Positions 1-60,782 of a stretch of DNA of 60,782 bases are shown one piece after another (positions within the stretch are counted from its first letter, which is position 1; every line of letters begins with the position of its first letter). The stretch comes from an uncultured Pseudomonadota bacterium (GTDB lineage: Bacteria; Bdellovibrionota_B; Oligoflexia; Oligoflexales; CAIYRB01). The DNA lies in contig CAIWTN010000141.1 of NCBI GenBank assembly GCA_903915625.1, positions 1-60,782 of the forward strand, read 5' to 3'. The notes under the pieces were generated by a model that was not told the origin of the DNA, made no database searches, and saw only the letters and a list, made by a program, of their open reading frames with translations. Both the position numbers and the translations under genes were made by a program.

Positions 1-366
1 ATGCAGCAAAGAATTTAGAGCGCTATAGTACGGTGAGTTCCACCGGAATTAACGCCTGCGGAGCTGGGAGTTCCGTCGCACCTGGGCAACCAGGCAGACG
101 TAGCCCGGCGCTGAAGCAGGAATCTTATATAGTAATAAATGACTATATTTAGAGGAACGGTATCTAAAGATATCAGAAATTTACTGACGGTGCCTGACCA
201 CCACCTCCAAAAAAAAATAAATTTGTCAAAAATTTCATTTAATTGAATCTATCTATTCACAATTTTCCGAACTGTACAGTTCAAGTTCCCTAAGCATCTA
301 CCGATATACGGCATGTCACAGCGCCATGGTGATAACTCCACATCACCGCTTGAAAGGAGCAACGAC
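1..366. other. non-coding stretch upstream of the peroxidase gene
   Basis: No convincing gene is seen here. The first 120 bases are GC-richer and can fold (separate entry). Bases 121-260 are AT-rich, with a run of nine A's near 210-218, and probably hold the promoter of the downstream lipoprotein gene. An upstream in-frame ATG at 313 exists, but the ATG at 367 has the better ribosome binding site. Confidence 0.5.
55..120 (+). other. possible structured RNA element
   Basis: Bases 55-59 (CCTGC) can pair with 116-120 (GCAGG). Inside, CGTC (74-77) pairs with GACG (97-100), and CCTGG (81-85) pairs with CCAGG (90-94) across a GCAA tetraloop. This nested folding with a GNRA loop is typical of structured RNA such as a leader or riboswitch. 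It matches no riboswitch consensus I know, and the strand is assumed from the gene that follows. It could also be chance folding of GC-rich DNA. Confidence 0.25.
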
Positions 367-2181
367 ATGTCAATATCTAGGCACACGTGTTTTGCAAGCG
401 CTTTACTGTCCCTCACAGTTTCATGTAAGACACCCGCCAATCAAAATCCTGCGGCTTTGCAAAAAGATCAGTCATCAGCTTTTGCGAGTGAGGCACAAAG
501 TGAACAAGACTCTCAAAACGGCGAGCAAGGCCTAGCTCTTTTTGGAAGGCCTGGCGGCAGATCCCCTTTTAACTGGTACAAACGTGACACCAGTGGCGAA
601 CGCTCAGCTCGCGTAACCGGCCGGACCCCACCACCGCCAAGGCCGATTTTACCACCAAATAAGCCTCCTGTTCGAACTCCTCCTCAGTGCCATGACGACG
701 AAGAGGCGCAACCACTGCGGTGCGCCAAATTACCTGCAGTATCTGCCACCGATATTATCGATCAGAAGGCAGCAATTCGCCTTGGAAAAGCATTATTTTG
801 GGATATGCAAGTAGGCAGTGACGGCCAAACCTCTTGTGCGACCTGCCACTATCAAGCAGGAGCCGACGCCAGGACCATTAATACGCTGCATCCTGGTCCT
901 GATGGCGTCTTCCAAAGTAATGGAGTCACTGCTGCCGGACAGAATTTTCGCTTAAGTTCAATAATTAACGATGACCGAGTCGGATCCCAAGGTGTCGTCA
1001 ACGCAGAGTTCCTATCCATACCAAGCAATATTTATGAAGCTAAAGATAACTGCAACCTAAAGGCTGAAGCGCCTTTTGGCACGCAGCGCGCGGTTACGGG
1101 CCGAAATACGCCGACTGTGATAGGAGCCATCTATAATGTGGAAAATTTCTGGGACGGTCGTGCTCACACAAAATTTAATGGCTTCGATCCGTTTGGCGAC
1201 ACCGCAAATGCAGCACAGAAGACTGTACTCTCAACCAACGCTAGCCTTGCCTCGCAAGCGGTAGGACCTGTGAACAATTCGGTTGAAATGGCTTGTGCTG
1301 GTCGAGCATTTAACGGCCCGAACAGTGTCGCAGCAAAACTCATCTCGCGACCCGTACTGCAGTATCAGCTAGTTTCGCGTACTGACAGTGCACTCGGAAG
1401 TATGTCTGCATTCCCAGGCAAAGGACTACGCTGCGGTAGAAACAACTGCACTTATCAAGAACTGATTAACACAGCATTCAGCCGCGATATTGCGAACGAC
1501 GCCGTCAATAATTTCAGCCGCATTTGGGGCCAAGCTGTCATGGCGTATGAAGCCACGCTGATTCCAGACGACACCCCGATGGACCGCTATTTACTTGGGC
1601 AAAACCGAGCCCTAACTCCGAATCAGCAGCGGGGACTCAATATTTTCAATGGCAAAGCGCACTGTTATGAATGCCATTCAGGTCCCGAGCTATCGGATTC
1701 AAGCTACACTTACCTCTTCCGCGAGGGCCCATTGAACGACGACGGTGCCGACCAGGGTTTCCACAATCTGGGAGTAAGACCCACGGAAGAGGATCTTGGC
1801 CGTGCCTACACTGGTCCTGGTGGAGTGTCCTTTGCGCGTAGCAACTCCATCTACAATCGTGGCGCATTCAAAACACCTATGCTCCGCAATATAAAGCTGA
1901 CAGCTCCCTATTTTCATAACGGCGGCAAAGCCACTCTTGAAGAAGTGGTCGACTTCTACGCCCGAGGCGGCGATTTTGCAAATCCAGAGCTTACCAGCAA
2001 GCTCGAAAAGTTTAGTTTAGGAGCGCAAGAGAAAGCTCAGCTTGTCGACTTTTTGCGTCATGGTCTCACTGACTGCCGCGTCGAAAAACAGCGAGCGCCG
2101 TTTGACCACCCTTCTTTGCCTCTCCCTAACGGTCCACTCCTTAGGGAGACTGGAGCACAGGGTCTAGGTTTCTGCCCATAG
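367..2181 (+). CDS. MauG/cytochrome c peroxidase-like di-haem lipoprotein
   Basis: Predicted exported di-haem peroxidase of the cytochrome c peroxidase/MauG family, 604 aa. It begins with a lipoprotein signal peptide (lipobox LTVSC, Cys20), then a Pro-rich linker. Two haem-binding CxxCH motifs are visible: CATCH at about residues 157-161 and CYECH at about 433-437. Between them lie RNTPT and FWDGRAH, both typical of the family. These enzymes reduce peroxide or oxidise protein side chains in the periplasm; the substrate here cannot be told. The ATG at 367 is chosen because AAAGGAG lies just upstream; an ATG at 313 would bury the signal peptide. The 604 aa are longer than classical CcpA (about 330-350 aa) because of the N-terminal linker and an insertion between the haem motifs. 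Confidence 0.88.
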   Translation: MSISRHTCFASALLSLTVSCKTPANQNPAALQKDQSSAFASEAQSEQDSQNGEQGLALFGRPGGRSPFNWYKRDTSGERSARVTGRTPPPPRPILPPNKPPVRTPPQCHDDEEAQPLRCAKLPAVSATDIIDQKAAIRLGKALFWDMQVGSDGQTSCATCHYQAGADARTINTLHPGPDGVFQSNGVTAAGQNFRLSSIINDDRVGSQGVVNAEFLSIPSNIYEAKDNCNLKAEAPFGTQRAVTGRNTPTVIGAIYNVENFWDGRAHTKFNGFDPFGDTANAAQKTVLSTNASLASQAVGPVNNSVEMACAGRAFNGPNSVAAKLISRPVLQYQLVSRTDSALGSMSAFPGKGLRCGRNNCTYQELINTAFSRDIANDAVNNFSRIWGQAVMAYEATLIPDDTPMDRYLLGQNRALTPNQQRGLNIFNGKAHCYECHSGPELSDSSYTYLFREGPLNDDGADQGFHNLGVRPTEEDLGRAYTGPGGVSFARSNSIYNRGAFKTPMLRNIKLTAPYFHNGGKATLEEVVDFYARGGDFANPELTSKLEKFSLGAQEKAQLVDFLRHGLTDCRVEKQRAPFDHPSLPLPNGPLLRETGAQGLGFCP

Positions 2182-2196
2182 GGTCTAGCTAATCCA

Positions 2197-2216
2197 GGTG
2201 CCGACACGTCGGCACC
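2197..2216. terminator. hairpin between convergent genes
   Basis: GGTGCCGA and TCGGCACC form a perfect 8-bp stem with loop CACG between two convergent genes. There is no T-run on either side, so it is a candidate bidirectional stop or mRNA 3'-end stabiliser rather than a textbook intrinsic terminator. Confidence 0.4.
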
Positions 2217-2218
2217 CC

Positions 2219-3499
2219 TCATTCAGACACCGGATTCGGCACCGGACCTTCGACCTTAAGCGATTGCTCGTAAATCTCGGGGATCAGAGTCCAATGCCCA
2301 ATGCCACCATCGAAGGTGGGCGGCCGCAACCGGTGAGACATATAATCCGGGCGATCCCAGCTAATCCATTCGCCACCGATGATGTTACCCTGGGCATCTA
2401 GTTCAAGGTTGTAGCGGTAGGTTATTTTAACTAAGTAGTCCGCATTCTTTGCGCCTAGATTATCCCAGTGCGCCTCGCTTTCCTGCACATATTCCAGCAC
2501 GGTCTCTTGCTCAATAATTTGGGCCGTATTTGGTGCGGCAGTATTGTAGATAGGCGCATCCTTCTTCACTGTCTTGGAGCTGTAGCCATAGACGGGTTGA
2601 TTCCACACCTCTTCTCCGCGCGTCACATCAATCACGACACCCTGCTGATTTAGCCCGATTCGATTCGCCAGAATGATATGAAAAGACCCCGCATTAATGC
2701 CTTTACACTCAGGGCTCACCGCTCTCTCTGGAAACTTCTTCAAATCTTCTCGGCACCTCTGACCAGCTGCGACCTTGCGCCAAGTGCTGGCTTTAGCTCT
2801 AGTCTTTTTGTTATCGCGGTAGATTTTTGACTGATAATAAATCAGTAAAGCTTCAATATCAGATGCGCCAAAAGGCACCATAATCCCGGTCTTCCCCCTT
2901 AGGACAACTGGTTTTGGTGCCGCAAAATTGAGCGCTGCCGAGGCCCAACCATCACAAAGACCTTCCCAGTCATTGGTCTCAATACTGGTTCTCTGACGCT
3001 CCCAATTAACACTGAGAAAATCAAAATTACCTGCATAAATCTCGTATTTATGTGCCGGCGAGAGTCGAGCTAATTGCGCCAAACTCATGGATCTAATCTC
3101 AGCTTCAGTAAACTTTTTGAAGGTGAGCGGGTGAGCCGCCATCGCGTTACTTCCACGCAGCTCCTTCTCTTCATCCGCAGTCAAATTCCAAAAAGCCGCA
3201 ATGCCTCCGACTTTTGACGGCCAGTAAGTAGATGCCCAGGGAATGGTGGCTAAATGCCCGGCCAGCGGAAGTTTAGCAAAATGACTCTCGTAATAAGAAC
3301 GCAGTAACTCAGGTTTATAGACGGCACCATCATCGTCCACACTAGTATCGAGATAACCCAAATTCGTCGGATCAATCGCGATTAATGCCGGATCGTTGGT
3401 AAAACTCCACTGTTCTTTGACATCGCTGCTGCCATGATCATGTTTACAGGCAACCAATATCAAAGACCCTAGGACCGCAACCATAACGAGTCGTTTCAT
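2219..3499 (-). CDS. lipoprotein with transglutaminase (elicitor-like) fold
   Basis: A 426-aa lipoprotein (lipobox LILVAC, Cys18). Around residue 182 it has WEGLCDGWA, which resembles the active-site segment of the transglutaminase elicitor family (the Phytophthora GP42 type carries a similar C-x-GWA). His274 (GSFHII) and Asp291 (VIDVTRG) follow in the order Cys-His-Asp expected for a transglutaminase-like triad. The family assignment is by motif only. The ATG at 3499 has GGAG nine bases upstream; a GTG at 3529 would give a poorer signal peptide. It converges on the peroxidase gene and is co-oriented with the deiminase homologue, which also acts on protein side chains. Possible roles are cross-linking or deamidation of envelope or prey proteins; this is inference. 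Confidence 0.6.
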   Translation of the reverse strand: MKRLVMVAVLGSLILVACKHDHGSSDVKEQWSFTNDPALIAIDPTNLGYLDTSVDDDGAVYKPELLRSYYESHFAKLPLAGHLATIPWASTYWPSKVGGIAAFWNLTADEEKELRGSNAMAAHPLTFKKFTEAEIRSMSLAQLARLSPAHKYEIYAGNFDFLSVNWERQRTSIETNDWEGLCDGWASAALNFAAPKPVVLRGKTGIMVPFGASDIEALLIYYQSKIYRDNKKTRAKASTWRKVAAGQRCREDLKKFPERAVSPECKGINAGSFHIILANRIGLNQQGVVIDVTRGEEVWNQPVYGYSSKTVKKDAPIYNTAAPNTAQIIEQETVLEYVQESEAHWDNLGAKNADYLVKITYRYNLELDAQGNIIGGEWISWDRPDYMSHRLRPPTFDGGIGHWTLIPEIYEQSLKVEGPVPNPVSE

Positions 3500-3635
3500 G
3501 CAGATGAACTCCACAAGCGACAGATTCACAAAAGCGAAAAAAATTAAATTTCAACGTTGGATTAGTATCTCCAGGATAAGTCAACTCTGCGATGATGACG
3601 ATCGCTAATTTTGTGGCTTAACTAGATCGACTCGC

Positions 3636-5330
3636 TTATCTCGTTGCCGCGCGGAATGGCAGATCCATCTCGCGAATGACATTCGTCCCGCAGTGCACCT
3701 CGCCCCATTTCTTGTGATACTGACGGTCGTCGATAAAATGCACCTGTGATGTAGCGCCACCAAGATGACGACCGAAACGCTCGGAAGTGAGGTCACGAAG
3801 AGCTTGAATACCAGGATCGGGGACAATCACATGGTCCCTAAGGACAAGGCTATTTGTTACTCCGGGGAGATGAGCTGTGTCCCCGACATGGACGACCACA
3901 CGCTCATTGGGCGAGTGGATTTTAGGCTTATCTTTAAAATTTGGCCGATAAATCACCGGCAGGCCCTCGCTCTGCTGACAATCAGCGGTAGCCAGTAGCT
4001 TTGAGACCGAGCGACTGATTATTTCCTGATCCAAAAGATTGCGCCAAACGTAATAACGAACCAATGAATCTGGGTCGCTCCACTTAAGGGTATCGAAGAC
4101 ACCTATGCTCAAGCCCTGCTCGTCGTCCAGCAAGGTCCAAACTGGGTCATGCCGCGTCAAATCATAATCAGCTAGATCTATACTAATCTCAGGGCCTACA
4201 TTCCGACCATTGCCATTGCCATTGCGATCATTGCGACGAAACGATTGCAATGCCGCCTTTAAACGCCCCCTAGTGAAACTTATTCCAGATTCTACTGCTG
4301 CCTCTTTTGCAAACTTGGCGAACTCCTCATCGCTGGCTTTATCTAAAACCACGCGCAAGCCCTCAAGCGGTCGCCCATAGTAGATTGTCTCACCGCATCC
4401 GAGCACAGACGAGGTGAAGGTTAAGTACTCATCAATGTGCCCGATGCTGAGCCAATCGCTCTCCAGCTCCAGCGCGTCTGGATTGCCCAAGGCCCGTAAG
4501 CGATCGAACAAGGACGGAAGCTCCGGGTTTTTTCGTCCTTGCCGAACAGCGTCCCCCATAATTAAGCGGCCGCTTGGAGTGGCGTCAATATTGCCGCCGT
4601 ATTGACCAAAGAGGTTACCGTCGTCCCCAAGTTGCACCAGAGGCATGCGAAAGAGTCGCATGAATACCTCGGGGCTAAACTCTCCCCGGTAATCGTTTCG
4701 CTTAATGTCTAGCAGGAGATAAACCGGCTCTGTAGCACCACGAAGCTCTGCCTTGGCGAATTCACCAAAATCCTGTAGCCATAAATCAGTGTGCGGATGA
4801 TCGCTTTCGACCGCGATAAGGCCATTAGGCTCCACGCCTCGCCGTTCGGCCATTAATCGACTTTTAAACCTTTCAAACTCCGACATACGTCCTTGGGCCA
4901 CGAGTAAAAGGAGCGTGATTTCTTGTCGACCCAGCTCAAGCTTTGTCGGGTTAGACAAATGCCGCGTTGGGATGAGGGCACCCGTGCGATTGATCTCCTC
5001 GATAATCTGGTAAAGCTCTTTGACGAACGCAACATTGCTACCAGCGGGGCTGTCATATAGCGAAACAACGACGCCCTTTGGCACATTGGTGTTAGGCAAA
5101 ACATGTATGGCGACAAGGTCAGACGCAGGCACCACTGTCCCGCCAAGTGATGAGCCTATATTGGTATGTTCACCAGTTCCCAAATCTACAAGATGAGATG
5201 AGTGACCCGGACCGCAGGCCACTACTCTGCCGACAAGCAGCAGCAACACGGCTGCCACGGAGATATTTCGGTGCCATGGCAGAGCCATGGGAAACAGACG
5301 CAAAATGCTGCGTAGCTTTTGGTACCTCAT
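3636..5330 (-). CDS. secreted protein-arginine deiminase (PAD) homologue
   Basis: A 564-aa protein that resembles the C-terminal catalytic region of animal PADs, enzymes that convert peptidyl-arginine to citrulline. Key segments are WLQDFGEF (Asp187, counterpart of PAD4 Asp350), GGNID (residues 246-250), GHIDEYLTF (His298 and Asp300, counterparts of His471 and Asp473) and GEVHCGTN (Cys547, counterpart of Cys645). All four catalytic positions are retained. The N-terminus is a signal peptide with a possible lipobox (VVAC, Cys39). A short low-complexity Asn/Gly stretch lies at about 367-378. It is unlike Porphyromonas PPAD, which belongs to the agmatine-deiminase branch. The ATG is preceded by GAGG. 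Calcium-site conservation was not assessed. Export and conserved residues suggest an active citrullinating enzyme. Confidence 0.82.
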   Translation of the reverse strand: MRYQKLRSILRLFPMALPWHRNISVAAVLLLLVGRVVACGPGHSSHLVDLGTGEHTNIGSSLGGTVVPASDLVAIHVLPNTNVPKGVVVSLYDSPAGSNVAFVKELYQIIEEINRTGALIPTRHLSNPTKLELGRQEITLLLLVAQGRMSEFERFKSRLMAERRGVEPNGLIAVESDHPHTDLWLQDFGEFAKAELRGATEPVYLLLDIKRNDYRGEFSPEVFMRLFRMPLVQLGDDGNLFGQYGGNIDATPSGRLIMGDAVRQGRKNPELPSLFDRLRALGNPDALELESDWLSIGHIDEYLTFTSSVLGCGETIYYGRPLEGLRVVLDKASDEEFAKFAKEAAVESGISFTRGRLKAALQSFRRNDRNGNGNGRNVGPEISIDLADYDLTRHDPVWTLLDDEQGLSIGVFDTLKWSDPDSLVRYYVWRNLLDQEIISRSVSKLLATADCQQSEGLPVIYRPNFKDKPKIHSPNERVVVHVGDTAHLPGVTNSLVLRDHVIVPDPGIQALRDLTSERFGRHLGGATSQVHFIDDRQYHKKWGEVHCGTNVIREMDLPFRAATR

Positions 5331-5456
5331 GGGACACCTCTACTTCGCATCTTAGTCCGTAATTTTAAAAAGTCACTGGAATCGTGCTGTTTCGAGCACT
5401 CGTCACTAATTATGAGACTTTTGGACCTCTTACCAAGGCGGCAGAACCGCAGGGCA

Positions 5457-6230
5457 TCAAACAGCCGCCGCAGCTAGCTCCTGCCATAATGCTTGGACGC
5501 CTTCTATTCCTGCCTCTTCATAGCGCTGCAAGGATGCTGACCCAATCACGGCTAGGTCAGCAATACCTCGGAGTTGGTGGATGTCGGCGGCACTACGCAC
5601 GCCAAAACCAACAGCAATAGGCACGGACGTGCGCTGGCGTAAACGCGCGACAAAGTCTTTCACGGAACTAAAATCACTTTTAGCGCCGGTAACACCGGCA
5701 CGCGCTACAGCATAGATCAGACCGGCTGCTCCTGAAGTCAGTTCATCTAGCCGCTGATCGTTCGTATTAGGGGCAATGACTCGCACGTTGGCAAAACCGT
5801 GACTCGCCCCCGATGTTTCGATAGTGGCTGCATATTCTACTGGTAAATCTGGGACAATGACGCCACTAGCACCATGCGACACGCTATCTTTAACGAAACT
5901 TTCGTAACCACGCTTAAAGATCACATTGAGATAGGACATAAATAAAAAACGTACTTGTGGGTAAGTGCGGCTAACCTCCCCCATCAGCTGCAACGCCGCC
6001 TTGTAGTCTACACCTTGAGCTATAGCGCGGTGATTAGCTGCTAGAAATAGTGGGCCATCAGCCATGGGCTCGGAAAAGGGGATTTGGATCTCAATCACCT
6101 TTGCACCGGCCACGACCATAGTTTCGATCATGGCTCGCACAGCATCAGGCGATGGATAGTCAGCTATGACGTGTCCCATCAGACCAATATGGCTGGGACT
6201 TAGGTGCAAATTCCAGTCACAGTTAGTCAT
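5457..6230 (-). CDS. trpA: tryptophan synthase alpha subunit
   Basis: Cleaves indole-3-glycerol phosphate to indole and glyceraldehyde 3-phosphate, and passes indole to TrpB. At 257 aa it has the usual length. The catalytic acids are present: Glu47 in VIEIQ and Asp58 in MADGP (E. coli Glu49 and Asp60). The loop reads FSEPMADGP rather than the commoner FSDPLADGP. The ATG at 6230 overlaps the end of trpB in the string ATGACTAA, with GGAG upstream inside trpB, so translation is probably coupled. A longer in-frame start inside trpB is unlikely. Confidence 0.93.
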   Translation of the reverse strand: MTNCDWNLHLSPSHIGLMGHVIADYPSPDAVRAMIETMVVAGAKVIEIQIPFSEPMADGPLFLAANHRAIAQGVDYKAALQLMGEVSRTYPQVRFLFMSYLNVIFKRGYESFVKDSVSHGASGVIVPDLPVEYAATIETSGASHGFANVRVIAPNTNDQRLDELTSGAAGLIYAVARAGVTGAKSDFSSVKDFVARLRQRTSVPIAVGFGVRSAADIHQLRGIADLAVIGSASLQRYEEAGIEGVQALWQELAAAAV

Positions 6231-7530
6231 GCGACACTCCCAACATACTGTCAGCTTTTTGGCGCAAAAACTGCGCCCAAGACGTATCACCCAGTGCCGA
6301 CGCCACGGTGAAAATATCCTTGTCGCCGCGACCGGACAGGTTTACCAACAAAATATCTTTAGGACTTAGCTTTGGCGCATCACGAAATGCGGCGGCCAGT
6401 CCGTGCGCTGATTCAAGCGCCGGAATGATACCCTCAAATCGCATCAGCAACTTCACTGCCTCTACAACTTCGTTATCCAATGCAGATACCATCTGTACCT
6501 GCCCCTGGCTGGCAAGGTGAGCAATCAGCGGTGAGACACCAACATAATCTAAACCTGCGGCGACTGAGTGGGTGTCGACCATCTGCCCTTCAGGCGTTTG
6601 TAAAAAAATAGTCTCGTAGCCTTGCGCAATTCCCCGAGTACCCTGACCACCAGCTATCCGAGAGGCATGCTCACCAATGCCACTGCCTGTGCCACCGGCC
6701 TCAGCACCGATCAGAGTCACGTCCGCGTCACCGAGAAAGCCCTGAAAGATCCCAAGCGAATTTGAACCACCGCCAATACAAGCATAAACTCGGTCCGGTA
6801 AGCGACCTGTCAAAGCTAGCATCTGGGCGCGCGCCTCAGTACCAGCCACACTCTGCAACCAGGTTACTAAAGCTGGAAATGGATGCGGCCCACAGGCGGT
6901 ACCGAGCAAGTAGTGTGTCGTAGCAAAATTCGCTGACCAATCTCGTAATGCTTCGTTTATAGCATCTTTTAAGGTGCGCGCGCCGGCCTCAACCGCAACC
7001 ACCTTGGCGCCCATCTGCTCCATCCAGAAGACGTTGGGACGCTGGCGCTCGACATCTTCAGCCCCCATGTAAATCACTGCTTCAAAGCCGAAGCGAGCAG
7101 CCATCGTGGCCGTCGCGACGCCGTGCTGACCCGCGCCAGTCTCAGCGATGATCCGCGTCTTACCGATACGGCGAGCAAGCAGCCCTTGGCCAATAACGTT
7201 ATTCACCTTATGGGCGCCGGTTTGCCCTAAGTCTTCACGCTTGAGAAAGATTTGTGCGCCGCCTAAATGACGACTTAGATTAGGCAAGGGCGTCACTGGC
7301 GTCGGCCTACCACTAAAGGTCGTCAGCTCTCGCCAGTACTCAGCCCAAAAGTTGGCATCGTTGCGCACCGCAGCAAAGGCAGCGGTTAATTCCTGCAAAT
7401 TTGGCCGCAGTATCTCAGGTACGTAGGCACCACCAAACTCGCCAAAATAACCGCGCTCGTCAGGGAGCAACGGCTTTTCAGGGGGTAACGGCGGCGGCAC
7501 CGTCGCTAGTAGAGTTGGCTTCACACTCAT
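6223..7530 (-). CDS. trpB: tryptophan synthase beta subunit
   Basis: PLP enzyme joining indole and serine to give tryptophan. The 435 aa include the TrpB start GYFGEFGGAYVPE, the PLP lysine in GAHKVNN, and the GGGSNS phosphate-binding loop. It carries about 30 extra residues at the N-terminus, Pro-rich. The ATG at 7530 follows GGAGGAG. It forms a two-gene trpBA unit with no other trp gene in the window, so the rest of the pathway must lie elsewhere. Confidence 0.95.
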   Translation of the reverse strand: MSVKPTLLATVPPPLPPEKPLLPDERGYFGEFGGAYVPEILRPNLQELTAAFAAVRNDANFWAEYWRELTTFSGRPTPVTPLPNLSRHLGGAQIFLKREDLGQTGAHKVNNVIGQGLLARRIGKTRIIAETGAGQHGVATATMAARFGFEAVIYMGAEDVERQRPNVFWMEQMGAKVVAVEAGARTLKDAINEALRDWSANFATTHYLLGTACGPHPFPALVTWLQSVAGTEARAQMLALTGRLPDRVYACIGGGSNSLGIFQGFLGDADVTLIGAEAGGTGSGIGEHASRIAGGQGTRGIAQGYETIFLQTPEGQMVDTHSVAAGLDYVGVSPLIAHLASQGQVQMVSALDNEVVEAVKLLMRFEGIIPALESAHGLAAAFRDAPKLSPKDILLVNLSGRGDKDIFTVASALGDTSWAQFLRQKADSMLGVSHD

Positions 7531-7584
7531 GAGCAAAACTCCTCCACACTGCAGGTACCACTTACCACAACACTGATTCCACCA

Positions 7585-8022
7585 TTAATAGTCTACAGGC
7601 ATAGGCGCATTATGAGGAGATGCCGGTGTATTACCTGAACTTTTGGTCACAGGGCTAACGGCGGCCGGAGCTGTCGCGGCACCGCTCACCGGTGTAGTCG
7701 CCCGAGTGCGACCCGTATCGTCGGGAAAATTCGAGGTGAATGCATAGGTGCTCACTGTGCCGTCTGGATTCCAATAAAACTTCAGTTCTTTTTGATGGCT
7801 CGCACCGATCAGCTTGTATTTGTAGTAACCGTAGGTCCAGGTGGGTCTACCGCCTGAGTTACCGACCGAGTATGGGTCCCGCAGTAGTAACTGCACGTCT
7901 TGCATGCTGGTCTTGTTTTCTTTAATCCAGGCCACGTCAGAACGGAAATCGCGCCCTTCAGTAACACATCCGGCAAGGGACAAAACGCCACCGAGAGCTG
8001 CAGCAACTATCGAACTTTTCAT
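7585..8022 (-). CDS. BamE/SmpA-like small lipoprotein
   Basis: A 145-aa lipoprotein (lipobox SLAGC). The region NKTSMQDVQLLLRDPYSVG followed by a WTYGYY strand matches the alpha-alpha-beta-beta layout of the BamE/OmlA (SmpA) fold, where a helix starting with T-x-x-D-V is followed by a gap and strands. The Ala/Pro/Thr-rich tail looks disordered. The ATG at 8022 follows GGAG by eight bases. The family call is motif-based; membership of a BAM complex is not shown. Confidence 0.6.
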   Translation of the reverse strand: MKSSIVAAALGGVLSLAGCVTEGRDFRSDVAWIKENKTSMQDVQLLLRDPYSVGNSGGRPTWTYGYYKYKLIGASHQKELKFYWNPDGTVSTYAFTSNFPDDTGRTRATTPVSGAATAPAAVSPVTKSSGNTPASPHNAPMPVDY

Positions 8023-8139
8023 GATCAAATCTCCTTCATGTTGGCATTCTTACTATGGCATTGCGACGAACCAACGACAAGCAGTGGGCGTGGGTAGGTG
8101 CGCAGGAATGCTCACGGGAGACAAATGGACCGCCTCAGT

Positions 8140-8235
8140 TAAATCTTAAAAATAAACAATAATATCAATACATTAAAATATTTTTTATAAAATCGTTAAA
8201 ATATTATTGAAATGTTTTAAAAATAGTATAGAGTG
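8140..8235 (+). promoter_or_regulatory. AT-rich promoter region
   Basis: A strongly AT-rich block with two copies of TTAAAATATT (near 8173 and 8196) ends in TATAGA at 8227-8232, a plausible -10 box, about 45 bases before the next ATG. A poor -35 (TTATTG, 8204-8209) would sit 17 bases upstream. The A/T tracts could act as an UP element or a binding site for a nucleoid protein. The rest of the 8023-8276 gap shows no gene. Confidence 0.4.
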
Positions 8236-8276
8236 GGGTTCTCGTCTCGCCCAACAATATCGCAAGGAGCCACACC

Positions 8277-8519
8277 ATGAGTTCTTTGACTGATGCCTAC
8301 GCTATTACCCTAAAACTCACCGCAGCTCAGCACGAGTGGCTCACCACAACGGCTAATGCCTTAGCAGAGATCAGTGGCCATGACGTGTCGCATAGTGCAG
8401 TGATCATGCGCCTCATGGAGCTCGGTGCACCCGAGCTTGGACAGAAAATAGCGGTGCAAAAGGCGCAAAAAGCCAGCTCCCGCAAGACCGCTCCCCGCCT
8501 CAAAGTCATCTATAGCTAA
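8277..8519 (+). CDS. small ribbon-helix-helix-like protein
   Basis: An 80-aa protein with an excellent AAGGAG site. It opens with a short strand (AYAITLKLT), followed by two predicted helices ending in SHSAVIMRLMELG, and a basic C-terminal tail (KAQKASSRKTAPR). This order resembles ribbon-helix-helix DNA-binding proteins, but no family is recognised with certainty. It lies 68 bases upstream of a small secreted protein gene and may be cotranscribed with it. Confidence 0.6.
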   Translation: MSSLTDAYAITLKLTAAQHEWLTTTANALAEISGHDVSHSAVIMRLMELGAPELGQKIAVQKAQKASSRKTAPRLKVIYS

Positions 8520-8587
8520 GTGTGAACGGAGCTGATTTGAAGAAATCAACTCTAGTTTCGATAAACATTTTTTAGAGAGGTTTTATT

Positions 8588-8905
8588 ATGAACATTCGCT
8601 CACTCGTAATCGCAGCAGCGCTCACAGTCGCCGGCACCGCAGTAGCAGGCCCAACTTTTGACCGCAACTCTTGGACTAACGGCGGCGTTAAGTGGACCGG
8701 CGACTTCTGGACCGAAGGCAACCTCGGCACATCGCAGTACATGACCTGCGTATCAGTCGACGGCTCTATCGGTTCGCCTGAGTACTGGGCAGCTGGAAAC
8801 GGCGACGAAGCTGCACGCGCCGCGTACCAACAAACTTTAGACGATATCAACAGCCAAAACAGCACCCGTAATATTATGTACATCGAAGTAACCTGCGGCT
8901 TCTAA
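8588..8905 (+). CDS. small secreted protein, unknown function
   Basis: A 105-aa protein with a clean Sec signal peptide (basic start, Ala/Val-rich core, AVA cleavage near residue 20). The mature part of about 84 aa is rich in aromatic residues, Gly and Asn, and has two Cys (YMTC and EVTC near the end) that could form a disulfide. A GAGAGG site precedes the ATG, and a strong terminator follows the stop. No family is recognised. Compact exported two-Cys proteins can be inhibitors, toxins or structural parts; the sequence does not decide. Confidence 0.7.
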   Translation: MNIRSLVIAAALTVAGTAVAGPTFDRNSWTNGGVKWTGDFWTEGNLGTSQYMTCVSVDGSIGSPEYWAAGNGDEAARAAYQQTLDDINSQNSTRNIMYIEVTCGF

Positions 8906-8925
8906 GCCTAGGTGAAGTGCAACAC

Positions 8926-8959
8926 GCCGAAAGGGACCATTCGGTCCCTTTTTTTCGGC
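8926..8959 (+). terminator. intrinsic terminator
   Basis: AAGGGACC, loop ATTC, GGTCCCTT and then a T-run, with flanking GCCGA and TCGGC that extend the stem. It lies 20 bases after the small secreted protein gene and is the clearest Rho-independent terminator in the window. Confidence 0.88.
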
Positions 8960-8977
8960 TAAATTTTAGCTAACCAC

Positions 8978-9868
8978 TTAGGCTGAGATGTTCTCAGCTG
9001 CAGCAGTCTGCTCAACCGCACCGGTCACCACGCGTGGGCGTTCGCCACTGCGCAGGATGTCCGCCAGTTGGAAACCAATCAGAGACTTCGGTACCCAGAA
9101 GAGAGTCGCCAGCTCGGACACCACATTTTTGCGGTTATCTAACTTGGCCATCTCAGCTAGGAGCGCAGCTTTTGGCACCAGCAGCGATGCGGTAAAGATC
9201 ATTTCTTCATAGTCGAGCAGACGCGCATCAGTGTCACCAAGCTCTGGGAAGCGGCCGCGCTCGCCTTGGAAAAGGATACGAGCGAGGTCTTTGGTGATGC
9301 CCATGCGGGTCGGTGGTTTCAGATCGCCTTTGCGATACTGAATCTGATACTGACCCGGCTTGACGCGTAGGATGCGGCTTAGGCGATCCATCATGTCCGC
9401 AGGCTGCGTCGTAATGAAGGCGAAGAAGCGCATCACTTCCGGGATGTAGAGTGGCGGCGTGACGAATTCTGCCTGTGCATGCAACTCAGCAACGAACGAC
9501 TCAACCCGTTTGCGTGTAGCCGCAACTGTCGCAGCGTCGCACTCATTGGCCTTAGCAATTACGTTGCGGAAGTTGTTAGACTCCTGCCACTCGTAAAAAG
9601 CTTCGTCAAGGCCGACGGCACCACTGGCAACGTCGTGGACCAGCATGGCCTCGACCTGCAGCGTCTCCGACAGCTTTGCCAAGGAGAACACGGAGCGGAC
9701 GTTTTTCTCGCCACGCTTCCAGTGACTGCAATCCGAAGGATTGAAGCTCAGGATTGAACCCACGTCCTGATCGTGCACTTTCTCCCCACGCTGGCTCATA
9801 AGCACTTTGTGGCAGAACTTGAACAATTGCACGGAATTTGGAAACTTGACGGCTCCCGAGCGTTTCAT
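8978..9868 (-). CDS. HTH protein with degenerate ImmA/IrrE-like domain
   Basis: A 296-aa protein. The first 80 residues contain an HTH-like region (DVGSILSFNPSDCSHWKRGE) that suggests phage-repressor-type DNA binding. The C-terminal part (about residues 190-280) follows the ImmA/IrrE layout, with YEEMIFTASLLVPKAAL and LATLFWVPKSLIGFQL in the positions of the usual E-x-x-A-x-x-FAA-x-LL-P and LA-x-x-F-x-V segments. The zinc motif HExxH is absent; DLARILFQGE stands in its place, so proteolysis is unlikely. GAGGAGGGG precedes the ATG. It is convergent with the small-protein pair and may regulate it; this is inference. Confidence 0.6.
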   Translation of the reverse strand: MKRSGAVKFPNSVQLFKFCHKVLMSQRGEKVHDQDVGSILSFNPSDCSHWKRGEKNVRSVFSLAKLSETLQVEAMLVHDVASGAVGLDEAFYEWQESNNFRNVIAKANECDAATVAATRKRVESFVAELHAQAEFVTPPLYIPEVMRFFAFITTQPADMMDRLSRILRVKPGQYQIQYRKGDLKPPTRMGITKDLARILFQGERGRFPELGDTDARLLDYEEMIFTASLLVPKAALLAEMAKLDNRKNVVSELATLFWVPKSLIGFQLADILRSGERPRVVTGAVEQTAAAENISA

Positions 9869-10010
9869 CGCCCCTCCTCAAACGTCACGGCTCTGACGCG
9901 GGTCCAAAAAAATAAATTATCGATGCATTGGCTTACTAAAAACTATACCTATCTGACTTTACCTGTGTCAAGGTTGGCGCATTTTTTCATTTTTGAGTCG
10001 TTACCATGTG

Positions 10011-10625
10011 TCAGGTCCTAGTCGAGTTTTTCATCGGATTTTGACTCACACCGAGTAAAGTTTCGCCGCAGGTTCGACCTACAAGCAGCTTGAAAAGCAG
10101 GCCATAAACAAGAAATACTCCATAAACTAAACTTAGCGTAGCGAGTGGACTCGTCTGCACCAGCCACTGTACCGGCCTCTGCTCGACCCAGGCCGCACTG
10201 GCACCCCGAGAGGCACTGAACGCAGTCATTGCGGCAACCGCTAGAGTCAACGTTGCCACGACCAGAAGAAAATCCAAGGCCCACGCCAGTAGTCGCCGCG
10301 TTAGGTGGGTATTGTCTTTGGGTGTTTTCGCCGTCGCACCTAAAGCCTGCCGTTGCGTGCTGCTGACGCGTGGGGCCATCAGCTGGGCCGACTTCGTCGG
10401 GAGCTCCTTCGTGGGGAGCACCTTTGGAGAGGCTGACTTCAGCGGAGCGGTCGTTAAAGTATCTGCCCGACTCTGAGCCGCGGTACCGTTGCTACCTTTG
10501 CGACTTGGGCGCTGCAACGAGCCCAGTCCTAAACCTACGGAAAGGGCTTTGAATTCCTGATTTTCGACGTTTTCTAGCAAGGCCCGCATGTCTTGCGCAT
10601 GGGCCCAATTAGGCAACTGTTCCAT
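10011..10625 (-). CDS. RDD-family membrane protein
   Basis: A 204-aa protein. The first 100 residues are polar and low-complexity (Ser, Lys, Thr, Ala), probably cytoplasmic. Then comes an RDD domain: TRRLLAWALDFLLV with the Arg and Asp of the family, a second hydrophobic segment, and GRTCGETLLGV, the usual G-R-T-x-G motif. Two to three membrane helices are expected. RDD proteins have been linked to ion or small-molecule transport, but function here is unknown. It lies 56 bases downstream of cysS with GGGGGA before the ATG. Confidence 0.7.
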   Translation of the reverse strand: MEQLPNWAHAQDMRALLENVENQEFKALSVGLGLGSLQRPSRKGSNGTAAQSRADTLTTAPLKSASPKVLPTKELPTKSAQLMAPRVSSTQRQALGATAKTPKDNTHLTRRLLAWALDFLLVVATLTLAVAAMTAFSASRGASAAWVEQRPVQWLVQTSPLATLSLVYGVFLVYGLLFKLLVGRTCGETLLGVSQNPMKNSTRT

Positions 10626-10632
10626 CGGTGTC

Positions 10633-10661
10633 CCCCGTTTATACTTGGATTATAAACCGGG
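10633..10661 (-). promoter_or_regulatory. hairpin overlapping the RDD-gene ribosome binding site
   Basis: GTTTATA (10637-10643) pairs with TATAAAC (10651-10657). After one mismatch the stem continues for three G-C pairs that include the G-run serving as ribosome binding site. On the mRNA this could mask translation start. No T-run follows, so it is not a standard terminator of cysS. Confidence 0.3.
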
Positions 10662-10681
10662 AACACCAAGAGCAGCAAAAG

Positions 10682-12124
10682 TCACAGGCGCTTTTTGAGC
10701 GTTGTGCCCTGCGGTGAATCACAAATCTCAAATCCACGTTCGTCGATTTCACGCCGCAGCTGATCGGCGCGTGCCCAGTCTTTTTCCGCACGAGCCTTGT
10801 TGCGCTCGGCTAGAAGGGTGGTCAACTCGGCAGGGATAGCATTAACTTCTGGCACCGGAATCGGCGTGAACAGATCCAGCCCCAGCACTTGGTCCATAGT
10901 GTCGACTAGGGAGATGCGTTCAGCAGGTGTCACTGCTGGGTCTTCTAAAAGACTATACAACTCAGCCACAGCTTGCGGAGTCCCGAGGTCTTGCGCCAAG
11001 GCCGCATGAAATGCCCGCAGATGGCCTTGCGCAGCAGCACCAAGCACGGTCGCACGGTGCCCCATGCCGCCAGCCTCACTGACGGCACGCTGCGTCAGAT
11101 GCGACAAACGTTCGTACCCGCGTTGAGCACCGGCGAGGCTCTCATAACTAAACTTGAGTTGTTTGCGATAGTGGCACTGCAAGGCCAGCAGACGAAACGC
11201 TAACGGGTAATAACCGGCATCGGCAAGAGCCTGAGCCGTCAGCACATGACCGCTCGACTTGCTCATCTTACTCGAGTCATCTATGACCAGAAATTCACCG
11301 TGCATCCACCAGCGCACAAAGGGACTCTTGCCTGTGGCTGCTTCACTCTGAGCGATCTCATTCGAATGATGGATCGGAATGTGATCGACCCCACCAGTGT
11401 GGATGTCAAACTGCTCGCCAAGGAACTTCATCGACATGGCACTGCACTCGATGTGCCAGCCAGGAAAGCCCCTACCCCACGGCGAGTCCCACTCCATGCA
11501 GCGATGCTCCTCCGGCTTGGAGAACTTCCACAAGGCAAAATCAGTCTTGTTCTTCTTATGACGAGTATCAACGCGGTGACCAGACTGCAGTCCTTCAATG
11601 TCTAGGCGCCCGAGATCTGCATAAGTCGGAAATTTACTGGTATCGAAGTAAACACCATCTTCCGTCAGGTAGGTAAATCCCTTGTCTTCCAACGCCTTCA
11701 CCATGGCAATCTGCTCGGGAATGTAATCCGTGGCTTTGCAGACGACTGTCGGGAGTTTTATGCCAAGGAGAGCAGCATGAGCGAAAAATGCATCGGTATA
11801 TTTGCGAGCCACTGCCCAAGCATCAATCCCCTCGCGCTTAGACCCAAGCTCGAGCTTGTCCTCACCGGCATCCGCGTCGTCAGTCAGGTGGCCGACGTCA
11901 GTGATGTTCATGACGTGATTCACTTTGTAGCCGAAAAACTCCAATGTACGACGCAGCACATCAGCGAAGATATAGCTCCGCATATTACCGATATGCGCGT
12001 ACGAATACACCGTAGGGCCGCAGCTATAAAGCCCGACCGTGCCTGGCATCTTGGGGACAAATGGTTCGACCGAACGGGTCAGGGTGTTAAACAGTTGTAT
12101 AGGTTCAGGCTTGGCGGTCGACAC
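10682..12124 (-). CDS. cysS: cysteinyl-tRNA synthetase
   Basis: Charges tRNA-Cys. The 480-aa class I synthetase has CGPTVYSYAHIGN (zinc Cys plus HIGH-type motif), HIECSAMS and HHSNEIAQSE (zinc ligands), and KMSKS. The GTG at 12124 is chosen because GAGGAG lies seven bases upstream and the protein then starts close to the normal N-terminus. Longer readings from 12277 would overlap the upstream gene by about 100 bases without a ribosome binding site. Confidence 0.95.
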   Translation of the reverse strand: MSTAKPEPIQLFNTLTRSVEPFVPKMPGTVGLYSCGPTVYSYAHIGNMRSYIFADVLRRTLEFFGYKVNHVMNITDVGHLTDDADAGEDKLELGSKREGIDAWAVARKYTDAFFAHAALLGIKLPTVVCKATDYIPEQIAMVKALEDKGFTYLTEDGVYFDTSKFPTYADLGRLDIEGLQSGHRVDTRHKKNKTDFALWKFSKPEEHRCMEWDSPWGRGFPGWHIECSAMSMKFLGEQFDIHTGGVDHIPIHHSNEIAQSEAATGKSPFVRWWMHGEFLVIDDSSKMSKSSGHVLTAQALADAGYYPLAFRLLALQCHYRKQLKFSYESLAGAQRGYERLSHLTQRAVSEAGGMGHRATVLGAAAQGHLRAFHAALAQDLGTPQAVAELYSLLEDPAVTPAERISLVDTMDQVLGLDLFTPIPVPEVNAIPAELTTLLAERNKARAEKDWARADQLRREIDERGFEICDSPQGTTLKKRL

Positions 12125-12170
12125 GCTTGCTCCTCGCAGTCTGACGAAAGATGGTGTTTTACCAAATTTA

Positions 12171-12494
12171 TCAGGCTGGGGAAACCTTCGTACTGGCGGC
12201 GCTTGCACCACCGACGGTACGGATGTTGTCGTAAAGCACACGAGCCCGCTGTTGACCTTGCGGTTTAGCCCCCGCATCGTCGGCCGATTCGCTGATCACT
12301 TGGCGCAGAGTCCGAATGACGACATCAAACTCAGCCTCAGGCAACTTCAGCAGCCGCTCCCGCAAGGCTAGGACCTCACCTGAGCGACGCGACATCCCAG
12401 ATGCGTCAAGGCGGTCACGCTCGACGCCGTCAAAATAGAAGTAAACGTCTTCTATCTTAATCTTAGCTTTTGGATTGGCGCTATTGTCACTCAT
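12171..12494 (-). CDS. hypothetical protein upstream of cysS
   Basis: Unrecognised protein of 107 aa from the ATG at 12494, or 132 aa from a GTG at 12569. Neither has a strong ribosome binding site; the ATG gives a natural start (MSDNSANPKAKIKIEDVYFYF). The centre is rich in Arg, Glu and Leu and probably helical; the tail is Ala/Gly/Ser-rich. It lies between greA and cysS in a tightly packed leftward run, so it is likely expressed with them. Confidence 0.55.
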   Translation of the reverse strand: MSDNSANPKAKIKIEDVYFYFDGVERDRLDASGMSRRSGEVLALRERLLKLPEAEFDVVIRTLRQVISESADDAGAKPQGQQRARVLYDNIRTVGGASAASTKVSPA

Positions 12495-12617
12495 GCCAAA
12501 GAGATCGGCAGGTCGCGCAATTGCTTTAGCTGCGGCACCCAGCTGCTCCCGATCCAAAAACCTAAGCACCTGAATGCATTAGATTAAATTCGAGCGGGCG
12601 CAATGCTATGCAGCCAC

Positions 12618-13100
12618 TTAGCGAGCCCGGACCTCGTCGATTGTGTACTCGACGATGCCTTTTGGCACTCTCACTTCGACCAATTCACCAGCGCGCTTAC
12701 CAAGAAGAGCTCTGGCGATTGGCGAGCTCATGGAGATCATCCCGCGCTCGAGATCGGCCTCTAGATCCCCGACAATGCGGTAGGTTTTAGCCTCACCGGT
12801 CTCTTCGTCGCTGACGGTCACAAAGGTACCAAAGCGAACCCTAGCCTCGGCCTCGGTTTCGCTGGGTTCGATTACTTGGCCGCGCGACAGCTTATCGTCT
12901 AAGTCAGCAATGCGACCTTCGATGAACCCCTGCTTTTCCTTAGCAGCATGGTACTCGGCATTTTCAGACAAATCGCCGTGCGCCCGCGCGTCAGCGATCT
13001 CACGAATGATTTTAGGCCGTTCAACCGTTTTGAGTTGCTCGAGCTCTAACTTCAGTTTTTCAAAACCTTCGCGCGTGAAAGGCACGGTTTCTGTAGCCAT
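12618..13100 (-). CDS. greA: transcription elongation factor GreA
   Basis: Rescues backtracked RNA polymerase by stimulating transcript cleavage. At 160 aa it has the normal length, with an N-terminal coiled coil carrying the acidic tip (the GDLSENAEYHAAKE segment) and a C-terminal FKBP-like domain (MISMSSPIARALLGKRAGE). GGAG precedes the ATG by nine bases. Confidence 0.95.
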   Translation of the reverse strand: MATETVPFTREGFEKLKLELEQLKTVERPKIIREIADARAHGDLSENAEYHAAKEKQGFIEGRIADLDDKLSRGQVIEPSETEAEARVRFGTFVTVSDEETGEAKTYRIVGDLEADLERGMISMSSPIARALLGKRAGELVEVRVPKGIVEYTIDEVRAR

Positions 13101-13141
13101 CTGTCTGATCTCCGCTGCCTAATCGCAGGATATTTAGTAAC

Positions 13142-14578
13142 TTACATGTTATGCGTCGCCGAAAAAGCGAACGAATATTGTCGGGAAGAAACGCTTTGAA
13201 CCAAGTCATCCCCGAGCTTCTGAGCCTTACCTGTCCCCGTCTGCACGGTAATACCCGCTGAGATTTGGCTGTTCGGCTGCACCCATGCAATAAACAGACT
13301 TCCACCGTAGTAGTCAATATGATCGGGCTGAGCACAGTACTTTTTATAGTAGTCGAGGCTTTGTGTGCAAGTTTGGCCGGCAGCGACGTTTGACGTGCCC
13401 TTCTTCACCTTCGGACGGGCATCGTTATTGGTGAAGAGGCCAAAGCGAAGCGGCAGGGACGGCGTCATGTACCATTCCATCCCTGTTGCATAGTTAGTCA
13501 CGGCTTCTTTCGCATAAGCTGCCCGCACCTTGTTTGGATCGGTTGAAACGTCAGCATTGGTGACCGCATCGTAGTAGCTGATGTCCAGTGACCAGACCAT
13601 GGTCGAACTAGCAAACCAAGCCATGCCCAGCCGCGCTTCCAGCGGTAGGTCCCCTACTGGATTAGTCGACTTGGAATCCTGCTTGGTAACGGTAGATTGG
13701 ATTGGATTAGAAATGGTCGAAGACGAACCACTAGTAACTGCCGCTTTGTTTTGCGCATCCGTAGCCTTGGTGACGACAGTGTCTCCTTGAGTTTCTAGGC
13801 TTTGCGTCGCAACGATGGTTTTTTTGACCGTTAAACCGGCCGTGAAGCCGGCTGGTAAGGCGACCTGAATTCCCAAGGTTGGCTGGACTCCGTAAACGGC
13901 GAGATGTTGCCGAAGATTACTGGCCAGGATTCGCCATCCTTCCACCGAGGTCCCATCGGTAAGCGGCAGCATCACCTCCTGCTTTGCGTACTGAAACTCC
14001 TGAAGCAATTCGTCGGCGTTGAAATAAGAAAGACCAAATCCGATGCCAAGGTTGTTGAGCACGCGGTAGCCCACACCCGCTCCGGCAAAATAGGTCGATG
14101 CTCTGGCATTTGACGTTCGGTGATAACGATCAATCGTCGTGTTGCCAACTTGAAAGCTATCTATGGGCGTATCCTGATCCTTCAGATCACCATCGGTATA
14201 ATAGACTCCAAAGGCTGCCACTAGTCCGTCCACATAACGATCAAGCTTTTGCAGGCCACCAAAGAATGGGGTCAGCGATCCAGAACTTTGCTCGGTAAAA
14301 TCGGTATCACCAAGCGCCTTTTTATAAACGGTATTTTTGCCGTAAAAGGCGTTAGCAGACCCTTGAATGTCGTTGGACAATGCAAACGCCAAACCACCAG
14401 GATTGTAGTAGATACCAGACGCATCATCCGCAATACCGCCGAATGCACCGCCCATACCGACAGCGCGCGTACCGACCAAAACATTGCTGTAGTGGAACTG
14501 ATCCGCCAAAGCTGGAACGGTGATAAAAGCCAGACTCATACCAGCAGCGAAGCCACGAAGCAAAAAGCGATCTCGCAT
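13142..14578 (-). CDS. FadL/OmpP1-like outer-membrane protein
   Basis: A 478-aa predicted beta-barrel with a signal peptide ending ALA. Just after it comes GTRAVGMGGAFGGIADDASG with YNPGG, the hallmark N-terminal hatch segment of the FadL/TodX family, which takes up long-chain fatty acids or other hydrophobic compounds. Alternating aromatic strands continue to the end. The substrate is unknown. It lies 41 bases upstream of greA. Confidence 0.8.
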   Translation of the reverse strand: MRDRFLLRGFAAGMSLAFITVPALADQFHYSNVLVGTRAVGMGGAFGGIADDASGIYYNPGGLAFALSNDIQGSANAFYGKNTVYKKALGDTDFTEQSSGSLTPFFGGLQKLDRYVDGLVAAFGVYYTDGDLKDQDTPIDSFQVGNTTIDRYHRTSNARASTYFAGAGVGYRVLNNLGIGFGLSYFNADELLQEFQYAKQEVMLPLTDGTSVEGWRILASNLRQHLAVYGVQPTLGIQVALPAGFTAGLTVKKTIVATQSLETQGDTVVTKATDAQNKAAVTSGSSSTISNPIQSTVTKQDSKSTNPVGDLPLEARLGMAWFASSTMVWSLDISYYDAVTNADVSTDPNKVRAAYAKEAVTNYATGMEWYMTPSLPLRFGLFTNNDARPKVKKGTSNVAAGQTCTQSLDYYKKYCAQPDHIDYYGGSLFIAWVQPNSQISAGITVQTGTGKAQKLGDDLVQSVSSRQYSFAFSATHNM

Positions 14579-14663
14579 CTCCCGACCCCTTTAACTTAAA
14601 AACTGCCACGTCAGTGACGCCACTTAACGGACGATACTTGTATCAGCGCTAACTTATGAAACC

Positions 14664-15638
14664 TCAGGTGGCCTCAGGCTTTGGAAATTTCAGCTTAACC
14701 TTTTTAAACCGCTCATCCCCCGATGCACCGATGATGTCTTCCGCCTTCAGCGTCAGCAGCAACTTGCCAATCTGCTCGCGCCGTTCTTTGATCGGTGGAT
14801 GCGTCTTTTCTAGATTCTTCACTTTTTTGGCATTGTTTTCTTCTAGGCGTTTAAGAAAGGAGATCATCGCCCGAGGCTCATAGCCAGCTCTGATCGCGTA
14901 TTTGACCCCTTCGTGGTCGGCCTCATACTCTAGCTCTTTGTCGAGCCCCTTCTCCGTCAGCATATTCATCCCTGCTGCGGCAGCAGCCATGATGGAAAGC
15001 CCTACTCCAGCTTTACCGGTCAGGTAAGTGGCGAGCCTAGCGCCAGCAGCCGACGAGTCAAGCGGCTCGGGCCGTTGCCGCAGTTGCAGAATGGGATCAT
15101 TCTCTGTGGCCTGGCGCTTTTTAAGCGCAGCCTCTTCGATATCCTTTTGCTTCATTCTCTTCAGCGCATCGTACATGTGACGCTTGCCTACATGAGCCAC
15201 TTCATGTCCAAGCACGGCCGCCAACTCGGCTTCATTATTGGCGTGCCTAAGCGCACCCATCGTGACCAGTATGTAGCCGCCCGGACAGGCAAAGGCATTT
15301 ACCGATTCGTGCTTTAGAATAGCAAACATATAGCGGCGATCAGGATAGTCGCCGTAACTTGCAACATAGCTGCCGACTTGGTTCAGATATCCGAGCAGCT
15401 TAGCGTCGTCGATGGACCCATAGTAGCCCAGCAACCGACCAGCCATATTGCGGCCGACTTCCATCTCAACTTTATAGTCTTCAAATGCTGCCTTTTGCTC
15501 AGGAGTTAACTTCTGCTCCAGTGGATCCGCCTGCGGTGCCTTAGTCGTGCACGCAAGAGATCCACCAAGCAGCAGACTCAAACTTAAGCCAGCAGCCGCT
15601 TGCCAAGCATGGCAACTCCTGGGGGGACCAAACCACAT
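14664..15638 (-). CDS. M48-family metalloprotease lipoprotein
   Basis: A 324-aa zinc protease. The zinc motif HEVAH lies in AAVLGHEVAHVGKRH, and the third ligand is probably the Glu in LEYEADHEGVKYA. A lipobox (GSLAC) places it as a periplasmic lipoprotein, like the BepA/YcaL/LoiP group that handles misassembled outer-membrane proteins. The ATG at 15638 has GAGGAG six bases upstream and is preferred to an ATG at 15659. It follows an SH3-domain protein gene by 97 bases; the pair may work together in the envelope. Confidence 0.85.
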   Translation of the reverse strand: MWFGPPRSCHAWQAAAGLSLSLLLGGSLACTTKAPQADPLEQKLTPEQKAAFEDYKVEMEVGRNMAGRLLGYYGSIDDAKLLGYLNQVGSYVASYGDYPDRRYMFAILKHESVNAFACPGGYILVTMGALRHANNEAELAAVLGHEVAHVGKRHMYDALKRMKQKDIEEAALKKRQATENDPILQLRQRPEPLDSSAAGARLATYLTGKAGVGLSIMAAAAAGMNMLTEKGLDKELEYEADHEGVKYAIRAGYEPRAMISFLKRLEENNAKKVKNLEKTHPPIKERREQIGKLLLTLKAEDIIGASGDERFKKVKLKFPKPEAT

Positions 15639-15735
15639 GTCAGGCTCCTCGTCACTCATTCAGCTAGCATTGGGGTTCCCTCTAGACTAGAGGAACCTCT
15701 GCCGATGAGCAACCAGAGTCCTGATGATTAAAAGG

Positions 15736-16266
15736 CTAGTCCTCGCTAGGCGCGGCCTTACTCGCAATCTCTTTAAAAACCTGTTGGCCCAGCTGTTCCA
15801 TCTTCTTCTCACTGACCGGTTTGTCTTCCATTCGGTAAACAGCGCGCAGATTAGGACGAATGTTGGCAGCATTGGCGACATTATCGTCGTCAGAGAGGCC
15901 GCGCACGCCCATGACCGCAGAGCGAGTCCGGGCATCAGTGCCGTCGCCTTCGGTACGCCCCTCTTTGCTTACGGAGTTGATAGCTTTAACCAAACCGCTG
16001 TCAGCATCTGGCTTGTGCTTGACGAAAAGCACAGAGACAAAGCCGGCTTTACCACCTGTGGTCGTCACACTCCAAAACATGCCCTTACGCTCACCAGCAG
16101 CAATGGTCTCGCCAGCTTTAAGCGTGGTCACTACGGCACTTTTATTCGTGGCGTCGGTATAAACCTCAACGCCATCCTTCTTGGCCTCGACATGAGCCGC
16201 TAGCGCCGAGCCGGTCGAAAGCCAGGCCGCAACCACAAGACATTGATTCATAAGGGTTTTTTTCAT
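15736..16266 (-). CDS. secreted SH3b-domain protein
   Basis: A 176-aa exported protein. After the signal peptide, VEVYTDATNKSAVVTTLKAG starts a bacterial SH3 domain (about residues 30-85), a fold that often binds cell-wall peptides. The C-terminal half has the conserved-looking TRSAVMGVRGLSD stretch and an amphipathic helix. GGGAGTAGGG precedes the ATG. It is just upstream of the M48 lipoprotein gene. Confidence 0.7.
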   Translation of the reverse strand: MKKTLMNQCLVVAAWLSTGSALAAHVEAKKDGVEVYTDATNKSAVVTTLKAGETIAAGERKGMFWSVTTTGGKAGFVSVLFVKHKPDADSGLVKAINSVSKEGRTEGDGTDARTRSAVMGVRGLSDDDNVANAANIRPNLRAVYRMEDKPVSEKKMEQLGQQVFKEIASKAAPSED

Positions 16267-16337
16267 ATCCCTACTCCCAACAACTTGTCTAAGGCAGTCC
16301 TTTGAGCATATCGGTACTTGGCGCTAGAAACTTTAGA

Positions 16338-17573
16338 CTAACCAGCGATTCTCAAGCGAAAATAGTGTTTTTTACCCTTTTTCACTAAGCAACCAGCGTC
16401 ACCGTGAAAAGCACTTCGGTCGATACGGACCTGGATATCATCCACTTTTTCACCGTTGATAGCTAGGCCGCCCTGCTCGATTAAACGCCGTGCCTCGCTC
16501 TTTGAAGCAACCACTTTCGCCACTACAAGCAGATCCACAACCCCTAGCCCATCACCAAAATCACTGGCTGAGACCAAAAGCTCCGGTTCACCGCCGCTGG
16601 CAGCGCCGCCACCACTAAACAATTTTTTTGCAGCTTCGAGCGACTGATCTGCTGCAACTTGACCGTGGAGCAATTTTGTCGCTTCGTAGGCAAGCACCGT
16701 CTTGGCTTCGTTGATCTCGGCACCTGGTAACGATGCGAGTCGCTTAACCTCTGCCATAGGCAGTTCCGTAAAGTAAGAGAGACAGTTCTCCACCACAGCG
16801 TCTTCGACATTACGCCAGTACTGAAAATAATCGTACGGGCTGGTCAAAGTTGGATCGAGCCATACCGCACCTTTTTCGGTCTTACCCATCTTGCGACCAT
16901 CACTGGTGGTCAAAAGTGGTGTAGTCAGACAGAAGACCTTACCGCCACCAATGCGACGCACGAGCTCCATACCCGCGAGTATGTTGCTCCACTGATCATC
17001 GCCACCCATCTGCAGCGTGCACTGCTCAGCGCGGTAAAGATGTAAAAAGTCATAGCTTTGCAGCAGCATGTAGTTGAACTCGAGGAAGGAGAGCCCCTTT
17101 TCCAAACGCTGCTTAAAACACTCTGCCGTGAGCATCCGATTAACACTGAAGTGCGGGCCGATCTCGCGGAGGAAATTCAAATAGTTCAGCGGTCCAAGCC
17201 AGTCGTAGTTGTTGACCATAATGGCTTTGCTGTCAGAAGAAAAATCGATGAAATGGCTTAGCTGTTTTTGAATCCCAATCATATTATGCGCGATAGTCTC
17301 AGGAGTCAGCATCTGCCGCAGGTCGGTTTTGCCCGTCGGATCACCGACCATTACTGTACCGCCCCCAACTACGACAATGACGCGTCCACCAGCTTGCTGC
17401 CAGCGCCTGAGCGTCATGATCTGCAGCAAACTACCGACATGCAAACTCGCTGCCGTCGGATCGAAGCCAATATAGGCGGCGCGCGGGCTCTCAGCTAAAT
17501 GCGTCTTAAGCTCGTCTTCATGGGTGATCTGCGCAACTAATCCGCGCTCCCTCAGCGTTTCGATAAAACCCAT
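16338..17573 (-). CDS. tyrS: tyrosyl-tRNA synthetase
   Basis: Charges tRNA-Tyr. The 411 aa include LHVGSL (the HIGH-type motif), GGDDQWSNI, KMGKTEKG (the KMSKS-type motif) and a C-terminal S4 RNA-binding domain (SEARRLIEQGGLAINGEKV). Length is normal. It is the first gene of a leftward housekeeping run and is divergent from the CobU-like gene. Confidence 0.96.
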   Translation of the reverse strand: MGFIETLRERGLVAQITHEDELKTHLAESPRAAYIGFDPTAASLHVGSLLQIMTLRRWQQAGGRVIVVVGGGTVMVGDPTGKTDLRQMLTPETIAHNMIGIQKQLSHFIDFSSDSKAIMVNNYDWLGPLNYLNFLREIGPHFSVNRMLTAECFKQRLEKGLSFLEFNYMLLQSYDFLHLYRAEQCTLQMGGDDQWSNILAGMELVRRIGGGKVFCLTTPLLTTSDGRKMGKTEKGAVWLDPTLTSPYDYFQYWRNVEDAVVENCLSYFTELPMAEVKRLASLPGAEINEAKTVLAYEATKLLHGQVAADQSLEAAKKLFSGGGAASGGEPELLVSASDFGDGLGVVDLLVVAKVVASKSEARRLIEQGGLAINGEKVDDIQVRIDRSAFHGDAGCLVKKGKKHYFRLRIAG

Positions 17574-17670
17574 GCTTGCGCTATCCTTATGACTAGCTGA
17601 TTAAAATGGCGAGACCGCGATTGTCTCAAAACGGCCGCCGCATGTCCCAGAAAATTTACGGGAGACCCCC

Positions 17671-18258
17671 ATGAACATGCAAGCTCCTAGTCGTCCACTC
17701 TGGACTCAATGCCCTGCCCCGATGTTCATCGTGGGGCCGGCACATGCCGGCAAATCGGAACTAGCGATCCAGGCCCTGGCTCCCGATCAACCCGCAGTGG
17801 TCGTCGGCAGCGCGCCAACGGACGAGCCGGCATTTAGGCGCCGTTTAGAGGATTTGCAGACCCTGCGCCCGGGTAGTTGGGATTCCGTCTATGCCGGTAC
17901 CGATCTAGTTGCGACTGTCGCTGCCGCGACCGAGCGCTGCCAGCAAGTTTTGATCGATTCCGTCAGCCAATGGCTAGCTGCTCTGCTGCTGAGTAGCGAC
18001 CCAGAGATAGACGGCAGTGAACAGGGGCGAGCAAAGTACTTGGAACGTCAGGTCAGCGACCTGCTCTCGCACATGGAAAAGCACCCACACGTCCGCTTTG
18101 TCGTGGTATCGGCCGAGGTTGGGGGCGGTCCCGCACCGTCGCGCAGCGCCGATCGCCTCTTTCGCCAACAGGTCGGACTATGCAACCAACGCCTAGCCAA
18201 GGCCGCGACCACGGTCATCGCCGTGCAGTCCGGCATCGCCTCCATCATTAAGAGATGA
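17671..18258 (+). CDS. CobU/CobP-like adenosylcobinamide kinase
   Basis: A 195-aa protein like CobU, which phosphorylates adenosylcobinamide and adds GMP during nucleotide-loop assembly of vitamin B12. GPAHAGKSEL is the P-loop (GGARSGKS in typical CobU). VSAEVGGGPAPSR...RLFRQQVGLCNQRLAKAA matches the C-terminal signature of the family. No other cobalamin gene or B12 riboswitch is seen nearby. The P-loop variant leaves some doubt about activity. Confidence 0.78.
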   Translation: MNMQAPSRPLWTQCPAPMFIVGPAHAGKSELAIQALAPDQPAVVVGSAPTDEPAFRRRLEDLQTLRPGSWDSVYAGTDLVATVAAATERCQQVLIDSVSQWLAALLLSSDPEIDGSEQGRAKYLERQVSDLLSHMEKHPHVRFVVVSAEVGGGPAPSRSADRLFRQQVGLCNQRLAKAATTVIAVQSGIASIIKR

Positions 18259-18327
18259 CTAAGGAATCAGAGTCGCTTAGAGTTTGAGACAGGTATCGTC
18301 ATCGTTACATGTACCTGGAGGTTGCGT

Positions 18328-18975
18328 ATGTTGTCTAGAATCACTCGTATTCTTGCCGTCCCCGCCCTGCTCGCAGCGACGCTAAGCGCCAGCTCAGCAT
18401 TCGCTCTGATCGATGCCGAAGCTCTAGTAGGCCGACGCTGGTACACCTTGGGCACCGACCCAGCATCTAAAATTAGCTCGCAGGAAGTGGCCGTAGCGGC
18501 CCACTTGGATCCGATCCCACTAATCCCAATTTCGTTCGGCGCTCGCGTCGGCATGGGCACCTTGAACGAGGGTCAGGTCAAAAGTGCCTTCGGTGCCTCG
18601 TCCATCGAGACGGCAACCGTGGCCGAAGCCGGCCTTGACGTTATGGCTTGGATTCCCCTCGTACCGATCATTACCCCGTATGTCCGCCTGAATATCCCGG
18701 TTTATGGCGTCTGGGCCGTCAAAGGAAAGGTTAACACCCTCCTAGTCAGCGATGTCCCGCTAGTGCGCGAAGCCAAGTTGAGCGGCACCCAACTGAGCAT
18801 CGGTGCAAAATACTCGGTACTTCCGCTGGTCAAAGTGCTCTTCGAAGCTAACTACGGCAAAGAGACCTGGAAGCCGTCGGAATACACGATCGCTGGCCAA
18901 ACGATCACTTCCGACACGAAATCCTACACGCTCAACTCCCAGGCTGTGTTTCTCGGCCTCGAAGTCGGCTTCTAA
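18328..18975 (+). CDS. small outer-membrane beta-barrel protein
   Basis: A 215-aa protein with a Sec signal peptide (ending SAFA). The rest alternates hydrophobic and polar residues in strand-length blocks and ends in VFLGLEVGF, with the terminal Phe typical of outer-membrane barrels recognised by BamA. About eight strands are likely. The ATG at 18328 follows GGAGG; the in-frame TTG at 18322 overlaps that site. No precise family is recognised. Confidence 0.65.
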   Translation: MLSRITRILAVPALLAATLSASSAFALIDAEALVGRRWYTLGTDPASKISSQEVAVAAHLDPIPLIPISFGARVGMGTLNEGQVKSAFGASSIETATVAEAGLDVMAWIPLVPIITPYVRLNIPVYGVWAVKGKVNTLLVSDVPLVREAKLSGTQLSIGAKYSVLPLVKVLFEANYGKETWKPSEYTIAGQTITSDTKSYTLNSQAVFLGLEVGF

Positions 18976-18996
18976 AATTCCCGTGTAATTCTCTGC

Positions 18997-19046
18997 AGCG
19001 GTGCCGAATTAGACAAGAGCGTAGCTTTTGCCTTGCCGGCACCGCT
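18997..19046 (+). terminator. long-loop stem after the barrel gene
   Basis: AGCGGTGCCG (18997-19006) and CGGCACCGCT (19037-19046) form a perfect 10-bp stem with a 30-base loop. It is 21 bases after the stop of the barrel gene and 43 bases before ubiE. There is no T-run; it may mark an mRNA end or processing site. Confidence 0.35.
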
Positions 19047-19089
19047 CCCCCCGGCTAAAACTTGGGTTTTACCCTTGTGAGGGCCTAAC

Positions 19090-19803
19090 TTGCTGATCCA
19101 ACGCCCCGAGAGCGAAGCTAAAATCGCCGCCATGTTTGACCGCGTGGCCCCTAAGTATGACTTTTTAAATCGCCTCTTGAGCGCGCGCCAAGATCAGCGC
19201 TGGCGCAAACGGCTAGCATCGATGATCCCATTTCGGCCAAATGGTCGCTACCTCGACTGCGCCACCGGCACTGGCGACGTACTGCTCACGGTGGCTGGCG
19301 TTCATCCTGAGTACGGCGAGTTGGTCGGGACGGATATTTCTGGAGAGATGCTAGCCCTCGCTAAGAGCAAAGTTGCTGCGAGCGGCCTGAAGCAACCGGT
19401 GCAGCTGCAGCTTATGAGCGCAGAGTCCCTGGATCTGCCGGACTCGAAGTTTGACAGCGTCAGCATTTCCTTCGGATTGAGAAACGTGGTGAAGCGTGAC
19501 CAGGCACTGCGCGAATTCCATCGCGTCTTGGTACCAGGTGGCGTCCTTTTGATTCTGGAATTCTTCATTCCAAAACGCGGCCTGATGGCGGCGCTATTCC
19601 AATTTTATTTCCACACGATTCTGCCCTTTATCGGCGGCATATTTAGCGACCGAGAAGCGTACAAATATCTGCCGCAAAGCGTGGGTTCATTCTATTCACC
19701 AGATGAACTGCGGCAGGCCCTCTATGAAACCGGCTTCAATGTCGAAGGCGGCGAGTCCTATTTATTTGGCGCCTGTAGATTAGTCCGGGCTGTGAAGCGG
19801 TAG
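19090..19803 (+). CDS. ubiE: ubiquinone/menaquinone C-methyltransferase
   Basis: SAM-dependent methyltransferase of quinone synthesis (UbiE/MenG), 237 aa. It has the N-terminal FDRVAPKYDFLN signature, the SAM motif LDCATGTGDV, and SISFGLRNV with REFHRVLVPGG, all diagnostic. The start is a TTG with GAGGG upstream. Whether it serves ubiquinone, menaquinone or both cannot be told here. Confidence 0.92.
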   Translation: MLIQRPESEAKIAAMFDRVAPKYDFLNRLLSARQDQRWRKRLASMIPFRPNGRYLDCATGTGDVLLTVAGVHPEYGELVGTDISGEMLALAKSKVAASGLKQPVQLQLMSAESLDLPDSKFDSVSISFGLRNVVKRDQALREFHRVLVPGGVLLILEFFIPKRGLMAALFQFYFHTILPFIGGIFSDREAYKYLPQSVGSFYSPDELRQALYETGFNVEGGESYLFGACRLVRAVKR

Positions 19804-19855
19804 TTGATTTGGTGCGAGAGTTAAGGCGGCGACCATTATTGAAAGGGCCGCAGTC

Positions 19856-21430
19856 TCAGTGCGCATCCATCACCGCCGTTGTCTTCTTTTTAAGATTCAA
19901 AAAGTAAAGCGGGACATAAGCAATGGCAAAGACAGCCATGATGACCCACACCATCTGCAGAAAGCTAAGCATAAACGCCTGAGTCTGCAGCCGGTACATC
20001 ATCGAGCGAATGGCCACATCAGTCCCCGAGGCAAATCCCAGAGAGTTACCAAATTTCCCTGCAGCACCGACCGCAGATTGGTTCAGCACCGAAACTGTTT
20101 CTGGAGATAGCACAGATACCTTGGATGATAGATCCAGATATGCCTGTTTAGAATTAGTCGCGAGCAAAGTCGCGATCAGAGCAATTCCAATACTACCACC
20201 GATTTGCCGGCATAAATTGAGCAGTCCTGCGACTTGCCCCACGGTCGCCCCAGTAAACTGACTGAGTATGCTCGAATTAATCGGCACAAACAGAAAGGCC
20301 ATGGCAAAGCCACGGAAGTAAAGCATCTGTAGGATGTCCCCGCGATCGGTCTGCGGACTAAAGAATAGAACCATCAGAAGGCAAAGCTCGATCGCCGTGA
20401 CACCGATAAAAATAAGAATTTTCGGGCTGACACGTGCCTGCATCGCTCGCCCAATAAACGGCATCATGAATGCAGTCAGCAGGGATCCTGGGATAAACAG
20501 CATCCCTGTTTGCGTTGCTGTGTAGTGAAACATCCGACCGACAAATATGGGCAGAATGAAGACGAGGCCGTAAAGAAAAAAGCCCAGGCAGCCCATAAGC
20601 GAAACGCCGCACGCAACCAAAGGATTGAGAAATAGACGGACGTTGATCACGGGATTCTTAACGCGGAGTTCCCACCAAACAAAGAGCGGCAAGGAAACAG
20701 CAGCAACTAACGTACCTAAACGTATGCCGTTGGAGGCAAACCAGTCTTCGGGCTCGCCGCGCTCAAGCACGTACTGAAGACAGCCAATACCCACGATCAA
20801 TAGACCGAGACCAAATGCGTCAAACGAACTCGGACCAGCTTTCTCAGCACGCGCCAGTTCCTCAGGAGTCTTGACTCTATCTTTGATGACAGACATGCCC
20901 ACAAATAGCGCCAGCAGCCCCAATGGCAAATTGATGTTAAAAATCGAGCGCCAACCATACTGATCCGTGAGATAGCCACCAAGTACCGGCCCTAACGTCG
21001 GGCCGATCATGACACTCATGCCAAAAATGGCGCCAGCCATCCCCGCCTTCTCTTTCGGAAACTGCTCGTAAATCAGAGCCTGGGACGTGGGCAAAAGAGC
21101 ACCACCGACGAATCCCTGGACGATCCGAAATAGCGTTAGGCTCAGCAAATTTGGTGCAACACCGCAGGCCACTGAAGCGACGATGAAGGCAAAAATACAG
21201 CTCAAATAATATTTGCGCCGCCCAATCCGTTCCCCAAGCCACGCCGATAGAGGCAACACAATCGCATTGGCGATCGCGTAGCCGGTGATGACCATACTAA
21301 TGTCTTCAAGCGTCGCACCTAGACTGCCCATCATGGTAGGCAAGGCGACGTTCACAATCGACGTGTCGATGATCTCGAGTAACGAGGCCAACACGGCGAC
21401 AAAGATGATCATGCCATTGGGGCGTTGCAT
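19856..21430 (-). CDS. EmrB-type MFS drug efflux transporter
   Basis: Inner-membrane proton antiporter of the DHA2 family with 14 predicted helices, 524 aa. Family features include IDTSIVNVALPTM in helix 1, GERIGRRKYY in the first cytoplasmic loop, and GPTLGPVLGGYL (motif C of drug antiporters). It is the last gene of a tolC-emrA-emrB operon, 23 bases after emrA. A TTG at 21436 is an alternative start. Confidence 0.92.
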   Translation of the reverse strand: MQRPNGMIIFVAVLASLLEIIDTSIVNVALPTMMGSLGATLEDISMVITGYAIANAIVLPLSAWLGERIGRRKYYLSCIFAFIVASVACGVAPNLLSLTLFRIVQGFVGGALLPTSQALIYEQFPKEKAGMAGAIFGMSVMIGPTLGPVLGGYLTDQYGWRSIFNINLPLGLLALFVGMSVIKDRVKTPEELARAEKAGPSSFDAFGLGLLIVGIGCLQYVLERGEPEDWFASNGIRLGTLVAAVSLPLFVWWELRVKNPVINVRLFLNPLVACGVSLMGCLGFFLYGLVFILPIFVGRMFHYTATQTGMLFIPGSLLTAFMMPFIGRAMQARVSPKILIFIGVTAIELCLLMVLFFSPQTDRGDILQMLYFRGFAMAFLFVPINSSILSQFTGATVGQVAGLLNLCRQIGGSIGIALIATLLATNSKQAYLDLSSKVSVLSPETVSVLNQSAVGAAGKFGNSLGFASGTDVAIRSMMYRLQTQAFMLSFLQMVWVIMAVFAIAYVPLYFLNLKKKTTAVMDAH

Positions 21431-21453
21431 CGACAAATTACTCCGTACTTCGC

Positions 21454-22302
21454 CTAGTGGCGATGAATCTTGACTTCGGCGCTCATGCCCACGCGCAGCA
21501 ATTTGTCGTCATCTGGGCTTAAAGAACTCAGCGCAATTTTAACCGGAACCCGCTGCACGACTTTCGTGAAGTTACCCGTGGCGTTGTCAGGTGGAATCAG
21601 AGCAAAGGTCGCCCCTGTAACGGGACTAAATTGCGCGATTGTGCCGGTAAACACACGTCCTGGCACGCCGTCTACTTTCACTTCGACTGCTGACCCAATC
21701 TTGAGGCCTTCGAGCTCAGTCTCTTTCAAATTCGCCGTGACCCAGCGCTCACGCGCTTCAACAAACCCAAACAGCGGTGAGCCAGGAGCTACCAATTGGC
21801 CTGGCTGCACGGCTCGCCTAGCAATAAAGCCATCAAAAGGCGCGCGGATCTCGGCATAGGCTAGATTTAACTCGGCAAGAGAGACTTGCGAATTAGACGC
21901 GGCTTGCCGAGCTTTGAGCTCATTGAGCTGTGCCGAAGCGGCATCTAACTGGGCCTGAGTCGATGCGCCTTTTTCAGCTAGAGCAGCCATACGGCGGTAG
22001 CTTTTCTGCGCGTCTTGCAACCGCACATTAATGGAATCGCGATCTGCTGTAGCCCGGTCGAGGTTACTCTTAAAGTCGCGGTCATCAAGCTTTGCGACGA
22101 TATCACCAGCCTTAACCAAATCGCCGAAGTCAGCTTTTACCTCAGTGACGTAGCCACCCACCTTAGCCGAAAGCATTAGAGTGCGAGCGTCGACTTGCGC
22201 GTTGTCAGAGCGGACGTAGAGATAACCTTGATACCCGAAGTAGCCGATCAGACCTAAAGTCCCCGTCAGCAGAATTGGTAGGATAATCTTTTTCTTCGCC
22301 AT
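21454..22302 (-). CDS. EmrA/HlyD-type membrane fusion protein
   Basis: Periplasmic adaptor linking the inner-membrane pump to TolC, 282 aa. One N-terminal membrane helix is followed by a lipoyl half-motif (VGGYVTEVKADFGDLVKAGD), a coiled-coil hairpin (about 80-140) and the second half (AYAEIRAPFDGFIARR). The hairpin is short compared with E. coli EmrA (390 aa), so this adaptor is compact. GAAGGA precedes the ATG. Confidence 0.92.
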   Translation of the reverse strand: MAKKKIILPILLTGTLGLIGYFGYQGYLYVRSDNAQVDARTLMLSAKVGGYVTEVKADFGDLVKAGDIVAKLDDRDFKSNLDRATADRDSINVRLQDAQKSYRRMAALAEKGASTQAQLDAASAQLNELKARQAASNSQVSLAELNLAYAEIRAPFDGFIARRAVQPGQLVAPGSPLFGFVEARERWVTANLKETELEGLKIGSAVEVKVDGVPGRVFTGTIAQFSPVTGATFALIPPDNATGNFTKVVQRVPVKIALSSLSPDDDKLLRVGMSAEVKIHRH

Positions 22303-22355
22303 GCCCGCATTCCTTCGTTAAAAAACTTAAATCGATCAGTGAATTTCTATTTTTC

Positions 22356-23708
22356 TTAGTAAAAATCGTGAAACGTCTGACCTGTGGCCAGTTCTAGATT
22401 CAGGAGTGCTTCGATCGAGCCTATCTGGGCATTGATCGCATTAGCTTTGGCACGAAACAGCTCGGCCTCGGCATCTAGCAGATCGGTCGTCGTACGTGTC
22501 CCCTCTTTTTGCCCGACTTTTGCCAAACGCAAGCTTTCCTCAGACTTTGTCACGTCACTGCGACGAGCTGAGAGTATGCTAGTGAAGTATTGAAATTTGC
22601 GGCGCCAAAATTCTGCGTCGGCTTTGGCACGGTGCCGCTTCATGGTTAAATTGGCCTCGTTCTCGACTCGCTCGCTTGCAGTAGTATGTTCGCGGGCGGT
22701 AGAGGAAAATCCATCAAAAAGCGTCCAATTCATCGAAATACCAGTCATCGATGCTGCCCGAAAATCGGCTGTTTTGGTAAAGCTGTCAGATTGGTTGTTG
22801 TAGTACTGATATTGACCGAACAGAGAAAATTTGGGGTAGTAATGCTTGCGAGCTGCCTCCGACGTAGCGATCAAGCCATCTACTCGCTTTTGCATGGCAA
22901 GAAGGTCAGCACGACCCTCCTGATTAGCATTTTTTGGCGCTTTAATCGTGCCTGCGTCCAGCAGCGGCAGTGCACCTGTGGGTTCGACTTGAGAAAGGTC
23001 TGTCTGGCCTAAGTCCAGGCCCATAAGCTCACCGAGGCGAATACGGGCCATAGCCATATTGTCCTCCGTATTGAGTACCTCAGCTTTTGCATCACTTGCT
23101 TGCACCTCTACCCTTAGAACGTCGTAGTGGGTAGCAAGGCCCACTTTGCGCGAAAGCTGTACGTCTTTCAAGTGATCGACCAGAGTGAGTTCGTTTTGTT
23201 TTGCTACTTCACGCAAAGCCTGAGCTGCGATGGCTTTATAATACTGGAGGGTCACATCTCTAGAGAGTTTGAATTTTTGCCACGCGACAGTCTGCGTCGC
23301 GCTATCCAGCATGTTGGATGCAGCAGCAACACGTGATTTGGTAGCATTACCATCGAAAATAGGTACCTGCGCCGAAGCCACCCAGTTGGTTGTCGGTAGG
23401 ATCTGAGGAATCGTACTTGGTCGCGGCGAGCCTGGCGGCGTGAATGTCATTTCGACGTATTTTTTGGTGAGTAAATAATTACCAGTCAAACCCAGCTGCG
23501 GAAGATATCCGGCAAAGGCTTCCGTCTTCCGCCATTCAGACGTCGTTCGCGCTGCCTCAGCGGCTTGAATCTCAGGAGAGTTAGTTGTGGCCGAGCGGAC
23601 GGCATCTTGCAGGCTTAATGCAGCGGCTTTAGCGTTTGGGGCGATAGTCAAAGCGCCCATCAGAATTCCGACTCTGGTGCTGTCATATAAATAGAGATAC
23701 TTCTGCAT
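22356..23708 (-). CDS. TolC-family outer-membrane efflux protein
   Basis: Outer-membrane channel of the tripartite pump, 450 aa. It has a signal peptide and two long helical repeats; LSLQDAVRSATTNSPEIQAA at the mature start is the usual OEP opening. KVGQKEGTRTTTDLLDAEAEL in the second half is a strong family signature. The ATG at 23708 has a G-run upstream. It is the first gene of the operon, and no linked regulator is seen. Confidence 0.92.
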   Translation of the reverse strand: MQKYLYLYDSTRVGILMGALTIAPNAKAAALSLQDAVRSATTNSPEIQAAEAARTTSEWRKTEAFAGYLPQLGLTGNYLLTKKYVEMTFTPPGSPRPSTIPQILPTTNWVASAQVPIFDGNATKSRVAAASNMLDSATQTVAWQKFKLSRDVTLQYYKAIAAQALREVAKQNELTLVDHLKDVQLSRKVGLATHYDVLRVEVQASDAKAEVLNTEDNMAMARIRLGELMGLDLGQTDLSQVEPTGALPLLDAGTIKAPKNANQEGRADLLAMQKRVDGLIATSEAARKHYYPKFSLFGQYQYYNNQSDSFTKTADFRAASMTGISMNWTLFDGFSSTAREHTTASERVENEANLTMKRHRAKADAEFWRRKFQYFTSILSARRSDVTKSEESLRLAKVGQKEGTRTTTDLLDAEAELFRAKANAINAQIGSIEALLNLELATGQTFHDFY

Positions 23709-23944
23709 AAGAGCCCCCGCATTCTCAATCAACGATGCAAATCAAATCGCAGCGCTTTGGTAAAAGGGTACTCGGTAGATATTGCCTTAAGCTGAACTCA
23801 AAAAATATCTATTAGAATAAAAAAAAACGAAGAAATCCCATTGATTTTCAGCAACTTGAAGGCACACCAAATTCTGCAACTTGGTCTAGCTTCTGAATTT
23901 TACAACTATAGAGAACGATACTTGATTTCTGCAGGACACTAAGG

Positions 23945-24014
23945 AGCCTAGCAACTACAAAAATCTGGCCTATGCCTTCCTAGGCATAGACCAGATTTTT
24001 GTAGTTGCTAGGCT
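23945..24014. repeat. near-perfect 70-bp palindrome (33-bp stem)
   Basis: Bases 23945-23977 are the reverse complement of 23982-24014 with one mismatch (23969 against 23990), leaving a four-base centre TCCT. On the leftward transcript the mismatch is a G-U wobble, so an RNA stem would be unbroken. There is no T-run after the stem in either direction. It lies 38 bases past the stop of the His-rich lipoprotein gene and about 240 bases before tolC, both read leftward. It could be a strong mRNA 3' hairpin, a bidirectional barrier, a small RNA or the remnant of a mobile palindromic element. Confidence 0.9.
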
Positions 24015-24017
24015 ATG

Positions 24018-24052
24018 TTTTGAAAAAGCTTTTGAAAAAGCTTTAGAAAAAA
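24018..24052. repeat. tandem 12-bp repeats
   Basis: TTTTGAAAAAGC occurs twice in tandem (24018-24029 and 24030-24041), followed by a degenerate third copy, TTTAGAAAAAA. The array lies directly between the long palindrome and the stop codon of the lipoprotein gene. Confidence 0.85.
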
Positions 24053-24541
24053 TCAGTCCAGAGGAGCACCGGTAAAAAAGAGGCAGTTCGTGATGGGTTG
24101 CGAATCTTGAGTACGGCTACAAAGAATTTTCTTTGCTGAGGCCGCGCCCTTAACGCCAATAGATCCCTTACTATTTATGGCGCCACCGTAGCGAAGGATC
24201 GTCTGGTAAACAAAATCAGCTCCCTCGTCACGCAGGTTCAGCTTTTCATCTTGATAACCTGAAATGGTGCAAATGGGCTTAGCGTCAGGGATCACTGGTA
24301 TAGAGCAATCTATGCGGGCGACTTGCAGGGCCAACTTGTCCCCAAATTTTTGATCGGCTACGACTCCTGCCGCCAAAAGAGCATCCATGAATTTGGTGGC
24401 CTCGCTATCGCGGAGCAGAGCCTCGCCCGCTCCCGGGTTACCGTGACCATGACCGTGAGAGTCTTTAACTTTGCTGCCAAGTGCCTGCCCACAGCCACCT
24501 AGCAAGATCGATAAAGAAACCAATTTGAGCAACAGCTTCAT
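24053..24541 (-). CDS. His-rich hypothetical lipoprotein
   Basis: A 162-aa lipoprotein (lipobox ILLGGC). A HGHGHG stretch just after the lipid anchor could bind metal. The remainder has four Cys (RIDCS, PICTI, KILCS, TNCLF) that may form two disulfides in the periplasm. No family is recognised. It lies 34 bases downstream of miaA and could be read from the mutL-miaA transcript. Confidence 0.65.
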   Translation of the reverse strand: MKLLLKLVSLSILLGGCGQALGSKVKDSHGHGHGNPGAGEALLRDSEATKFMDALLAAGVVADQKFGDKLALQVARIDCSIPVIPDAKPICTISGYQDEKLNLRDEGADFVYQTILRYGGAINSKGSIGVKGAASAKKILCSRTQDSQPITNCLFFTGAPLD

Positions 24542-24575
24542 CTAAATTACCTCGCAAAATGGACAAAAAACCGAA

Positions 24576-25493
24576 TCATTTTTGAATGACAGCCCGGACT
24601 GTGCCCACTAGCGAGTCCAGAGACTCGCTACCTTCTAAGCGCAAATCTGTCCGAGTACGACGGAACCACGTGCATTGACGCTTTGCATACTGTCGCGTAG
24701 CAGCGATGATGGCACCTGGTAACTCAACATCTTTGAGTTTATACGCAAGATAATCGCAAACCTGCTTGTAGCCTATACTTTGCATAGGTTTGCAGTCTGG
24801 ACTTACTCCTGCAGCAAGTAACTCCCGCACCTCATCAACCAGCCCACTATTGAGCATCACGTTCGTTCGTGCGGCAATACGCGCGTGCAACACCTCGCGT
24901 GGTGGTTCCAACACAATAACAAAAGCCGCCGGATCAGCGGGACTGTCGGCGGTAAGACCCGCCTCGTGCAAAGGTTTGCCGAGTAGAGTCACCAACTCGA
25001 GTGACCTCTGGAGGCGCACACGATCATTGGGATGCAACTCAGCGGCTCGCTTCGGATCTAGCGCTTTTAGTTGCGCGTAAAGTTGCGCGAGGCTGAGCTT
25101 TGCCAGCTCTATGCGCAAAGCTGCATCTTGCGGTAAATCCGCATGCCAGCCCTGCCCTAGCAAAGCCCGCAGGTAAAGTCCGGTGCCACCGACGACCAAT
25201 GGTAAGCGTCCCCGCGCTAATATCTCAGCCTTCTTTTCTTTTGCCTCTTTGGCAAACATAGCTGCATCAAAATCTTCATGCGCTGCTACTCGGTCAAGCA
25301 GGTGATGTGGCACACGAGCCGTGTCTGCGGCCGTAGCCTTTGCTGCGCCGATGTCAAAGCCGCGATAAACCTGCACCGAGTCACAGTTTATAATTTCACC
25401 GTGAAAAGCTTCGGCCAGCGCCAGAGCTAAGGCTGATTTACCGGAGCCAGTTGGTCCAGCTACTATGAGGTAACGCTCTTTCGCTGAAGGCAT
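24576..25493 (-). CDS. miaA: tRNA dimethylallyltransferase MiaA
   Basis: Adds the dimethylallyl group to A37 of tRNAs reading codons that start with U. The 305 aa contain the P-loop GPTGSGKSAL, CDSVQVYRGFDIGAAK and the QSIGYKQ segment with the basic C-terminal RQYAKRQCTWFR tail. It follows mutL by 43 bases in the familiar mutL-miaA order. A GTG directly before the ATG is an alternative start. Confidence 0.94.
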   Translation of the reverse strand: MPSAKERYLIVAGPTGSGKSALALALAEAFHGEIINCDSVQVYRGFDIGAAKATAADTARVPHHLLDRVAAHEDFDAAMFAKEAKEKKAEILARGRLPLVVGGTGLYLRALLGQGWHADLPQDAALRIELAKLSLAQLYAQLKALDPKRAAELHPNDRVRLQRSLELVTLLGKPLHEAGLTADSPADPAAFVIVLEPPREVLHARIAARTNVMLNSGLVDEVRELLAAGVSPDCKPMQSIGYKQVCDYLAYKLKDVELPGAIIAATRQYAKRQCTWFRRTRTDLRLEGSESLDSLVGTVRAVIQK

Positions 25494-25536
25494 CACTGAC
25501 CGCTTTTTCCTCTCACAGCTCTAATCACCGATTAAA

Positions 25537-27597
25537 TTATCGATCAAACCATTGCTCAACCTGAGCCTTAGACCACCAACGCAAGACGCGGCGTCCGTGC
25601 GGACAATTATGGTAGAAATCGACGGTTGATGCTTCTGCGACCAGCTGCTTCACTTCATTTAGTGGCAACTCCTCGCCAGCGCGCACCGCTGCGTGACAGG
25701 CCACGTTTGCCAAAAGTAGGCGCAGCATCTCACCATTACTGTCGGTGGGCTCCTTAACGCCGGTAGCTTCGATTCCAAGATCAGCGCCAGGACCAGCGCC
25801 TGCATCACCCAAACCTTCGCCCAGATCTTCAAAGAGGCCGCTCAAGTCACGTCCGGCAAGCAGAGATGGCACCGCATTCACCAACACGGTCGTAGCGCCT
25901 TCAATGGCAAAATCGAAGCCACGCAGTTTAAGGTCGGCTTGCCGCTCTTGCAATACAGCCACACTGGCGGGTGCCAGTTCTAACGCTTCCGGCACGAGTA
26001 GGCGCTGACTCTGCTGTAGCAGGGAGCGATCGCGCTGCAAACGTTCGTAAATAATGCGTTCATGAAAAGCGTGCTGATCAACCACCAGAAAGCGTGATTG
26101 GTCCGTAAACATCAGGTAACAGCGGGCAAAAGTCCCCATGTACTGCATGTCACCCCAGGCTACGGCTGGCATACCCGCAGCACTGATATCATCAGCGCCA
26201 GGAGCGAACCGTGAGCCGCCGGATACAGGCACAGAACTCTCGCCGCTAGAATGAGCCAAAAGTGCGTCGATGCTGGCTTTATCCATGACGGGAGTCGAGG
26301 ACCAATCAGTTTTTTGTTTAGATGGGTAAGCCTCACCTCCGGTCATACCCTCCGCACCGTAACCACTGGAGCGAGTGCTTAGCGTCATCCTCGGTGCGCT
26401 GGACTGCGGCCTAAATGAAGCTGGCTGAGCACGCATCGGCGACGCATAAGCAGACGCCTCATGACGATCCGCTGCCGAAGCCATCAGCGGCGATGACCAT
26501 GGCGGGGTTGCGCTGCCCAAAGAGTTTGCTGCCGCTTGATTTGGTGCTGTCGCCGATGTTTCTGGCTCCAGGCCAACCCAAGCGCCACTGCGCAGTTTCT
26601 CGCGAATGCCAAGGGCAATCAGATTTTGCACTTCTTCGGGGTATTGAAAGCGCACCTCAGTCTTCGCTGGGTGCACGTTGACGTCCACTAATGCCGGATC
26701 GGTGCGCAGGTGCATGACGACCACAGGAAATTTACCCTTGAGTAAGTGGCTATGGTAGCCGCGCAGAATGCCGTAGCGCAGAACTTTGTCACGCACCAGA
26801 CGGCCGTTGACGAAGCTAAACATGGACTTGCCAGTGCCTTTCTCGACACCTGGTGGCGACACGAGAGCCTCAAGGTCACCGTAACGACCGGATGTCCGCA
26901 CATACACTAGCTGGGCGACATCTTTACCGATGATCGCACGGCTACGCTCGCGCAAGACGTCTTCACCGAACCAAGGTGCTTCTGTGAGAGACAGCGCCGG
27001 TAGCCGCAGTTGCTCGCGGCCATTATGTTTGAGGACGAAGCCTACCGAAGGGCGGCAGAGGGCGAAGGCCTGGATGAGTTCCAGACAGTGACTAAATTCA
27101 GTGCCAGGTGACTTCAGGAATTTTGCCCGGACAGGGACATTGAAGAAGATATTTTCCACGGCCACGGTCGTGCCAGTGGGACCCTGCCAAGGCAGCGTCA
27201 CCGCGGGGTCACCGCCAGCCACAGTAATTTTCGTCCCAACATCGGCCGTAGCCTCCTTGGTCGCCAGGCTAAACTGACTGATCGCAGCTATGGAGGCGAG
27301 TGCCTCGCCGCGAAAGCCCATGGAGCTGATACTAAAGAGCTGATCGGCATCACGCAGTTTACTCGTAGCATGGCGCTGCAACGCCATGGCCGCGTCGTCG
27401 GCGGACATGCCGCCGCCGTTGTCTGTAATCACGATACTGCGGAGGCCGCCCATTTCGAGGCTTACTTCGACCTGAGTGGAGCCGGCATCCAGTGCATTTT
27501 CTACCAGCTCTTTGACGACACTGGACGGTCGTTCGACGACTTCTCCAGCCGCGATCTTGTTTATAACGCTATCTTCGAGTAGATGTATGTTTCCCAT
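25537..27597 (-). CDS. mutL: DNA mismatch repair protein MutL
   Basis: The 686 aa start with the GHKL ATPase region (IAAGEVVERPSSVVKELVEN, GFRGEALASI), then a Ser/Ala/Pro-rich linker (about 345-475) and the C-terminal dimerisation domain. DQHAFHERIIYE (around residues 505-517) fits the DQHA-x2-E-x4-E metal motif of MutL endonucleases, and CPHGRR near the end is another endonuclease-type motif. This points to a nicking MutL, as in bacteria without MutH. GGAG precedes the ATG. Confidence 0.95.
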   Translation of the reverse strand: MGNIHLLEDSVINKIAAGEVVERPSSVVKELVENALDAGSTQVEVSLEMGGLRSIVITDNGGGMSADDAAMALQRHATSKLRDADQLFSISSMGFRGEALASIAAISQFSLATKEATADVGTKITVAGGDPAVTLPWQGPTGTTVAVENIFFNVPVRAKFLKSPGTEFSHCLELIQAFALCRPSVGFVLKHNGREQLRLPALSLTEAPWFGEDVLRERSRAIIGKDVAQLVYVRTSGRYGDLEALVSPPGVEKGTGKSMFSFVNGRLVRDKVLRYGILRGYHSHLLKGKFPVVVMHLRTDPALVDVNVHPAKTEVRFQYPEEVQNLIALGIREKLRSGAWVGLEPETSATAPNQAAANSLGSATPPWSSPLMASAADRHEASAYASPMRAQPASFRPQSSAPRMTLSTRSSGYGAEGMTGGEAYPSKQKTDWSSTPVMDKASIDALLAHSSGESSVPVSGGSRFAPGADDISAAGMPAVAWGDMQYMGTFARCYLMFTDQSRFLVVDQHAFHERIIYERLQRDRSLLQQSQRLLVPEALELAPASVAVLQERQADLKLRGFDFAIEGATTVLVNAVPSLLAGRDLSGLFEDLGEGLGDAGAGPGADLGIEATGVKEPTDSNGEMLRLLLANVACHAAVRAGEELPLNEVKQLVAEASTVDFYHNCPHGRRVLRWWSKAQVEQWFDR

Positions 27598-27681
27598 GGG
27601 GCCGCTCCGGACTCACTGCCGCACCGTCCATGCAGCTATATCAATCGTGAATATTAAACTTATTTGTATGGGTCCTAGTCT
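27598..27681. promoter_or_regulatory. divergent promoter region mutL / engB
   Basis: The 84 bases between the divergent starts of mutL and engB must hold both promoters. An AT-rich core lies at about 27647-27668 (TATTAAACTTATTTGTAT). Exact boxes cannot be fixed by eye. Confidence 0.4.
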
Positions 27682-28269
27682 ATGCAGTCCTCCTATATCA
27701 CCAGCGCCCAGCAGGCGCACCAGCTTCCTGAACTGGGCGCGCCCGAAATTGCCATGGTTGGCCGCTCCAATTGCGGCAAGTCCAGCCTGCTAAATGCCCT
27801 TACGCAAAGGCGAAATCTCGCCCGCGCCAGTAACACACCGGGCCGTACTCAGATGGTCAACTTCTTTGCCATCGACAAGGCCGACGGTCGTATCATCCTG
27901 GCTGACTTACCAGGCTTTGGCTTCAGTGCTAGCGGGCGCGAAGCCAGACGGCACTGGCAGACGCTGGTCACCGCCTACCTTAAGAGACCAACTTTAAAGG
28001 AAGTACTGTTCCTAATCGACATCCGCCGCGCCGACCCGCCGGGTGAGGAAGATATCGCACTGCTCAAAAATCTAGTCGCCGGCCATGCCATTGTGACCCT
28101 GGTACTCACCAAGTCAGACAAAATGTCAGCCGCTGCCGGCAAGATGCAGGTAGCTAAATTTAAAGAACATATGGAAGAGTGCGGACTAGTCGTCCCAGAA
28201 GTCACGCTGACTTCTACGCTCAAGCAAATAGGCATCGCCACACTTCAAGAGAAGCTCGGCCTGAAATAA
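27682..28269 (+). CDS. engB: ribosome-biogenesis GTPase EngB (YsxC/YihA)
   Basis: Essential GTPase for large ribosomal subunit assembly. The 195 aa contain G1 GRSNCGKSS, G2 NTPGRTQ, G3 DLPGFGFS and G4 LTKSDK. Length is typical. It is divergent from mutL and convergent with a small leftward gene. Confidence 0.94.
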   Translation: MQSSYITSAQQAHQLPELGAPEIAMVGRSNCGKSSLLNALTQRRNLARASNTPGRTQMVNFFAIDKADGRIILADLPGFGFSASGREARRHWQTLVTAYLKRPTLKEVLFLIDIRRADPPGEEDIALLKNLVAGHAIVTLVLTKSDKMSAAAGKMQVAKFKEHMEECGLVVPEVTLTSTLKQIGIATLQEKLGLK

Positions 28270-28289
28270 GCCTAGGCGCCTCTGGACTT

Positions 28290-28535
28290 TTATTCGATGG
28301 CGGCTTGGGATTTTGCTACTTTCTCGCAAACGTCCCACAGCAGGCCCTTTTGCTCCACATGACGCATCAGAGTCCCTAGTCGATGGGCCAGTAGACCAGC
28401 TATTTCACGAGGTTCCACGTCACCGCTGCGCAGGTGTTGAATGATCACGGCATCAATTTCGTCCGCGATCTGCAGCAGTTTCTGTACCTCAGCATCCCGC
28501 CGATTTTGCTCTGGGAACTTAATCACTTTGCCCAT
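28290..28535 (-). CDS. hypothetical small helical protein
   Basis: An 81-aa protein with a strong GGAGG site six to seven bases before the ATG. It is mostly helical and charged (AEVQKLLQIADEIDAVIIQHL), with one Cys and no signal peptide or membrane segment. No family is recognised. It converges on engB with 20 bases between the stops. Confidence 0.65.
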   Translation of the reverse strand: MGKVIKFPEQNRRDAEVQKLLQIADEIDAVIIQHLRSGDVEPREIAGLLAHRLGTLMRHVEQKGLLWDVCEKVAKSQAAIE

Positions 28536-28754
28536 AGCGAACCTCCGCTGTTATTAACCTTATCGGCAATTTCAGCTCACTCCTTAATAGTAACAAAAAT
28601 CAGCAAAATCGTCAGCATAGCTTTCGCGGAGGGGGCTAAAAGCTAGCACTACCGCATTTTGTAATATCAAGATTTCACTGGATGTTCCGAAGTAGGGAGG
28701 CAGCGAAACTTAGGTCTCGTCTCAGTATCGATCGCGTACAAGGACAGCAAATTT

Positions 28755-30341
28755 ATGAGTCTCCGAAGGCTGAAAAACGTTGCTTCCGTTTTCTCACACG
28801 AAGGACTTAGCACCTCTGACTTCAAGAACCTCAATCTTAGCCCCGTGAGTGTTGAAGCAACCGCAGTCGAAGCTACCGCAATCGAAGAAAATGCCGGCGA
28901 TTCTCGTGCGCTTATTGTGGCACAAAAGCTCCGTCGTGCATGTGAGCGCCTCGGACCGACTTACATCAAATTCGGCCAGTTCCTGGCGCTCCGTCGCGAC
29001 ATGTTTCCCGATGATTTCTGCACGGAGCTTGGCAAGCTTCATGGTGATGTACCGTCCTTTCCTACAGCGGAGGCGATAGCTCTCATTGAGGCAGAGCTAG
29101 GCGGGAAGATCGAAGGCTTCTTCGCCAAATTTGAGTCTGTCCCAGTAGCAGCGGCCAGCATTGCGCAGGTTCATTTTGCCGAGCTCCTTACGGGCGAGCA
29201 GGTGGCTGTCAAAGTGCAGAGGCCCACCGCACGCAAAGACATCACTGACGACTTGAGTATCCTCGTCTCGCTAGCAAAGTGGGTGGACCGTTTTCTGAAT
29301 ATCGGACGGAGAGCTGTTTACACTGATTTAGTGCGGGACTTTTCCGAACAACTGAATCGAGAGCTCGATTTTCTGGAAGAGGCTTTATTTGCAGAGGACT
29401 TAAAGAACGGCCTCGCACCTGAGCCCAGTATTTATGTGCCAAAAGTTTATCACAAGTTTTGCACCAAAAAGGTGTTCGTTTCCGAAAGAATCCACGGTGA
29501 GAGGCTCGATAAATTTAAAACTGCCGACGACTTACTCGAGGTAGGTCACGATCCATACGTATTATCGATTACTTTGACCAGATGTTTGGTAAGGCAAATC
29601 TTTGCAACCGGTCTAGTTCACCTGGATATGCATCCCGCCAATATATTCCTACTCAAAAATAACCGCATTGCTCTGATTGATTTCGGTATGCACGTGCGAC
29701 TATCGAAAGAAAAGCGCTGGCGCGTGGTCCAGGAATTTCATCTTAGGTTTACCGGCAAGTATCAGGAGTGGGCCGACATTTTCGTCAAGTCCCACTACTT
29801 AAATCATGTTCCAGATCTCGACAAACTTAAGCGTGAACTGATTTACTTTGCGCGAACCAACGACGCCAAGTCCGTCGGCGACATGTCTGTGGCGCAGAAT
29901 ATACTCGGCACATTTCACATCATGAGGCGTAACCGAGTCTTCCTCGATCAAATAGATTTTGTGGTCTTCAGCCGTTGCATGGTGATGCTAGAGGGTGTGT
30001 GTCTGCGCCTTTGTCCGGAATTCGCGCCGTTTGACGAATTCAAGACCCACCTACTCAACATACTTAAAGAGCGTGCGGATAAGAAAAGACTTGAAGAGTC
30101 CCTGAACGACATCACGCCAGAAATTCTAGAAGCATTTGATACTGCCTCCGAGATCAGTCAGGGTCTGGTGCGACTCAAGAGAAATTTCGTGAGGTCACAT
30201 GACCTCAGAGAATTTATGGAACGAGAGGGCTTCAGGCCGCCAGGCCTCAGATGGTATCAGGTCTTCGCGATGATCTCGTTAGTCGCGATGGCTGCTGCGC
30301 TAGGTTACCTTTGGGGTCAATATTCACATTTAAGCCATTGA
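28755..30341 (+). CDS. UbiB/ABC1-family atypical kinase
   Basis: A 528-aa protein-kinase-like ATPase of the UbiB/Coq8 family, which supports quinone synthesis. It shows the KxGQ motif (YIKFGQFLALRRDMFP), the Ala-rich loop (AAASIAQVHFAEL), VKVQRP (ATP-binding Lys), HLDMHPANIF (catalytic loop) and LIDFGM (metal-binding Asp). The catalytic loop differs from the usual HADPHPGN but keeps Asp and Asn. A C-terminal membrane helix precedes the end (FAMISLVAMAAALGYLWG). UbiE is encoded nine kilobases away. Start has AAGGA upstream. Confidence 0.87.
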   Translation: MSLRRLKNVASVFSHEGLSTSDFKNLNLSPVSVEATAVEATAIEENAGDSRALIVAQKLRRACERLGPTYIKFGQFLALRRDMFPDDFCTELGKLHGDVPSFPTAEAIALIEAELGGKIEGFFAKFESVPVAAASIAQVHFAELLTGEQVAVKVQRPTARKDITDDLSILVSLAKWVDRFLNIGRRAVYTDLVRDFSEQLNRELDFLEEALFAEDLKNGLAPEPSIYVPKVYHKFCTKKVFVSERIHGERLDKFKTADDLLEVGHDPYVLSITLTRCLVRQIFATGLVHLDMHPANIFLLKNNRIALIDFGMHVRLSKEKRWRVVQEFHLRFTGKYQEWADIFVKSHYLNHVPDLDKLKRELIYFARTNDAKSVGDMSVAQNILGTFHIMRRNRVFLDQIDFVVFSRCMVMLEGVCLRLCPEFAPFDEFKTHLLNILKERADKKRLEESLNDITPEILEAFDTASEISQGLVRLKRNFVRSHDLREFMEREGFRPPGLRWYQVFAMISLVAMAAALGYLWGQYSHLSH

Positions 30342-30368
30342 AAATACTGACACTTCAAAGCCCGGCCG

Positions 30369-31313
30369 CTACCCTTCGGGCCCGCCCCCCATTACCATCA
30401 CAACGATACCCAATACAGCAAACACCGTGAACACGACGGAGCGCCAATTACTGCGCTCGCCGATCATCACACGGGCCACTGGGATCACCCAGATCGGGTA
30501 AGTCGATGAGAGGGCCGCACCAACTCCGGCCTTGGTGTATTTGGTGCTCAGCGATAGGAGCATCAGCCCCAGATAGGTGCCCATGAAAGCCGCCAACGTG
30601 AGCACGCTGCCGCGCTTGCGAGGAGTCCAGATCCTCTGATCACCTCCCATGCCGGGGCGCGACAAACGCCACTGTAGTAGCAATAACACGACCGTTGCCG
30701 GCAGCAGCCTCGCCAAGGTTCCGTATAGTACATGCACCTCCTGCATGGCTTGCCGCGCTAACACCACAGCCACCCCTTGGCAGACAGCCGCAGCCAAAGC
30801 GTAGCCGATACCTTTGAGCAACCTGTCCCTTGGAAGTAACGCTAGCGGGGCATCCCCGCGCTGATTGAAAAACACTACCCCCGTCACAGCCGCGACCGTG
30901 ATCACCATACCGACAGTTTCTGCCGTATTCATGGACTCACCTAGCACTACCGCAGCAATCAGAGCTGAAATTAACGGCGCCAAACACTGGACGGCCGAGG
31001 TCATCCCGGCCCCGATCCGACTGAGGGAGGTGAAAAATAGGGAATCGCCCAAGGCAATCCCAACCACACCCGAGAGTGCCAGAATCGGCAGCTTCCCCAC
31101 GGCTTGTGGCAAAGGAAGTTTCAGGACCGCCACAGTCAGAAGCAACAAAGTCCCTGCTATGGTGCCTTTAAAGATATTCAAGCGGATGCCGCTAATGCCG
31201 GCTCCAAATTTGGTGTATAGCGTGATCGACACCGACCAAATCAAGGCCGCTGCCAATGAAGATGTCTCCCCGAGCTGCTGAAACAGCGGTGCGGCTTGCA
31301 CGAAAGTCGCCAT
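30369..31313 (-). CDS. EamA/DMT-family transporter
   Basis: A 314-aa inner-membrane protein with ten predicted helices in two similar halves, the EamA layout of the drug/metabolite transporter superfamily. SAVQCLAPLISALIAAVVLGE and SSTYPIWVIPVARVMIGE are the typical ends of the two halves. Substrate unknown. It converges on the UbiB gene with 27 bases between. Confidence 0.8.
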   Translation of the reverse strand: MATFVQAAPLFQQLGETSSLAAALIWSVSITLYTKFGAGISGIRLNIFKGTIAGTLLLLTVAVLKLPLPQAVGKLPILALSGVVGIALGDSLFFTSLSRIGAGMTSAVQCLAPLISALIAAVVLGESMNTAETVGMVITVAAVTGVVFFNQRGDAPLALLPRDRLLKGIGYALAAAVCQGVAVVLARQAMQEVHVLYGTLARLLPATVVLLLLQWRLSRPGMGGDQRIWTPRKRGSVLTLAAFMGTYLGLMLLSLSTKYTKAGVGAALSSTYPIWVIPVARVMIGERSNWRSVVFTVFAVLGIVVMVMGGGPEG

Positions 31314-31441
31314 GATTTCGCGGACTCCGAATTTCTTGTGGGGATGAGGACCTGATCATTGTCATGCCACAAAACCCTTGCCTTTGGAAGGAGCGGTCGC
31401 TAAACGCATAGGATCAGAATTATCTCGCCAGGAGTGGACAC

Positions 31442-32836
31442 ATGGCAAACGCGGCACAATATGACGTCATCATTATCGGCTCTGGTCCTGGCGGTGAAGT
31501 CGCCGCAATTCGCGCCGCGCAACTTGGCCTAAAGACTGCTTTAATAGAAAAAGAAGCACACCTTGGCGGCACCTGCCTAAACTGGGGCTGTATCCCAACC
31601 AAGGCCCTCCTTGAATCCGCCAAGACCTATAAGAAACTGCAACATGCAACGGATCTGGGCTTTAACGTTGGCACCGTGACCTACGACTGGGAACGCGTGA
31701 TGCAGCGTAAGCAAGGCATTGTGGATGCGCAGCGCAAGGGTCTGCGTTTCTTGATGAAGAAGAACAAAATCGACGTCCACGAAGGCCACGGCCGCCTCGC
31801 CGGTAAAGGCCAGGTCAGTGTTACGACTGCGGATGGCAAAGTAACTAAGTTGACGACACGCTTTGCCCTAGTGGCCACTGGATCACGGATCCGCACCCTA
31901 CCCTTCGCGCCGACCAACGGTCGTACTGTTATCAACTCCGACGAAATTTTATCGTTCGACCGCGTACCAAAATCACTTTGCGTCATCGGTGGCGGTGTCG
32001 TCGGTACTGAGTTTGCCTCTCTTTACGGCCGTTTTGGCAGTCAAGTAACCATCATTGAGATGGCGCCGCAAATCCTCCCGAGCGAAGACGCCGACAGCGT
32101 TAAAGAGCTAGTTCGTCAGTTAAAGAAGCAAAACATCACGGTTGAGACTGGCACCAAACTTACTGCCGTCGAAGACAAAGGCGATCACGCCTTGATCACC
32201 ACCGAAGGTCAAAAACCGCGCGCTTTTGAAGTCGTCTTGGTTTCCATCGGCCGCGCTCCAGTGACCGAAGATATCGGCCTTGAGACTGCTGGCATCAAAA
32301 CCGATCGTGGCTTCATCAATGTCGACAGCCACTACAAAACCAGTGCTGACTGGGTTTACGCCATCGGCGACGTCATCCCGACGCCAGCATTGGCGCACAC
32401 GGCCTCGGCAGAGGGCATGCACGCAGTGGAAGTCATCGCTGGCCATAAGCCACCAGTGATCGATTATTCAGCCAACCCCAATGCCATTTACACCGCGCCT
32501 GAAATTGCCAGCATTGGTCGCACCGAGCAGGCTTTAAAAGAGGCGAAGGTGGAGTACAAAGTAGCGCAATTCCCATTTGCGCCGATGGCTCGCGCGAAGA
32601 TTGACGACGCCACCGAAGGCTTCGTAAAAATCATCTATGAGCCCAAATACCGCGAGTTGCTGGGTGTCCACATCATCGGTGCCAAAGCAACCGAGATGAT
32701 CGCTGAGTTCTCACTGGGTAAAATTCTTGAGACGACTGTAGACGAGATTGCTCATACCATTCACCCGCACCCGACGATCTCTGAGACGATTATGGAAGCG
32801 GCACATGTGGCTATGGGCGGGGCAATTCATCTATAA
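31442..32836 (+). CDS. lpdA: dihydrolipoyl dehydrogenase (E3)
   Basis: FAD enzyme that reoxidises the lipoyl groups of 2-oxo-acid dehydrogenase complexes. The 464 aa include the FAD motif GSGPGGEVAAI, the redox pair GGTCLNWGC (Cys45, Cys50), the NAD motif GGGVVGTEFA and the C-terminal HPHPTISE with the catalytic His. GGAG precedes the ATG. It is followed by an E2 gene 65 bases on. Confidence 0.95.
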   Translation: MANAAQYDVIIIGSGPGGEVAAIRAAQLGLKTALIEKEAHLGGTCLNWGCIPTKALLESAKTYKKLQHATDLGFNVGTVTYDWERVMQRKQGIVDAQRKGLRFLMKKNKIDVHEGHGRLAGKGQVSVTTADGKVTKLTTRFALVATGSRIRTLPFAPTNGRTVINSDEILSFDRVPKSLCVIGGGVVGTEFASLYGRFGSQVTIIEMAPQILPSEDADSVKELVRQLKKQNITVETGTKLTAVEDKGDHALITTEGQKPRAFEVVLVSIGRAPVTEDIGLETAGIKTDRGFINVDSHYKTSADWVYAIGDVIPTPALAHTASAEGMHAVEVIAGHKPPVIDYSANPNAIYTAPEIASIGRTEQALKEAKVEYKVAQFPFAPMARAKIDDATEGFVKIIYEPKYRELLGVHIIGAKATEMIAEFSLGKILETTVDEIAHTIHPHPTISETIMEAAHVAMGGAIHL

Positions 32837-32901
32837 TCACTGAGCTGTAAGAGAAGAGCGATCAACCATAAACGCCCCTGCGGGCGAGAGGCTGGCGTGC
32901 C

Positions 32902-34218
32902 ATGCAAAACGACACGACGGAAGTACTCATGCCCCTTATGGGCGAGGGAATTACCGAAGCAACCCTGGTTAAGTGGCTTAAGCAACCAGGCGAGCAGGTG
33001 CGCCAGGAAGAGCCGCTATTAGAGGTTTCTACTGACAAGGTAGACACGGAAATTCCGGCTCCAGCAAGCGGCGTTTTGACCGAAGTGTTCGTGCGCGATG
33101 GCGATACGGTGGCGGTTAATAAGGTGATCGCAGTGATTCGCAGCGGCGCTGCTACGGGTTCGACTGCGCGTAGCACGCCCAAGCCAGAGGCTGCTGCCGT
33201 TCCTACGAAAGCTGCAGCTCCTGCGGCTCAGGCCGCCGCGGTACCAAAGGTGGCGACTGCCGCTGTCGCTCCGTCTGCTGCAGCTCCCCTTGTTACTAGT
33301 GGGGAAAAGCCAAGATCGTCGCCCCTGGTGCGCAAAATGGCGCGCGCCGAAAGCATCGACTTAACGCAAGTCCCCGGCACGGGATTGCACGGCCGTATCA
33401 CTAAGAGAGATGTCGAAGCGGCATTGGCCTCGCCAGTGCCCGCCACCGCGAGAGCGGGAGTCTCATCCCCTGCCGTCAGTGGTTTGGTCACGAAACGCGA
33501 CGGAGACCGCGAGACCTTAGAAGGGGTGCCGGTCCGGCGCGAGCGCATGTCGAAAATGCGCACGTTGATCGCTGAGCACATGGTCCGTTCGGTGCGCACG
33601 TCACCGCACGTCACGACCATTTTCGAAATTGATATGCACCAAGTCACGCAAGTTCGCGCGAAAGCACAGGCTGCATTCAAGGCTCGCGAAGGTTTCGGCT
33701 TAACTTATACACCGTTCTTTGTTCATGCAGCGGTGCAGGCGATTAAGCGCTTCCCGATCGTCAACGTCTCAGTCGATGGCGATGACATCCTCTGGAAAGA
33801 CCAGATCAACATCGGTGTCGCCGTGGCCATCGAACAGGGCCTCATCGTCCCTGTCATTCGTGATGCGGGCACCTTGAACGTCTTCGGTATAGCCCGTCGC
33901 ATTAACGACCTCGCCACACGAGCCCGCAGTAAAAAGCTGCTCCCTGACGAAGTACAGGGTGGCACATTCTCCATCACTAATCCCGGTATGTTTGGCAGCC
34001 TGGTCTCGTCACCGATCATCAACCAGCCGCAAGTCGCCATTTTGAGCATCGGGGCGATTATTAAACGCCCTGTGGTCATTAATGATCTGATCGGGGTCCG
34101 GCCATTGGTGCAAATCGGCCTTACCTTTGACCACCGCGTGGTCGATGGTGAGGGCGGCGCCCGCTACTTGGCATACCTTAAAGAAGTGCTAGAAAACTTC
34201 GACGATTCGGGCCTCTAA
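32902..34218 (+). CDS. dihydrolipoamide acyltransferase (E2) of a 2-oxo-acid dehydrogenase
   Basis: A 438-aa E2. One lipoyl domain (STDKVDTE, lipoyl Lys46) is followed by an Ala/Pro linker, an E3/E1-binding domain (SSPLVRKMARAESIDL...GLHGRITKRDV) and the catalytic domain ending in FDHRVVDGEGG (catalytic His about 411). One lipoyl domain rather than two or three. Which acyl group it carries (acetyl, succinyl or branched) cannot be told by eye. No E1 gene is in the window. Confidence 0.9.
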   Translation: MQNDTTEVLMPLMGEGITEATLVKWLKQPGEQVRQEEPLLEVSTDKVDTEIPAPASGVLTEVFVRDGDTVAVNKVIAVIRSGAATGSTARSTPKPEAAAVPTKAAAPAAQAAAVPKVATAAVAPSAAAPLVTSGEKPRSSPLVRKMARAESIDLTQVPGTGLHGRITKRDVEAALASPVPATARAGVSSPAVSGLVTKRDGDRETLEGVPVRRERMSKMRTLIAEHMVRSVRTSPHVTTIFEIDMHQVTQVRAKAQAAFKAREGFGLTYTPFFVHAAVQAIKRFPIVNVSVDGDDILWKDQINIGVAVAIEQGLIVPVIRDAGTLNVFGIARRINDLATRARSKKLLPDEVQGGTFSITNPGMFGSLVSSPIINQPQVAILSIGAIIKRPVVINDLIGVRPLVQIGLTFDHRVVDGEGGARYLAYLKEVLENFDDSGL

Positions 34219-34241
34219 GCTAAAGAGGTAAGTTAGCTCGG

Positions 34242-34268
34242 ACGGCTCCGACTTTAGCTCGGAGCCGT
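34242..34268 (+). terminator. stable hairpin after the lpdA-E2 operon
   Basis: ACGGCTCCGA pairs perfectly with TCGGAGCCGT across a seven-base loop, with extra flanking pairs. It lies 23 bases after the E2 stop. No T-run follows, so it may act as an mRNA stabiliser or a Rho-dependent end. Confidence 0.5.
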
Positions 34269-34328
34269 GTCGTCCGATCTCTAAGATTGAGAGCAGCTCT
34301 ATTGCCGCTTAGTCTCGGAGAATCGGCG

Positions 34329-35321
34329 TTGTCAGGTACCAATCAAATTATCAAACCAGGCCAAGTGCTCTTTAAGTTTGGCGACCAATCAGACGGCATG
34401 TACATCGTCCGCCGTGGTGAGGTTTGTGTTTACCTAGAAAAAGAAGGTAAAGAGGTCGTCCTTGCCAAGATCGGTGCCGGCGGCATGATTGGCGAGATGT
34501 CTCTATTTGACCAACAGCCCCGGTCTGCTTCCGTAAAGGCTAAAACTGAGTCTGAAGTCACCCGCATCTCGCAAGACGACTTCACCAAGCTGATGAAACA
34601 GATACCAAAATGGTTTGTGGGCCTTATGTCCGCATTATCATCTCGGCTAAGAGCGACCAACGAGCGGCTGACGCAGCTAGAACGCGGTGGCACATCAGCA
34701 ACGCTGCAAGCTGCGTCCAACGACAATCCCTATGCGACAGCGATCAGGCAGCTTCATATCATCGTCCTGCTGCTACACAAAGACGGGGAAAAGGTCGGCA
34801 AAGACTGGATTTTACGGGTAGCCTCGATCGAACAAGTCATGGACCAAGTGTTTGGCGAAGACATATCAAAATTCAACAAACTGTTAGAAATCTTAGTCAG
34901 CGCTGAGCTAGTGCAACAGCGTCAAGACAATTACAAAAAACCTGTGATCGCAGTGGCGAATCGCACATCGCTAACCAGCCTTGCAAACTTCATCACGGAA
35001 TTCTGCAAACATAACGCAAACCACCCCTACCTGACCTACGACGTAATCAGCATGCTCCGTGTGGCACAAAGACTAGTCGCCTCTGCACCTTATGAGTCAG
35101 TGTCGGTAGGCCTGGATGAGTTGATAAAAGAAGCAAAGAAAAACAACATCGACACGAGCAATTGGGAAAAAGAATTAGAGACTCTGGCCAACTCCGGCGA
35201 GGTCGTCAAAGTGGTCAAGACCTCAAATGGCATGGGTATCAAAGAACGCAAAGCCGACATGCCAGTCTTTATCCAACACTGTCAGGTGTTGGCGGATCTT
35301 TATAAAGCCAAATTAATTTAA
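34329..35321 (+). CDS. cyclic-nucleotide-binding-domain protein
   Basis: A 330-aa protein that starts with a cNMP-binding domain: PGQVLFKFGDQSDGMYIVRRGEV, then GEMSLFDQQPRSASVKA, the phosphate-binding cassette with its Arg. A helical domain of about 200 residues follows and may contain a winged-helix-like part, though no clear Crp-type HTH is seen. It may be a cAMP or c-di-GMP sensor with an unknown output. A TTG start at 34329 has GGAG eight bases upstream; a TTG at 34287 would start inside the region after the hairpin. Its stop overlaps the next, convergent gene by nine bases. Confidence 0.75.
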   Translation: MSGTNQIIKPGQVLFKFGDQSDGMYIVRRGEVCVYLEKEGKEVVLAKIGAGGMIGEMSLFDQQPRSASVKAKTESEVTRISQDDFTKLMKQIPKWFVGLMSALSSRLRATNERLTQLERGGTSATLQAASNDNPYATAIRQLHIIVLLLHKDGEKVGKDWILRVASIEQVMDQVFGEDISKFNKLLEILVSAELVQQRQDNYKKPVIAVANRTSLTSLANFITEFCKHNANHPYLTYDVISMLRVAQRLVASAPYESVSVGLDELIKEAKKNNIDTSNWEKELETLANSGEVVKVVKTSNGMGIKERKADMPVFIQHCQVLADLYKAKLI

Positions 35322-35957
35322 CGCCAGGCGCAAACGCTGCTGATACCAGCGATTATGCAGCCAGCGGACTGCCATGGCCACGCTTAGCATGATGCTAAGT
35401 AGTACCAGTTGATTCACGACCACCATGGTCACTGAGCCGGCCTTCTTTGGATCCATGAATGGGTACGGGAACCACGAGCGAAACTGCGCCATAGTAAACG
35501 TATAAATGGCGTAAAGTAGCGGGTAGCTGATCCACGACATCGTACTTTTCATACTGATTCTAGTCGTTGGTGGCTGCATCGCATAATCAATCAAGAAGTA
35601 GATGAAAGCACCACTATGTAAATAGGCCACTGTTGCAAAAGTAAGCTTATCGGGGATTACAAAGATTCCGTGCAGCACCGCCCAATAGACGAAGGTGGTC
35701 TGCGACATAAACAGAACTAACGCACCACGCAGCGACTCATAGGTTGCAGAGCTCATGGGGCGTAGCCGAAAAAATGGCGACCAACGATAGAGGATAAACA
35801 AGGCGCAGATCGTGTTTGATTGAGTGGTGAAGTACTGCCAGTAGTTGAAATAGGAATAGTTGGGGATTATTGCGGCAAAAGAAAACATCACTTGGATGAT
35901 GGAGTAGACAAGCGAGACACCGACTGCGAGCGAGAACCAGGTGTAGATGGGTTTCAT
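35313..35957 (-). CDS. Pr6Pr-family membrane protein
   Basis: A 214-aa protein with about six membrane helices. FTTQSNTIC in the second helix region, the HGIFVIP segment and WFPYPFMDP between helices five and six are signatures of the Pr6Pr (FAR-17a/AIG1-like) family. Function is unknown in bacteria. Its stop overlaps that of the cNMP-binding gene tail to tail. Confidence 0.75.
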   Translation of the reverse strand: MKPIYTWFSLAVGVSLVYSIIQVMFSFAAIIPNYSYFNYWQYFTTQSNTICALFILYRWSPFFRLRPMSSATYESLRGALVLFMSQTTFVYWAVLHGIFVIPDKLTFATVAYLHSGAFIYFLIDYAMQPPTTRISMKSTMSWISYPLLYAIYTFTMAQFRSWFPYPFMDPKKAGSVTMVVVNQLVLLSIMLSVAMAVRWLHNRWYQQRLRLALN

Positions 35958-36259
35958 TGGGGTCTTTCACAAGCTCTATGTACGTTTGGTGGCTGTACGG
36001 CCTAAAACAAGCATAAGTGTACAATTCTTTTGCCGGAGATGTGAAATCTAGGTGTGATAACAAATAAAATCGGGGGTTTAGGAAAAGGGAACACCTCCTG
36101 CCTCCGCACTTGCCAGCGGTGGACACGTCATGTCGTTCGCAAGTTACCCTTCTTCGTAGCATCTTGCCATGTCGACTTGCCGACAACGCCAACAACTACT
36201 GAAGCCGGCATATGGTTATTTTTTAGCAACGGACGCTTTCACTGGAGAAAAGCCATTTT
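35958..36259. other. 302-base gap, no supported gene
   Basis: It lies between divergent genes (leftward Pr6Pr, rightward small gene) and probably holds both promoters. A 69-codon GTG reading ends in an ATGA overlap with the next gene, but its sequence is not protein-like and lacks a good ribosome binding site. No strong hairpin is seen. Confidence 0.4.
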
Positions 36260-36601
36260 ATGATAATTACCGAAAGCCTCGTGGGATTCACCCGGTCAGG
36301 TACAAAGATTTTCGCTTATCTGACCAAGGATAGGCCTCATCTCTCCAAGAAAACCAAGCATTTTAGCGAAGCGGATCACTTTGATGCTGTTTGTGTATTC
36401 CAATGTCTCGTACTCAGAGCCTTCAGGCAATATGGCGAGCGATCGCAGGAGTTTGATGAAATGCGAACAATGGAAGCCTTCCACATGGAGCGGATTAGCG
36501 ATGAATCTTTCGCTCTGGAAAAGCAATCACTCGGGCTTATCACTTCTGTTCATATCAGAAATTATGGCGAGAGCCGTCTTCATCACCCGCTCCTCAAATA
36601 A
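36260..36601 (+). CDS. hypothetical protein, converging and overlapping with next gene
   Basis: Unrecognised 113-aa protein. It opens MIITESLVGFTRSGTKIFAY and continues with SEADHFDAVCVFQCLV and ISDESFALEKQSLGLITS, with balanced composition and no signal peptide. GGAG lies 12 bases before the ATG, which is somewhat far. The last 25 codons overlap the opposite-strand gene. The antisense reading of the same stretch (leftward, 76 codons from a TTG) looks less protein-like. Confidence 0.5.
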   Translation: MIITESLVGFTRSGTKIFAYLTKDRPHLSKKTKHFSEADHFDAVCVFQCLVLRAFRQYGERSQEFDEMRTMEAFHMERISDESFALEKQSLGLITSVHIRNYGESRLHHPLLK

Positions 36602-36925
36602 TGCAGCATTTGGCCCGACAAACGGATTCACAGCCAAATTTTGATTCTTGTCACCCTTGGCTAGGTAGTAAACCCTCTTGCCGGGTACGTACCTATTTTC
36701 TAAGCGTCCGGGCTCAGTCATAGTTATGATATGGTATTCTTGGTTACACTTGCAGAAATCTAGAATGAGATTGACCTCATAGCCTCGAAAAATCGCCGAA
36801 AGATCATCAAATTTGAGACCAAGCCATTCGAGCTCAAGCGAATTTAAGATGGTGCCCGTGCGACGGTAAAAAGCATGAACATCGAACGTCAGTTCCATTT
36901 TGTATTCTGCAGCGGTCCCAGGCAT
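36527..36925 (-). CDS. hypothetical protein, converging and overlapping
   Basis: Unrecognised 132-aa protein with a good site (GGGGAG nine bases before the ATG). Soluble, mixed alpha/beta look, no signal peptide. The core reads YEVNLILDFCKCNQEYHI with a CxC pair. Codon use looks ordinary. The 3' end overlaps the convergent rightward gene by 75 bases. Confidence 0.55.
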   Translation of the reverse strand: MPGTAAEYKMELTFDVHAFYRRTGTILNSLELEWLGLKFDDLSAIFRGYEVNLILDFCKCNQEYHIITMTEPGRLENRYVPGKRVYYLAKGDKNQNLAVNPFVGPNAALFEERVMKTALAIISDMNRSDKPE

Positions 36926-37094
36926 AGTCGTCGCTCCCCTATACCCATATCGGCAGAATTTGAGTGAAATTGAGAGCAGTTTATAGTCGAGTCATTGCCG
37001 AGAAGGGTTGGCTGAGTAAAGTGCGGGCTTGGTTCGGTTCAGTTGCTGTAGGTAATGTCATGATGCTTCTGAAAGTAAGCGAATCCGGCTGTTC

Positions 37095-40000
37095 TCATTT
37101 GCAGAGAATGACGACGCGCGCAGTCCAATTGCCATCGCCGCCATTGTTGGTTGAACAAGAAGTGCCTCCAGTGGCGCAGACATCAACGTTCGATCCAATC
37201 TGAGCGGCGTAGCAAGCATAGCCGCCACCGCTGAAAGTTGCATTGTTGGTAGCGTTATGGAACTTGATCCCCATCACAACCGTCTTTCCCGCGGGACATG
37301 TGGCTGTTTTAGTCGTGCCGCAAGCTCCCCATCCGCTGTCTACTGAAACCAAGGAGTCCACGCTACCAGCGCCAGTGATGCGTCCACTCCCAGTGACATT
37401 GACGTTGCCATTAACCTCCAAAGCGGCTGTCGGTGCCGAGGTCCCAATCCCCACATTACCCGTTGTCGTCAGAGTCCCCTGCACGCTCAAATTATCATTG
37501 AGCGCTACAGCACCCGAGCTTGTCGAGGCACTAAAGTCTTTCACCCACGACGCATAGACCTTACTACCGGACTTAATCAGCGTAACTAAAGTGTCATTAC
37601 CCGGAGTCACAACTACAGGGCAATTCGGATTACAGTAAAAGGTCAACCCTGTGCTGGAGAAAGTATAGTTACCGCCTGTTGGACTAGTGAGAGCGAGCGT
37701 GTAAGATGCACCGTCGACCATCGAATTTGCGGTAAATGTGATAGTCCCAGCAGCAGCACTTGTGGACTGAATATTACCGGATTTCCAATCAATCGTTGCC
37801 GTAGACCCAGTCACAAAGGCACCAACAATCTGGCCACCAGTGACAGTTAGCGATCCAGTCATAGTGTCGCCGGCCTTATTAAGCTTGGTCAACAGATCAG
37901 CCGCGGCAGTTGCAGCTATGGTGATACTTCCAGCACCGTTAGTGATGCTAATCCCGGACCCAGCGGTCAGTACATTTAAATTGTAATTAGTCCCATTACC
38001 GATAAGTAGCTGGCCGTTTGTTGGTGCCGTCCCAATACCGGTGCCGCCATTCGCAATGGCGATGGTTCCGGATGTTATAGTCGATGCATTGAGGGCGGGT
38101 ATATCACTCGCAGATAATACTGTGCCGTTGGTAACACGTCCCTTAAGATCGACGGTTACTTTGGTGTACGCACCAGCACCAACTCCGGTCGTTGATAGCG
38201 TCGGGTTGGGAAAGTTGCCGCTCAAATCGCCGCCCGCGGCGCCACTTGGAGTCACACTAGAAGTCCAGGACAAAGCACCCGTACCGTTAGTAGCAAGCAC
38301 TTGGCCCGATGCGCCGTCGGCTGATGGGAGAGTCCAGACGGTGGAGCTAGCAAGAGTGTCGGGAGATTTAAGGGCGAGATAGTTGGTGGAGCCTTTGTCA
38401 TTAAGGACAATGCGACTTGCCGCAGTGCCATTGCCCTGCAGAGTCACGTTGCCTTGGGTCACGTTAGCCCCGGAGGTAATCGTTCCGGTCGTATTGATTG
38501 TGGTTGAGCCACCGATCGTCGAAGATCCATTCATCGTGGCAGTTGTAAGAGTCTTATTGGTCAGCGTTGATGCGCCTGCCTCGGTGACGATCACTCCTGA
38601 TGCTGGGAAAGTAGCGGTGGAACTTACACCAGTACCGCCGTTAGCGGCGTTTAAAATTCCTGATCCGATGACCGATGCTGGCAAAGTGGGGATATCGTTC
38701 ACAGTAAGCGTGCTGCCTGCAGTGATGCGGCCTTTACTATCTGCAACTACTTTCGCATAAGTACCCGCAGCGACTCCGGTTGCAGTTAATGTCGGACTGG
38801 GGAAATTACCCGTCAAATCCCCGCTCGCTGCGCCGGTTGGAGCAAGACCGGAGACCCAAGACAAAGCGCCCGTGCCGTTAGTGGCAAGAACTTGGCCCGA
38901 TGAGCCATCGGCTGATGGGAGAGTCCAGACGGTGGAGCTAGCAAGAGTGTCGGGAGATTTGAGGGCGAGATAGTTAGTAGTGCCTTTGTCATTTAATACG
39001 AGTTTATTGGCAGTGGAACCGTCCCCTTTGACGCTGATGTTACCCTGCGAGGAAATCGATCCAGAAGAAGTAATCGATCCCGAGTTGACAGTGCCGGTCG
39101 TGTCGATTGTAGTCGAGCCACCAATCGTCGAAGATCCAGTGATCGTTGCTGCACTAAGAATCTTGTTGGTCAGCGTTGATGCGCCTGCTTCAGTGACTAT
39201 CACTCCAGATGCAGGATACGTTGCGGTGGAGCTAACACCGGTACCACCGTTGGCTGAGGGTAATAGACCAGTCACTGCTGCAGACTGAGCAAGATTTAAC
39301 GCAGCAAATGACGGCACTCCCCCACCGCTTGGAACTGACAAGATTTGATAGGCTGAGCCAGCACTCGTCGTAAATACATTGCCGCTGCCGTTGCCAAGAA
39401 CGACGCCGTTACTTGTCAGGCTACTGGTGCCAGTACCGCCGTTAGCGACGTTTAAAACTCCCGATCCGATGACCGATGCTGGCAAAGTGGGGATATCGCT
39501 CACGATGAGCGTGCTACCAGCAGTGATGCGGCCTTTGCTATCTGCAACTACTTTCGCATAAGTACCCGCAGCGACTCCGGTTGCAGTTAATGTCGGACTG
39601 GGGAAATTACCCGTCAAATCCCCGCTCGCTGCGCCGGTTGGAGCAAGACCGGAGACCCAAGACAAAGCGCCTGTGCCGTTAGTGGCGAGCACTTGGCCCG
39701 ATGAGCCATCGGCTGATGGGAGAGTCCAGACGGTGGAGCTAGCAAGAGTGTCGGGAGATTTGAGGGCGAGGTAGTTAGTAGTGCCTTTGTCATTGAGGAC
39801 GATGCGACTTGCCGCAGTGCCATTGCCCTGCAGAGTCACGTTACCTTGCGTCACATTCGCGCCGGACGTAATCGTTCCGGTTGTGTTTATTACGGTAGAG
39901 CCACCGATCGTCGAAGACCCATTGATCGTAGCTGCAGTAAGTGTCTTGTTAGTCAGCATTGATGTACCTGCTTCAGTGACGATCACTCCCGATGCTGGGA

Positions 40001-40937
40001 AAATAGCAGTTGAGCTAATACCGGTACCGCCGTTAATTCCACTCAGCTGACCGGAAACTATCTTGCTAGCATCAAGCCCAGGGATATCAGTGCCACTTAA
40101 TGAACTGCTGCCGATCACTTGACCTTTATTGTTCGTTATCACTTTGGTGTAAGTACCCACGGATCCAACTGGGCTCAGTGCTACTGTTGCCGTGCCGCTC
40201 CCGTTGGTTACTGAAATGCCCTCGCCTGCTGCAACACTAGCCGTACCGGGGAAATTACTCGACGTGCCACTCGCATTAGAAGCAGCGGCAGCAATCCAGC
40301 GACTACCGCTATATGTTAAAACCTGGCCAGAACTAGGTGCCGCACCAGTCACAGTCTGAACTGGCAGAGTCGCCAAATCTGGGCTAGCCCAGATAAGCTG
40401 CCCTTGAGCATTTTTCGTTAAAAACTGATTCGAGCTGGGCAGCGACTTCAGGGTCAAACCTAATTGCCCGTTATCATCGAAGGACAGTGTCTTCGGATCG
40501 ACCGGCACCCGCAAGGCCAGAGGCACAAAGTTATATTGTTGGCGCGGATAGGTTTTGCCGCCCGACGTGACTTCGATAAACACTGGATTGCTGCCATCAC
40601 CAAATACTTCGGCCACTTCGGTACCACTCAGCGTGATCACCAAGGTAAATACACCCTGATTTAGATTCACAGCACCGAAGTCCAGTGTCGGCCCGAGCGC
40701 GGAACCCGCAGATACAGCGCTCCAAAATTTAACCGTGATATCTGTCGGACCAACTTGCGCGGCACCATCCTGCTGCGTCAGTCGCCCTGAGTAACTAAGG
40801 GAAAATGATGAAGCATCGGCCGCACGGGCGGAAACTGCAGATAGAGTGACTACGAGCGAAAACACAAATCCCGTAATCCAGACAACCCAGCGGGCATCGG
40901 ACTGCTTTGGTTTATTTGTGTGTATGCCACTGAGCAT
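37095..40937 (-). CDS. large secreted tail-fibre-like repeat protein (adhesin candidate)
   Basis: A 1280-aa exported protein. After the signal peptide (cut near SARAAD) comes an N-terminal domain (about 45-150: [27 protein letters not shown]) often found at the head of such proteins. The middle (about 200-1010) is built of low-complexity beta-rich repeats with phage-tail-fibre phrases such as [16 protein letters not shown] and [12 protein letters not shown], including three copies of a 111-117-residue unit. The last 85 residues form a compact domain with eight Cys ([17 protein letters not shown]...ACYAAQ...[10 protein letters not shown]...VILCK), likely a disulfide-stabilised, lectin-like tip. 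The role in attachment is inferred. The ATG at 40937 is preferred to a TTG at 40949. Confidence 0.75.
38265..38597 (-). repeat. long internal repeat, copy 3
   Basis: Codes for the repeat unit starting GVIVTEAG and ending in GTGALSW (111 residues). It is very similar to copies at 38856-39206 and 39657-39989 at the DNA level, with identical stretches of tens of bases. Confidence 0.85.
38856..39206 (-). repeat. long internal repeat, copy 2
   Basis: Same unit as copies 1 and 3 but six codons longer, with a diverged middle ([20 protein letters not shown] in place of [15 protein letters not shown]). The segment after it ([19 protein letters not shown] and on) is also shared with copy 1. Confidence 0.85.
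39657..39989 (-). repeat. long internal repeat, copy 1
   Basis: First copy of the unit in the protein order. Its central part ([19 protein letters not shown]) is the same as in copy 3, while its downstream flank matches copy 2, a mosaic pattern that suggests recombination or gene conversion among the copies. Confidence 0.85.
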
Positions 40938-41101
40938 ACTCAACCCCAATTCACCTGGTAAACCCGGGGTATAGGTGCCCCCGTCAGGCCCTGCTGGACC
41001 TAATGCTCCCTTCGGAGCTCAGGGGTAAAAGTTGAGGGGATATTTTATTTCAACAATTAACTCAATAATATCAGTGGTATATATTCCATGCCAGCGCGGT
41101 T

Positions 41102-42490
41102 TTAAATGCCTGCGCTAACGACCTGAGAAGCATTATCGCCGTGCACCACACCCAGGCCAACTTCAGCGGGGCTGAGCCCCGCTCCCGTGCCAGCCGGTCG
41201 TTGAGCCGATCGTTTCATGGCAGTGATTACCGAATCTAAACATTGCTGCCGCGCGGCAGCGCGGACTTTCGTACATGCCTCAACTAGCAAGGCTGATATT
41301 GCCGATAGTTGCGGAGCTGCAAACGAGCTACCCGCCTCAAAGTTATCTGTACTCCAACTAAAGACGCCGTCAGCTGGCGCTCCGATAGTTCGCCTCTGTG
41401 CTGCCTCATTGCCGCCGGGTACAGTCGCGGTTAGGCTGATTTGATCCGCAAAAACAGTCATATTCTCGGCAAATATCAAGTATGGCGCCGCCATTGATTG
41501 ATTTGTTACGCGCTCCAAATAGCTCTTGATGAGGCTGCTATCGTAAGTCGTCAAATCACCGACTGGGCCTAGGCCTGCTGCTTGCCGCCGCGAATTTAGG
41601 GCGCCTGACAAATCTGCGCCAGTATTACCAAGAGCCTTAATCACGATCTTTTCGCGGCTCATTTGATCGATTAACGTCGCAAATTCTGGATCTACTGCGG
41701 AGTCTTTTTCCGTACCAAGAAAGGCACGACTCATATTGACGATGGCAACGTCCCCCCTGCCCACAATAAAACGCATGCCCTCATTATATTTCGCCGCGGT
41801 AGCACTTACTGGCACGATGGTCAGCCGTGGAGCAATGGCAAGCAGGACATCAACGACGATATTGCCGTGATTCAGTCCCACCGGATTACCAAAGCGCGCT
41901 AGGGGTTCAATCTGAGCACCTTTGTAAAAATCACGCTGCTTGGATAATTGCTCATCCTCAAACACGTCAAAGACAGCTACCACGATCCCCTTCCCCTGGT
42001 GCTTGCCACGCAGCTCCGCGGCATCCAACAGGACAAACCCAGGATTATATTTACCGACAAGTCGGTTAATGCTTTGCCGCAGCTTCTCCAAGATGTCTTT
42101 AGCGGCGCGAAATGCCGCATCGTTATCCTGTTTAAACTTTGGTTCGTTGTCTTGAAAAAGCAGGTCCGCAGTCGCGACAAAATCGGTGATCTCGCCACCC
42201 CATTTTTGCGCCATCAAATCATCCAAAAGCAAACGTCCAAACTTTGGCTCAACTTCGCTGGGAATGGACAAAGAACAATACTTTGCCAAAGCTTGATCCA
42301 AATCACTATCAGCAGACATCCCAGTAAGAGTCGCGATTTTTGCCACAGCAGATTCGTAATCATTGCAGGCGCTGCCTGCATTTACTTGCGCAGGTACCAC
42401 TTCACTTAGCGCCGTCGAAGACTTCACCTTGGAACGGCAGGCAGAACTAACAACAAGAACGGTGACCAGAACACATACCGAAAACCGCAT
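41102..42490 (-). CDS. subtilase (S8) lipoprotein
   Basis: A 462-aa lipoprotein (lipobox VSSAC, Cys18) with a subtilisin-type protease domain. The catalytic residues fit: Asp175 (VAVFDVFED), His208 (LNHGNIV), oxyanion Asn289 (ALGNTG) and Ser389 (AGSSFAAP). About 150 residues lie before the protease core and may act as propeptide or inhibitor. Located between two big surface-protein genes, it may process them or act on outside targets; inference. TAGGAG precedes the ATG at 42490. Confidence 0.85.
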   Translation of the reverse strand: MRFSVCVLVTVLVVSSACRSKVKSSTALSEVVPAQVNAGSACNDYESAVAKIATLTGMSADSDLDQALAKYCSLSIPSEVEPKFGRLLLDDLMAQKWGGEITDFVATADLLFQDNEPKFKQDNDAAFRAAKDILEKLRQSINRLVGKYNPGFVLLDAAELRGKHQGKGIVVAVFDVFEDEQLSKQRDFYKGAQIEPLARFGNPVGLNHGNIVVDVLLAIAPRLTIVPVSATAAKYNEGMRFIVGRGDVAIVNMSRAFLGTEKDSAVDPEFATLIDQMSREKIVIKALGNTGADLSGALNSRRQAAGLGPVGDLTTYDSSLIKSYLERVTNQSMAAPYLIFAENMTVFADQISLTATVPGGNEAAQRRTIGAPADGVFSWSTDNFEAGSSFAAPQLSAISALLVEACTKVRAAARQQCLDSVITAMKRSAQRPAGTGAGLSPAEVGLGVVHGDNASQVVSAGI

Positions 42491-42512
42491 CAAATGACTC
42501 CTAGCTAGCGAC

Positions 42513-45008
42513 TCAAATGCCGTATTTACTCTTCAGATAAGCTTCGACAGATTGACGTTCGGCATCCGATAAAGCGCGGTCGTAAATCAATACCTCGGCG
42601 ATGTCGCCGTAGTACCATTCGTTGGATGCAGTACCACTGTAGCGGCGGCCGATCACAAATATACCGCTGGTAAACGTTGGCGGCGAATAAGTTGCCGCTG
42701 CCTGCAGCTGCACTCCATTTCGGTACAACTTGTAATCAGAAGTCGTTGATCGAATTGCAATTAAGTATGGACCAAGACTAGTTTCATCGGTAGGCGACAC
42801 CATATTGGGAGTTCGGTTAAAAAAATCCGAACCGTGCATCCAGCGCTTGGCGGTATGCTCATTGTATACGATTGAATCGAATACATTACCCGCCGCATTC
42901 ATGACTGTCGCGGGAGCACCGCCGGCAGCGGTACCAGTCGGTGTAAGTGTTGCTAGTTTCGTCACGACAAACATAGTCTTAGCCGTGATGCTGCCGCTAA
43001 AATTCCCTTGAAGGCCTGTAGTACTACCATTAAACCGCAACACCGGCAGACCATTGATCTGCCCCGTCTTAAAGATAGGCTGACTTGCCACTGTCGACTG
43101 AGTGACATTGAATCCGTTACCGCTCTCATCCATCCAAGTCGAAACTGCAGTGCCATCAGCGAGACCGTTTAAAGAATCAGCCCTCAGCCAAAGTTTGAGA
43201 TTGGGTATTGAGATCGGACCTTGGGACGTATAAGAGCAGCGGAAGCCAAGCATGCTATAAGTGAAGGTTGCGGGCCGATCGAGTAGTGCTGTAAACATGC
43301 CAGCATTAGCTCCATCGACGGCTCTAGCACCGCGGTACATGGAGCCGCCCGTACCGTTCACCTCAGGATAAAATCTACCGATCGCATGAGTCGAATTCCA
43401 GCTATCGTTCCACCATGCCTGCTGGGAACTCATAGGGACTAAGTGGGATCTGGGCGTCGTCACCGTACCAGTTTGCAACGATGGTGTTGCCGTTGTGTTG
43501 GTAAACTCAAGCCATGCAGCGGAATTGCCCGGCTTGTCACTGAGATTGATGTAATTCACCCATTGGGAAAGATTTCCGCCAATATCCCAAACAACGTTGC
43601 CATTAGTCAAAAACTGGCTGCGCCGTTGATTGAAGGTGCCACTGCTGCTAGCGACACAACTAGCGTTCACATATGCATTAAGATCGTTAGCATCCGCTGC
43701 GCATGGTCCAGTGGTAATGCTATCGCTATTACCCCGCGACAGCGTCCCACTGCCAACAGTCCCTCCACTCCAATTGACACCGTTGCGTGCTAAATTTGTC
43801 GCCACCGTCATCCACTCGGGATTCGTCATCAGATGATAACCGTTGCCAAGTGCGGAGCATTTAGCAATGGCGTCCGTTTGGGAAATACTAACCCACGGAA
43901 TTTGCCCTGCCTGAGCAGTCGCCACATTACTCACGTTAGACGCCGCGTACTTCTGCACACAGAAATCGCTAGTTCCATAAACCGGATTACCAGGAACTTT
44001 CACCCAGGTGCCACCAGCTAGGCCGCTGCAATCGAGCGGAGTCCAAGCGCAGCGGAATCCAACATCTGTATAGGATCCGCTGACAGCGTTAGATAGATCG
44101 AAATAAAATGGCCCAGAATAAGTGTTGTAGCTGTAGGACCCAGAGCGCGTAAGACCGCCCCCAGACCCGTTGGTCCCCGGATTATACTGGCCTATGCCCT
44201 GAGTCGAGGTCCAAGTATCTGTCCACCAGTTTTGAGCGCTATTTATTGGTACTAAGTGAGCTCTGGGGGTAGTCGCAGTGCCGGTCGTCAACGCAGCGTT
44301 AGTGAATTCCATTCGCGAAGCTGAGCCGGACGCTGGCTTGTCGTTGACGTTGGCGTAATTAACCCACTGCAGGAGATTACCGCCAATATCCCATACCACG
44401 CTGCCGTTCGACAGATACTGCGTACGCCGCTGATTAAATGTTCCCGTGCTACTACCGGCGCAACTGCTATTTACATATGCATTAGTGTCACTCGCATCTG
44501 CCGCACAACCGCTGCTTGTGGTGCTGCTACTATTGCCCCGCGATAGTGTCCCACTCCCAATCGCTCCCCCGCTCCAGTTGCTGGGAGTTCTCGCGATATT
44601 TGAGGCGATCGTCATCCACTCAGCATTGGTGATTAAGTGATACTGCGATCCCAATCCTGAACATGCACTGATCGCAGCGGGCTGCGTGACACTTACCCAA
44701 GGAGTAGTGGCAGCTTGAGAGGTGGGCACGCTACTCACATTCGCTGGCAAATATTTTTGCACACAGAAATCACTAGTGCCGTAAATACTATCGCCAGGCA
44801 CGGCCACCCAAGAGCCTCCTGCCAACCCAGAACAGCTTGCAGAGTTGCCGCGGCTCCATTTGTTCGATTTCAACAACGCACCAGGGCCCAACTGAGCCAG
44901 CGCCGTCGAACTGACGATCACCAACTCAGCAACGATGCCAATCAAACCACCGCTTGCCGCAAAACAGCGGTAATATTTCGCTTTGCTTGTTTTGCCCCGA
45001 GGCGTCAT
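42513..45008 (-). CDS. secreted protein with two SUMF1-like domains and a lectin-like domain
   Basis: An 831-aa exported protein with a signal peptide (ending TALAQ). Two tandem domains of about 262 residues (59-320 and 327-591) share CSGLAGG, YGTSDFCVQKY, ITNAEWMTIA, SGTLSRGN, VVWDIGGN-LxQW and GFRC, which fits the formylglycine-generating-enzyme (SUMF1/C-type-lectin) fold used by many non-enzymatic binding proteins. The last 225 residues (LKLWLRADSLNG to the end) are a LamG/concanavalin-A-like lectin domain (SDYKLYRNGVQL, GDIAEVLIYDRALSDAE). This layout suggests surface binding to sugars or proteins rather than catalysis. The ATG at 45008 has GGAG eight bases upstream; longer readings add an unlikely N-terminus. 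Confidence 0.78.
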   Translation of the reverse strand: MTPRGKTSKAKYYRCFAASGGLIGIVAELVIVSSTALAQLGPGALLKSNKWSRGNSASCSGLAGGSWVAVPGDSIYGTSDFCVQKYLPANVSSVPTSQAATTPWVSVTQPAAISACSGLGSQYHLITNAEWMTIASNIARTPSNWSGGAIGSGTLSRGNSSSTTSSGCAADASDTNAYVNSSCAGSSTGTFNQRRTQYLSNGSVVWDIGGNLLQWVNYANVNDKPASGSASRMEFTNAALTTGTATTPRAHLVPINSAQNWWTDTWTSTQGIGQYNPGTNGSGGGLTRSGSYSYNTYSGPFYFDLSNAVSGSYTDVGFRCAWTPLDCSGLAGGTWVKVPGNPVYGTSDFCVQKYAASNVSNVATAQAGQIPWVSISQTDAIAKCSALGNGYHLMTNPEWMTVATNLARNGVNWSGGTVGSGTLSRGNSDSITTGPCAADANDLNAYVNASCVASSSGTFNQRRSQFLTNGNVVWDIGGNLSQWVNYINLSDKPGNSAAWLEFTNTTATPSLQTGTVTTPRSHLVPMSSQQAWWNDSWNSTHAIGRFYPEVNGTGGSMYRGARAVDGANAGMFTALLDRPATFTYSMLGFRCSYTSQGPISIPNLKLWLRADSLNGLADGTAVSTWMDESGNGFNVTQSTVASQPIFKTGQINGLPVLRFNGSTTGLQGNFSGSITAKTMFVVTKLATLTPTGTAAGGAPATVMNAAGNVFDSIVYNEHTAKRWMHGSDFFNRTPNMVSPTDETSLGPYLIAIRSTTSDYKLYRNGVQLQAAATYSPPTFTSGIFVIGRRYSGTASNEWYYGDIAEVLIYDRALSDAERQSVEAYLKSKYGI

Positions 45009-45169
45009 TGAGCCAGCTCCACTTTGGGCGGACAGCCCGTCTTTGACCCGCATATGGGGAGGCCTTCGGACAAATTCGAACCAGCTAAAGAAAAGTAGTA
45101 TTACACCCATATTTTCATGGGTTTATGGTCAGGAAAAAAATCTCGACTCGGAAACCCGCGGTCAGCTTT

Positions 45170-45286
45170 TCATTCGCTAGCAAATGCCGAAATCTGGGCC
45201 GCTAATCTACCGACATAGTGCTTAGCCATCAGGACACCAGCTAAAGACAGCGTCAAGAAGATGACCTGCGTACGTAGTTTGCGCAT
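45170..45286 (-). CDS. 38-aa putative membrane peptide
   Basis: Short reading frame with TTAGGAG seven to eight bases before the ATG. The peptide is basic at the start (MRKLRTQ), has one hydrophobic helix (VIFLTLSLAGVLMA) and a short amphipathic tail ending ISAFASE. It is upstream of, and in the same direction as, the SUMF1/lectin gene, 161 bases away. Could be a small membrane protein or a leader peptide. Existence rests on the ribosome binding site and composition. Confidence 0.45.
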   Translation of the reverse strand: MRKLRTQVIFLTLSLAGVLMAKHYVGRLAAQISAFASE

Positions 45287-45477
45287 AGTAAAGCTCCTAA
45301 GCCGGCGTTATTGGTAAAGACGTCTGTATATCCGGAATCATACCAAATCTTTGACTGGAACAACTATAGCCGGATCGGTGATTCCTTGTTAGGTCAGCAA
45401 GCGCACGCATTTGCGTTGAACAGGTCCCTGTGTTAGAAGCCGGCGGCCCATTCGATTAATTTAGCGAATAAAAAATC

Positions 45478-46455
45478 GTGCACAACGATCAACGTCGACA
45501 TCGTAATGTTTCCTCGCCCGCATTGATCTGCAGTGCGTTGGTCGTTGTTATGCTATGCGCCCTCTTATTTTTCCTGGCTCCCTTCACGGACACTGACACC
45601 GAACAAAATCCAGTCAGCGAGATGCCATCTCAACAATCTGACGCTTTAGAACCTCTGCAACAGAAACACTCAAAGTCAGCTCTACAAGTATTACCGGTAT
45701 CTGAAAGCATAAAGTCCAGCACCCAGACTGCACCTCACCCACCCACTGATGAGACGGCGCGGCTAACTCAACTTGGCTTTAGCGCGCTGACCGCTAAAGA
45801 TTACGCCAAGGCCGAAGATGCCTTTCTGAAAATTCTCGCCAACGATCCGAATAACAATACAGCCCTTTTCGGCATGTCGGCGACAAAACAGATCGGCACT
45901 CGGGACTTCGAGGCAGCGATTCCATTTTTAGAGAAGATCATCGAACTTAATCCGCAAAATTTGGTGGCCCTCACCAACCTGATGAATCTCTACCAGCAGA
46001 CCAATAAACTGTCAGAGTATGAAGAGGTGCGGAAAAACCTCAAAGAACAGCTCGATCTTGCGGCCGTGTTTGAAAAGCAGAAAGCACAAGATCTCATAAG
46101 CAAAGGAGACTACAAGGCCGCCGTGGCTTATCTGCAGACTGAAGCAGAGGCCGCAACTGGTTCTCCAAAAAGCCAAGCTATCCTGGAAGAGCTCGGCAAC
46201 TTAGCGCGCTCTTCGGGCCGTCACGAGGATGCTCTGGATTATTACCAGAGAGCCGAAGAGCAGTGTGGCGACGGGACCTCATGTACCAATATCCAGATCA
46301 ATACCGCATGGACCCTTTGGGCCATCGGCCGGCAGGACGAAGCCCTGGCGAGCATGCAGACTTTAGAGCAACAAAATCCCTCCATCCCGGGAATTCATGA
46401 CCATGTCAATATGATGCAAAACACTTACTCTGCCGCCAGCCCCGCATCGCATTAG
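45478..46455 (+). CDS. membrane-anchored TPR protein
   Basis: A 325-aa protein with one N-terminal membrane helix (SALVVVMLCALLFFLAPF), a polar linker of about 60 residues, and tetratricopeptide repeats from about residue 95 to the end (GFSALTAKDYAKAEDAFLKIL and following). TPR proteins act as scaffolds; the partner is unknown. It starts at a GTG without a clear ribosome binding site, so the start is uncertain. It lies 140 bases before the trigger factor gene. Confidence 0.75.
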   Translation: MHNDQRRHRNVSSPALICSALVVVMLCALLFFLAPFTDTDTEQNPVSEMPSQQSDALEPLQQKHSKSALQVLPVSESIKSSTQTAPHPPTDETARLTQLGFSALTAKDYAKAEDAFLKILANDPNNNTALFGMSATKQIGTRDFEAAIPFLEKIIELNPQNLVALTNLMNLYQQTNKLSEYEEVRKNLKEQLDLAAVFEKQKAQDLISKGDYKAAVAYLQTEAEAATGSPKSQAILEELGNLARSSGRHEDALDYYQRAEEQCGDGTSCTNIQINTAWTLWAIGRQDEALASMQTLEQQNPSIPGIHDHVNMMQNTYSAASPASH

Positions 46456-46595
46456 TGACAACGACCGCCGGCCACAAATGGGCATCATTTAATTAGCTTT
46501 TGACAGTATCCGCCTATTTTGCTAGCGTGCGCCGTCCGCTTTTGCGGCAGCAACCACGAGATAACACTCGGTTTTTACAGGAGAGACTGCGGCCC

Positions 46596-47881
46596 ATGAA
46601 GTCCACAGTAGAGCAGCTCAATGCCGTCCAATACCGCCTCAGCATTGAGGTGTCCCCTGAAGAAGTGAACAAAGCCTACGAAGGCGCGTACCGTAAACTA
46701 CAGCAGCGCGCTCGCATTCAGGGCTTCCGTCCGGGCAAAGCGCCCCTGACTGTCGTCCGCCGGCTTTACGGCAACAGCGTTGCTGGTGAAGTGCACGAAT
46801 CGCTGATCAATCAGCACCTCTTCGCAGCTCTTGGCGAACAACCGTTCCGCCCAGTGGCATCGCCAGTGGTCGACGCCAAAGCAGTTCCGACGGAAAACGA
46901 AACCTTCGTTTTCACCGCCGTGGTAGACGTCCTACCAGAACTAAAAATCGAAAATTACAAAGGTGTCACCGTCAGCGCCGATGAGTACACCGTCAACGAC
47001 GAGCAACTGAACCGCGAGCTCAGCACGCTGCGCCGCCGCAGCGCTCGCACTAAGCCGATCGAGCCAGGGCAGACCGCCGCCAAAGGCATGCTTGCCGCTC
47101 TGTCGCACAAAGCCACCCACAACGGTGCCGAAGTAGCGGCCCTGAACGTGGACAACATGACCGTTGCTCTGGGCGAAGGCGAACTGTTCGCTGGCCTGGA
47201 GGAGCCGATCTTTGGCATGGCCGTTGGGGCCGTGAAGACGGCGAACGTGAAACTGCCCGACACTTACAGCGACAAGGCATTGGCTGGTCAAGAGCTGAGC
47301 TTCACCATCACCCTGAATGATCTGAAGCTGCTCGACGTCCCAGCACTGGACGATGAGTTCGCCAAGGACCTCAACTTCGACAGCGCCACTGCGTTGACCG
47401 ACGAAGTCCGCAAGCAGATGGAAGCACAAGCCCAGAACATGAACCGCCAGAGCCTTGAGACGGCCCTGCTCGGCCAAATTCTGGATGCCAACCCCTTCGA
47501 AGTACCACCAGCAATGGTCGATCAAGTGATCGATAGCATGATCGAGGAAGAGCTCCGCGGCAATCCTGAGGAAACCCGCAAAATGGCGCTGCGCAACCAA
47601 GAGCTACGCCAAAACTTGCTCCCCTCCGCCAACGCCGCACCCAGAACACGCTGGTGCTCTGGCATGTCGCCCAAAAAGAGAACATCGAGGCCACAGAGGC
47701 AGAGCTAGCTAACCGTCTCGATCAGGTCTTGGCTAACGCCGGCGTCACCGATCCAAAACAAAAAGCGAACTTTAAAAAGACTCTCGAGCCACGTTTGAAA
47801 GAGAGTGTACTTTTCGAAAAAGCGATGGATTTCCTCATCGAAAACGCCAACGTTACCCGCGTCCCCGCCAGCCTTTCCTAA
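46596..47881 (+). CDS. tig: trigger factor, frame broken by one missing base
   Basis: Ribosome-bound chaperone and prolyl isomerase. The N-terminal ribosome-binding domain contains GFRPGKAPL; the isomerase domain lies at about 150-250; the C-terminal arms follow. The frame from the ATG at 46596 runs to 47708, but after about 47625 the encoded residues stop resembling trigger factor. The -1 frame then continues the family sequence (RTQNTLVLWHVAQKENIEAT) to a stop at 47881. The span is 1286 bases, one short of 429 codons; restoring one base gives 428 aa, very near the E. coli length of 432. Either an assembly error or a true mutation; no slippery heptamer is seen. The gene order tig-clpP-clpX-lon is the classic one. 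Confidence 0.9.
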
Positions 47882-47892
47882 GCCAATCTAAG

Positions 47893-47913
47893 AGCGGGGC
47901 AACGCGCCCCGCT
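47893..47913 (+). terminator. GC-rich hairpin between tig and clpP
   Basis: AGCGGGGC and GCCCCGCT form a perfect 8-bp stem with loop AACGC, ten bases after the tig stop. The following bases (AAAGTCTTTCCC) carry only short T-runs, so it is probably a weak or partial terminator allowing some read-through to clpP. The 248-base gap otherwise shows no gene. Confidence 0.55.
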
Positions 47914-48129
47914 AAAGTCTTTCCCATTTCAGTCGATCCCAAACCTAGAGGTAGCAATCGCAAGCTGCGGCTGCACCCTCTTGGGTTTGGTGATACGTTG
48001 TTGGCTGAAGTACCAGAATAGAGTAAGAATTCCTAAGGGTTCGCGATTCGGGGTGGAATCTGCCACCGGCGTGAACTGCGTTGAGGATCCGGCGGCTCAG
48101 GTTAACCTGTTGATAGAGGGAAGATTTTT

Positions 48130-48732
48130 ATGCCATTGGTACCCATTGTCGTTGATCAGACCAACCGCGGCGAGCGCTCCTACGATATTTATTCGCGCCT
48201 GCTCAAGGATCGCATCATTTTCTTAGGTACGCAGGTGTATGACGAGGTGGCGAATGTGATCGTCGCCCAGATGTTATTCTTGGAGAGCCAGGATCCCGAC
48301 AAAGATATTCATTTCTACATCAACTCCCCCGGTGGGTCGGTGACGGCAGGCATGGCCATCTATGACACCATGCAAGTGATTCGCCCCGACGTCCGTACTT
48401 ACTGCGTAGGCCAATGTGCGTCGATGGGCGCATGGTTGCTGGCAGCCGGCACCAAAGGCAAACGATACTCTTTGCCGAATGCACGGGTGATGATTCACCA
48501 ACCACTCGGTGGCGCTACTGGTCAGGCAACTGATATTGAGATCCAGGCGCAAGAAATTATTAAGACTAAAGAACGCATGATCGAACTGTTGGCCTTTCAC
48601 ACCGGCAAGTCTACAAAAGTGATTGCTAGTGACATCGACCGCGACTTTTTCTTGTCGGCGGAACAGGCCAAGGAATATGGTATCGTTGATGAAATTGCGC
48701 CATCTGGGAAAAAAACCAAAAAGGCGGAATAA
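48130..48732 (+). CDS. clpP: ATP-dependent Clp protease proteolytic subunit
   Basis: Serine protease chamber of ClpXP, 200 aa. The triad is intact: Ser98 (GQCASMGAW), His123 (MIHQPLGG) and Asp172 (DRDFFLS). [12 protein letters not shown] is also conserved. GAGGGA precedes the ATG. It is followed by clpX 95 bases on. Confidence 0.97.
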
Positions 48733-48827
48733 GTGTGAGTTAGGACTGGAGTCGGCAGAGGGGACGGGAAGACCAGGGTGGTGTTCCCAACTAGCAGTGG
48801 GACTCGTTAGGGAAGGAGAGCTGACAC

Positions 48828-50114
48828 ATGGCAGGCAAAGACTCAGGACTGCACTGTAGCTTTTGTGGCAAAGGGCAGCGGGAAGTCAAGAAATTGATCG
48901 CCGGCCCCAACGTCTACATCTGTGACGAGTGCATACAGCTATGCAACGACATCATCGCTGAAGAAGTTGAAAAAGAGGAACTGCTGAGTCCGACGGGTAA
49001 AATACCCAATCCGAAGGACATCAAGAAGGTCCTCGACGACTACATTATCGGCCAAGATGCCGCTAAAAAAATCCTCTCTGTAGCGGTGCACAACCACTAT
49101 AAGCGCATCGACAACAAGGCTAAGAACGAAGACGTTGAACTATCTAAGTCCAATATCCTCCTCATTGGCCCTACCGGCTCCGGCAAGACGCTACTAGCCC
49201 AAACGCTAGCGCGAATTCTCAACGTGCCGTTCACGATTTCTGACGCAACTAACCTGACGGAAGCCGGTTATGTGGGCGAGGACGTGGAAAACATCATCCT
49301 CAATTTGCTGCAAAACGCCGATTACGATGTCGAGCTGGCGCAGCGGGGCATCGCCTATGTCGACGAGATCGATAAGATCGCACGCAAAGGCGAAAACCCA
49401 TCTATCACCCGCGACGTTTCGGGTGAAGGTGTACAGCAGGCACTGCTAAAAATCATCGAAGGCACCATTGCCAACGTACCGCCCCGCGGTGGTCGCAAGC
49501 ATCCGCAGCAAGAATTCTTACAGGTCGACACGACTAACGTGCTCTTTATCTGCGGCGGCGCTTTTGCTGGCCTAGAAGACATCATTGCCTCGCGTATCGA
49601 AGTTGCTTCGATGGGATTTGGCGCTGATATCCGCTCGAAGGCACAAAAAGACGTTAGCCACTTGCTGGCGAAAGTTCAGACTAATGACCTAATGAAATTC
49701 GGGATGATTCCAGAATTCATCGGTCGTCTGCCGATCGTATGTTCGCTAGCACAGCTGGACGAAGCAGCGCTGATCAAGATCCTAACCGAGCCAAAAAATG
49801 CTATCGTCAAGCAGTTTAAGAAGCTCTTCGACTTCGAGTCGGTGGAACTGAAATTCACCGATGGGGCTCTGCGCGCCGTGGTGAAGGAAGCTTTGAAGCG
49901 GAAAACCGGTGCTCGCGGTCTACGTGCGATTCTGGAAACGGCCATGCTAGAAATCATGTATGAGATGCCGTCACAGGAAAACCTGAAGGAAGTCGTCATC
50001 ACGGAAGAAGTGATCGTTGCTGACGCCGATCCGATCCTGGTATACCGTTCAGAATCAGAGACAGCGATCAAAGAAGAGAAAAAAGAGCGCGAGTTTGGCA
50101 CCGGTCAAAGCTAA
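48828..50114 (+). CDS. clpX: Clp protease ATPase subunit ClpX
   Basis: Unfoldase that feeds ClpP, 428 aa. It has the N-terminal four-Cys zinc domain (CSFCGKGQ...CDEC), Walker A GPTGSGKT, pore loop GYVGED, Walker [10 protein letters not shown] and the RKTGARGLR sensor segment. AAGGAG precedes the ATG. Confidence 0.97.
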
Positions 50115-50132
50115 GGGCTTCGCTTAAAGTCA

Positions 50133-50179
50133 AGAGCGGATCCACGAGCTTGGCATAAGGCCGACCCGTGGACCACTCT
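50133..50179 (+). terminator. long hairpin after clpX
   Basis: AGAG (50133-50136) pairs with CTCT (50176-50179), and TCCACG (50141-50146) pairs with CGTGGA (50167-50172), with a further small GGC/GCC stem inside. A TTTTT run follows about 15 bases later, too far for a canonical terminator. It may separate clpX from lon. Confidence 0.4.
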
Positions 50180-50356
50180 CTCATCTAGTTGGGTTTTTCT
50201 TATTGCTGTTTTTGTCTGTTTTTTTGTTAAACGTTCTAGGATTACCCGACCGATCTGCGCTAAGATGGTGTTAGCCGTCCCTTGTAAAATTTGTCTCGAC
50301 CTTCATGGGTTTGCCTGCTTTATTTGGCGGCGGTCGAGCACTCAGGAGGCATCCGT

Positions 50357-52981
50357 ATGACGACAGAACCAGCGGCAAAATCTAACCGTCAGCGCATTCC
50401 CCTGCTACCATTGCGGGACATTTTGGTGTTCCCGTCGACGGTAGTTCCACTGTTCGTGGGCCGCGACAAATCGATTCAAGCTCTCGAACAGGCCATGGCC
50501 GCGAACAAGGAAATCCTGCTCGCCGCGCAAATCAAGGCCAAGACCAACGATCCGACGGTGGAAGACATTTACCGCGTCGGTACCGTCTCGACGATTCTCC
50601 AGCTGCTAAGACTTCCGGACGGCACAGTAAAGGTGCTGGTCGAGGGGCAGCGTCGAGCTCAAATTGTTGAGTACGTCCAGACAGAAGAATACTTCCTCGT
50701 CGATGCCGAGCCACTGCCCGAGCCACAGTCGACTGGGGTAGAGAATGAGGCGTTAATCCGCACCGTCAAAATGGCCTTTGACAACTACGTCCGACTAAAT
50801 AAGCGGATTCCCCCAGAGATGCTCCTGTCGATCGCCCAGATTGAGAGTGAGTCAAAGCTAGCCGACACTTTGGTAGCTCATCTAACGAATCTTAAATTGC
50901 AGGACAAGCAGCGCCTGCTCGAACAGACCGATCCACGCCAGCGCCTGGAAGACCTTTACGGATTTATCCAGTCCGAAATCGAGATCATGCGGGTCGAGAA
51001 AAAGATCCGTGCCCGTGTCAAGCGCCAGATGGAAAAGACGCAGAAAGAATACTACCTTAACGAGCAAATGGCAGCGATCCAGAAGGAACTCGGCGACCGC
51101 GATGATGGCCGCGCTGAGATCATGGAGATCGAAAATCTCGCTAAGAAAAAGAAACTGTCGGACGAGGCTCGCGACAAGGTCAACAAAGAACTACGCAAGC
51201 TGAAACACATGTCAGCTATGTCGGCTGAAGCAACCGTCGTCCGCAACTACATTGAGACTGTGCTTTCCCTACCGTGGAATGAGTACACGCCAGACAAACG
51301 AGATATCAACTTCGCCCATCAAGTACTTAATCAAGATCACTTTGGTCTAGAGAAAGTCAAAGAGCGCATCCTTGAATATCTATCCGTGCGCGCGCTTGTT
51401 AATGAGATGAAAGGTCCGATCCTTTGCCTTGCTGGCCCTCCCGGCGTCGGTAAAACCTCGCTCGCTAAAAGTGTAGCCGAGGCCATGGGTCGCAAGTTTG
51501 TTCGCATTTCGCTGGGTGGCGTGCGCGATGAGGCTGAGATTCGTGGTCATCGCCGTACTTATATTGGATCTATGCCCGGTAAGATCATTAATGCACTGAA
51601 AAAATGCGGTAGCGCCAATCCAGTGGTACTCCTGGATGAAGTGGACAAGCTGAGCCAGGACTTCCGCGGCGATCCGACATCCGCCCTACTTGAAGTGCTT
51701 GACCCGGAACAGAACTCAACCTTCGTCGACCACTACTTGGATATCGACTTTGACTTATCCAAAGTGATGTTCATGGCAACGGCGAACAGCCTTCATACGA
51801 TCTCACGGCCCTTGCTGGACCGGATGGAAATCATTCGCTTGGTGGGCTACACCGAGGAAGAGAAGATCGCCATCGCGAAGCAGTATCTGGTGCCTAAGCA
51901 GCTCAAGACCAACGGCTTGGCCACTAGTAATGTGACTGTCACGCCGGGTGCACTGAAAGAGCTGGTGCGTTACTACACTCGTGAATCGGGCGTCCGTAAT
52001 CTCGAGCGTGAAGTCGGCTCAGTACTGCGCAAACTAGCGCGTAAGCATCTTGAGAAAATGAATCCAATTCAATCCCCGGAAAAGCCAGAGCTTCCCGCTG
52101 CAACTGCAGCCGTTAGCGAGGCCCCCGAGGAAGTGCATGCAGCGGATCAAGATGACGATGAAGCTATAGATCCAACTCCAGTCAGAAAGCGCAAGAGCGG
52201 TGCTGCAAGCACTCCGGTGCAATCTGCGCAACCTGGATTCCCGGACCTAAACATCGCCGAAACCGTGACCGAGAAAAGTGTTCAGAAATATCTTGGACCT
52301 CGCCGCTTCCGGATTGGTCTCACCAATCAACATCACGAAGTGGGCCTCTGTACTGGCCTCGCTTGGACTGAAGTTGGCGGTGACCTCCTAGTCGCAGAGG
52401 TGTCGATCCTCCCTGGAAAGGGCAAGCTTACCTGCACAGGTAAACTCGGCGAAGTCATGCAAGAGTCTGCCCAGGCGGCTCTGAGCTATGTTCGTGCTCG
52501 CTCGAACTTTTTGGGTCTGGACGAAGACTTCTATGCCAAAGTCGACATTCACATCCACGTGCCTGAAGGCGCAATTCCGAAGGACGGACCATCGGCTGGG
52601 ATTGCCATGGCTACCGCTCTTACCAGCGCCCTGACCAATCGTCCCATCAGCAAAGATGTCGCTATGACCGGCGAGATCACGCTGCGTGGACGGGTGCTAC
52701 CGATTGGCGGCCTGAAAGAAAAGATCATCGCGGCCCACCGTGGCGGCATCAAGAAGGTGATCATTCCGAAGGAAAACGAAAAAGGCATCCAGGAACTACC
52801 AAAGCAAATCCTCAAAGAGGTCACCATCGTTCCCGTGGAGCACATGGACACGGTTTTGATGCACGCTTTGGTTTGGAAGCAACCCGACAGCGATGCTTCG
52901 GTCCACGATGAGCTATTTGAGAAATTGCGAAAAATCACCGAAACGGAAGTTGGGACTGCCGAGTTAGCCTTCGCCCATTAA
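50357..52981 (+). CDS. lon: ATP-dependent protease Lon
   Basis: Homohexameric AAA+ protease for damaged and regulatory proteins, 874 aa. The N-terminal domain starts [13 protein letters not shown]; Walker A is GPPGVGKT (about 360-367); the protease dyad is Ser746 (KDGPSAG) and Lys789 (GGLKEKI). Compared with E. coli Lon (784 aa), there is an extra polar, Glu/Asp/Pro/Ala-rich stretch of about 60-70 residues between the ATPase and protease domains (near residues 570-640). AGGAGG precedes the ATG at 50357. Confidence 0.96.
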
Positions 52982-53082
52982 GGCACCTAGGCCGTCAGAA
53001 CTTAACTTTTGTGGCTAATGTGACGAGACACCTCTCAGGACTGCTGTCTTAACCGACTTCAAGCTTGAGGGGTTTCGTCTAT

Positions 53083-54255
53083 ATGGCTGAAAAAAGCCGC
53101 CGTGGGAATACCGCGCGCAAACTCGAACAATCGGGCAATGAAGGCGAGCTACTCCGTTTTGTCGAGGATCTGAAGCGGCAATGGATGTTAACCATCGACG
53201 CTCTCGTCGACCCGTTAATCATCATTAGCGGCGACTATGCCATTCAAAAAGCCAATTTAGCGATGGCACGCCTGAACAACTCTGACGTTAAAGACATCAT
53301 CGGCCGCAAATGCTTTCAGGTATTCGCTGGTCGTGACAGCCCCTGCCCGGGATGCACCCTTAAAAGCACGATGAAGGCTACCCAGCCCAGCACCTTCGAA
53401 CTCGATCAAGTCCGCAATGATCGAATCTTTGAAGTCACGTCACAGCCACTTTTGGACTCCGAAGGCAAACCAGAAGGCGTTGTTCACGTATACCGGGACC
53501 GTACGGTGGCGAAAAAAATGCAGTCGCAATTATCACAACAAGACAAACTCGCCTCGATCGGTTTGCTCGCTGGTGGTGTTGCTCATGAGATAAATAACCC
53601 CTTGGGCGGGATCCTAATCTTCTCGCAAATGCTGCTCAGAGAAATGGACAGTCAAAGCCCGCACTATCAAGATGTCGTTGAAATCGAGGCCGCAACTCAA
53701 CGCTGCAAAGCAATCGTCGAGGGCTTGCTCGACTTTGCTCGTCAAAACCCCGTAGACCAAAAGACTATCCAAACTGAAATAAACGCAATCGAAGCCATCC
53801 AAGCAGCCGTTCGCTTTGGCAGCGTTGGCTTTAAAAATGGCGGCAAAATACGCCTATCTACGCAGTTTGATGGCAAGGAACACAATCTGGTTGGCGACCG
53901 CAACCGGATCATACAGGTCTTCCTAAATCTCATCCAAAATGCCGCACAGGCCATGCCCGATGGTGGATCCCTGACGATCCGTTCGATGACTCGACAAGAT
54001 TCTGCCGGCAAGGTCACGGGCGTTTATGAGGTCGAGGACACCGGTGTAGGCATCCCGCCCGAGTATATGGACCGCATCTTCGACCCCTTCTTCACCACAA
54101 AAGATCCCGGCGAGGGTACGGGCCTGGGACTGGCGCTCTGCTACGGCATTATTAAGGACTTAAATGGTCGAATGAGGGTCAGCAGTACGGTGAACGTGGG
54201 AACCTGCTTCACCGTCGAAATACCGTTAAAATCAGTAAAAAAAGCAAAAGGCTGA
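53083..54255 (+). CDS. PAS-domain sensor histidine kinase
   Basis: A soluble 390-aa kinase with no membrane segment. A PAS domain (about 35-145) contains [18 protein letters not shown], with Cys77, Cys88 and Cys91, which could bind metal or sense redox. The HisKA domain has [14 protein letters not shown] (His168), and the HATPase domain has [21 protein letters not shown] and [12 protein letters not shown]. No response regulator is adjacent, so it is an orphan kinase, unless the downstream membrane protein is its partner. Start chosen at the ATG after GAGGGG. Confidence 0.9.
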
Positions 54256-54283
54256 CCTACGAGTGCCCTAAAAGGCCATTTAA

Positions 54284-56785
54284 ATGCCCATTTTTAAAAA
54301 CATACATAAAAGCGCCGTCAAGCTGATAGGCCTGACCGCTTGCGTGAGTGTTGCCGTAGGGCTGCAGATCGCCATATTTACTGGGTTTCTTAACCGACCG
54401 GGAGCCACCGGATTCAACACCATTACGGCTGTATGCATCACACTAATTTCACTATTCACGAGTGGCACCATCATTGGGGCCATCACCGCAATTATCGACC
54501 CCATACCAGCGCGACTACTAAGCATCGTCTGCTCCCAAGCGCTGGCCGTGATGGCTGCTTCGACCTCAGCCCAACATGTGGGCCAAATAAATAGCAGCTT
54601 TCATTTCTGGATCATGCTCACCATGAACCTGTTATTTAGCTATGGGCTAACAACGATCATCACCACCTATTTAAAAATAGATGAACAGTTGAAGTTATCC
54701 CTTCGGATCGGAGTCCCGTCAATCATAGCAATCGGCGGCGTCATAGGCCTGCTTGGGCGTAGCTGGTTATCCTTGGAAATTCTGACTCAAAACCTGGCAA
54801 TTATCCGTGACTTCGCCTTACTAGGTGCGCCAGTAGTATTGTTGCTTGGCCTCAGCCCTCTAAAAATGCTGCTAAAAAATCCACGGCAATGGTGGGATTT
54901 ATTAATACTAAGAATGCCTATTGGCGCGCAAAACCTAGCTGCTCAGCACACCTTAAAGCTTTGCGCTGCGGGCTTATTCATGAACATGTTTTTACGGATC
55001 CTAGGAAAGGTCGCCCTGAATCCCGCTGCTGATGACATGCTGAATACAGCCTTAGAAGCTGTATCCCTTGGCTGGATCGGCTGTCTTTACGCCAGTTTCT
55101 CAAACGTCACCTCACTGACCTACGAGCAGCAACAAAGCCAAATGACAGCTAAACTTGCGACGTTTTCGGCACGACGCTTTCTCCGTCGGCACGCCGACGA
55201 CAGCCAGCACTGGGCAGCCATAGTTGGACTTAAAACCACCAATTATGTCATCGACCATGATGCCGAGAGCAAATTATATGCCTCGCTCCCCGCCTCCATT
55301 TTGCAAATTCGCAGTGAAGAGATTCAACGCTGCGTCAACGATGTACTTGGTCCGCTTAATCTACATAACCAGGCATCTTCGCATCGCGTAGCTGGTGCCA
55401 TTGACCCAGAGAAATCAATCAGACCATGTATAGACACGCTAAAAATGTTTGCCTGTATATATCTAGACGGTGGGCCACTGGTCGAACGACGCTTCAAAGG
55501 CCTAGTATCACTTCTTCCCATCATCGACCCGGATTTAGCGCGCCAGCTTAAGCCGGACTTAGTATCCGCACTAATCAACCGGACTAAGTGGTTCTTTCAC
55601 TTTGATTTTGCCTGGCTCGATCAGCATATGACTTATTCACCGAATGGCATTCGCTATGATGTACAATTGGCCACACTGTCTGATCAGACTCGTTTGGCTA
55701 TGCTCGATTATATGGAAAAAACTGGCGGTATCGGAAACGTTGTTTGGCTGGGACCAGATGCTCGCAATCGGCTGCTTCAGGAAGCTCCTAGCATGGCTCC
55801 CATCATCGAAACGTGCCCAGTTCCCGCTGCTCCGGGAACTAAGGACACAGACGAAATGCTCATGTTCGTCATCAAGTTCGAACAACTGATTCCTAGGCTC
55901 CAGCGGCATTTCGACTTTGAACAGGGTAGACAATCACTGACAGACTTCGATTCTAATCCCGAGAGTACGCGCATCCATCGCATGCTATCGCTGCAACTAA
56001 ATAAATCCACTAAATACAACGAAATCATGCAAGTTCTGGCACAGGTGACTAGTGTCCCTTGGCGAGGGTTTAAAGAAAAAGACACAGCCCTTCAACTCAT
56101 CTTAGCTACCCACGACCGCCTTTCAAAACTCCTGACTCCAGGAGGGTTACTGAGTGATTCATCGAACCCCTCGGCCAGTGACGCACAGAAAAAGCTTCTC
56201 CATGCCGTGCGCGCCATCGGTTACCCGAGCCAGATATTACACCACTCACAGCTAAACAAAATAGCATTACGATATCTTGACAAATTGATCTCAGTAGCCT
56301 CAAATCCAGAGAGCAGCCGGTTTCAAGAAGCCTGGTTGCTACTTTCCACGGCTGATTACCAACGTTTCAGCGCGGAACAACGGGCACAGATATTAAAATT
56401 CCTGATTCAAGCTTCTGAGGATCCGCGCATTAACCGACTACCTATCACGCAGCGTAAAGCGGTAGATGCCCTGGCAGGCATGGGTTCTATAGCTAGTCGT
56501 GAAGAGCGAGCTGGGATCATCACTGGATTAGGGAAGTTCTATGACTGGTTCATCGATCTCTCTATTGATACTGATTTGTTATGCCTATTACTAGATGCTC
56601 ATTTGTTTTTGGAAACAAAATTAAAAGCAAAAATCGACCTGCCGGACTCGACTAAGCGCGAGTTTCAAAGTCGCCTTGGCAGCATCACATTACGCATTGG
56701 CTCACAGCATCATCAAGTGACTGCTCTCCAAAGCCGTTGGCAAGAACTACAAGACATCACGACCAGCTCGAAGCTTAGCGCTTAG
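54284..56785 (+). CDS. large membrane protein of unknown function
   Basis: Unrecognised 833-aa protein. The first 300 residues contain about six to eight hydrophobic helices (for example AVKLIGLTACVSVAVGLQIAI and FWIMLTMNLLFSYGL). The remaining 530 residues are soluble and mostly helical, without a known catalytic motif by eye. It starts 28 bases after the histidine kinase stop, so the two are probably cotranscribed and may form a signalling pair. Its stop is eight bases from the stop of the convergent HtrA-like gene. Confidence 0.7.
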   Translation: MPIFKNIHKSAVKLIGLTACVSVAVGLQIAIFTGFLNRPGATGFNTITAVCITLISLFTSGTIIGAITAIIDPIPARLLSIVCSQALAVMAASTSAQHVGQINSSFHFWIMLTMNLLFSYGLTTIITTYLKIDEQLKLSLRIGVPSIIAIGGVIGLLGRSWLSLEILTQNLAIIRDFALLGAPVVLLLGLSPLKMLLKNPRQWWDLLILRMPIGAQNLAAQHTLKLCAAGLFMNMFLRILGKVALNPAADDMLNTALEAVSLGWIGCLYASFSNVTSLTYEQQQSQMTAKLATFSARRFLRRHADDSQHWAAIVGLKTTNYVIDHDAESKLYASLPASILQIRSEEIQRCVNDVLGPLNLHNQASSHRVAGAIDPEKSIRPCIDTLKMFACIYLDGGPLVERRFKGLVSLLPIIDPDLARQLKPDLVSALINRTKWFFHFDFAWLDQHMTYSPNGIRYDVQLATLSDQTRLAMLDYMEKTGGIGNVVWLGPDARNRLLQEAPSMAPIIETCPVPAAPGTKDTDEMLMFVIKFEQLIPRLQRHFDFEQGRQSLTDFDSNPESTRIHRMLSLQLNKSTKYNEIMQVLAQVTSVPWRGFKEKDTALQLILATHDRLSKLLTPGGLLSDSSNPSASDAQKKLLHAVRAIGYPSQILHHSQLNKIALRYLDKLISVASNPESSRFQEAWLLLSTADYQRFSAEQRAQILKFLIQASEDPRINRLPITQRKAVDALAGMGSIASREERAGIITGLGKFYDWFIDLSIDTDLLCLLLDAHLFLETKLKAKIDLPDSTKREFQSRLGSITLRIGSQHHQVTALQSRWQELQDITTSSKLSA

Positions 56786-56793
56786 TCTAGCTC

Positions 56794-58305
56794 CTAAGGC
56801 GTAAAAAATGATGCTGGCGATTTGATTTCGTAAGTCTTCGCGATGCGGCTATGAGCCGCATTTAAGTTCTGATGGTCAATGATCACCTCATCCCCCTCGG
56901 GCCCCAACTTAATTCGACTATACGGGACGCCATCGGAGATGACCGGAGATTTCAATAGTGCGCGCAGACTGGCGATAGAGGTCACCTCTTTGCCGTTGAC
57001 TGTAGCGACTCGCTTGTGACGAATGTCGGAATAGCCACGATTCATCGGATCAGCGAGTACGCGGCTGATAAATACAATTCGCTGCGAACCATCGACTGTA
57101 GGTCGATTTTGACTATTAAATAAGTAAAGCAGGTCAATGGGCGCGATATCGCGCCAGTCTTTGCCCCACTGTCGCAAGTAATCCTGCGACAACTCCTGAA
57201 ACACGAACCCACCAAAAATTAGATGTGGTTCTGCTTGATCGTAGCGATAAGCAAACACTGGTGACTTATTAGAATCGAATCGGGTCAAATTCACTACGAG
57301 GCTTAATTCGCGCCCCTGCCGAAGTATCTTCAGACGCAGAGCATCGCCCCCAAAATGCTGGTTCAGAAGCAAGCGCAGGGGAACTTTACCCCAAAGTGGA
57401 TGACTGACGTAGCCCTGGTCACTCACCGGCTGATCATCTATGGACAGAATGACGTCATCGATCTGGAGCTTGCCCTCACCAGTACTAGCACCACTAATAC
57501 TAGCACCAACACTGGCGGCATCGCCGGCAAATACGTCTGCTACTCGCACACCTTGCTCGCCCTCTCCTGCGTGCAGCATCCGCCTTAGATCGGGTGATGT
57601 TAAAGGCGCTAACTCTACACCAAGTGCAGGAAACCCACGGTAATTTTGGTCATGACGATCATTTAAAAAATGCTTGATCATACTGACAGGGATGGCACGG
57701 AGGAAGTTCTGGTCCTGCCCCGTAGTTAAAGCAACCAGCTTACCATTTGCTAAAATAGGCTCAGCCCAACCAAGACCGGTTTGCTGGACTTTGAGATTAT
57801 AAGACATCATGGTGTAGGCACTTGTGGCAGCCATGACTACCCCAACCTCCTGCACAGTACCCGGAACGTAGCTCAACTGATAAGCATCACGAACTTTATA
57901 AATATCAACGTGAGCATCCAGGGGCAGGTCTTCCCCCAATGGGAGCGGCTTCATACCGAGCAAGACCTTCGGCAACACAGGTCGCACTAAGGCTAAATCA
58001 GCTTCATAATCGACAAAAATTAATTCAGCCTCATCTCGATGCGACGAGCCAAAACGCTGAATCTCCAGAAAAGCCGCATCGGCGACAGCGTAGGCGGTCG
58101 TCAGTAATTCCCCGGCTGGCAAGACTACTGCCAAAAACGCCTGCTGGGTTACGTCCTCGTTCTGCCATGGTGCACTATGGTCTACTTCGCGTTTAGTGAC
58201 CAGTAGACGGACCACTTGATCCTCGAGTCTACTGCGTACCGCAGCTTCGCTGACAGGCGCAATCCATGCATTCAGGCACAGAAAGAATGCGATAAAAAAT
58301 TTCAT
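56794..58305 (-). CDS. catalytically dead HtrA-like paralogue with PDZ region
   Basis: A 503-aa exported protein with the same layout as its upstream neighbour: signal peptide, trypsin-like domain, PDZ region (GKLQIDDVILSIDDQPV) and a C-terminal domain (HLIFGGFVFQELSQDYLRQWG). The catalytic His is replaced by Tyr72 (TTAYAVADA where the active copy has TNAHVVANA), and the catalytic Ser by Trp180 (GLGWAEP for GNSGGP). Asp103 is kept. It therefore looks like a pseudoprotease, perhaps a regulator or adaptor. Its ATG overlaps the stop of the active gene (ATGA), so translation is coupled. Confidence 0.85.
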   Translation of the reverse strand: MKFFIAFFLCLNAWIAPVSEAAVRSRLEDQVVRLLVTKREVDHSAPWQNEDVTQQAFLAVVLPAGELLTTAYAVADAAFLEIQRFGSSHRDEAELIFVDYEADLALVRPVLPKVLLGMKPLPLGEDLPLDAHVDIYKVRDAYQLSYVPGTVQEVGVVMAATSAYTMMSYNLKVQQTGLGWAEPILANGKLVALTTGQDQNFLRAIPVSMIKHFLNDRHDQNYRGFPALGVELAPLTSPDLRRMLHAGEGEQGVRVADVFAGDAASVGASISGASTGEGKLQIDDVILSIDDQPVSDQGYVSHPLWGKVPLRLLLNQHFGGDALRLKILRQGRELSLVVNLTRFDSNKSPVFAYRYDQAEPHLIFGGFVFQELSQDYLRQWGKDWRDIAPIDLLYLFNSQNRPTVDGSQRIVFISRVLADPMNRGYSDIRHKRVATVNGKEVTSIASLRALLKSPVISDGVPYSRIKLGPEGDEVIIDHQNLNAAHSRIAKTYEIKSPASFFTP

Positions 58306-59834
58306 GAGCGCTCCTTAGCCGGCGCAAGTGGCTGCTCATCAGCAGCCGTCAACCACCGGTCAGGTGCGATACCGTACTTCTTGTTGATCAGATTATTTCT
58401 AGCCTTAACTTGAGGCCTCGATAATACCAAAGGATCCTGGCTCCCCATAAAACCGATCACCGCATATTCAGATGCTCCCCCTTCCAAGGAGGAGATAAGA
58501 TCAGAGATACTCCCTACCCTCTTCCCGTCTACCGCCTTGACCACACGAAACATGTTACCGGTGGCATAGGCGTTAACGGCATCCGGCAGGCGCTTGACAA
58601 GAACGATAATATCTTGATTTTTAGCGTATTCTGGATCGTATGAAGCGAAACTGTCGAGATAACGCAGCGCCAGCGGTGCGTCCCGGTACCATTTATCACC
58701 CCACGTGCGCAGCAAATTCCGCGACAGCACCGTAAACACCAGACCGCCATAAACAAAATAGCGAGGGTGACGAGCATAGATATTACCAGTCACGTGATGC
58801 TCACGCGCTGGCAAAACCGCCACCGTTACGTCACGCCTCAGGCCGTCGCGTAGGACTGTGAAACGGCACTGATCACCGATCAATTTCAGATCGAAAATAA
58901 CGCGAAAGTCGACTCTTTCACCGCTAAAATTAACTTTGCCATCAACGCCGACTGATTGTCCGTCGATAGCGAGAATGATATCGCCAGACTGCAGCAGCCC
59001 AGCCGTTGGCGCCCAGAGATCGACGTGAGCAATTTTAATGCCACCGTCGCCATGCTTTAACCTATAAAAGGCGGCAGTCGATGGGTTTAATATGGCCCAA
59101 TCAGTCACCGTTAGCCCATCATCTGGATGGCCTTGGTAATGCCCGTCCTCTACATCGCGCAAAAATCGCGAAATCACCGGTGTCGGAATGATATAGCCTG
59201 TGTTCTCGGCTTGTGCATAACTCTGAAAGGCAACACCCACCACCTGATTGCCCTGTACCACCGGCCCGCCGCTATTCCCAGGATTGATGGCCGAGTCAAC
59301 CTGCACAAGCAAATGCTGAGCGCTGCCGTGATGCACGTAACGCCGATAGCTCACTCGCGACACTACACCATCGGTGACCGAAAGTTGCTCACCACCCAGC
59401 GGAAAGCCGATGGTAGAGACAGGAGTTCGCAGCCGCGGCAATGTGCCAAAAGTAAGTGCTGACAATTCGGCGAGTGCCTTTTTGCCTGCCTCATCTTGGG
59501 GCTCCAGGATCGCTAAATCTGCGTCATGTGCAATATGCCGGATCACAGCAGGCATGGGAGTACTGTCCCCATCACGCTGGATCGTAATGAAGGAAGCATT
59601 AGCTACCACGTGGGCGTTCGTTAGGATCCGACCATCGCCAATGTAAAAGCCGGTTCCAGAGCCTTGCGAGGAGAGCATGCGCTTCCACGGCTCAATCAAG
59701 CTGGGCTCGTCCGACATCACTTGAATCTTGAACACGGATGCCCGCAGCGCCGTTAGGCTAAGCGCCCAAAGTGGAGTCGACCACGAGCTGGCCATTAACA
59801 GCCCGCAGACTAAGAGCAGCCGAAATTCTGCCAT
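58302..59834 (-). CDS. HtrA/Deg-type serine protease with PDZ region
   Basis: A 510-aa exported protease. The triad is intact: His75 (LTNAHVVAN), Asp106 (HDADLAIL) and Ser188 (NPGNSGGP). A PDZ region follows (GLLQSGDIILAIDGQSV), then a C-terminal domain with YFVYGGLVFTVLSRNLL, which I recall from the plant Deg9/Deg10-like branch rather than DegP. It starts three bases after the stop of the MBL-fold hydrolase gene and overlaps the pseudoprotease gene by four bases, forming one operon. Confidence 0.88.
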   Translation of the reverse strand: MAEFRLLLVCGLLMASSWSTPLWALSLTALRASVFKIQVMSDEPSLIEPWKRMLSSQGSGTGFYIGDGRILTNAHVVANASFITIQRDGDSTPMPAVIRHIAHDADLAILEPQDEAGKKALAELSALTFGTLPRLRTPVSTIGFPLGGEQLSVTDGVVSRVSYRRYVHHGSAQHLLVQVDSAINPGNSGGPVVQGNQVVGVAFQSYAQAENTGYIIPTPVISRFLRDVEDGHYQGHPDDGLTVTDWAILNPSTAAFYRLKHGDGGIKIAHVDLWAPTAGLLQSGDIILAIDGQSVGVDGKVNFSGERVDFRVIFDLKLIGDQCRFTVLRDGLRRDVTVAVLPAREHHVTGNIYARHPRYFVYGGLVFTVLSRNLLRTWGDKWYRDAPLALRYLDSFASYDPEYAKNQDIIVLVKRLPDAVNAYATGNMFRVVKAVDGKRVGSISDLISSLEGGASEYAVIGFMGSQDPLVLSRPQVKARNNLINKKYGIAPDRWLTAADEQPLAPAKERS

Positions 59835-59837
59835 GCG

Positions 59838-60515
59838 TCAGCCACCACGTAATTGCCGCCAAGCGGCGAGGGATGAAGCTTGCAAATAGGGATTTTGGGC
59901 CTTGACTACTGCCATGCTGGCATGTGGAGCGGAGTCGTAATTATGCCCCGGATAAAGCACGGTCTGCGGTGGTAATTTGGCTAATTTATTGGTCAGGCTG
60001 TCATAGAGTTGTTCGACATTTCCACCGGGAAGGTCGACGCGACCACAACCACCGATGAATAACGTATCCCCAGAGATCAGTTTGTCTTCACACAGAAAAC
60101 ACTGACTGCCAGGAGTATGCCCCGGGGTGTGGATCAAGGTGATATCAACCCCACCAACCTTAACTTTATCGCCGCTTTGGCAGGATTTTATGTCACTACG
60201 ACTGACGCCGGTCATTTTAACGATGCCATCGATCTCGTCAGCCTGAGCATAAACCGGTACGTGTTTTGAGGCGAGGAGTTCGGCAATGCCCTGAATATCA
60301 TGGCCCCAAACGTGACCACCGCAGTGATCGGGGTGATAGTGAGTGACGAGCGCGCCCGTAATCTTCATGTCGTCCGCAGCGGCGGCGGCTTCAATCGCGG
60401 CAATGTCCCACGCCGGATCGACCACTAGACACTCGCGCGTGCTTTTTGAACCAATGAGATAGGCGAAGTTCGCCATCGGGCCGACAAGGATTTGTTTTAG
60501 GTATAAGTCCGTCAT
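59838..60515 (-). CDS. MBL-fold hydrolase (glyoxalase II-like)
   Basis: A 225-aa metallo-beta-lactamase-fold enzyme. The metal ligands are visible: THYHPDHCGG, HTPGHTPGS, GDTLFIGGCGRVD and the final YPGHNY. This fits glyoxalase II or the persulfide dioxygenase group (thiolester or glutathione persulfide substrates); GCGRVDLPGG leans to the latter type but does not decide. It is the first gene of the operon with the HtrA pair. No clear ribosome binding site precedes the ATG. Confidence 0.85.
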   Translation of the reverse strand: MTDLYLKQILVGPMANFAYLIGSKSTRECLVVDPAWDIAAIEAAAAADDMKITGALVTHYHPDHCGGHVWGHDIQGIAELLASKHVPVYAQADEIDGIVKMTGVSRSDIKSCQSGDKVKVGGVDITLIHTPGHTPGSQCFLCEDKLISGDTLFIGGCGRVDLPGGNVEQLYDSLTNKLAKLPPQTVLYPGHNYDSAPHASMAVVKAQNPYLQASSLAAWRQLRGG

Positions 60516-60613
60516 TTGGTTAACTTAGCGCGCTGCATCAGAAGCGTCAATTTCCGTGCGCAGTCGGATCCCTCCAGTTTTCTCGCCAAACACCAGCAGG
60601 AGTCCGAGGGCAT

Positions 60614-60629
60614 AATTATTATAATAATT
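60614..60629. promoter_or_regulatory. perfect 16-bp AT palindrome
   Basis: AATTATTATAATAATT is its own reverse complement. It lies in the divergent region between the MBL gene and the last gene, where a regulator could bind. Confidence 0.4.
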
Positions 60630-60695
60630 TCGATAAGTTGAAATCTATCTCGCAGCCAGCCCGCAAACTTCTTGTCTTGTACCCAGAAGGCCTGC

Positions 60696-60723
60696 TATTA
60701 ACGGGGGCCCGATTATTAATGGG
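60696..60723 (+). promoter_or_regulatory. paired direct repeats before the last gene
   Basis: TATTAACGGG (60696-60705) and TATTAATGGG (60714-60723) recur 18 bases apart, about 28 bases before the ATG. They could be an operator on the rightward transcript. Confidence 0.35.
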
Positions 60724-60751
60724 TCCTGTTGGCTTTGAGGAGTGTCTCACT

Positions 60752-60782
60752 ATGGCAAAGAAAATGAACCGCGAGCTGATCC
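60752..60782 (+). CDS. partial gene at window end
   Basis: The first ten codons (MAKKMNRELI) of a rightward gene, preceded by GAGGAG nine bases before the ATG. The fragment is too short to identify. Confidence 0.65.
   Translation, partial: MAKKMNRELI

Follow-up and report, generated by a model that had tools for sequence, protein, structure and literature searches.

The window analysed here, a stretch of 60,782 nucleotides, is one contig (60.8 kb) of an assembly that comprises 252 contigs and 4.4 Mb. Among public records the nearest is a metagenome assembly from Lake Pavin (LacPavin), in which the dead protein described below has a 95% identical counterpart. Two genes on the minus strand encode HtrA-like proteins that a previous sequence-only reading had presented as paralogues overlapping by ATGA, one with an intact catalytic triad and the other with His to Tyr and Ser to Trp changes. 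Both points were borne out: the overlap lies at 58302-58305, the proteins share 26% identity over nearly their full length (E 1e-34), and the triad His75-Asp106-Ser188 of the active copy aligns with Tyr72-Asp103-Trp180 of the dead one. The features of the locus are listed in the order of transcription.

59838..60515, minus strand: metallo-beta-lactamase-fold hydrolase, 3 bases upstream of the pair (Pfam and neighbour comparison)
58302..59834, minus strand: active HtrA (DEG2/DEG9-like, S1C), 510 aa, with signal-like N-terminus, Trypsin_2, PDZ and PDZ_3
59610..59612, minus strand: catalytic His75 of the active copy, within LTNAHVV (alignment)
59517..59519, minus strand: catalytic Asp106 of the active copy (alignment)
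59271..59273, minus strand: catalytic Ser188 of the active copy, within GNSGGP (alignment)
58563..58592, minus strand: active-copy segment RLPDAVNAYA, which has lost the GY motif and matches VLADPMNRGY of the dead copy (motif in 0/25 active copies)
58359..58784, minus strand: PDZ_3 domain of the active copy, residues 351-492 (Pfam)
58311..58315, minus strand: AGGAG, Shine-Dalgarno-like, within the 3' end of the active gene and 5 nt ahead of the dead-gene ATG (sequence)
58302..58305, minus strand: ATGA overlap of the dead-gene start codon with the active-gene stop codon, TGA (sequence; junctions of relatives)
56794..58305, minus strand: dead HtrA paralogue (pseudoprotease), 503 aa, with signal-like N-terminus, degenerate trypsin-fold domain, PDZ and PDZ_3
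58090..58092, minus strand: Tyr72 of the dead copy, in place of the catalytic His (alignment)
57997..57999, minus strand: Asp103 of the dead copy, kept here and Asn in most relatives (alignment)
57766..57768, minus strand: Trp180 of the dead copy, within LGWAEP, in place of the catalytic Ser; the GNSGG loop has also been replaced (alignment)
57031..57060, minus strand: PDZ_3 motif VLADPMNRGY kept in the dead copy (motif counts in homologues)
56809..57249, minus strand: PDZ_3 domain of the dead copy, residues 353-499 (Pfam)

The metallo-beta-lactamase-fold gene is probably co-transcribed with the pair, but it is not an obligatory part of the system, since the upstream neighbours differ in other lineages. 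Neighbour comparison revealed no larger conserved operon around the two genes, and the pair itself is therefore the unit. No Rfam elements were found in the window. On the opposite strand, and convergent with the pair, an 833-aa protein (54284-56785, plus strand) has an N-terminal part rich in hydrophobic segments; it gave no Pfam match above the cut-off and is conserved in about 12 related loci.

An intact protease and its degenerate paralogue

The active copy gave Pfam matches to Trypsin_2 (2.8e-24) and PDZ_3 (8.1e-23), its best PDB matches were DEG2 and DEG9 (2e-65), and its AlphaFold model (mean pLDDT 66) found DEG9 (5il9) as the best structural match, with an E value of 2.9e-36. The Trypsin_2 domain with its His-Asp-Ser triad and GNSGG sequence identifies it as an S1C DEG2/DEG9-like protein, and the C-terminus, a PDZ followed by a PDZ_3 domain, has the DEG2/DEG9 fold. 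The gene is thus predicted to encode a working protease, probably periplasmic. By inspection of the sequence, both window proteins start with a hydrophobic segment resembling a signal peptide; both are therefore probably exported, presumably to the periplasm.

The dead copy also had DEG2/DEG9 as its best PDB matches and a strong PDZ_3 match (5.9e-28), and its Trypsin_2 match was only 0.0049, below the cut-off. The sequence-only reading had proposed that the fold was kept apart from the two triad changes. The part concerning the fold stood: the dead-family and active-family profiles aligned over 469 columns with 100% probability, and the dead protease domain alone matched the DEG9 protease domain in the PDB (E 1.3e-16), indicating that the trypsin-like fold, PDZ and PDZ_3 are retained (profile comparison only). 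The AlphaFold model of this protein was poor (pLDDT 36, from a four-row alignment), and conservation of the fold consequently rests on the profile methods. The extent of the changes, however, had been underestimated, as 39 positions that scarcely vary among active copies are variable in the dead ones; most lie near the active site, and the oxyanion-hole loop is among them. An N-terminal Pro-Trp is invariant in active and dead copies alike. Lacking the triad (Tyr-Asp-Trp), the dead copy is a permanently inactive homologue of the S1C DEG2/DEG9-like proteases and not itself a peptidase. Some residues are conserved in dead copies only, HPxWG of the first PDZ being an example.

Distribution and origin of the gene pair

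Phylum sampling covered the groups reachable from the loci retrieved. Across the window's whole GTDB phylum, PDZ_3 proteins were present in 26 of 58 genomes, always as an active plus a dead copy and never singly, and they were absent from the other order(s) sampled in that phylum. In all cases inspected the genes were either neighbours or placed at contig ends in a way that fits adjacency, and their order was invariant, active then dead. Junctions were mostly 4-nt overlaps, and most had purine-rich stretches resembling the AGGAG of the window; the exceptions within the order were pairs that overlap by 1 nt (L057), abut (L059) or lie 22 nt apart (L056), the junction of L055 being ATGA if a downstream ATG is taken as the start. 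An apparent active-dead fusion in one genome (G039 contig C1018; L065:6790-8826, 678 aa; compare L064) was rejected as a contig-end misassembly, the contig end lacking 116 nt found in a second contig and terminating in an inverted repeat.

Outside the phylum, Leptospira interrogans (L070) has an active copy and, 14 nt further on, a dead one whose triad positions read Ser-Asn-Phe. The family also occurred in 16 of 45 genomes of the phylum to which a genome titled Goldiibacteriota belongs, and 5 of these 16 had an active-then-dead pair, all five with an ATGA junction and with the catalytic Ser changed to Asp, His, Gln, Gln or Tyr in the dead copy; the remaining inspected genomes had single active copies. 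Single active copies were likewise all that was found in the Campylobacterota (4 of 200 genomes). Two single DEG2/9-like copies, L110 (G290 C62) and L113 (G287 C217), had the catalytic Asp replaced by Glu, giving His-Glu-Ser. None of the 31 complete dead copies from the three groups had an intact triad. The expectation that relatives would show the same pair with the same substitutions was therefore correct as to the pair and the loss of the triad but not as to the replacing residues, which vary (Y, N, S, F, D, K, E or A for His; W, N, G, K, L, P or D for Ser). The persistence of pair, gene order and coupling across the whole order and two other, distant groups indicates that the arrangement is not due to chance.

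In the maximum-likelihood tree, the dead copies of the window's order formed one group with the Leptospira dead copy (100/99), and the active copies one group with the Leptospira active copy (99/95). A separate Leptospira duplication was rejected (AU p 0.007), indicating from the sequences that both pairs share the same origin. The dead copies of the Goldiibacteriota phylum grouped instead with their own active copies (100/99), which points to a probable second, independent duplication. A single origin for all dead copies was not rejected (AU p 0.06), so that two origins are likely but not proven, and placements within the dead group are unsure because many dead branches are long.

Selection and reciprocal loss between domains

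Three pairs of close relatives gave dN/dS values of 0.078, 0.126 and 0.158 for the dead copy and 0.094, 0.123 and 0.206 for the active copy; for the window's dead copy against its nearest relative the value was 0.08. The dead protein is therefore under strongly purifying selection. The loss of the triad and an in-frame stop near a contig end in one relative (G023) could be taken as signs of a decaying pseudogene; such decay was rejected, and we give it almost no credence, since frames are open wherever the contig is complete, dN/dS is low (0.08-0.16), PDZ_3 is conserved as much as in the active copy and the gene is retained across the order and Leptospira. These data suggest that the dead copy is a working partner and not a decaying leftover.

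Among active copies, mean pairwise identity was 0.59 in the protease domain, 0.40 in the first PDZ and 0.343 in PDZ_3; the corresponding values among dead copies were 0.29, 0.32 and 0.340. In the dead copy, constraint has moved between domains. We then considered ancestral columns, defined by their conservation in 14 homologues that occur as single copies. Of these columns, 35 in the protease domain were lost only in dead copies and none only in active copies, whereas in PDZ_3 one was lost only in dead copies and three only in active ones (Fisher p 4e-4, with few PDZ_3 columns and with columns that are not fully independent).

The loss in PDZ_3 was clearest for the motif VLx6G[YF], present in 25 of 26 dead copies of the order and in 0 of 25 active ones, and likewise in the dead but not the active copy of Leptospira. 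The motif was also found in both plant proteins, DEG2 and DEG9 (2/2), and in all 7 single copies of the Goldiibacteriota phylum; single copies of the Campylobacterota kept its Gly but missed the aromatic residue (0/5). From this distribution, VLx6GY appears to be an ancestral PDZ_3 motif, lost by the active copies and retained by the dead ones. The pairs of the Goldiibacteriota phylum kept GY in both copies, and their five active members (L105-L109) all had a one-residue insertion directly after it, absent from single and dead copies. Such a reciprocal partition of features is the pattern that would be expected of mutually dependent subunits, and it constitutes the main new evidence.

Possible roles of the inactive partner

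Most characterised HtrA proteases are homo-trimers or multiples thereof. It is the protease domains that form the HtrA trimer (PMC3640471); in plant Deg7 a degenerate protease domain mediates trimerisation (PMC4754418), and MamO, a dead HtrA, is needed for proteolysis by MamE, its own active site not being required (PMC4794232). On the strength of these precedents we favour, with reasonable though not high confidence, the reading that the pair encodes one two-subunit, probably periplasmic HtrA of the DEG2/DEG9 (PDZ_3) type, most likely as mixed or joined trimers, in which the dead subunit would set the number of active sites and supply the PDZ_3 function. An ancestral gene would have been duplicated in tandem, the first copy keeping the catalytic triad and letting part of PDZ_3 go, and the second giving up catalysis and keeping PDZ_3. 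ATGA coupling would let a single message give rise to both proteins at the same site, where they would come together, the likeliest forms being mixed trimers of protease domains or trimers joined to one another. The dead subunit could then limit the number of active sites in the assembly, and its PDZ_3 surface could assemble, position or regulate the active subunit. Strict co-occurrence, coupling and reciprocal motif loss, all read from sequence, support a functional two-subunit protease. Here we infer each of three things: the cell compartment, the physical association and the direction of regulation. Earlier, coupling had also been taken to suggest a fixed ratio of the two proteins; translational coupling does indicate co-production, but co-production is no proof of a fixed ratio.

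Coupling and co-occurrence are compatible with functional dependency of any kind, oligomeric or not, and the main alternative is that the dead protein acts in trans, outside the active oligomer, as a separate PDZ adaptor, chaperone or activator that, for example, delivers substrates or activating peptides. MamO offers a model, as it activates MamE noncatalytically and no physical interaction between the two was detected (PMC4794232). PDZ_3 is, moreover, the best conserved part of the dead copy, and its protease domain is loosely constrained and evolves fast, so that the trimer surface may be gone. We nevertheless consider an adaptor of this kind the less likely reading, because a trypsin-fold domain, superfluous in a bare PDZ adaptor, is still present in every complete dead copy, because dead and active copies have equally low dN/dS between close relatives, and because conserved ATGA coupling is more typical of subunits. 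Still less probable, in our view, is that the dead copy has acquired a new function of its own, such as binding a ligand, a metal or an envelope component, and is merely co-expressed with the protease. Magnetosome pseudoproteases have been repurposed for metal binding (PMC4794232), and the residues conserved only in dead copies, HPxWG among them, would suit such a function; against it, the two genes always occurred together in the 26 genomes, and certain PDZ_3 residues retained by the dead copy are gone from its active partner.

The two-subunit protease that we favour has relatives among known systems, none of them identical to it. Arabidopsis DEG2 and DEG9 (clade II Deg, protease-PDZ-PDZ; PDB 4fln and 5il9), the best sequence matches of both window proteins and the best structural match of the active one, have the same domain order and share the PDZ_3 GY motif with the dead copy, but their structures and descriptions are of single active proteins that form homo-oligomers, without a coupled dead partner, and they belong to plant compartments, whereas the window pair would act in a bacterial envelope. 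MamE and MamO of magnetotactic bacteria (PMC4794232) are, as here, an active and a dead HtrA from one gene region. MamO, however, has a TauE-like transporter domain and metal binding, neither of which was found in the window pair (by Pfam the dead copy has PDZ domains only and no TauE-like domain), and the window copies are of PDZ_3 type with overlapping genes. Plant Deg7 (PMC3473262, PMC4754418) also combines an active and a degenerate protease half, which arose by duplication and have PDZ domains; its halves are fused in one polypeptide of about 1100 aa, whereas the window encodes two coupled DEG2/DEG9-type proteins in separate ORFs. Arabidopsis Deg5/Deg8 (PMC4754418) is a hetero-hexamer of HtrA subunits at about 1:1, but with a catalytic triad in both.

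A further close precedent is in Leptospira, where an in silico study reported two operons, LIC20143/LIC20144 and LIC11112/LIC11111, of active and then 'PDZ-only' HtrA genes, with an ATGA overlap in LIC11112/LIC11111, and proposed a heterodimer (PMC7709667). In our tree each member of the chromosome II pair, of the LIC20143/LIC20144 type, groups with its counterpart in the window. LIC20144 was published as a protein without a protease domain; in our analysis the chromosome II dead copy of this type (L070:7404-8987) aligns to the dead family near full length and is therefore a full-length pseudoprotease. The components and the precedents are already known; in the literature searched we found no description of PDZ_3-type live-plus-dead pairs as a conserved system, of their distribution or of the reciprocal motif loss. 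As a broader hypothesis, which we advance tentatively and with slightly more doubt than belief, the pair would represent an obligate hetero-oligomeric bacterial HtrA with catalysis in one subunit and PDZ_3-based assembly or regulation in a coupled dead subunit, a split counterpart of the fused plant Deg7 that arose at least twice among PDZ_3-type HtrAs, once in the window's order together with Leptospira and once in the Goldiibacteriota phylum.

If true, a widely kept dead subunit would provide a natural system for the control of an ATP-independent oligomeric protease by a pseudoenzyme, in which the reciprocal motif loss singles out specific residues. The 'PDZ-only' LIC20144 of Leptospira would be reinterpreted as a full-length pseudoprotease partner. 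The recurrence of active-plus-dead pairs, in MamE/MamO, in Deg7 and, probably twice, in the system described here, suggests a general evolutionary route for HtrA complexes.
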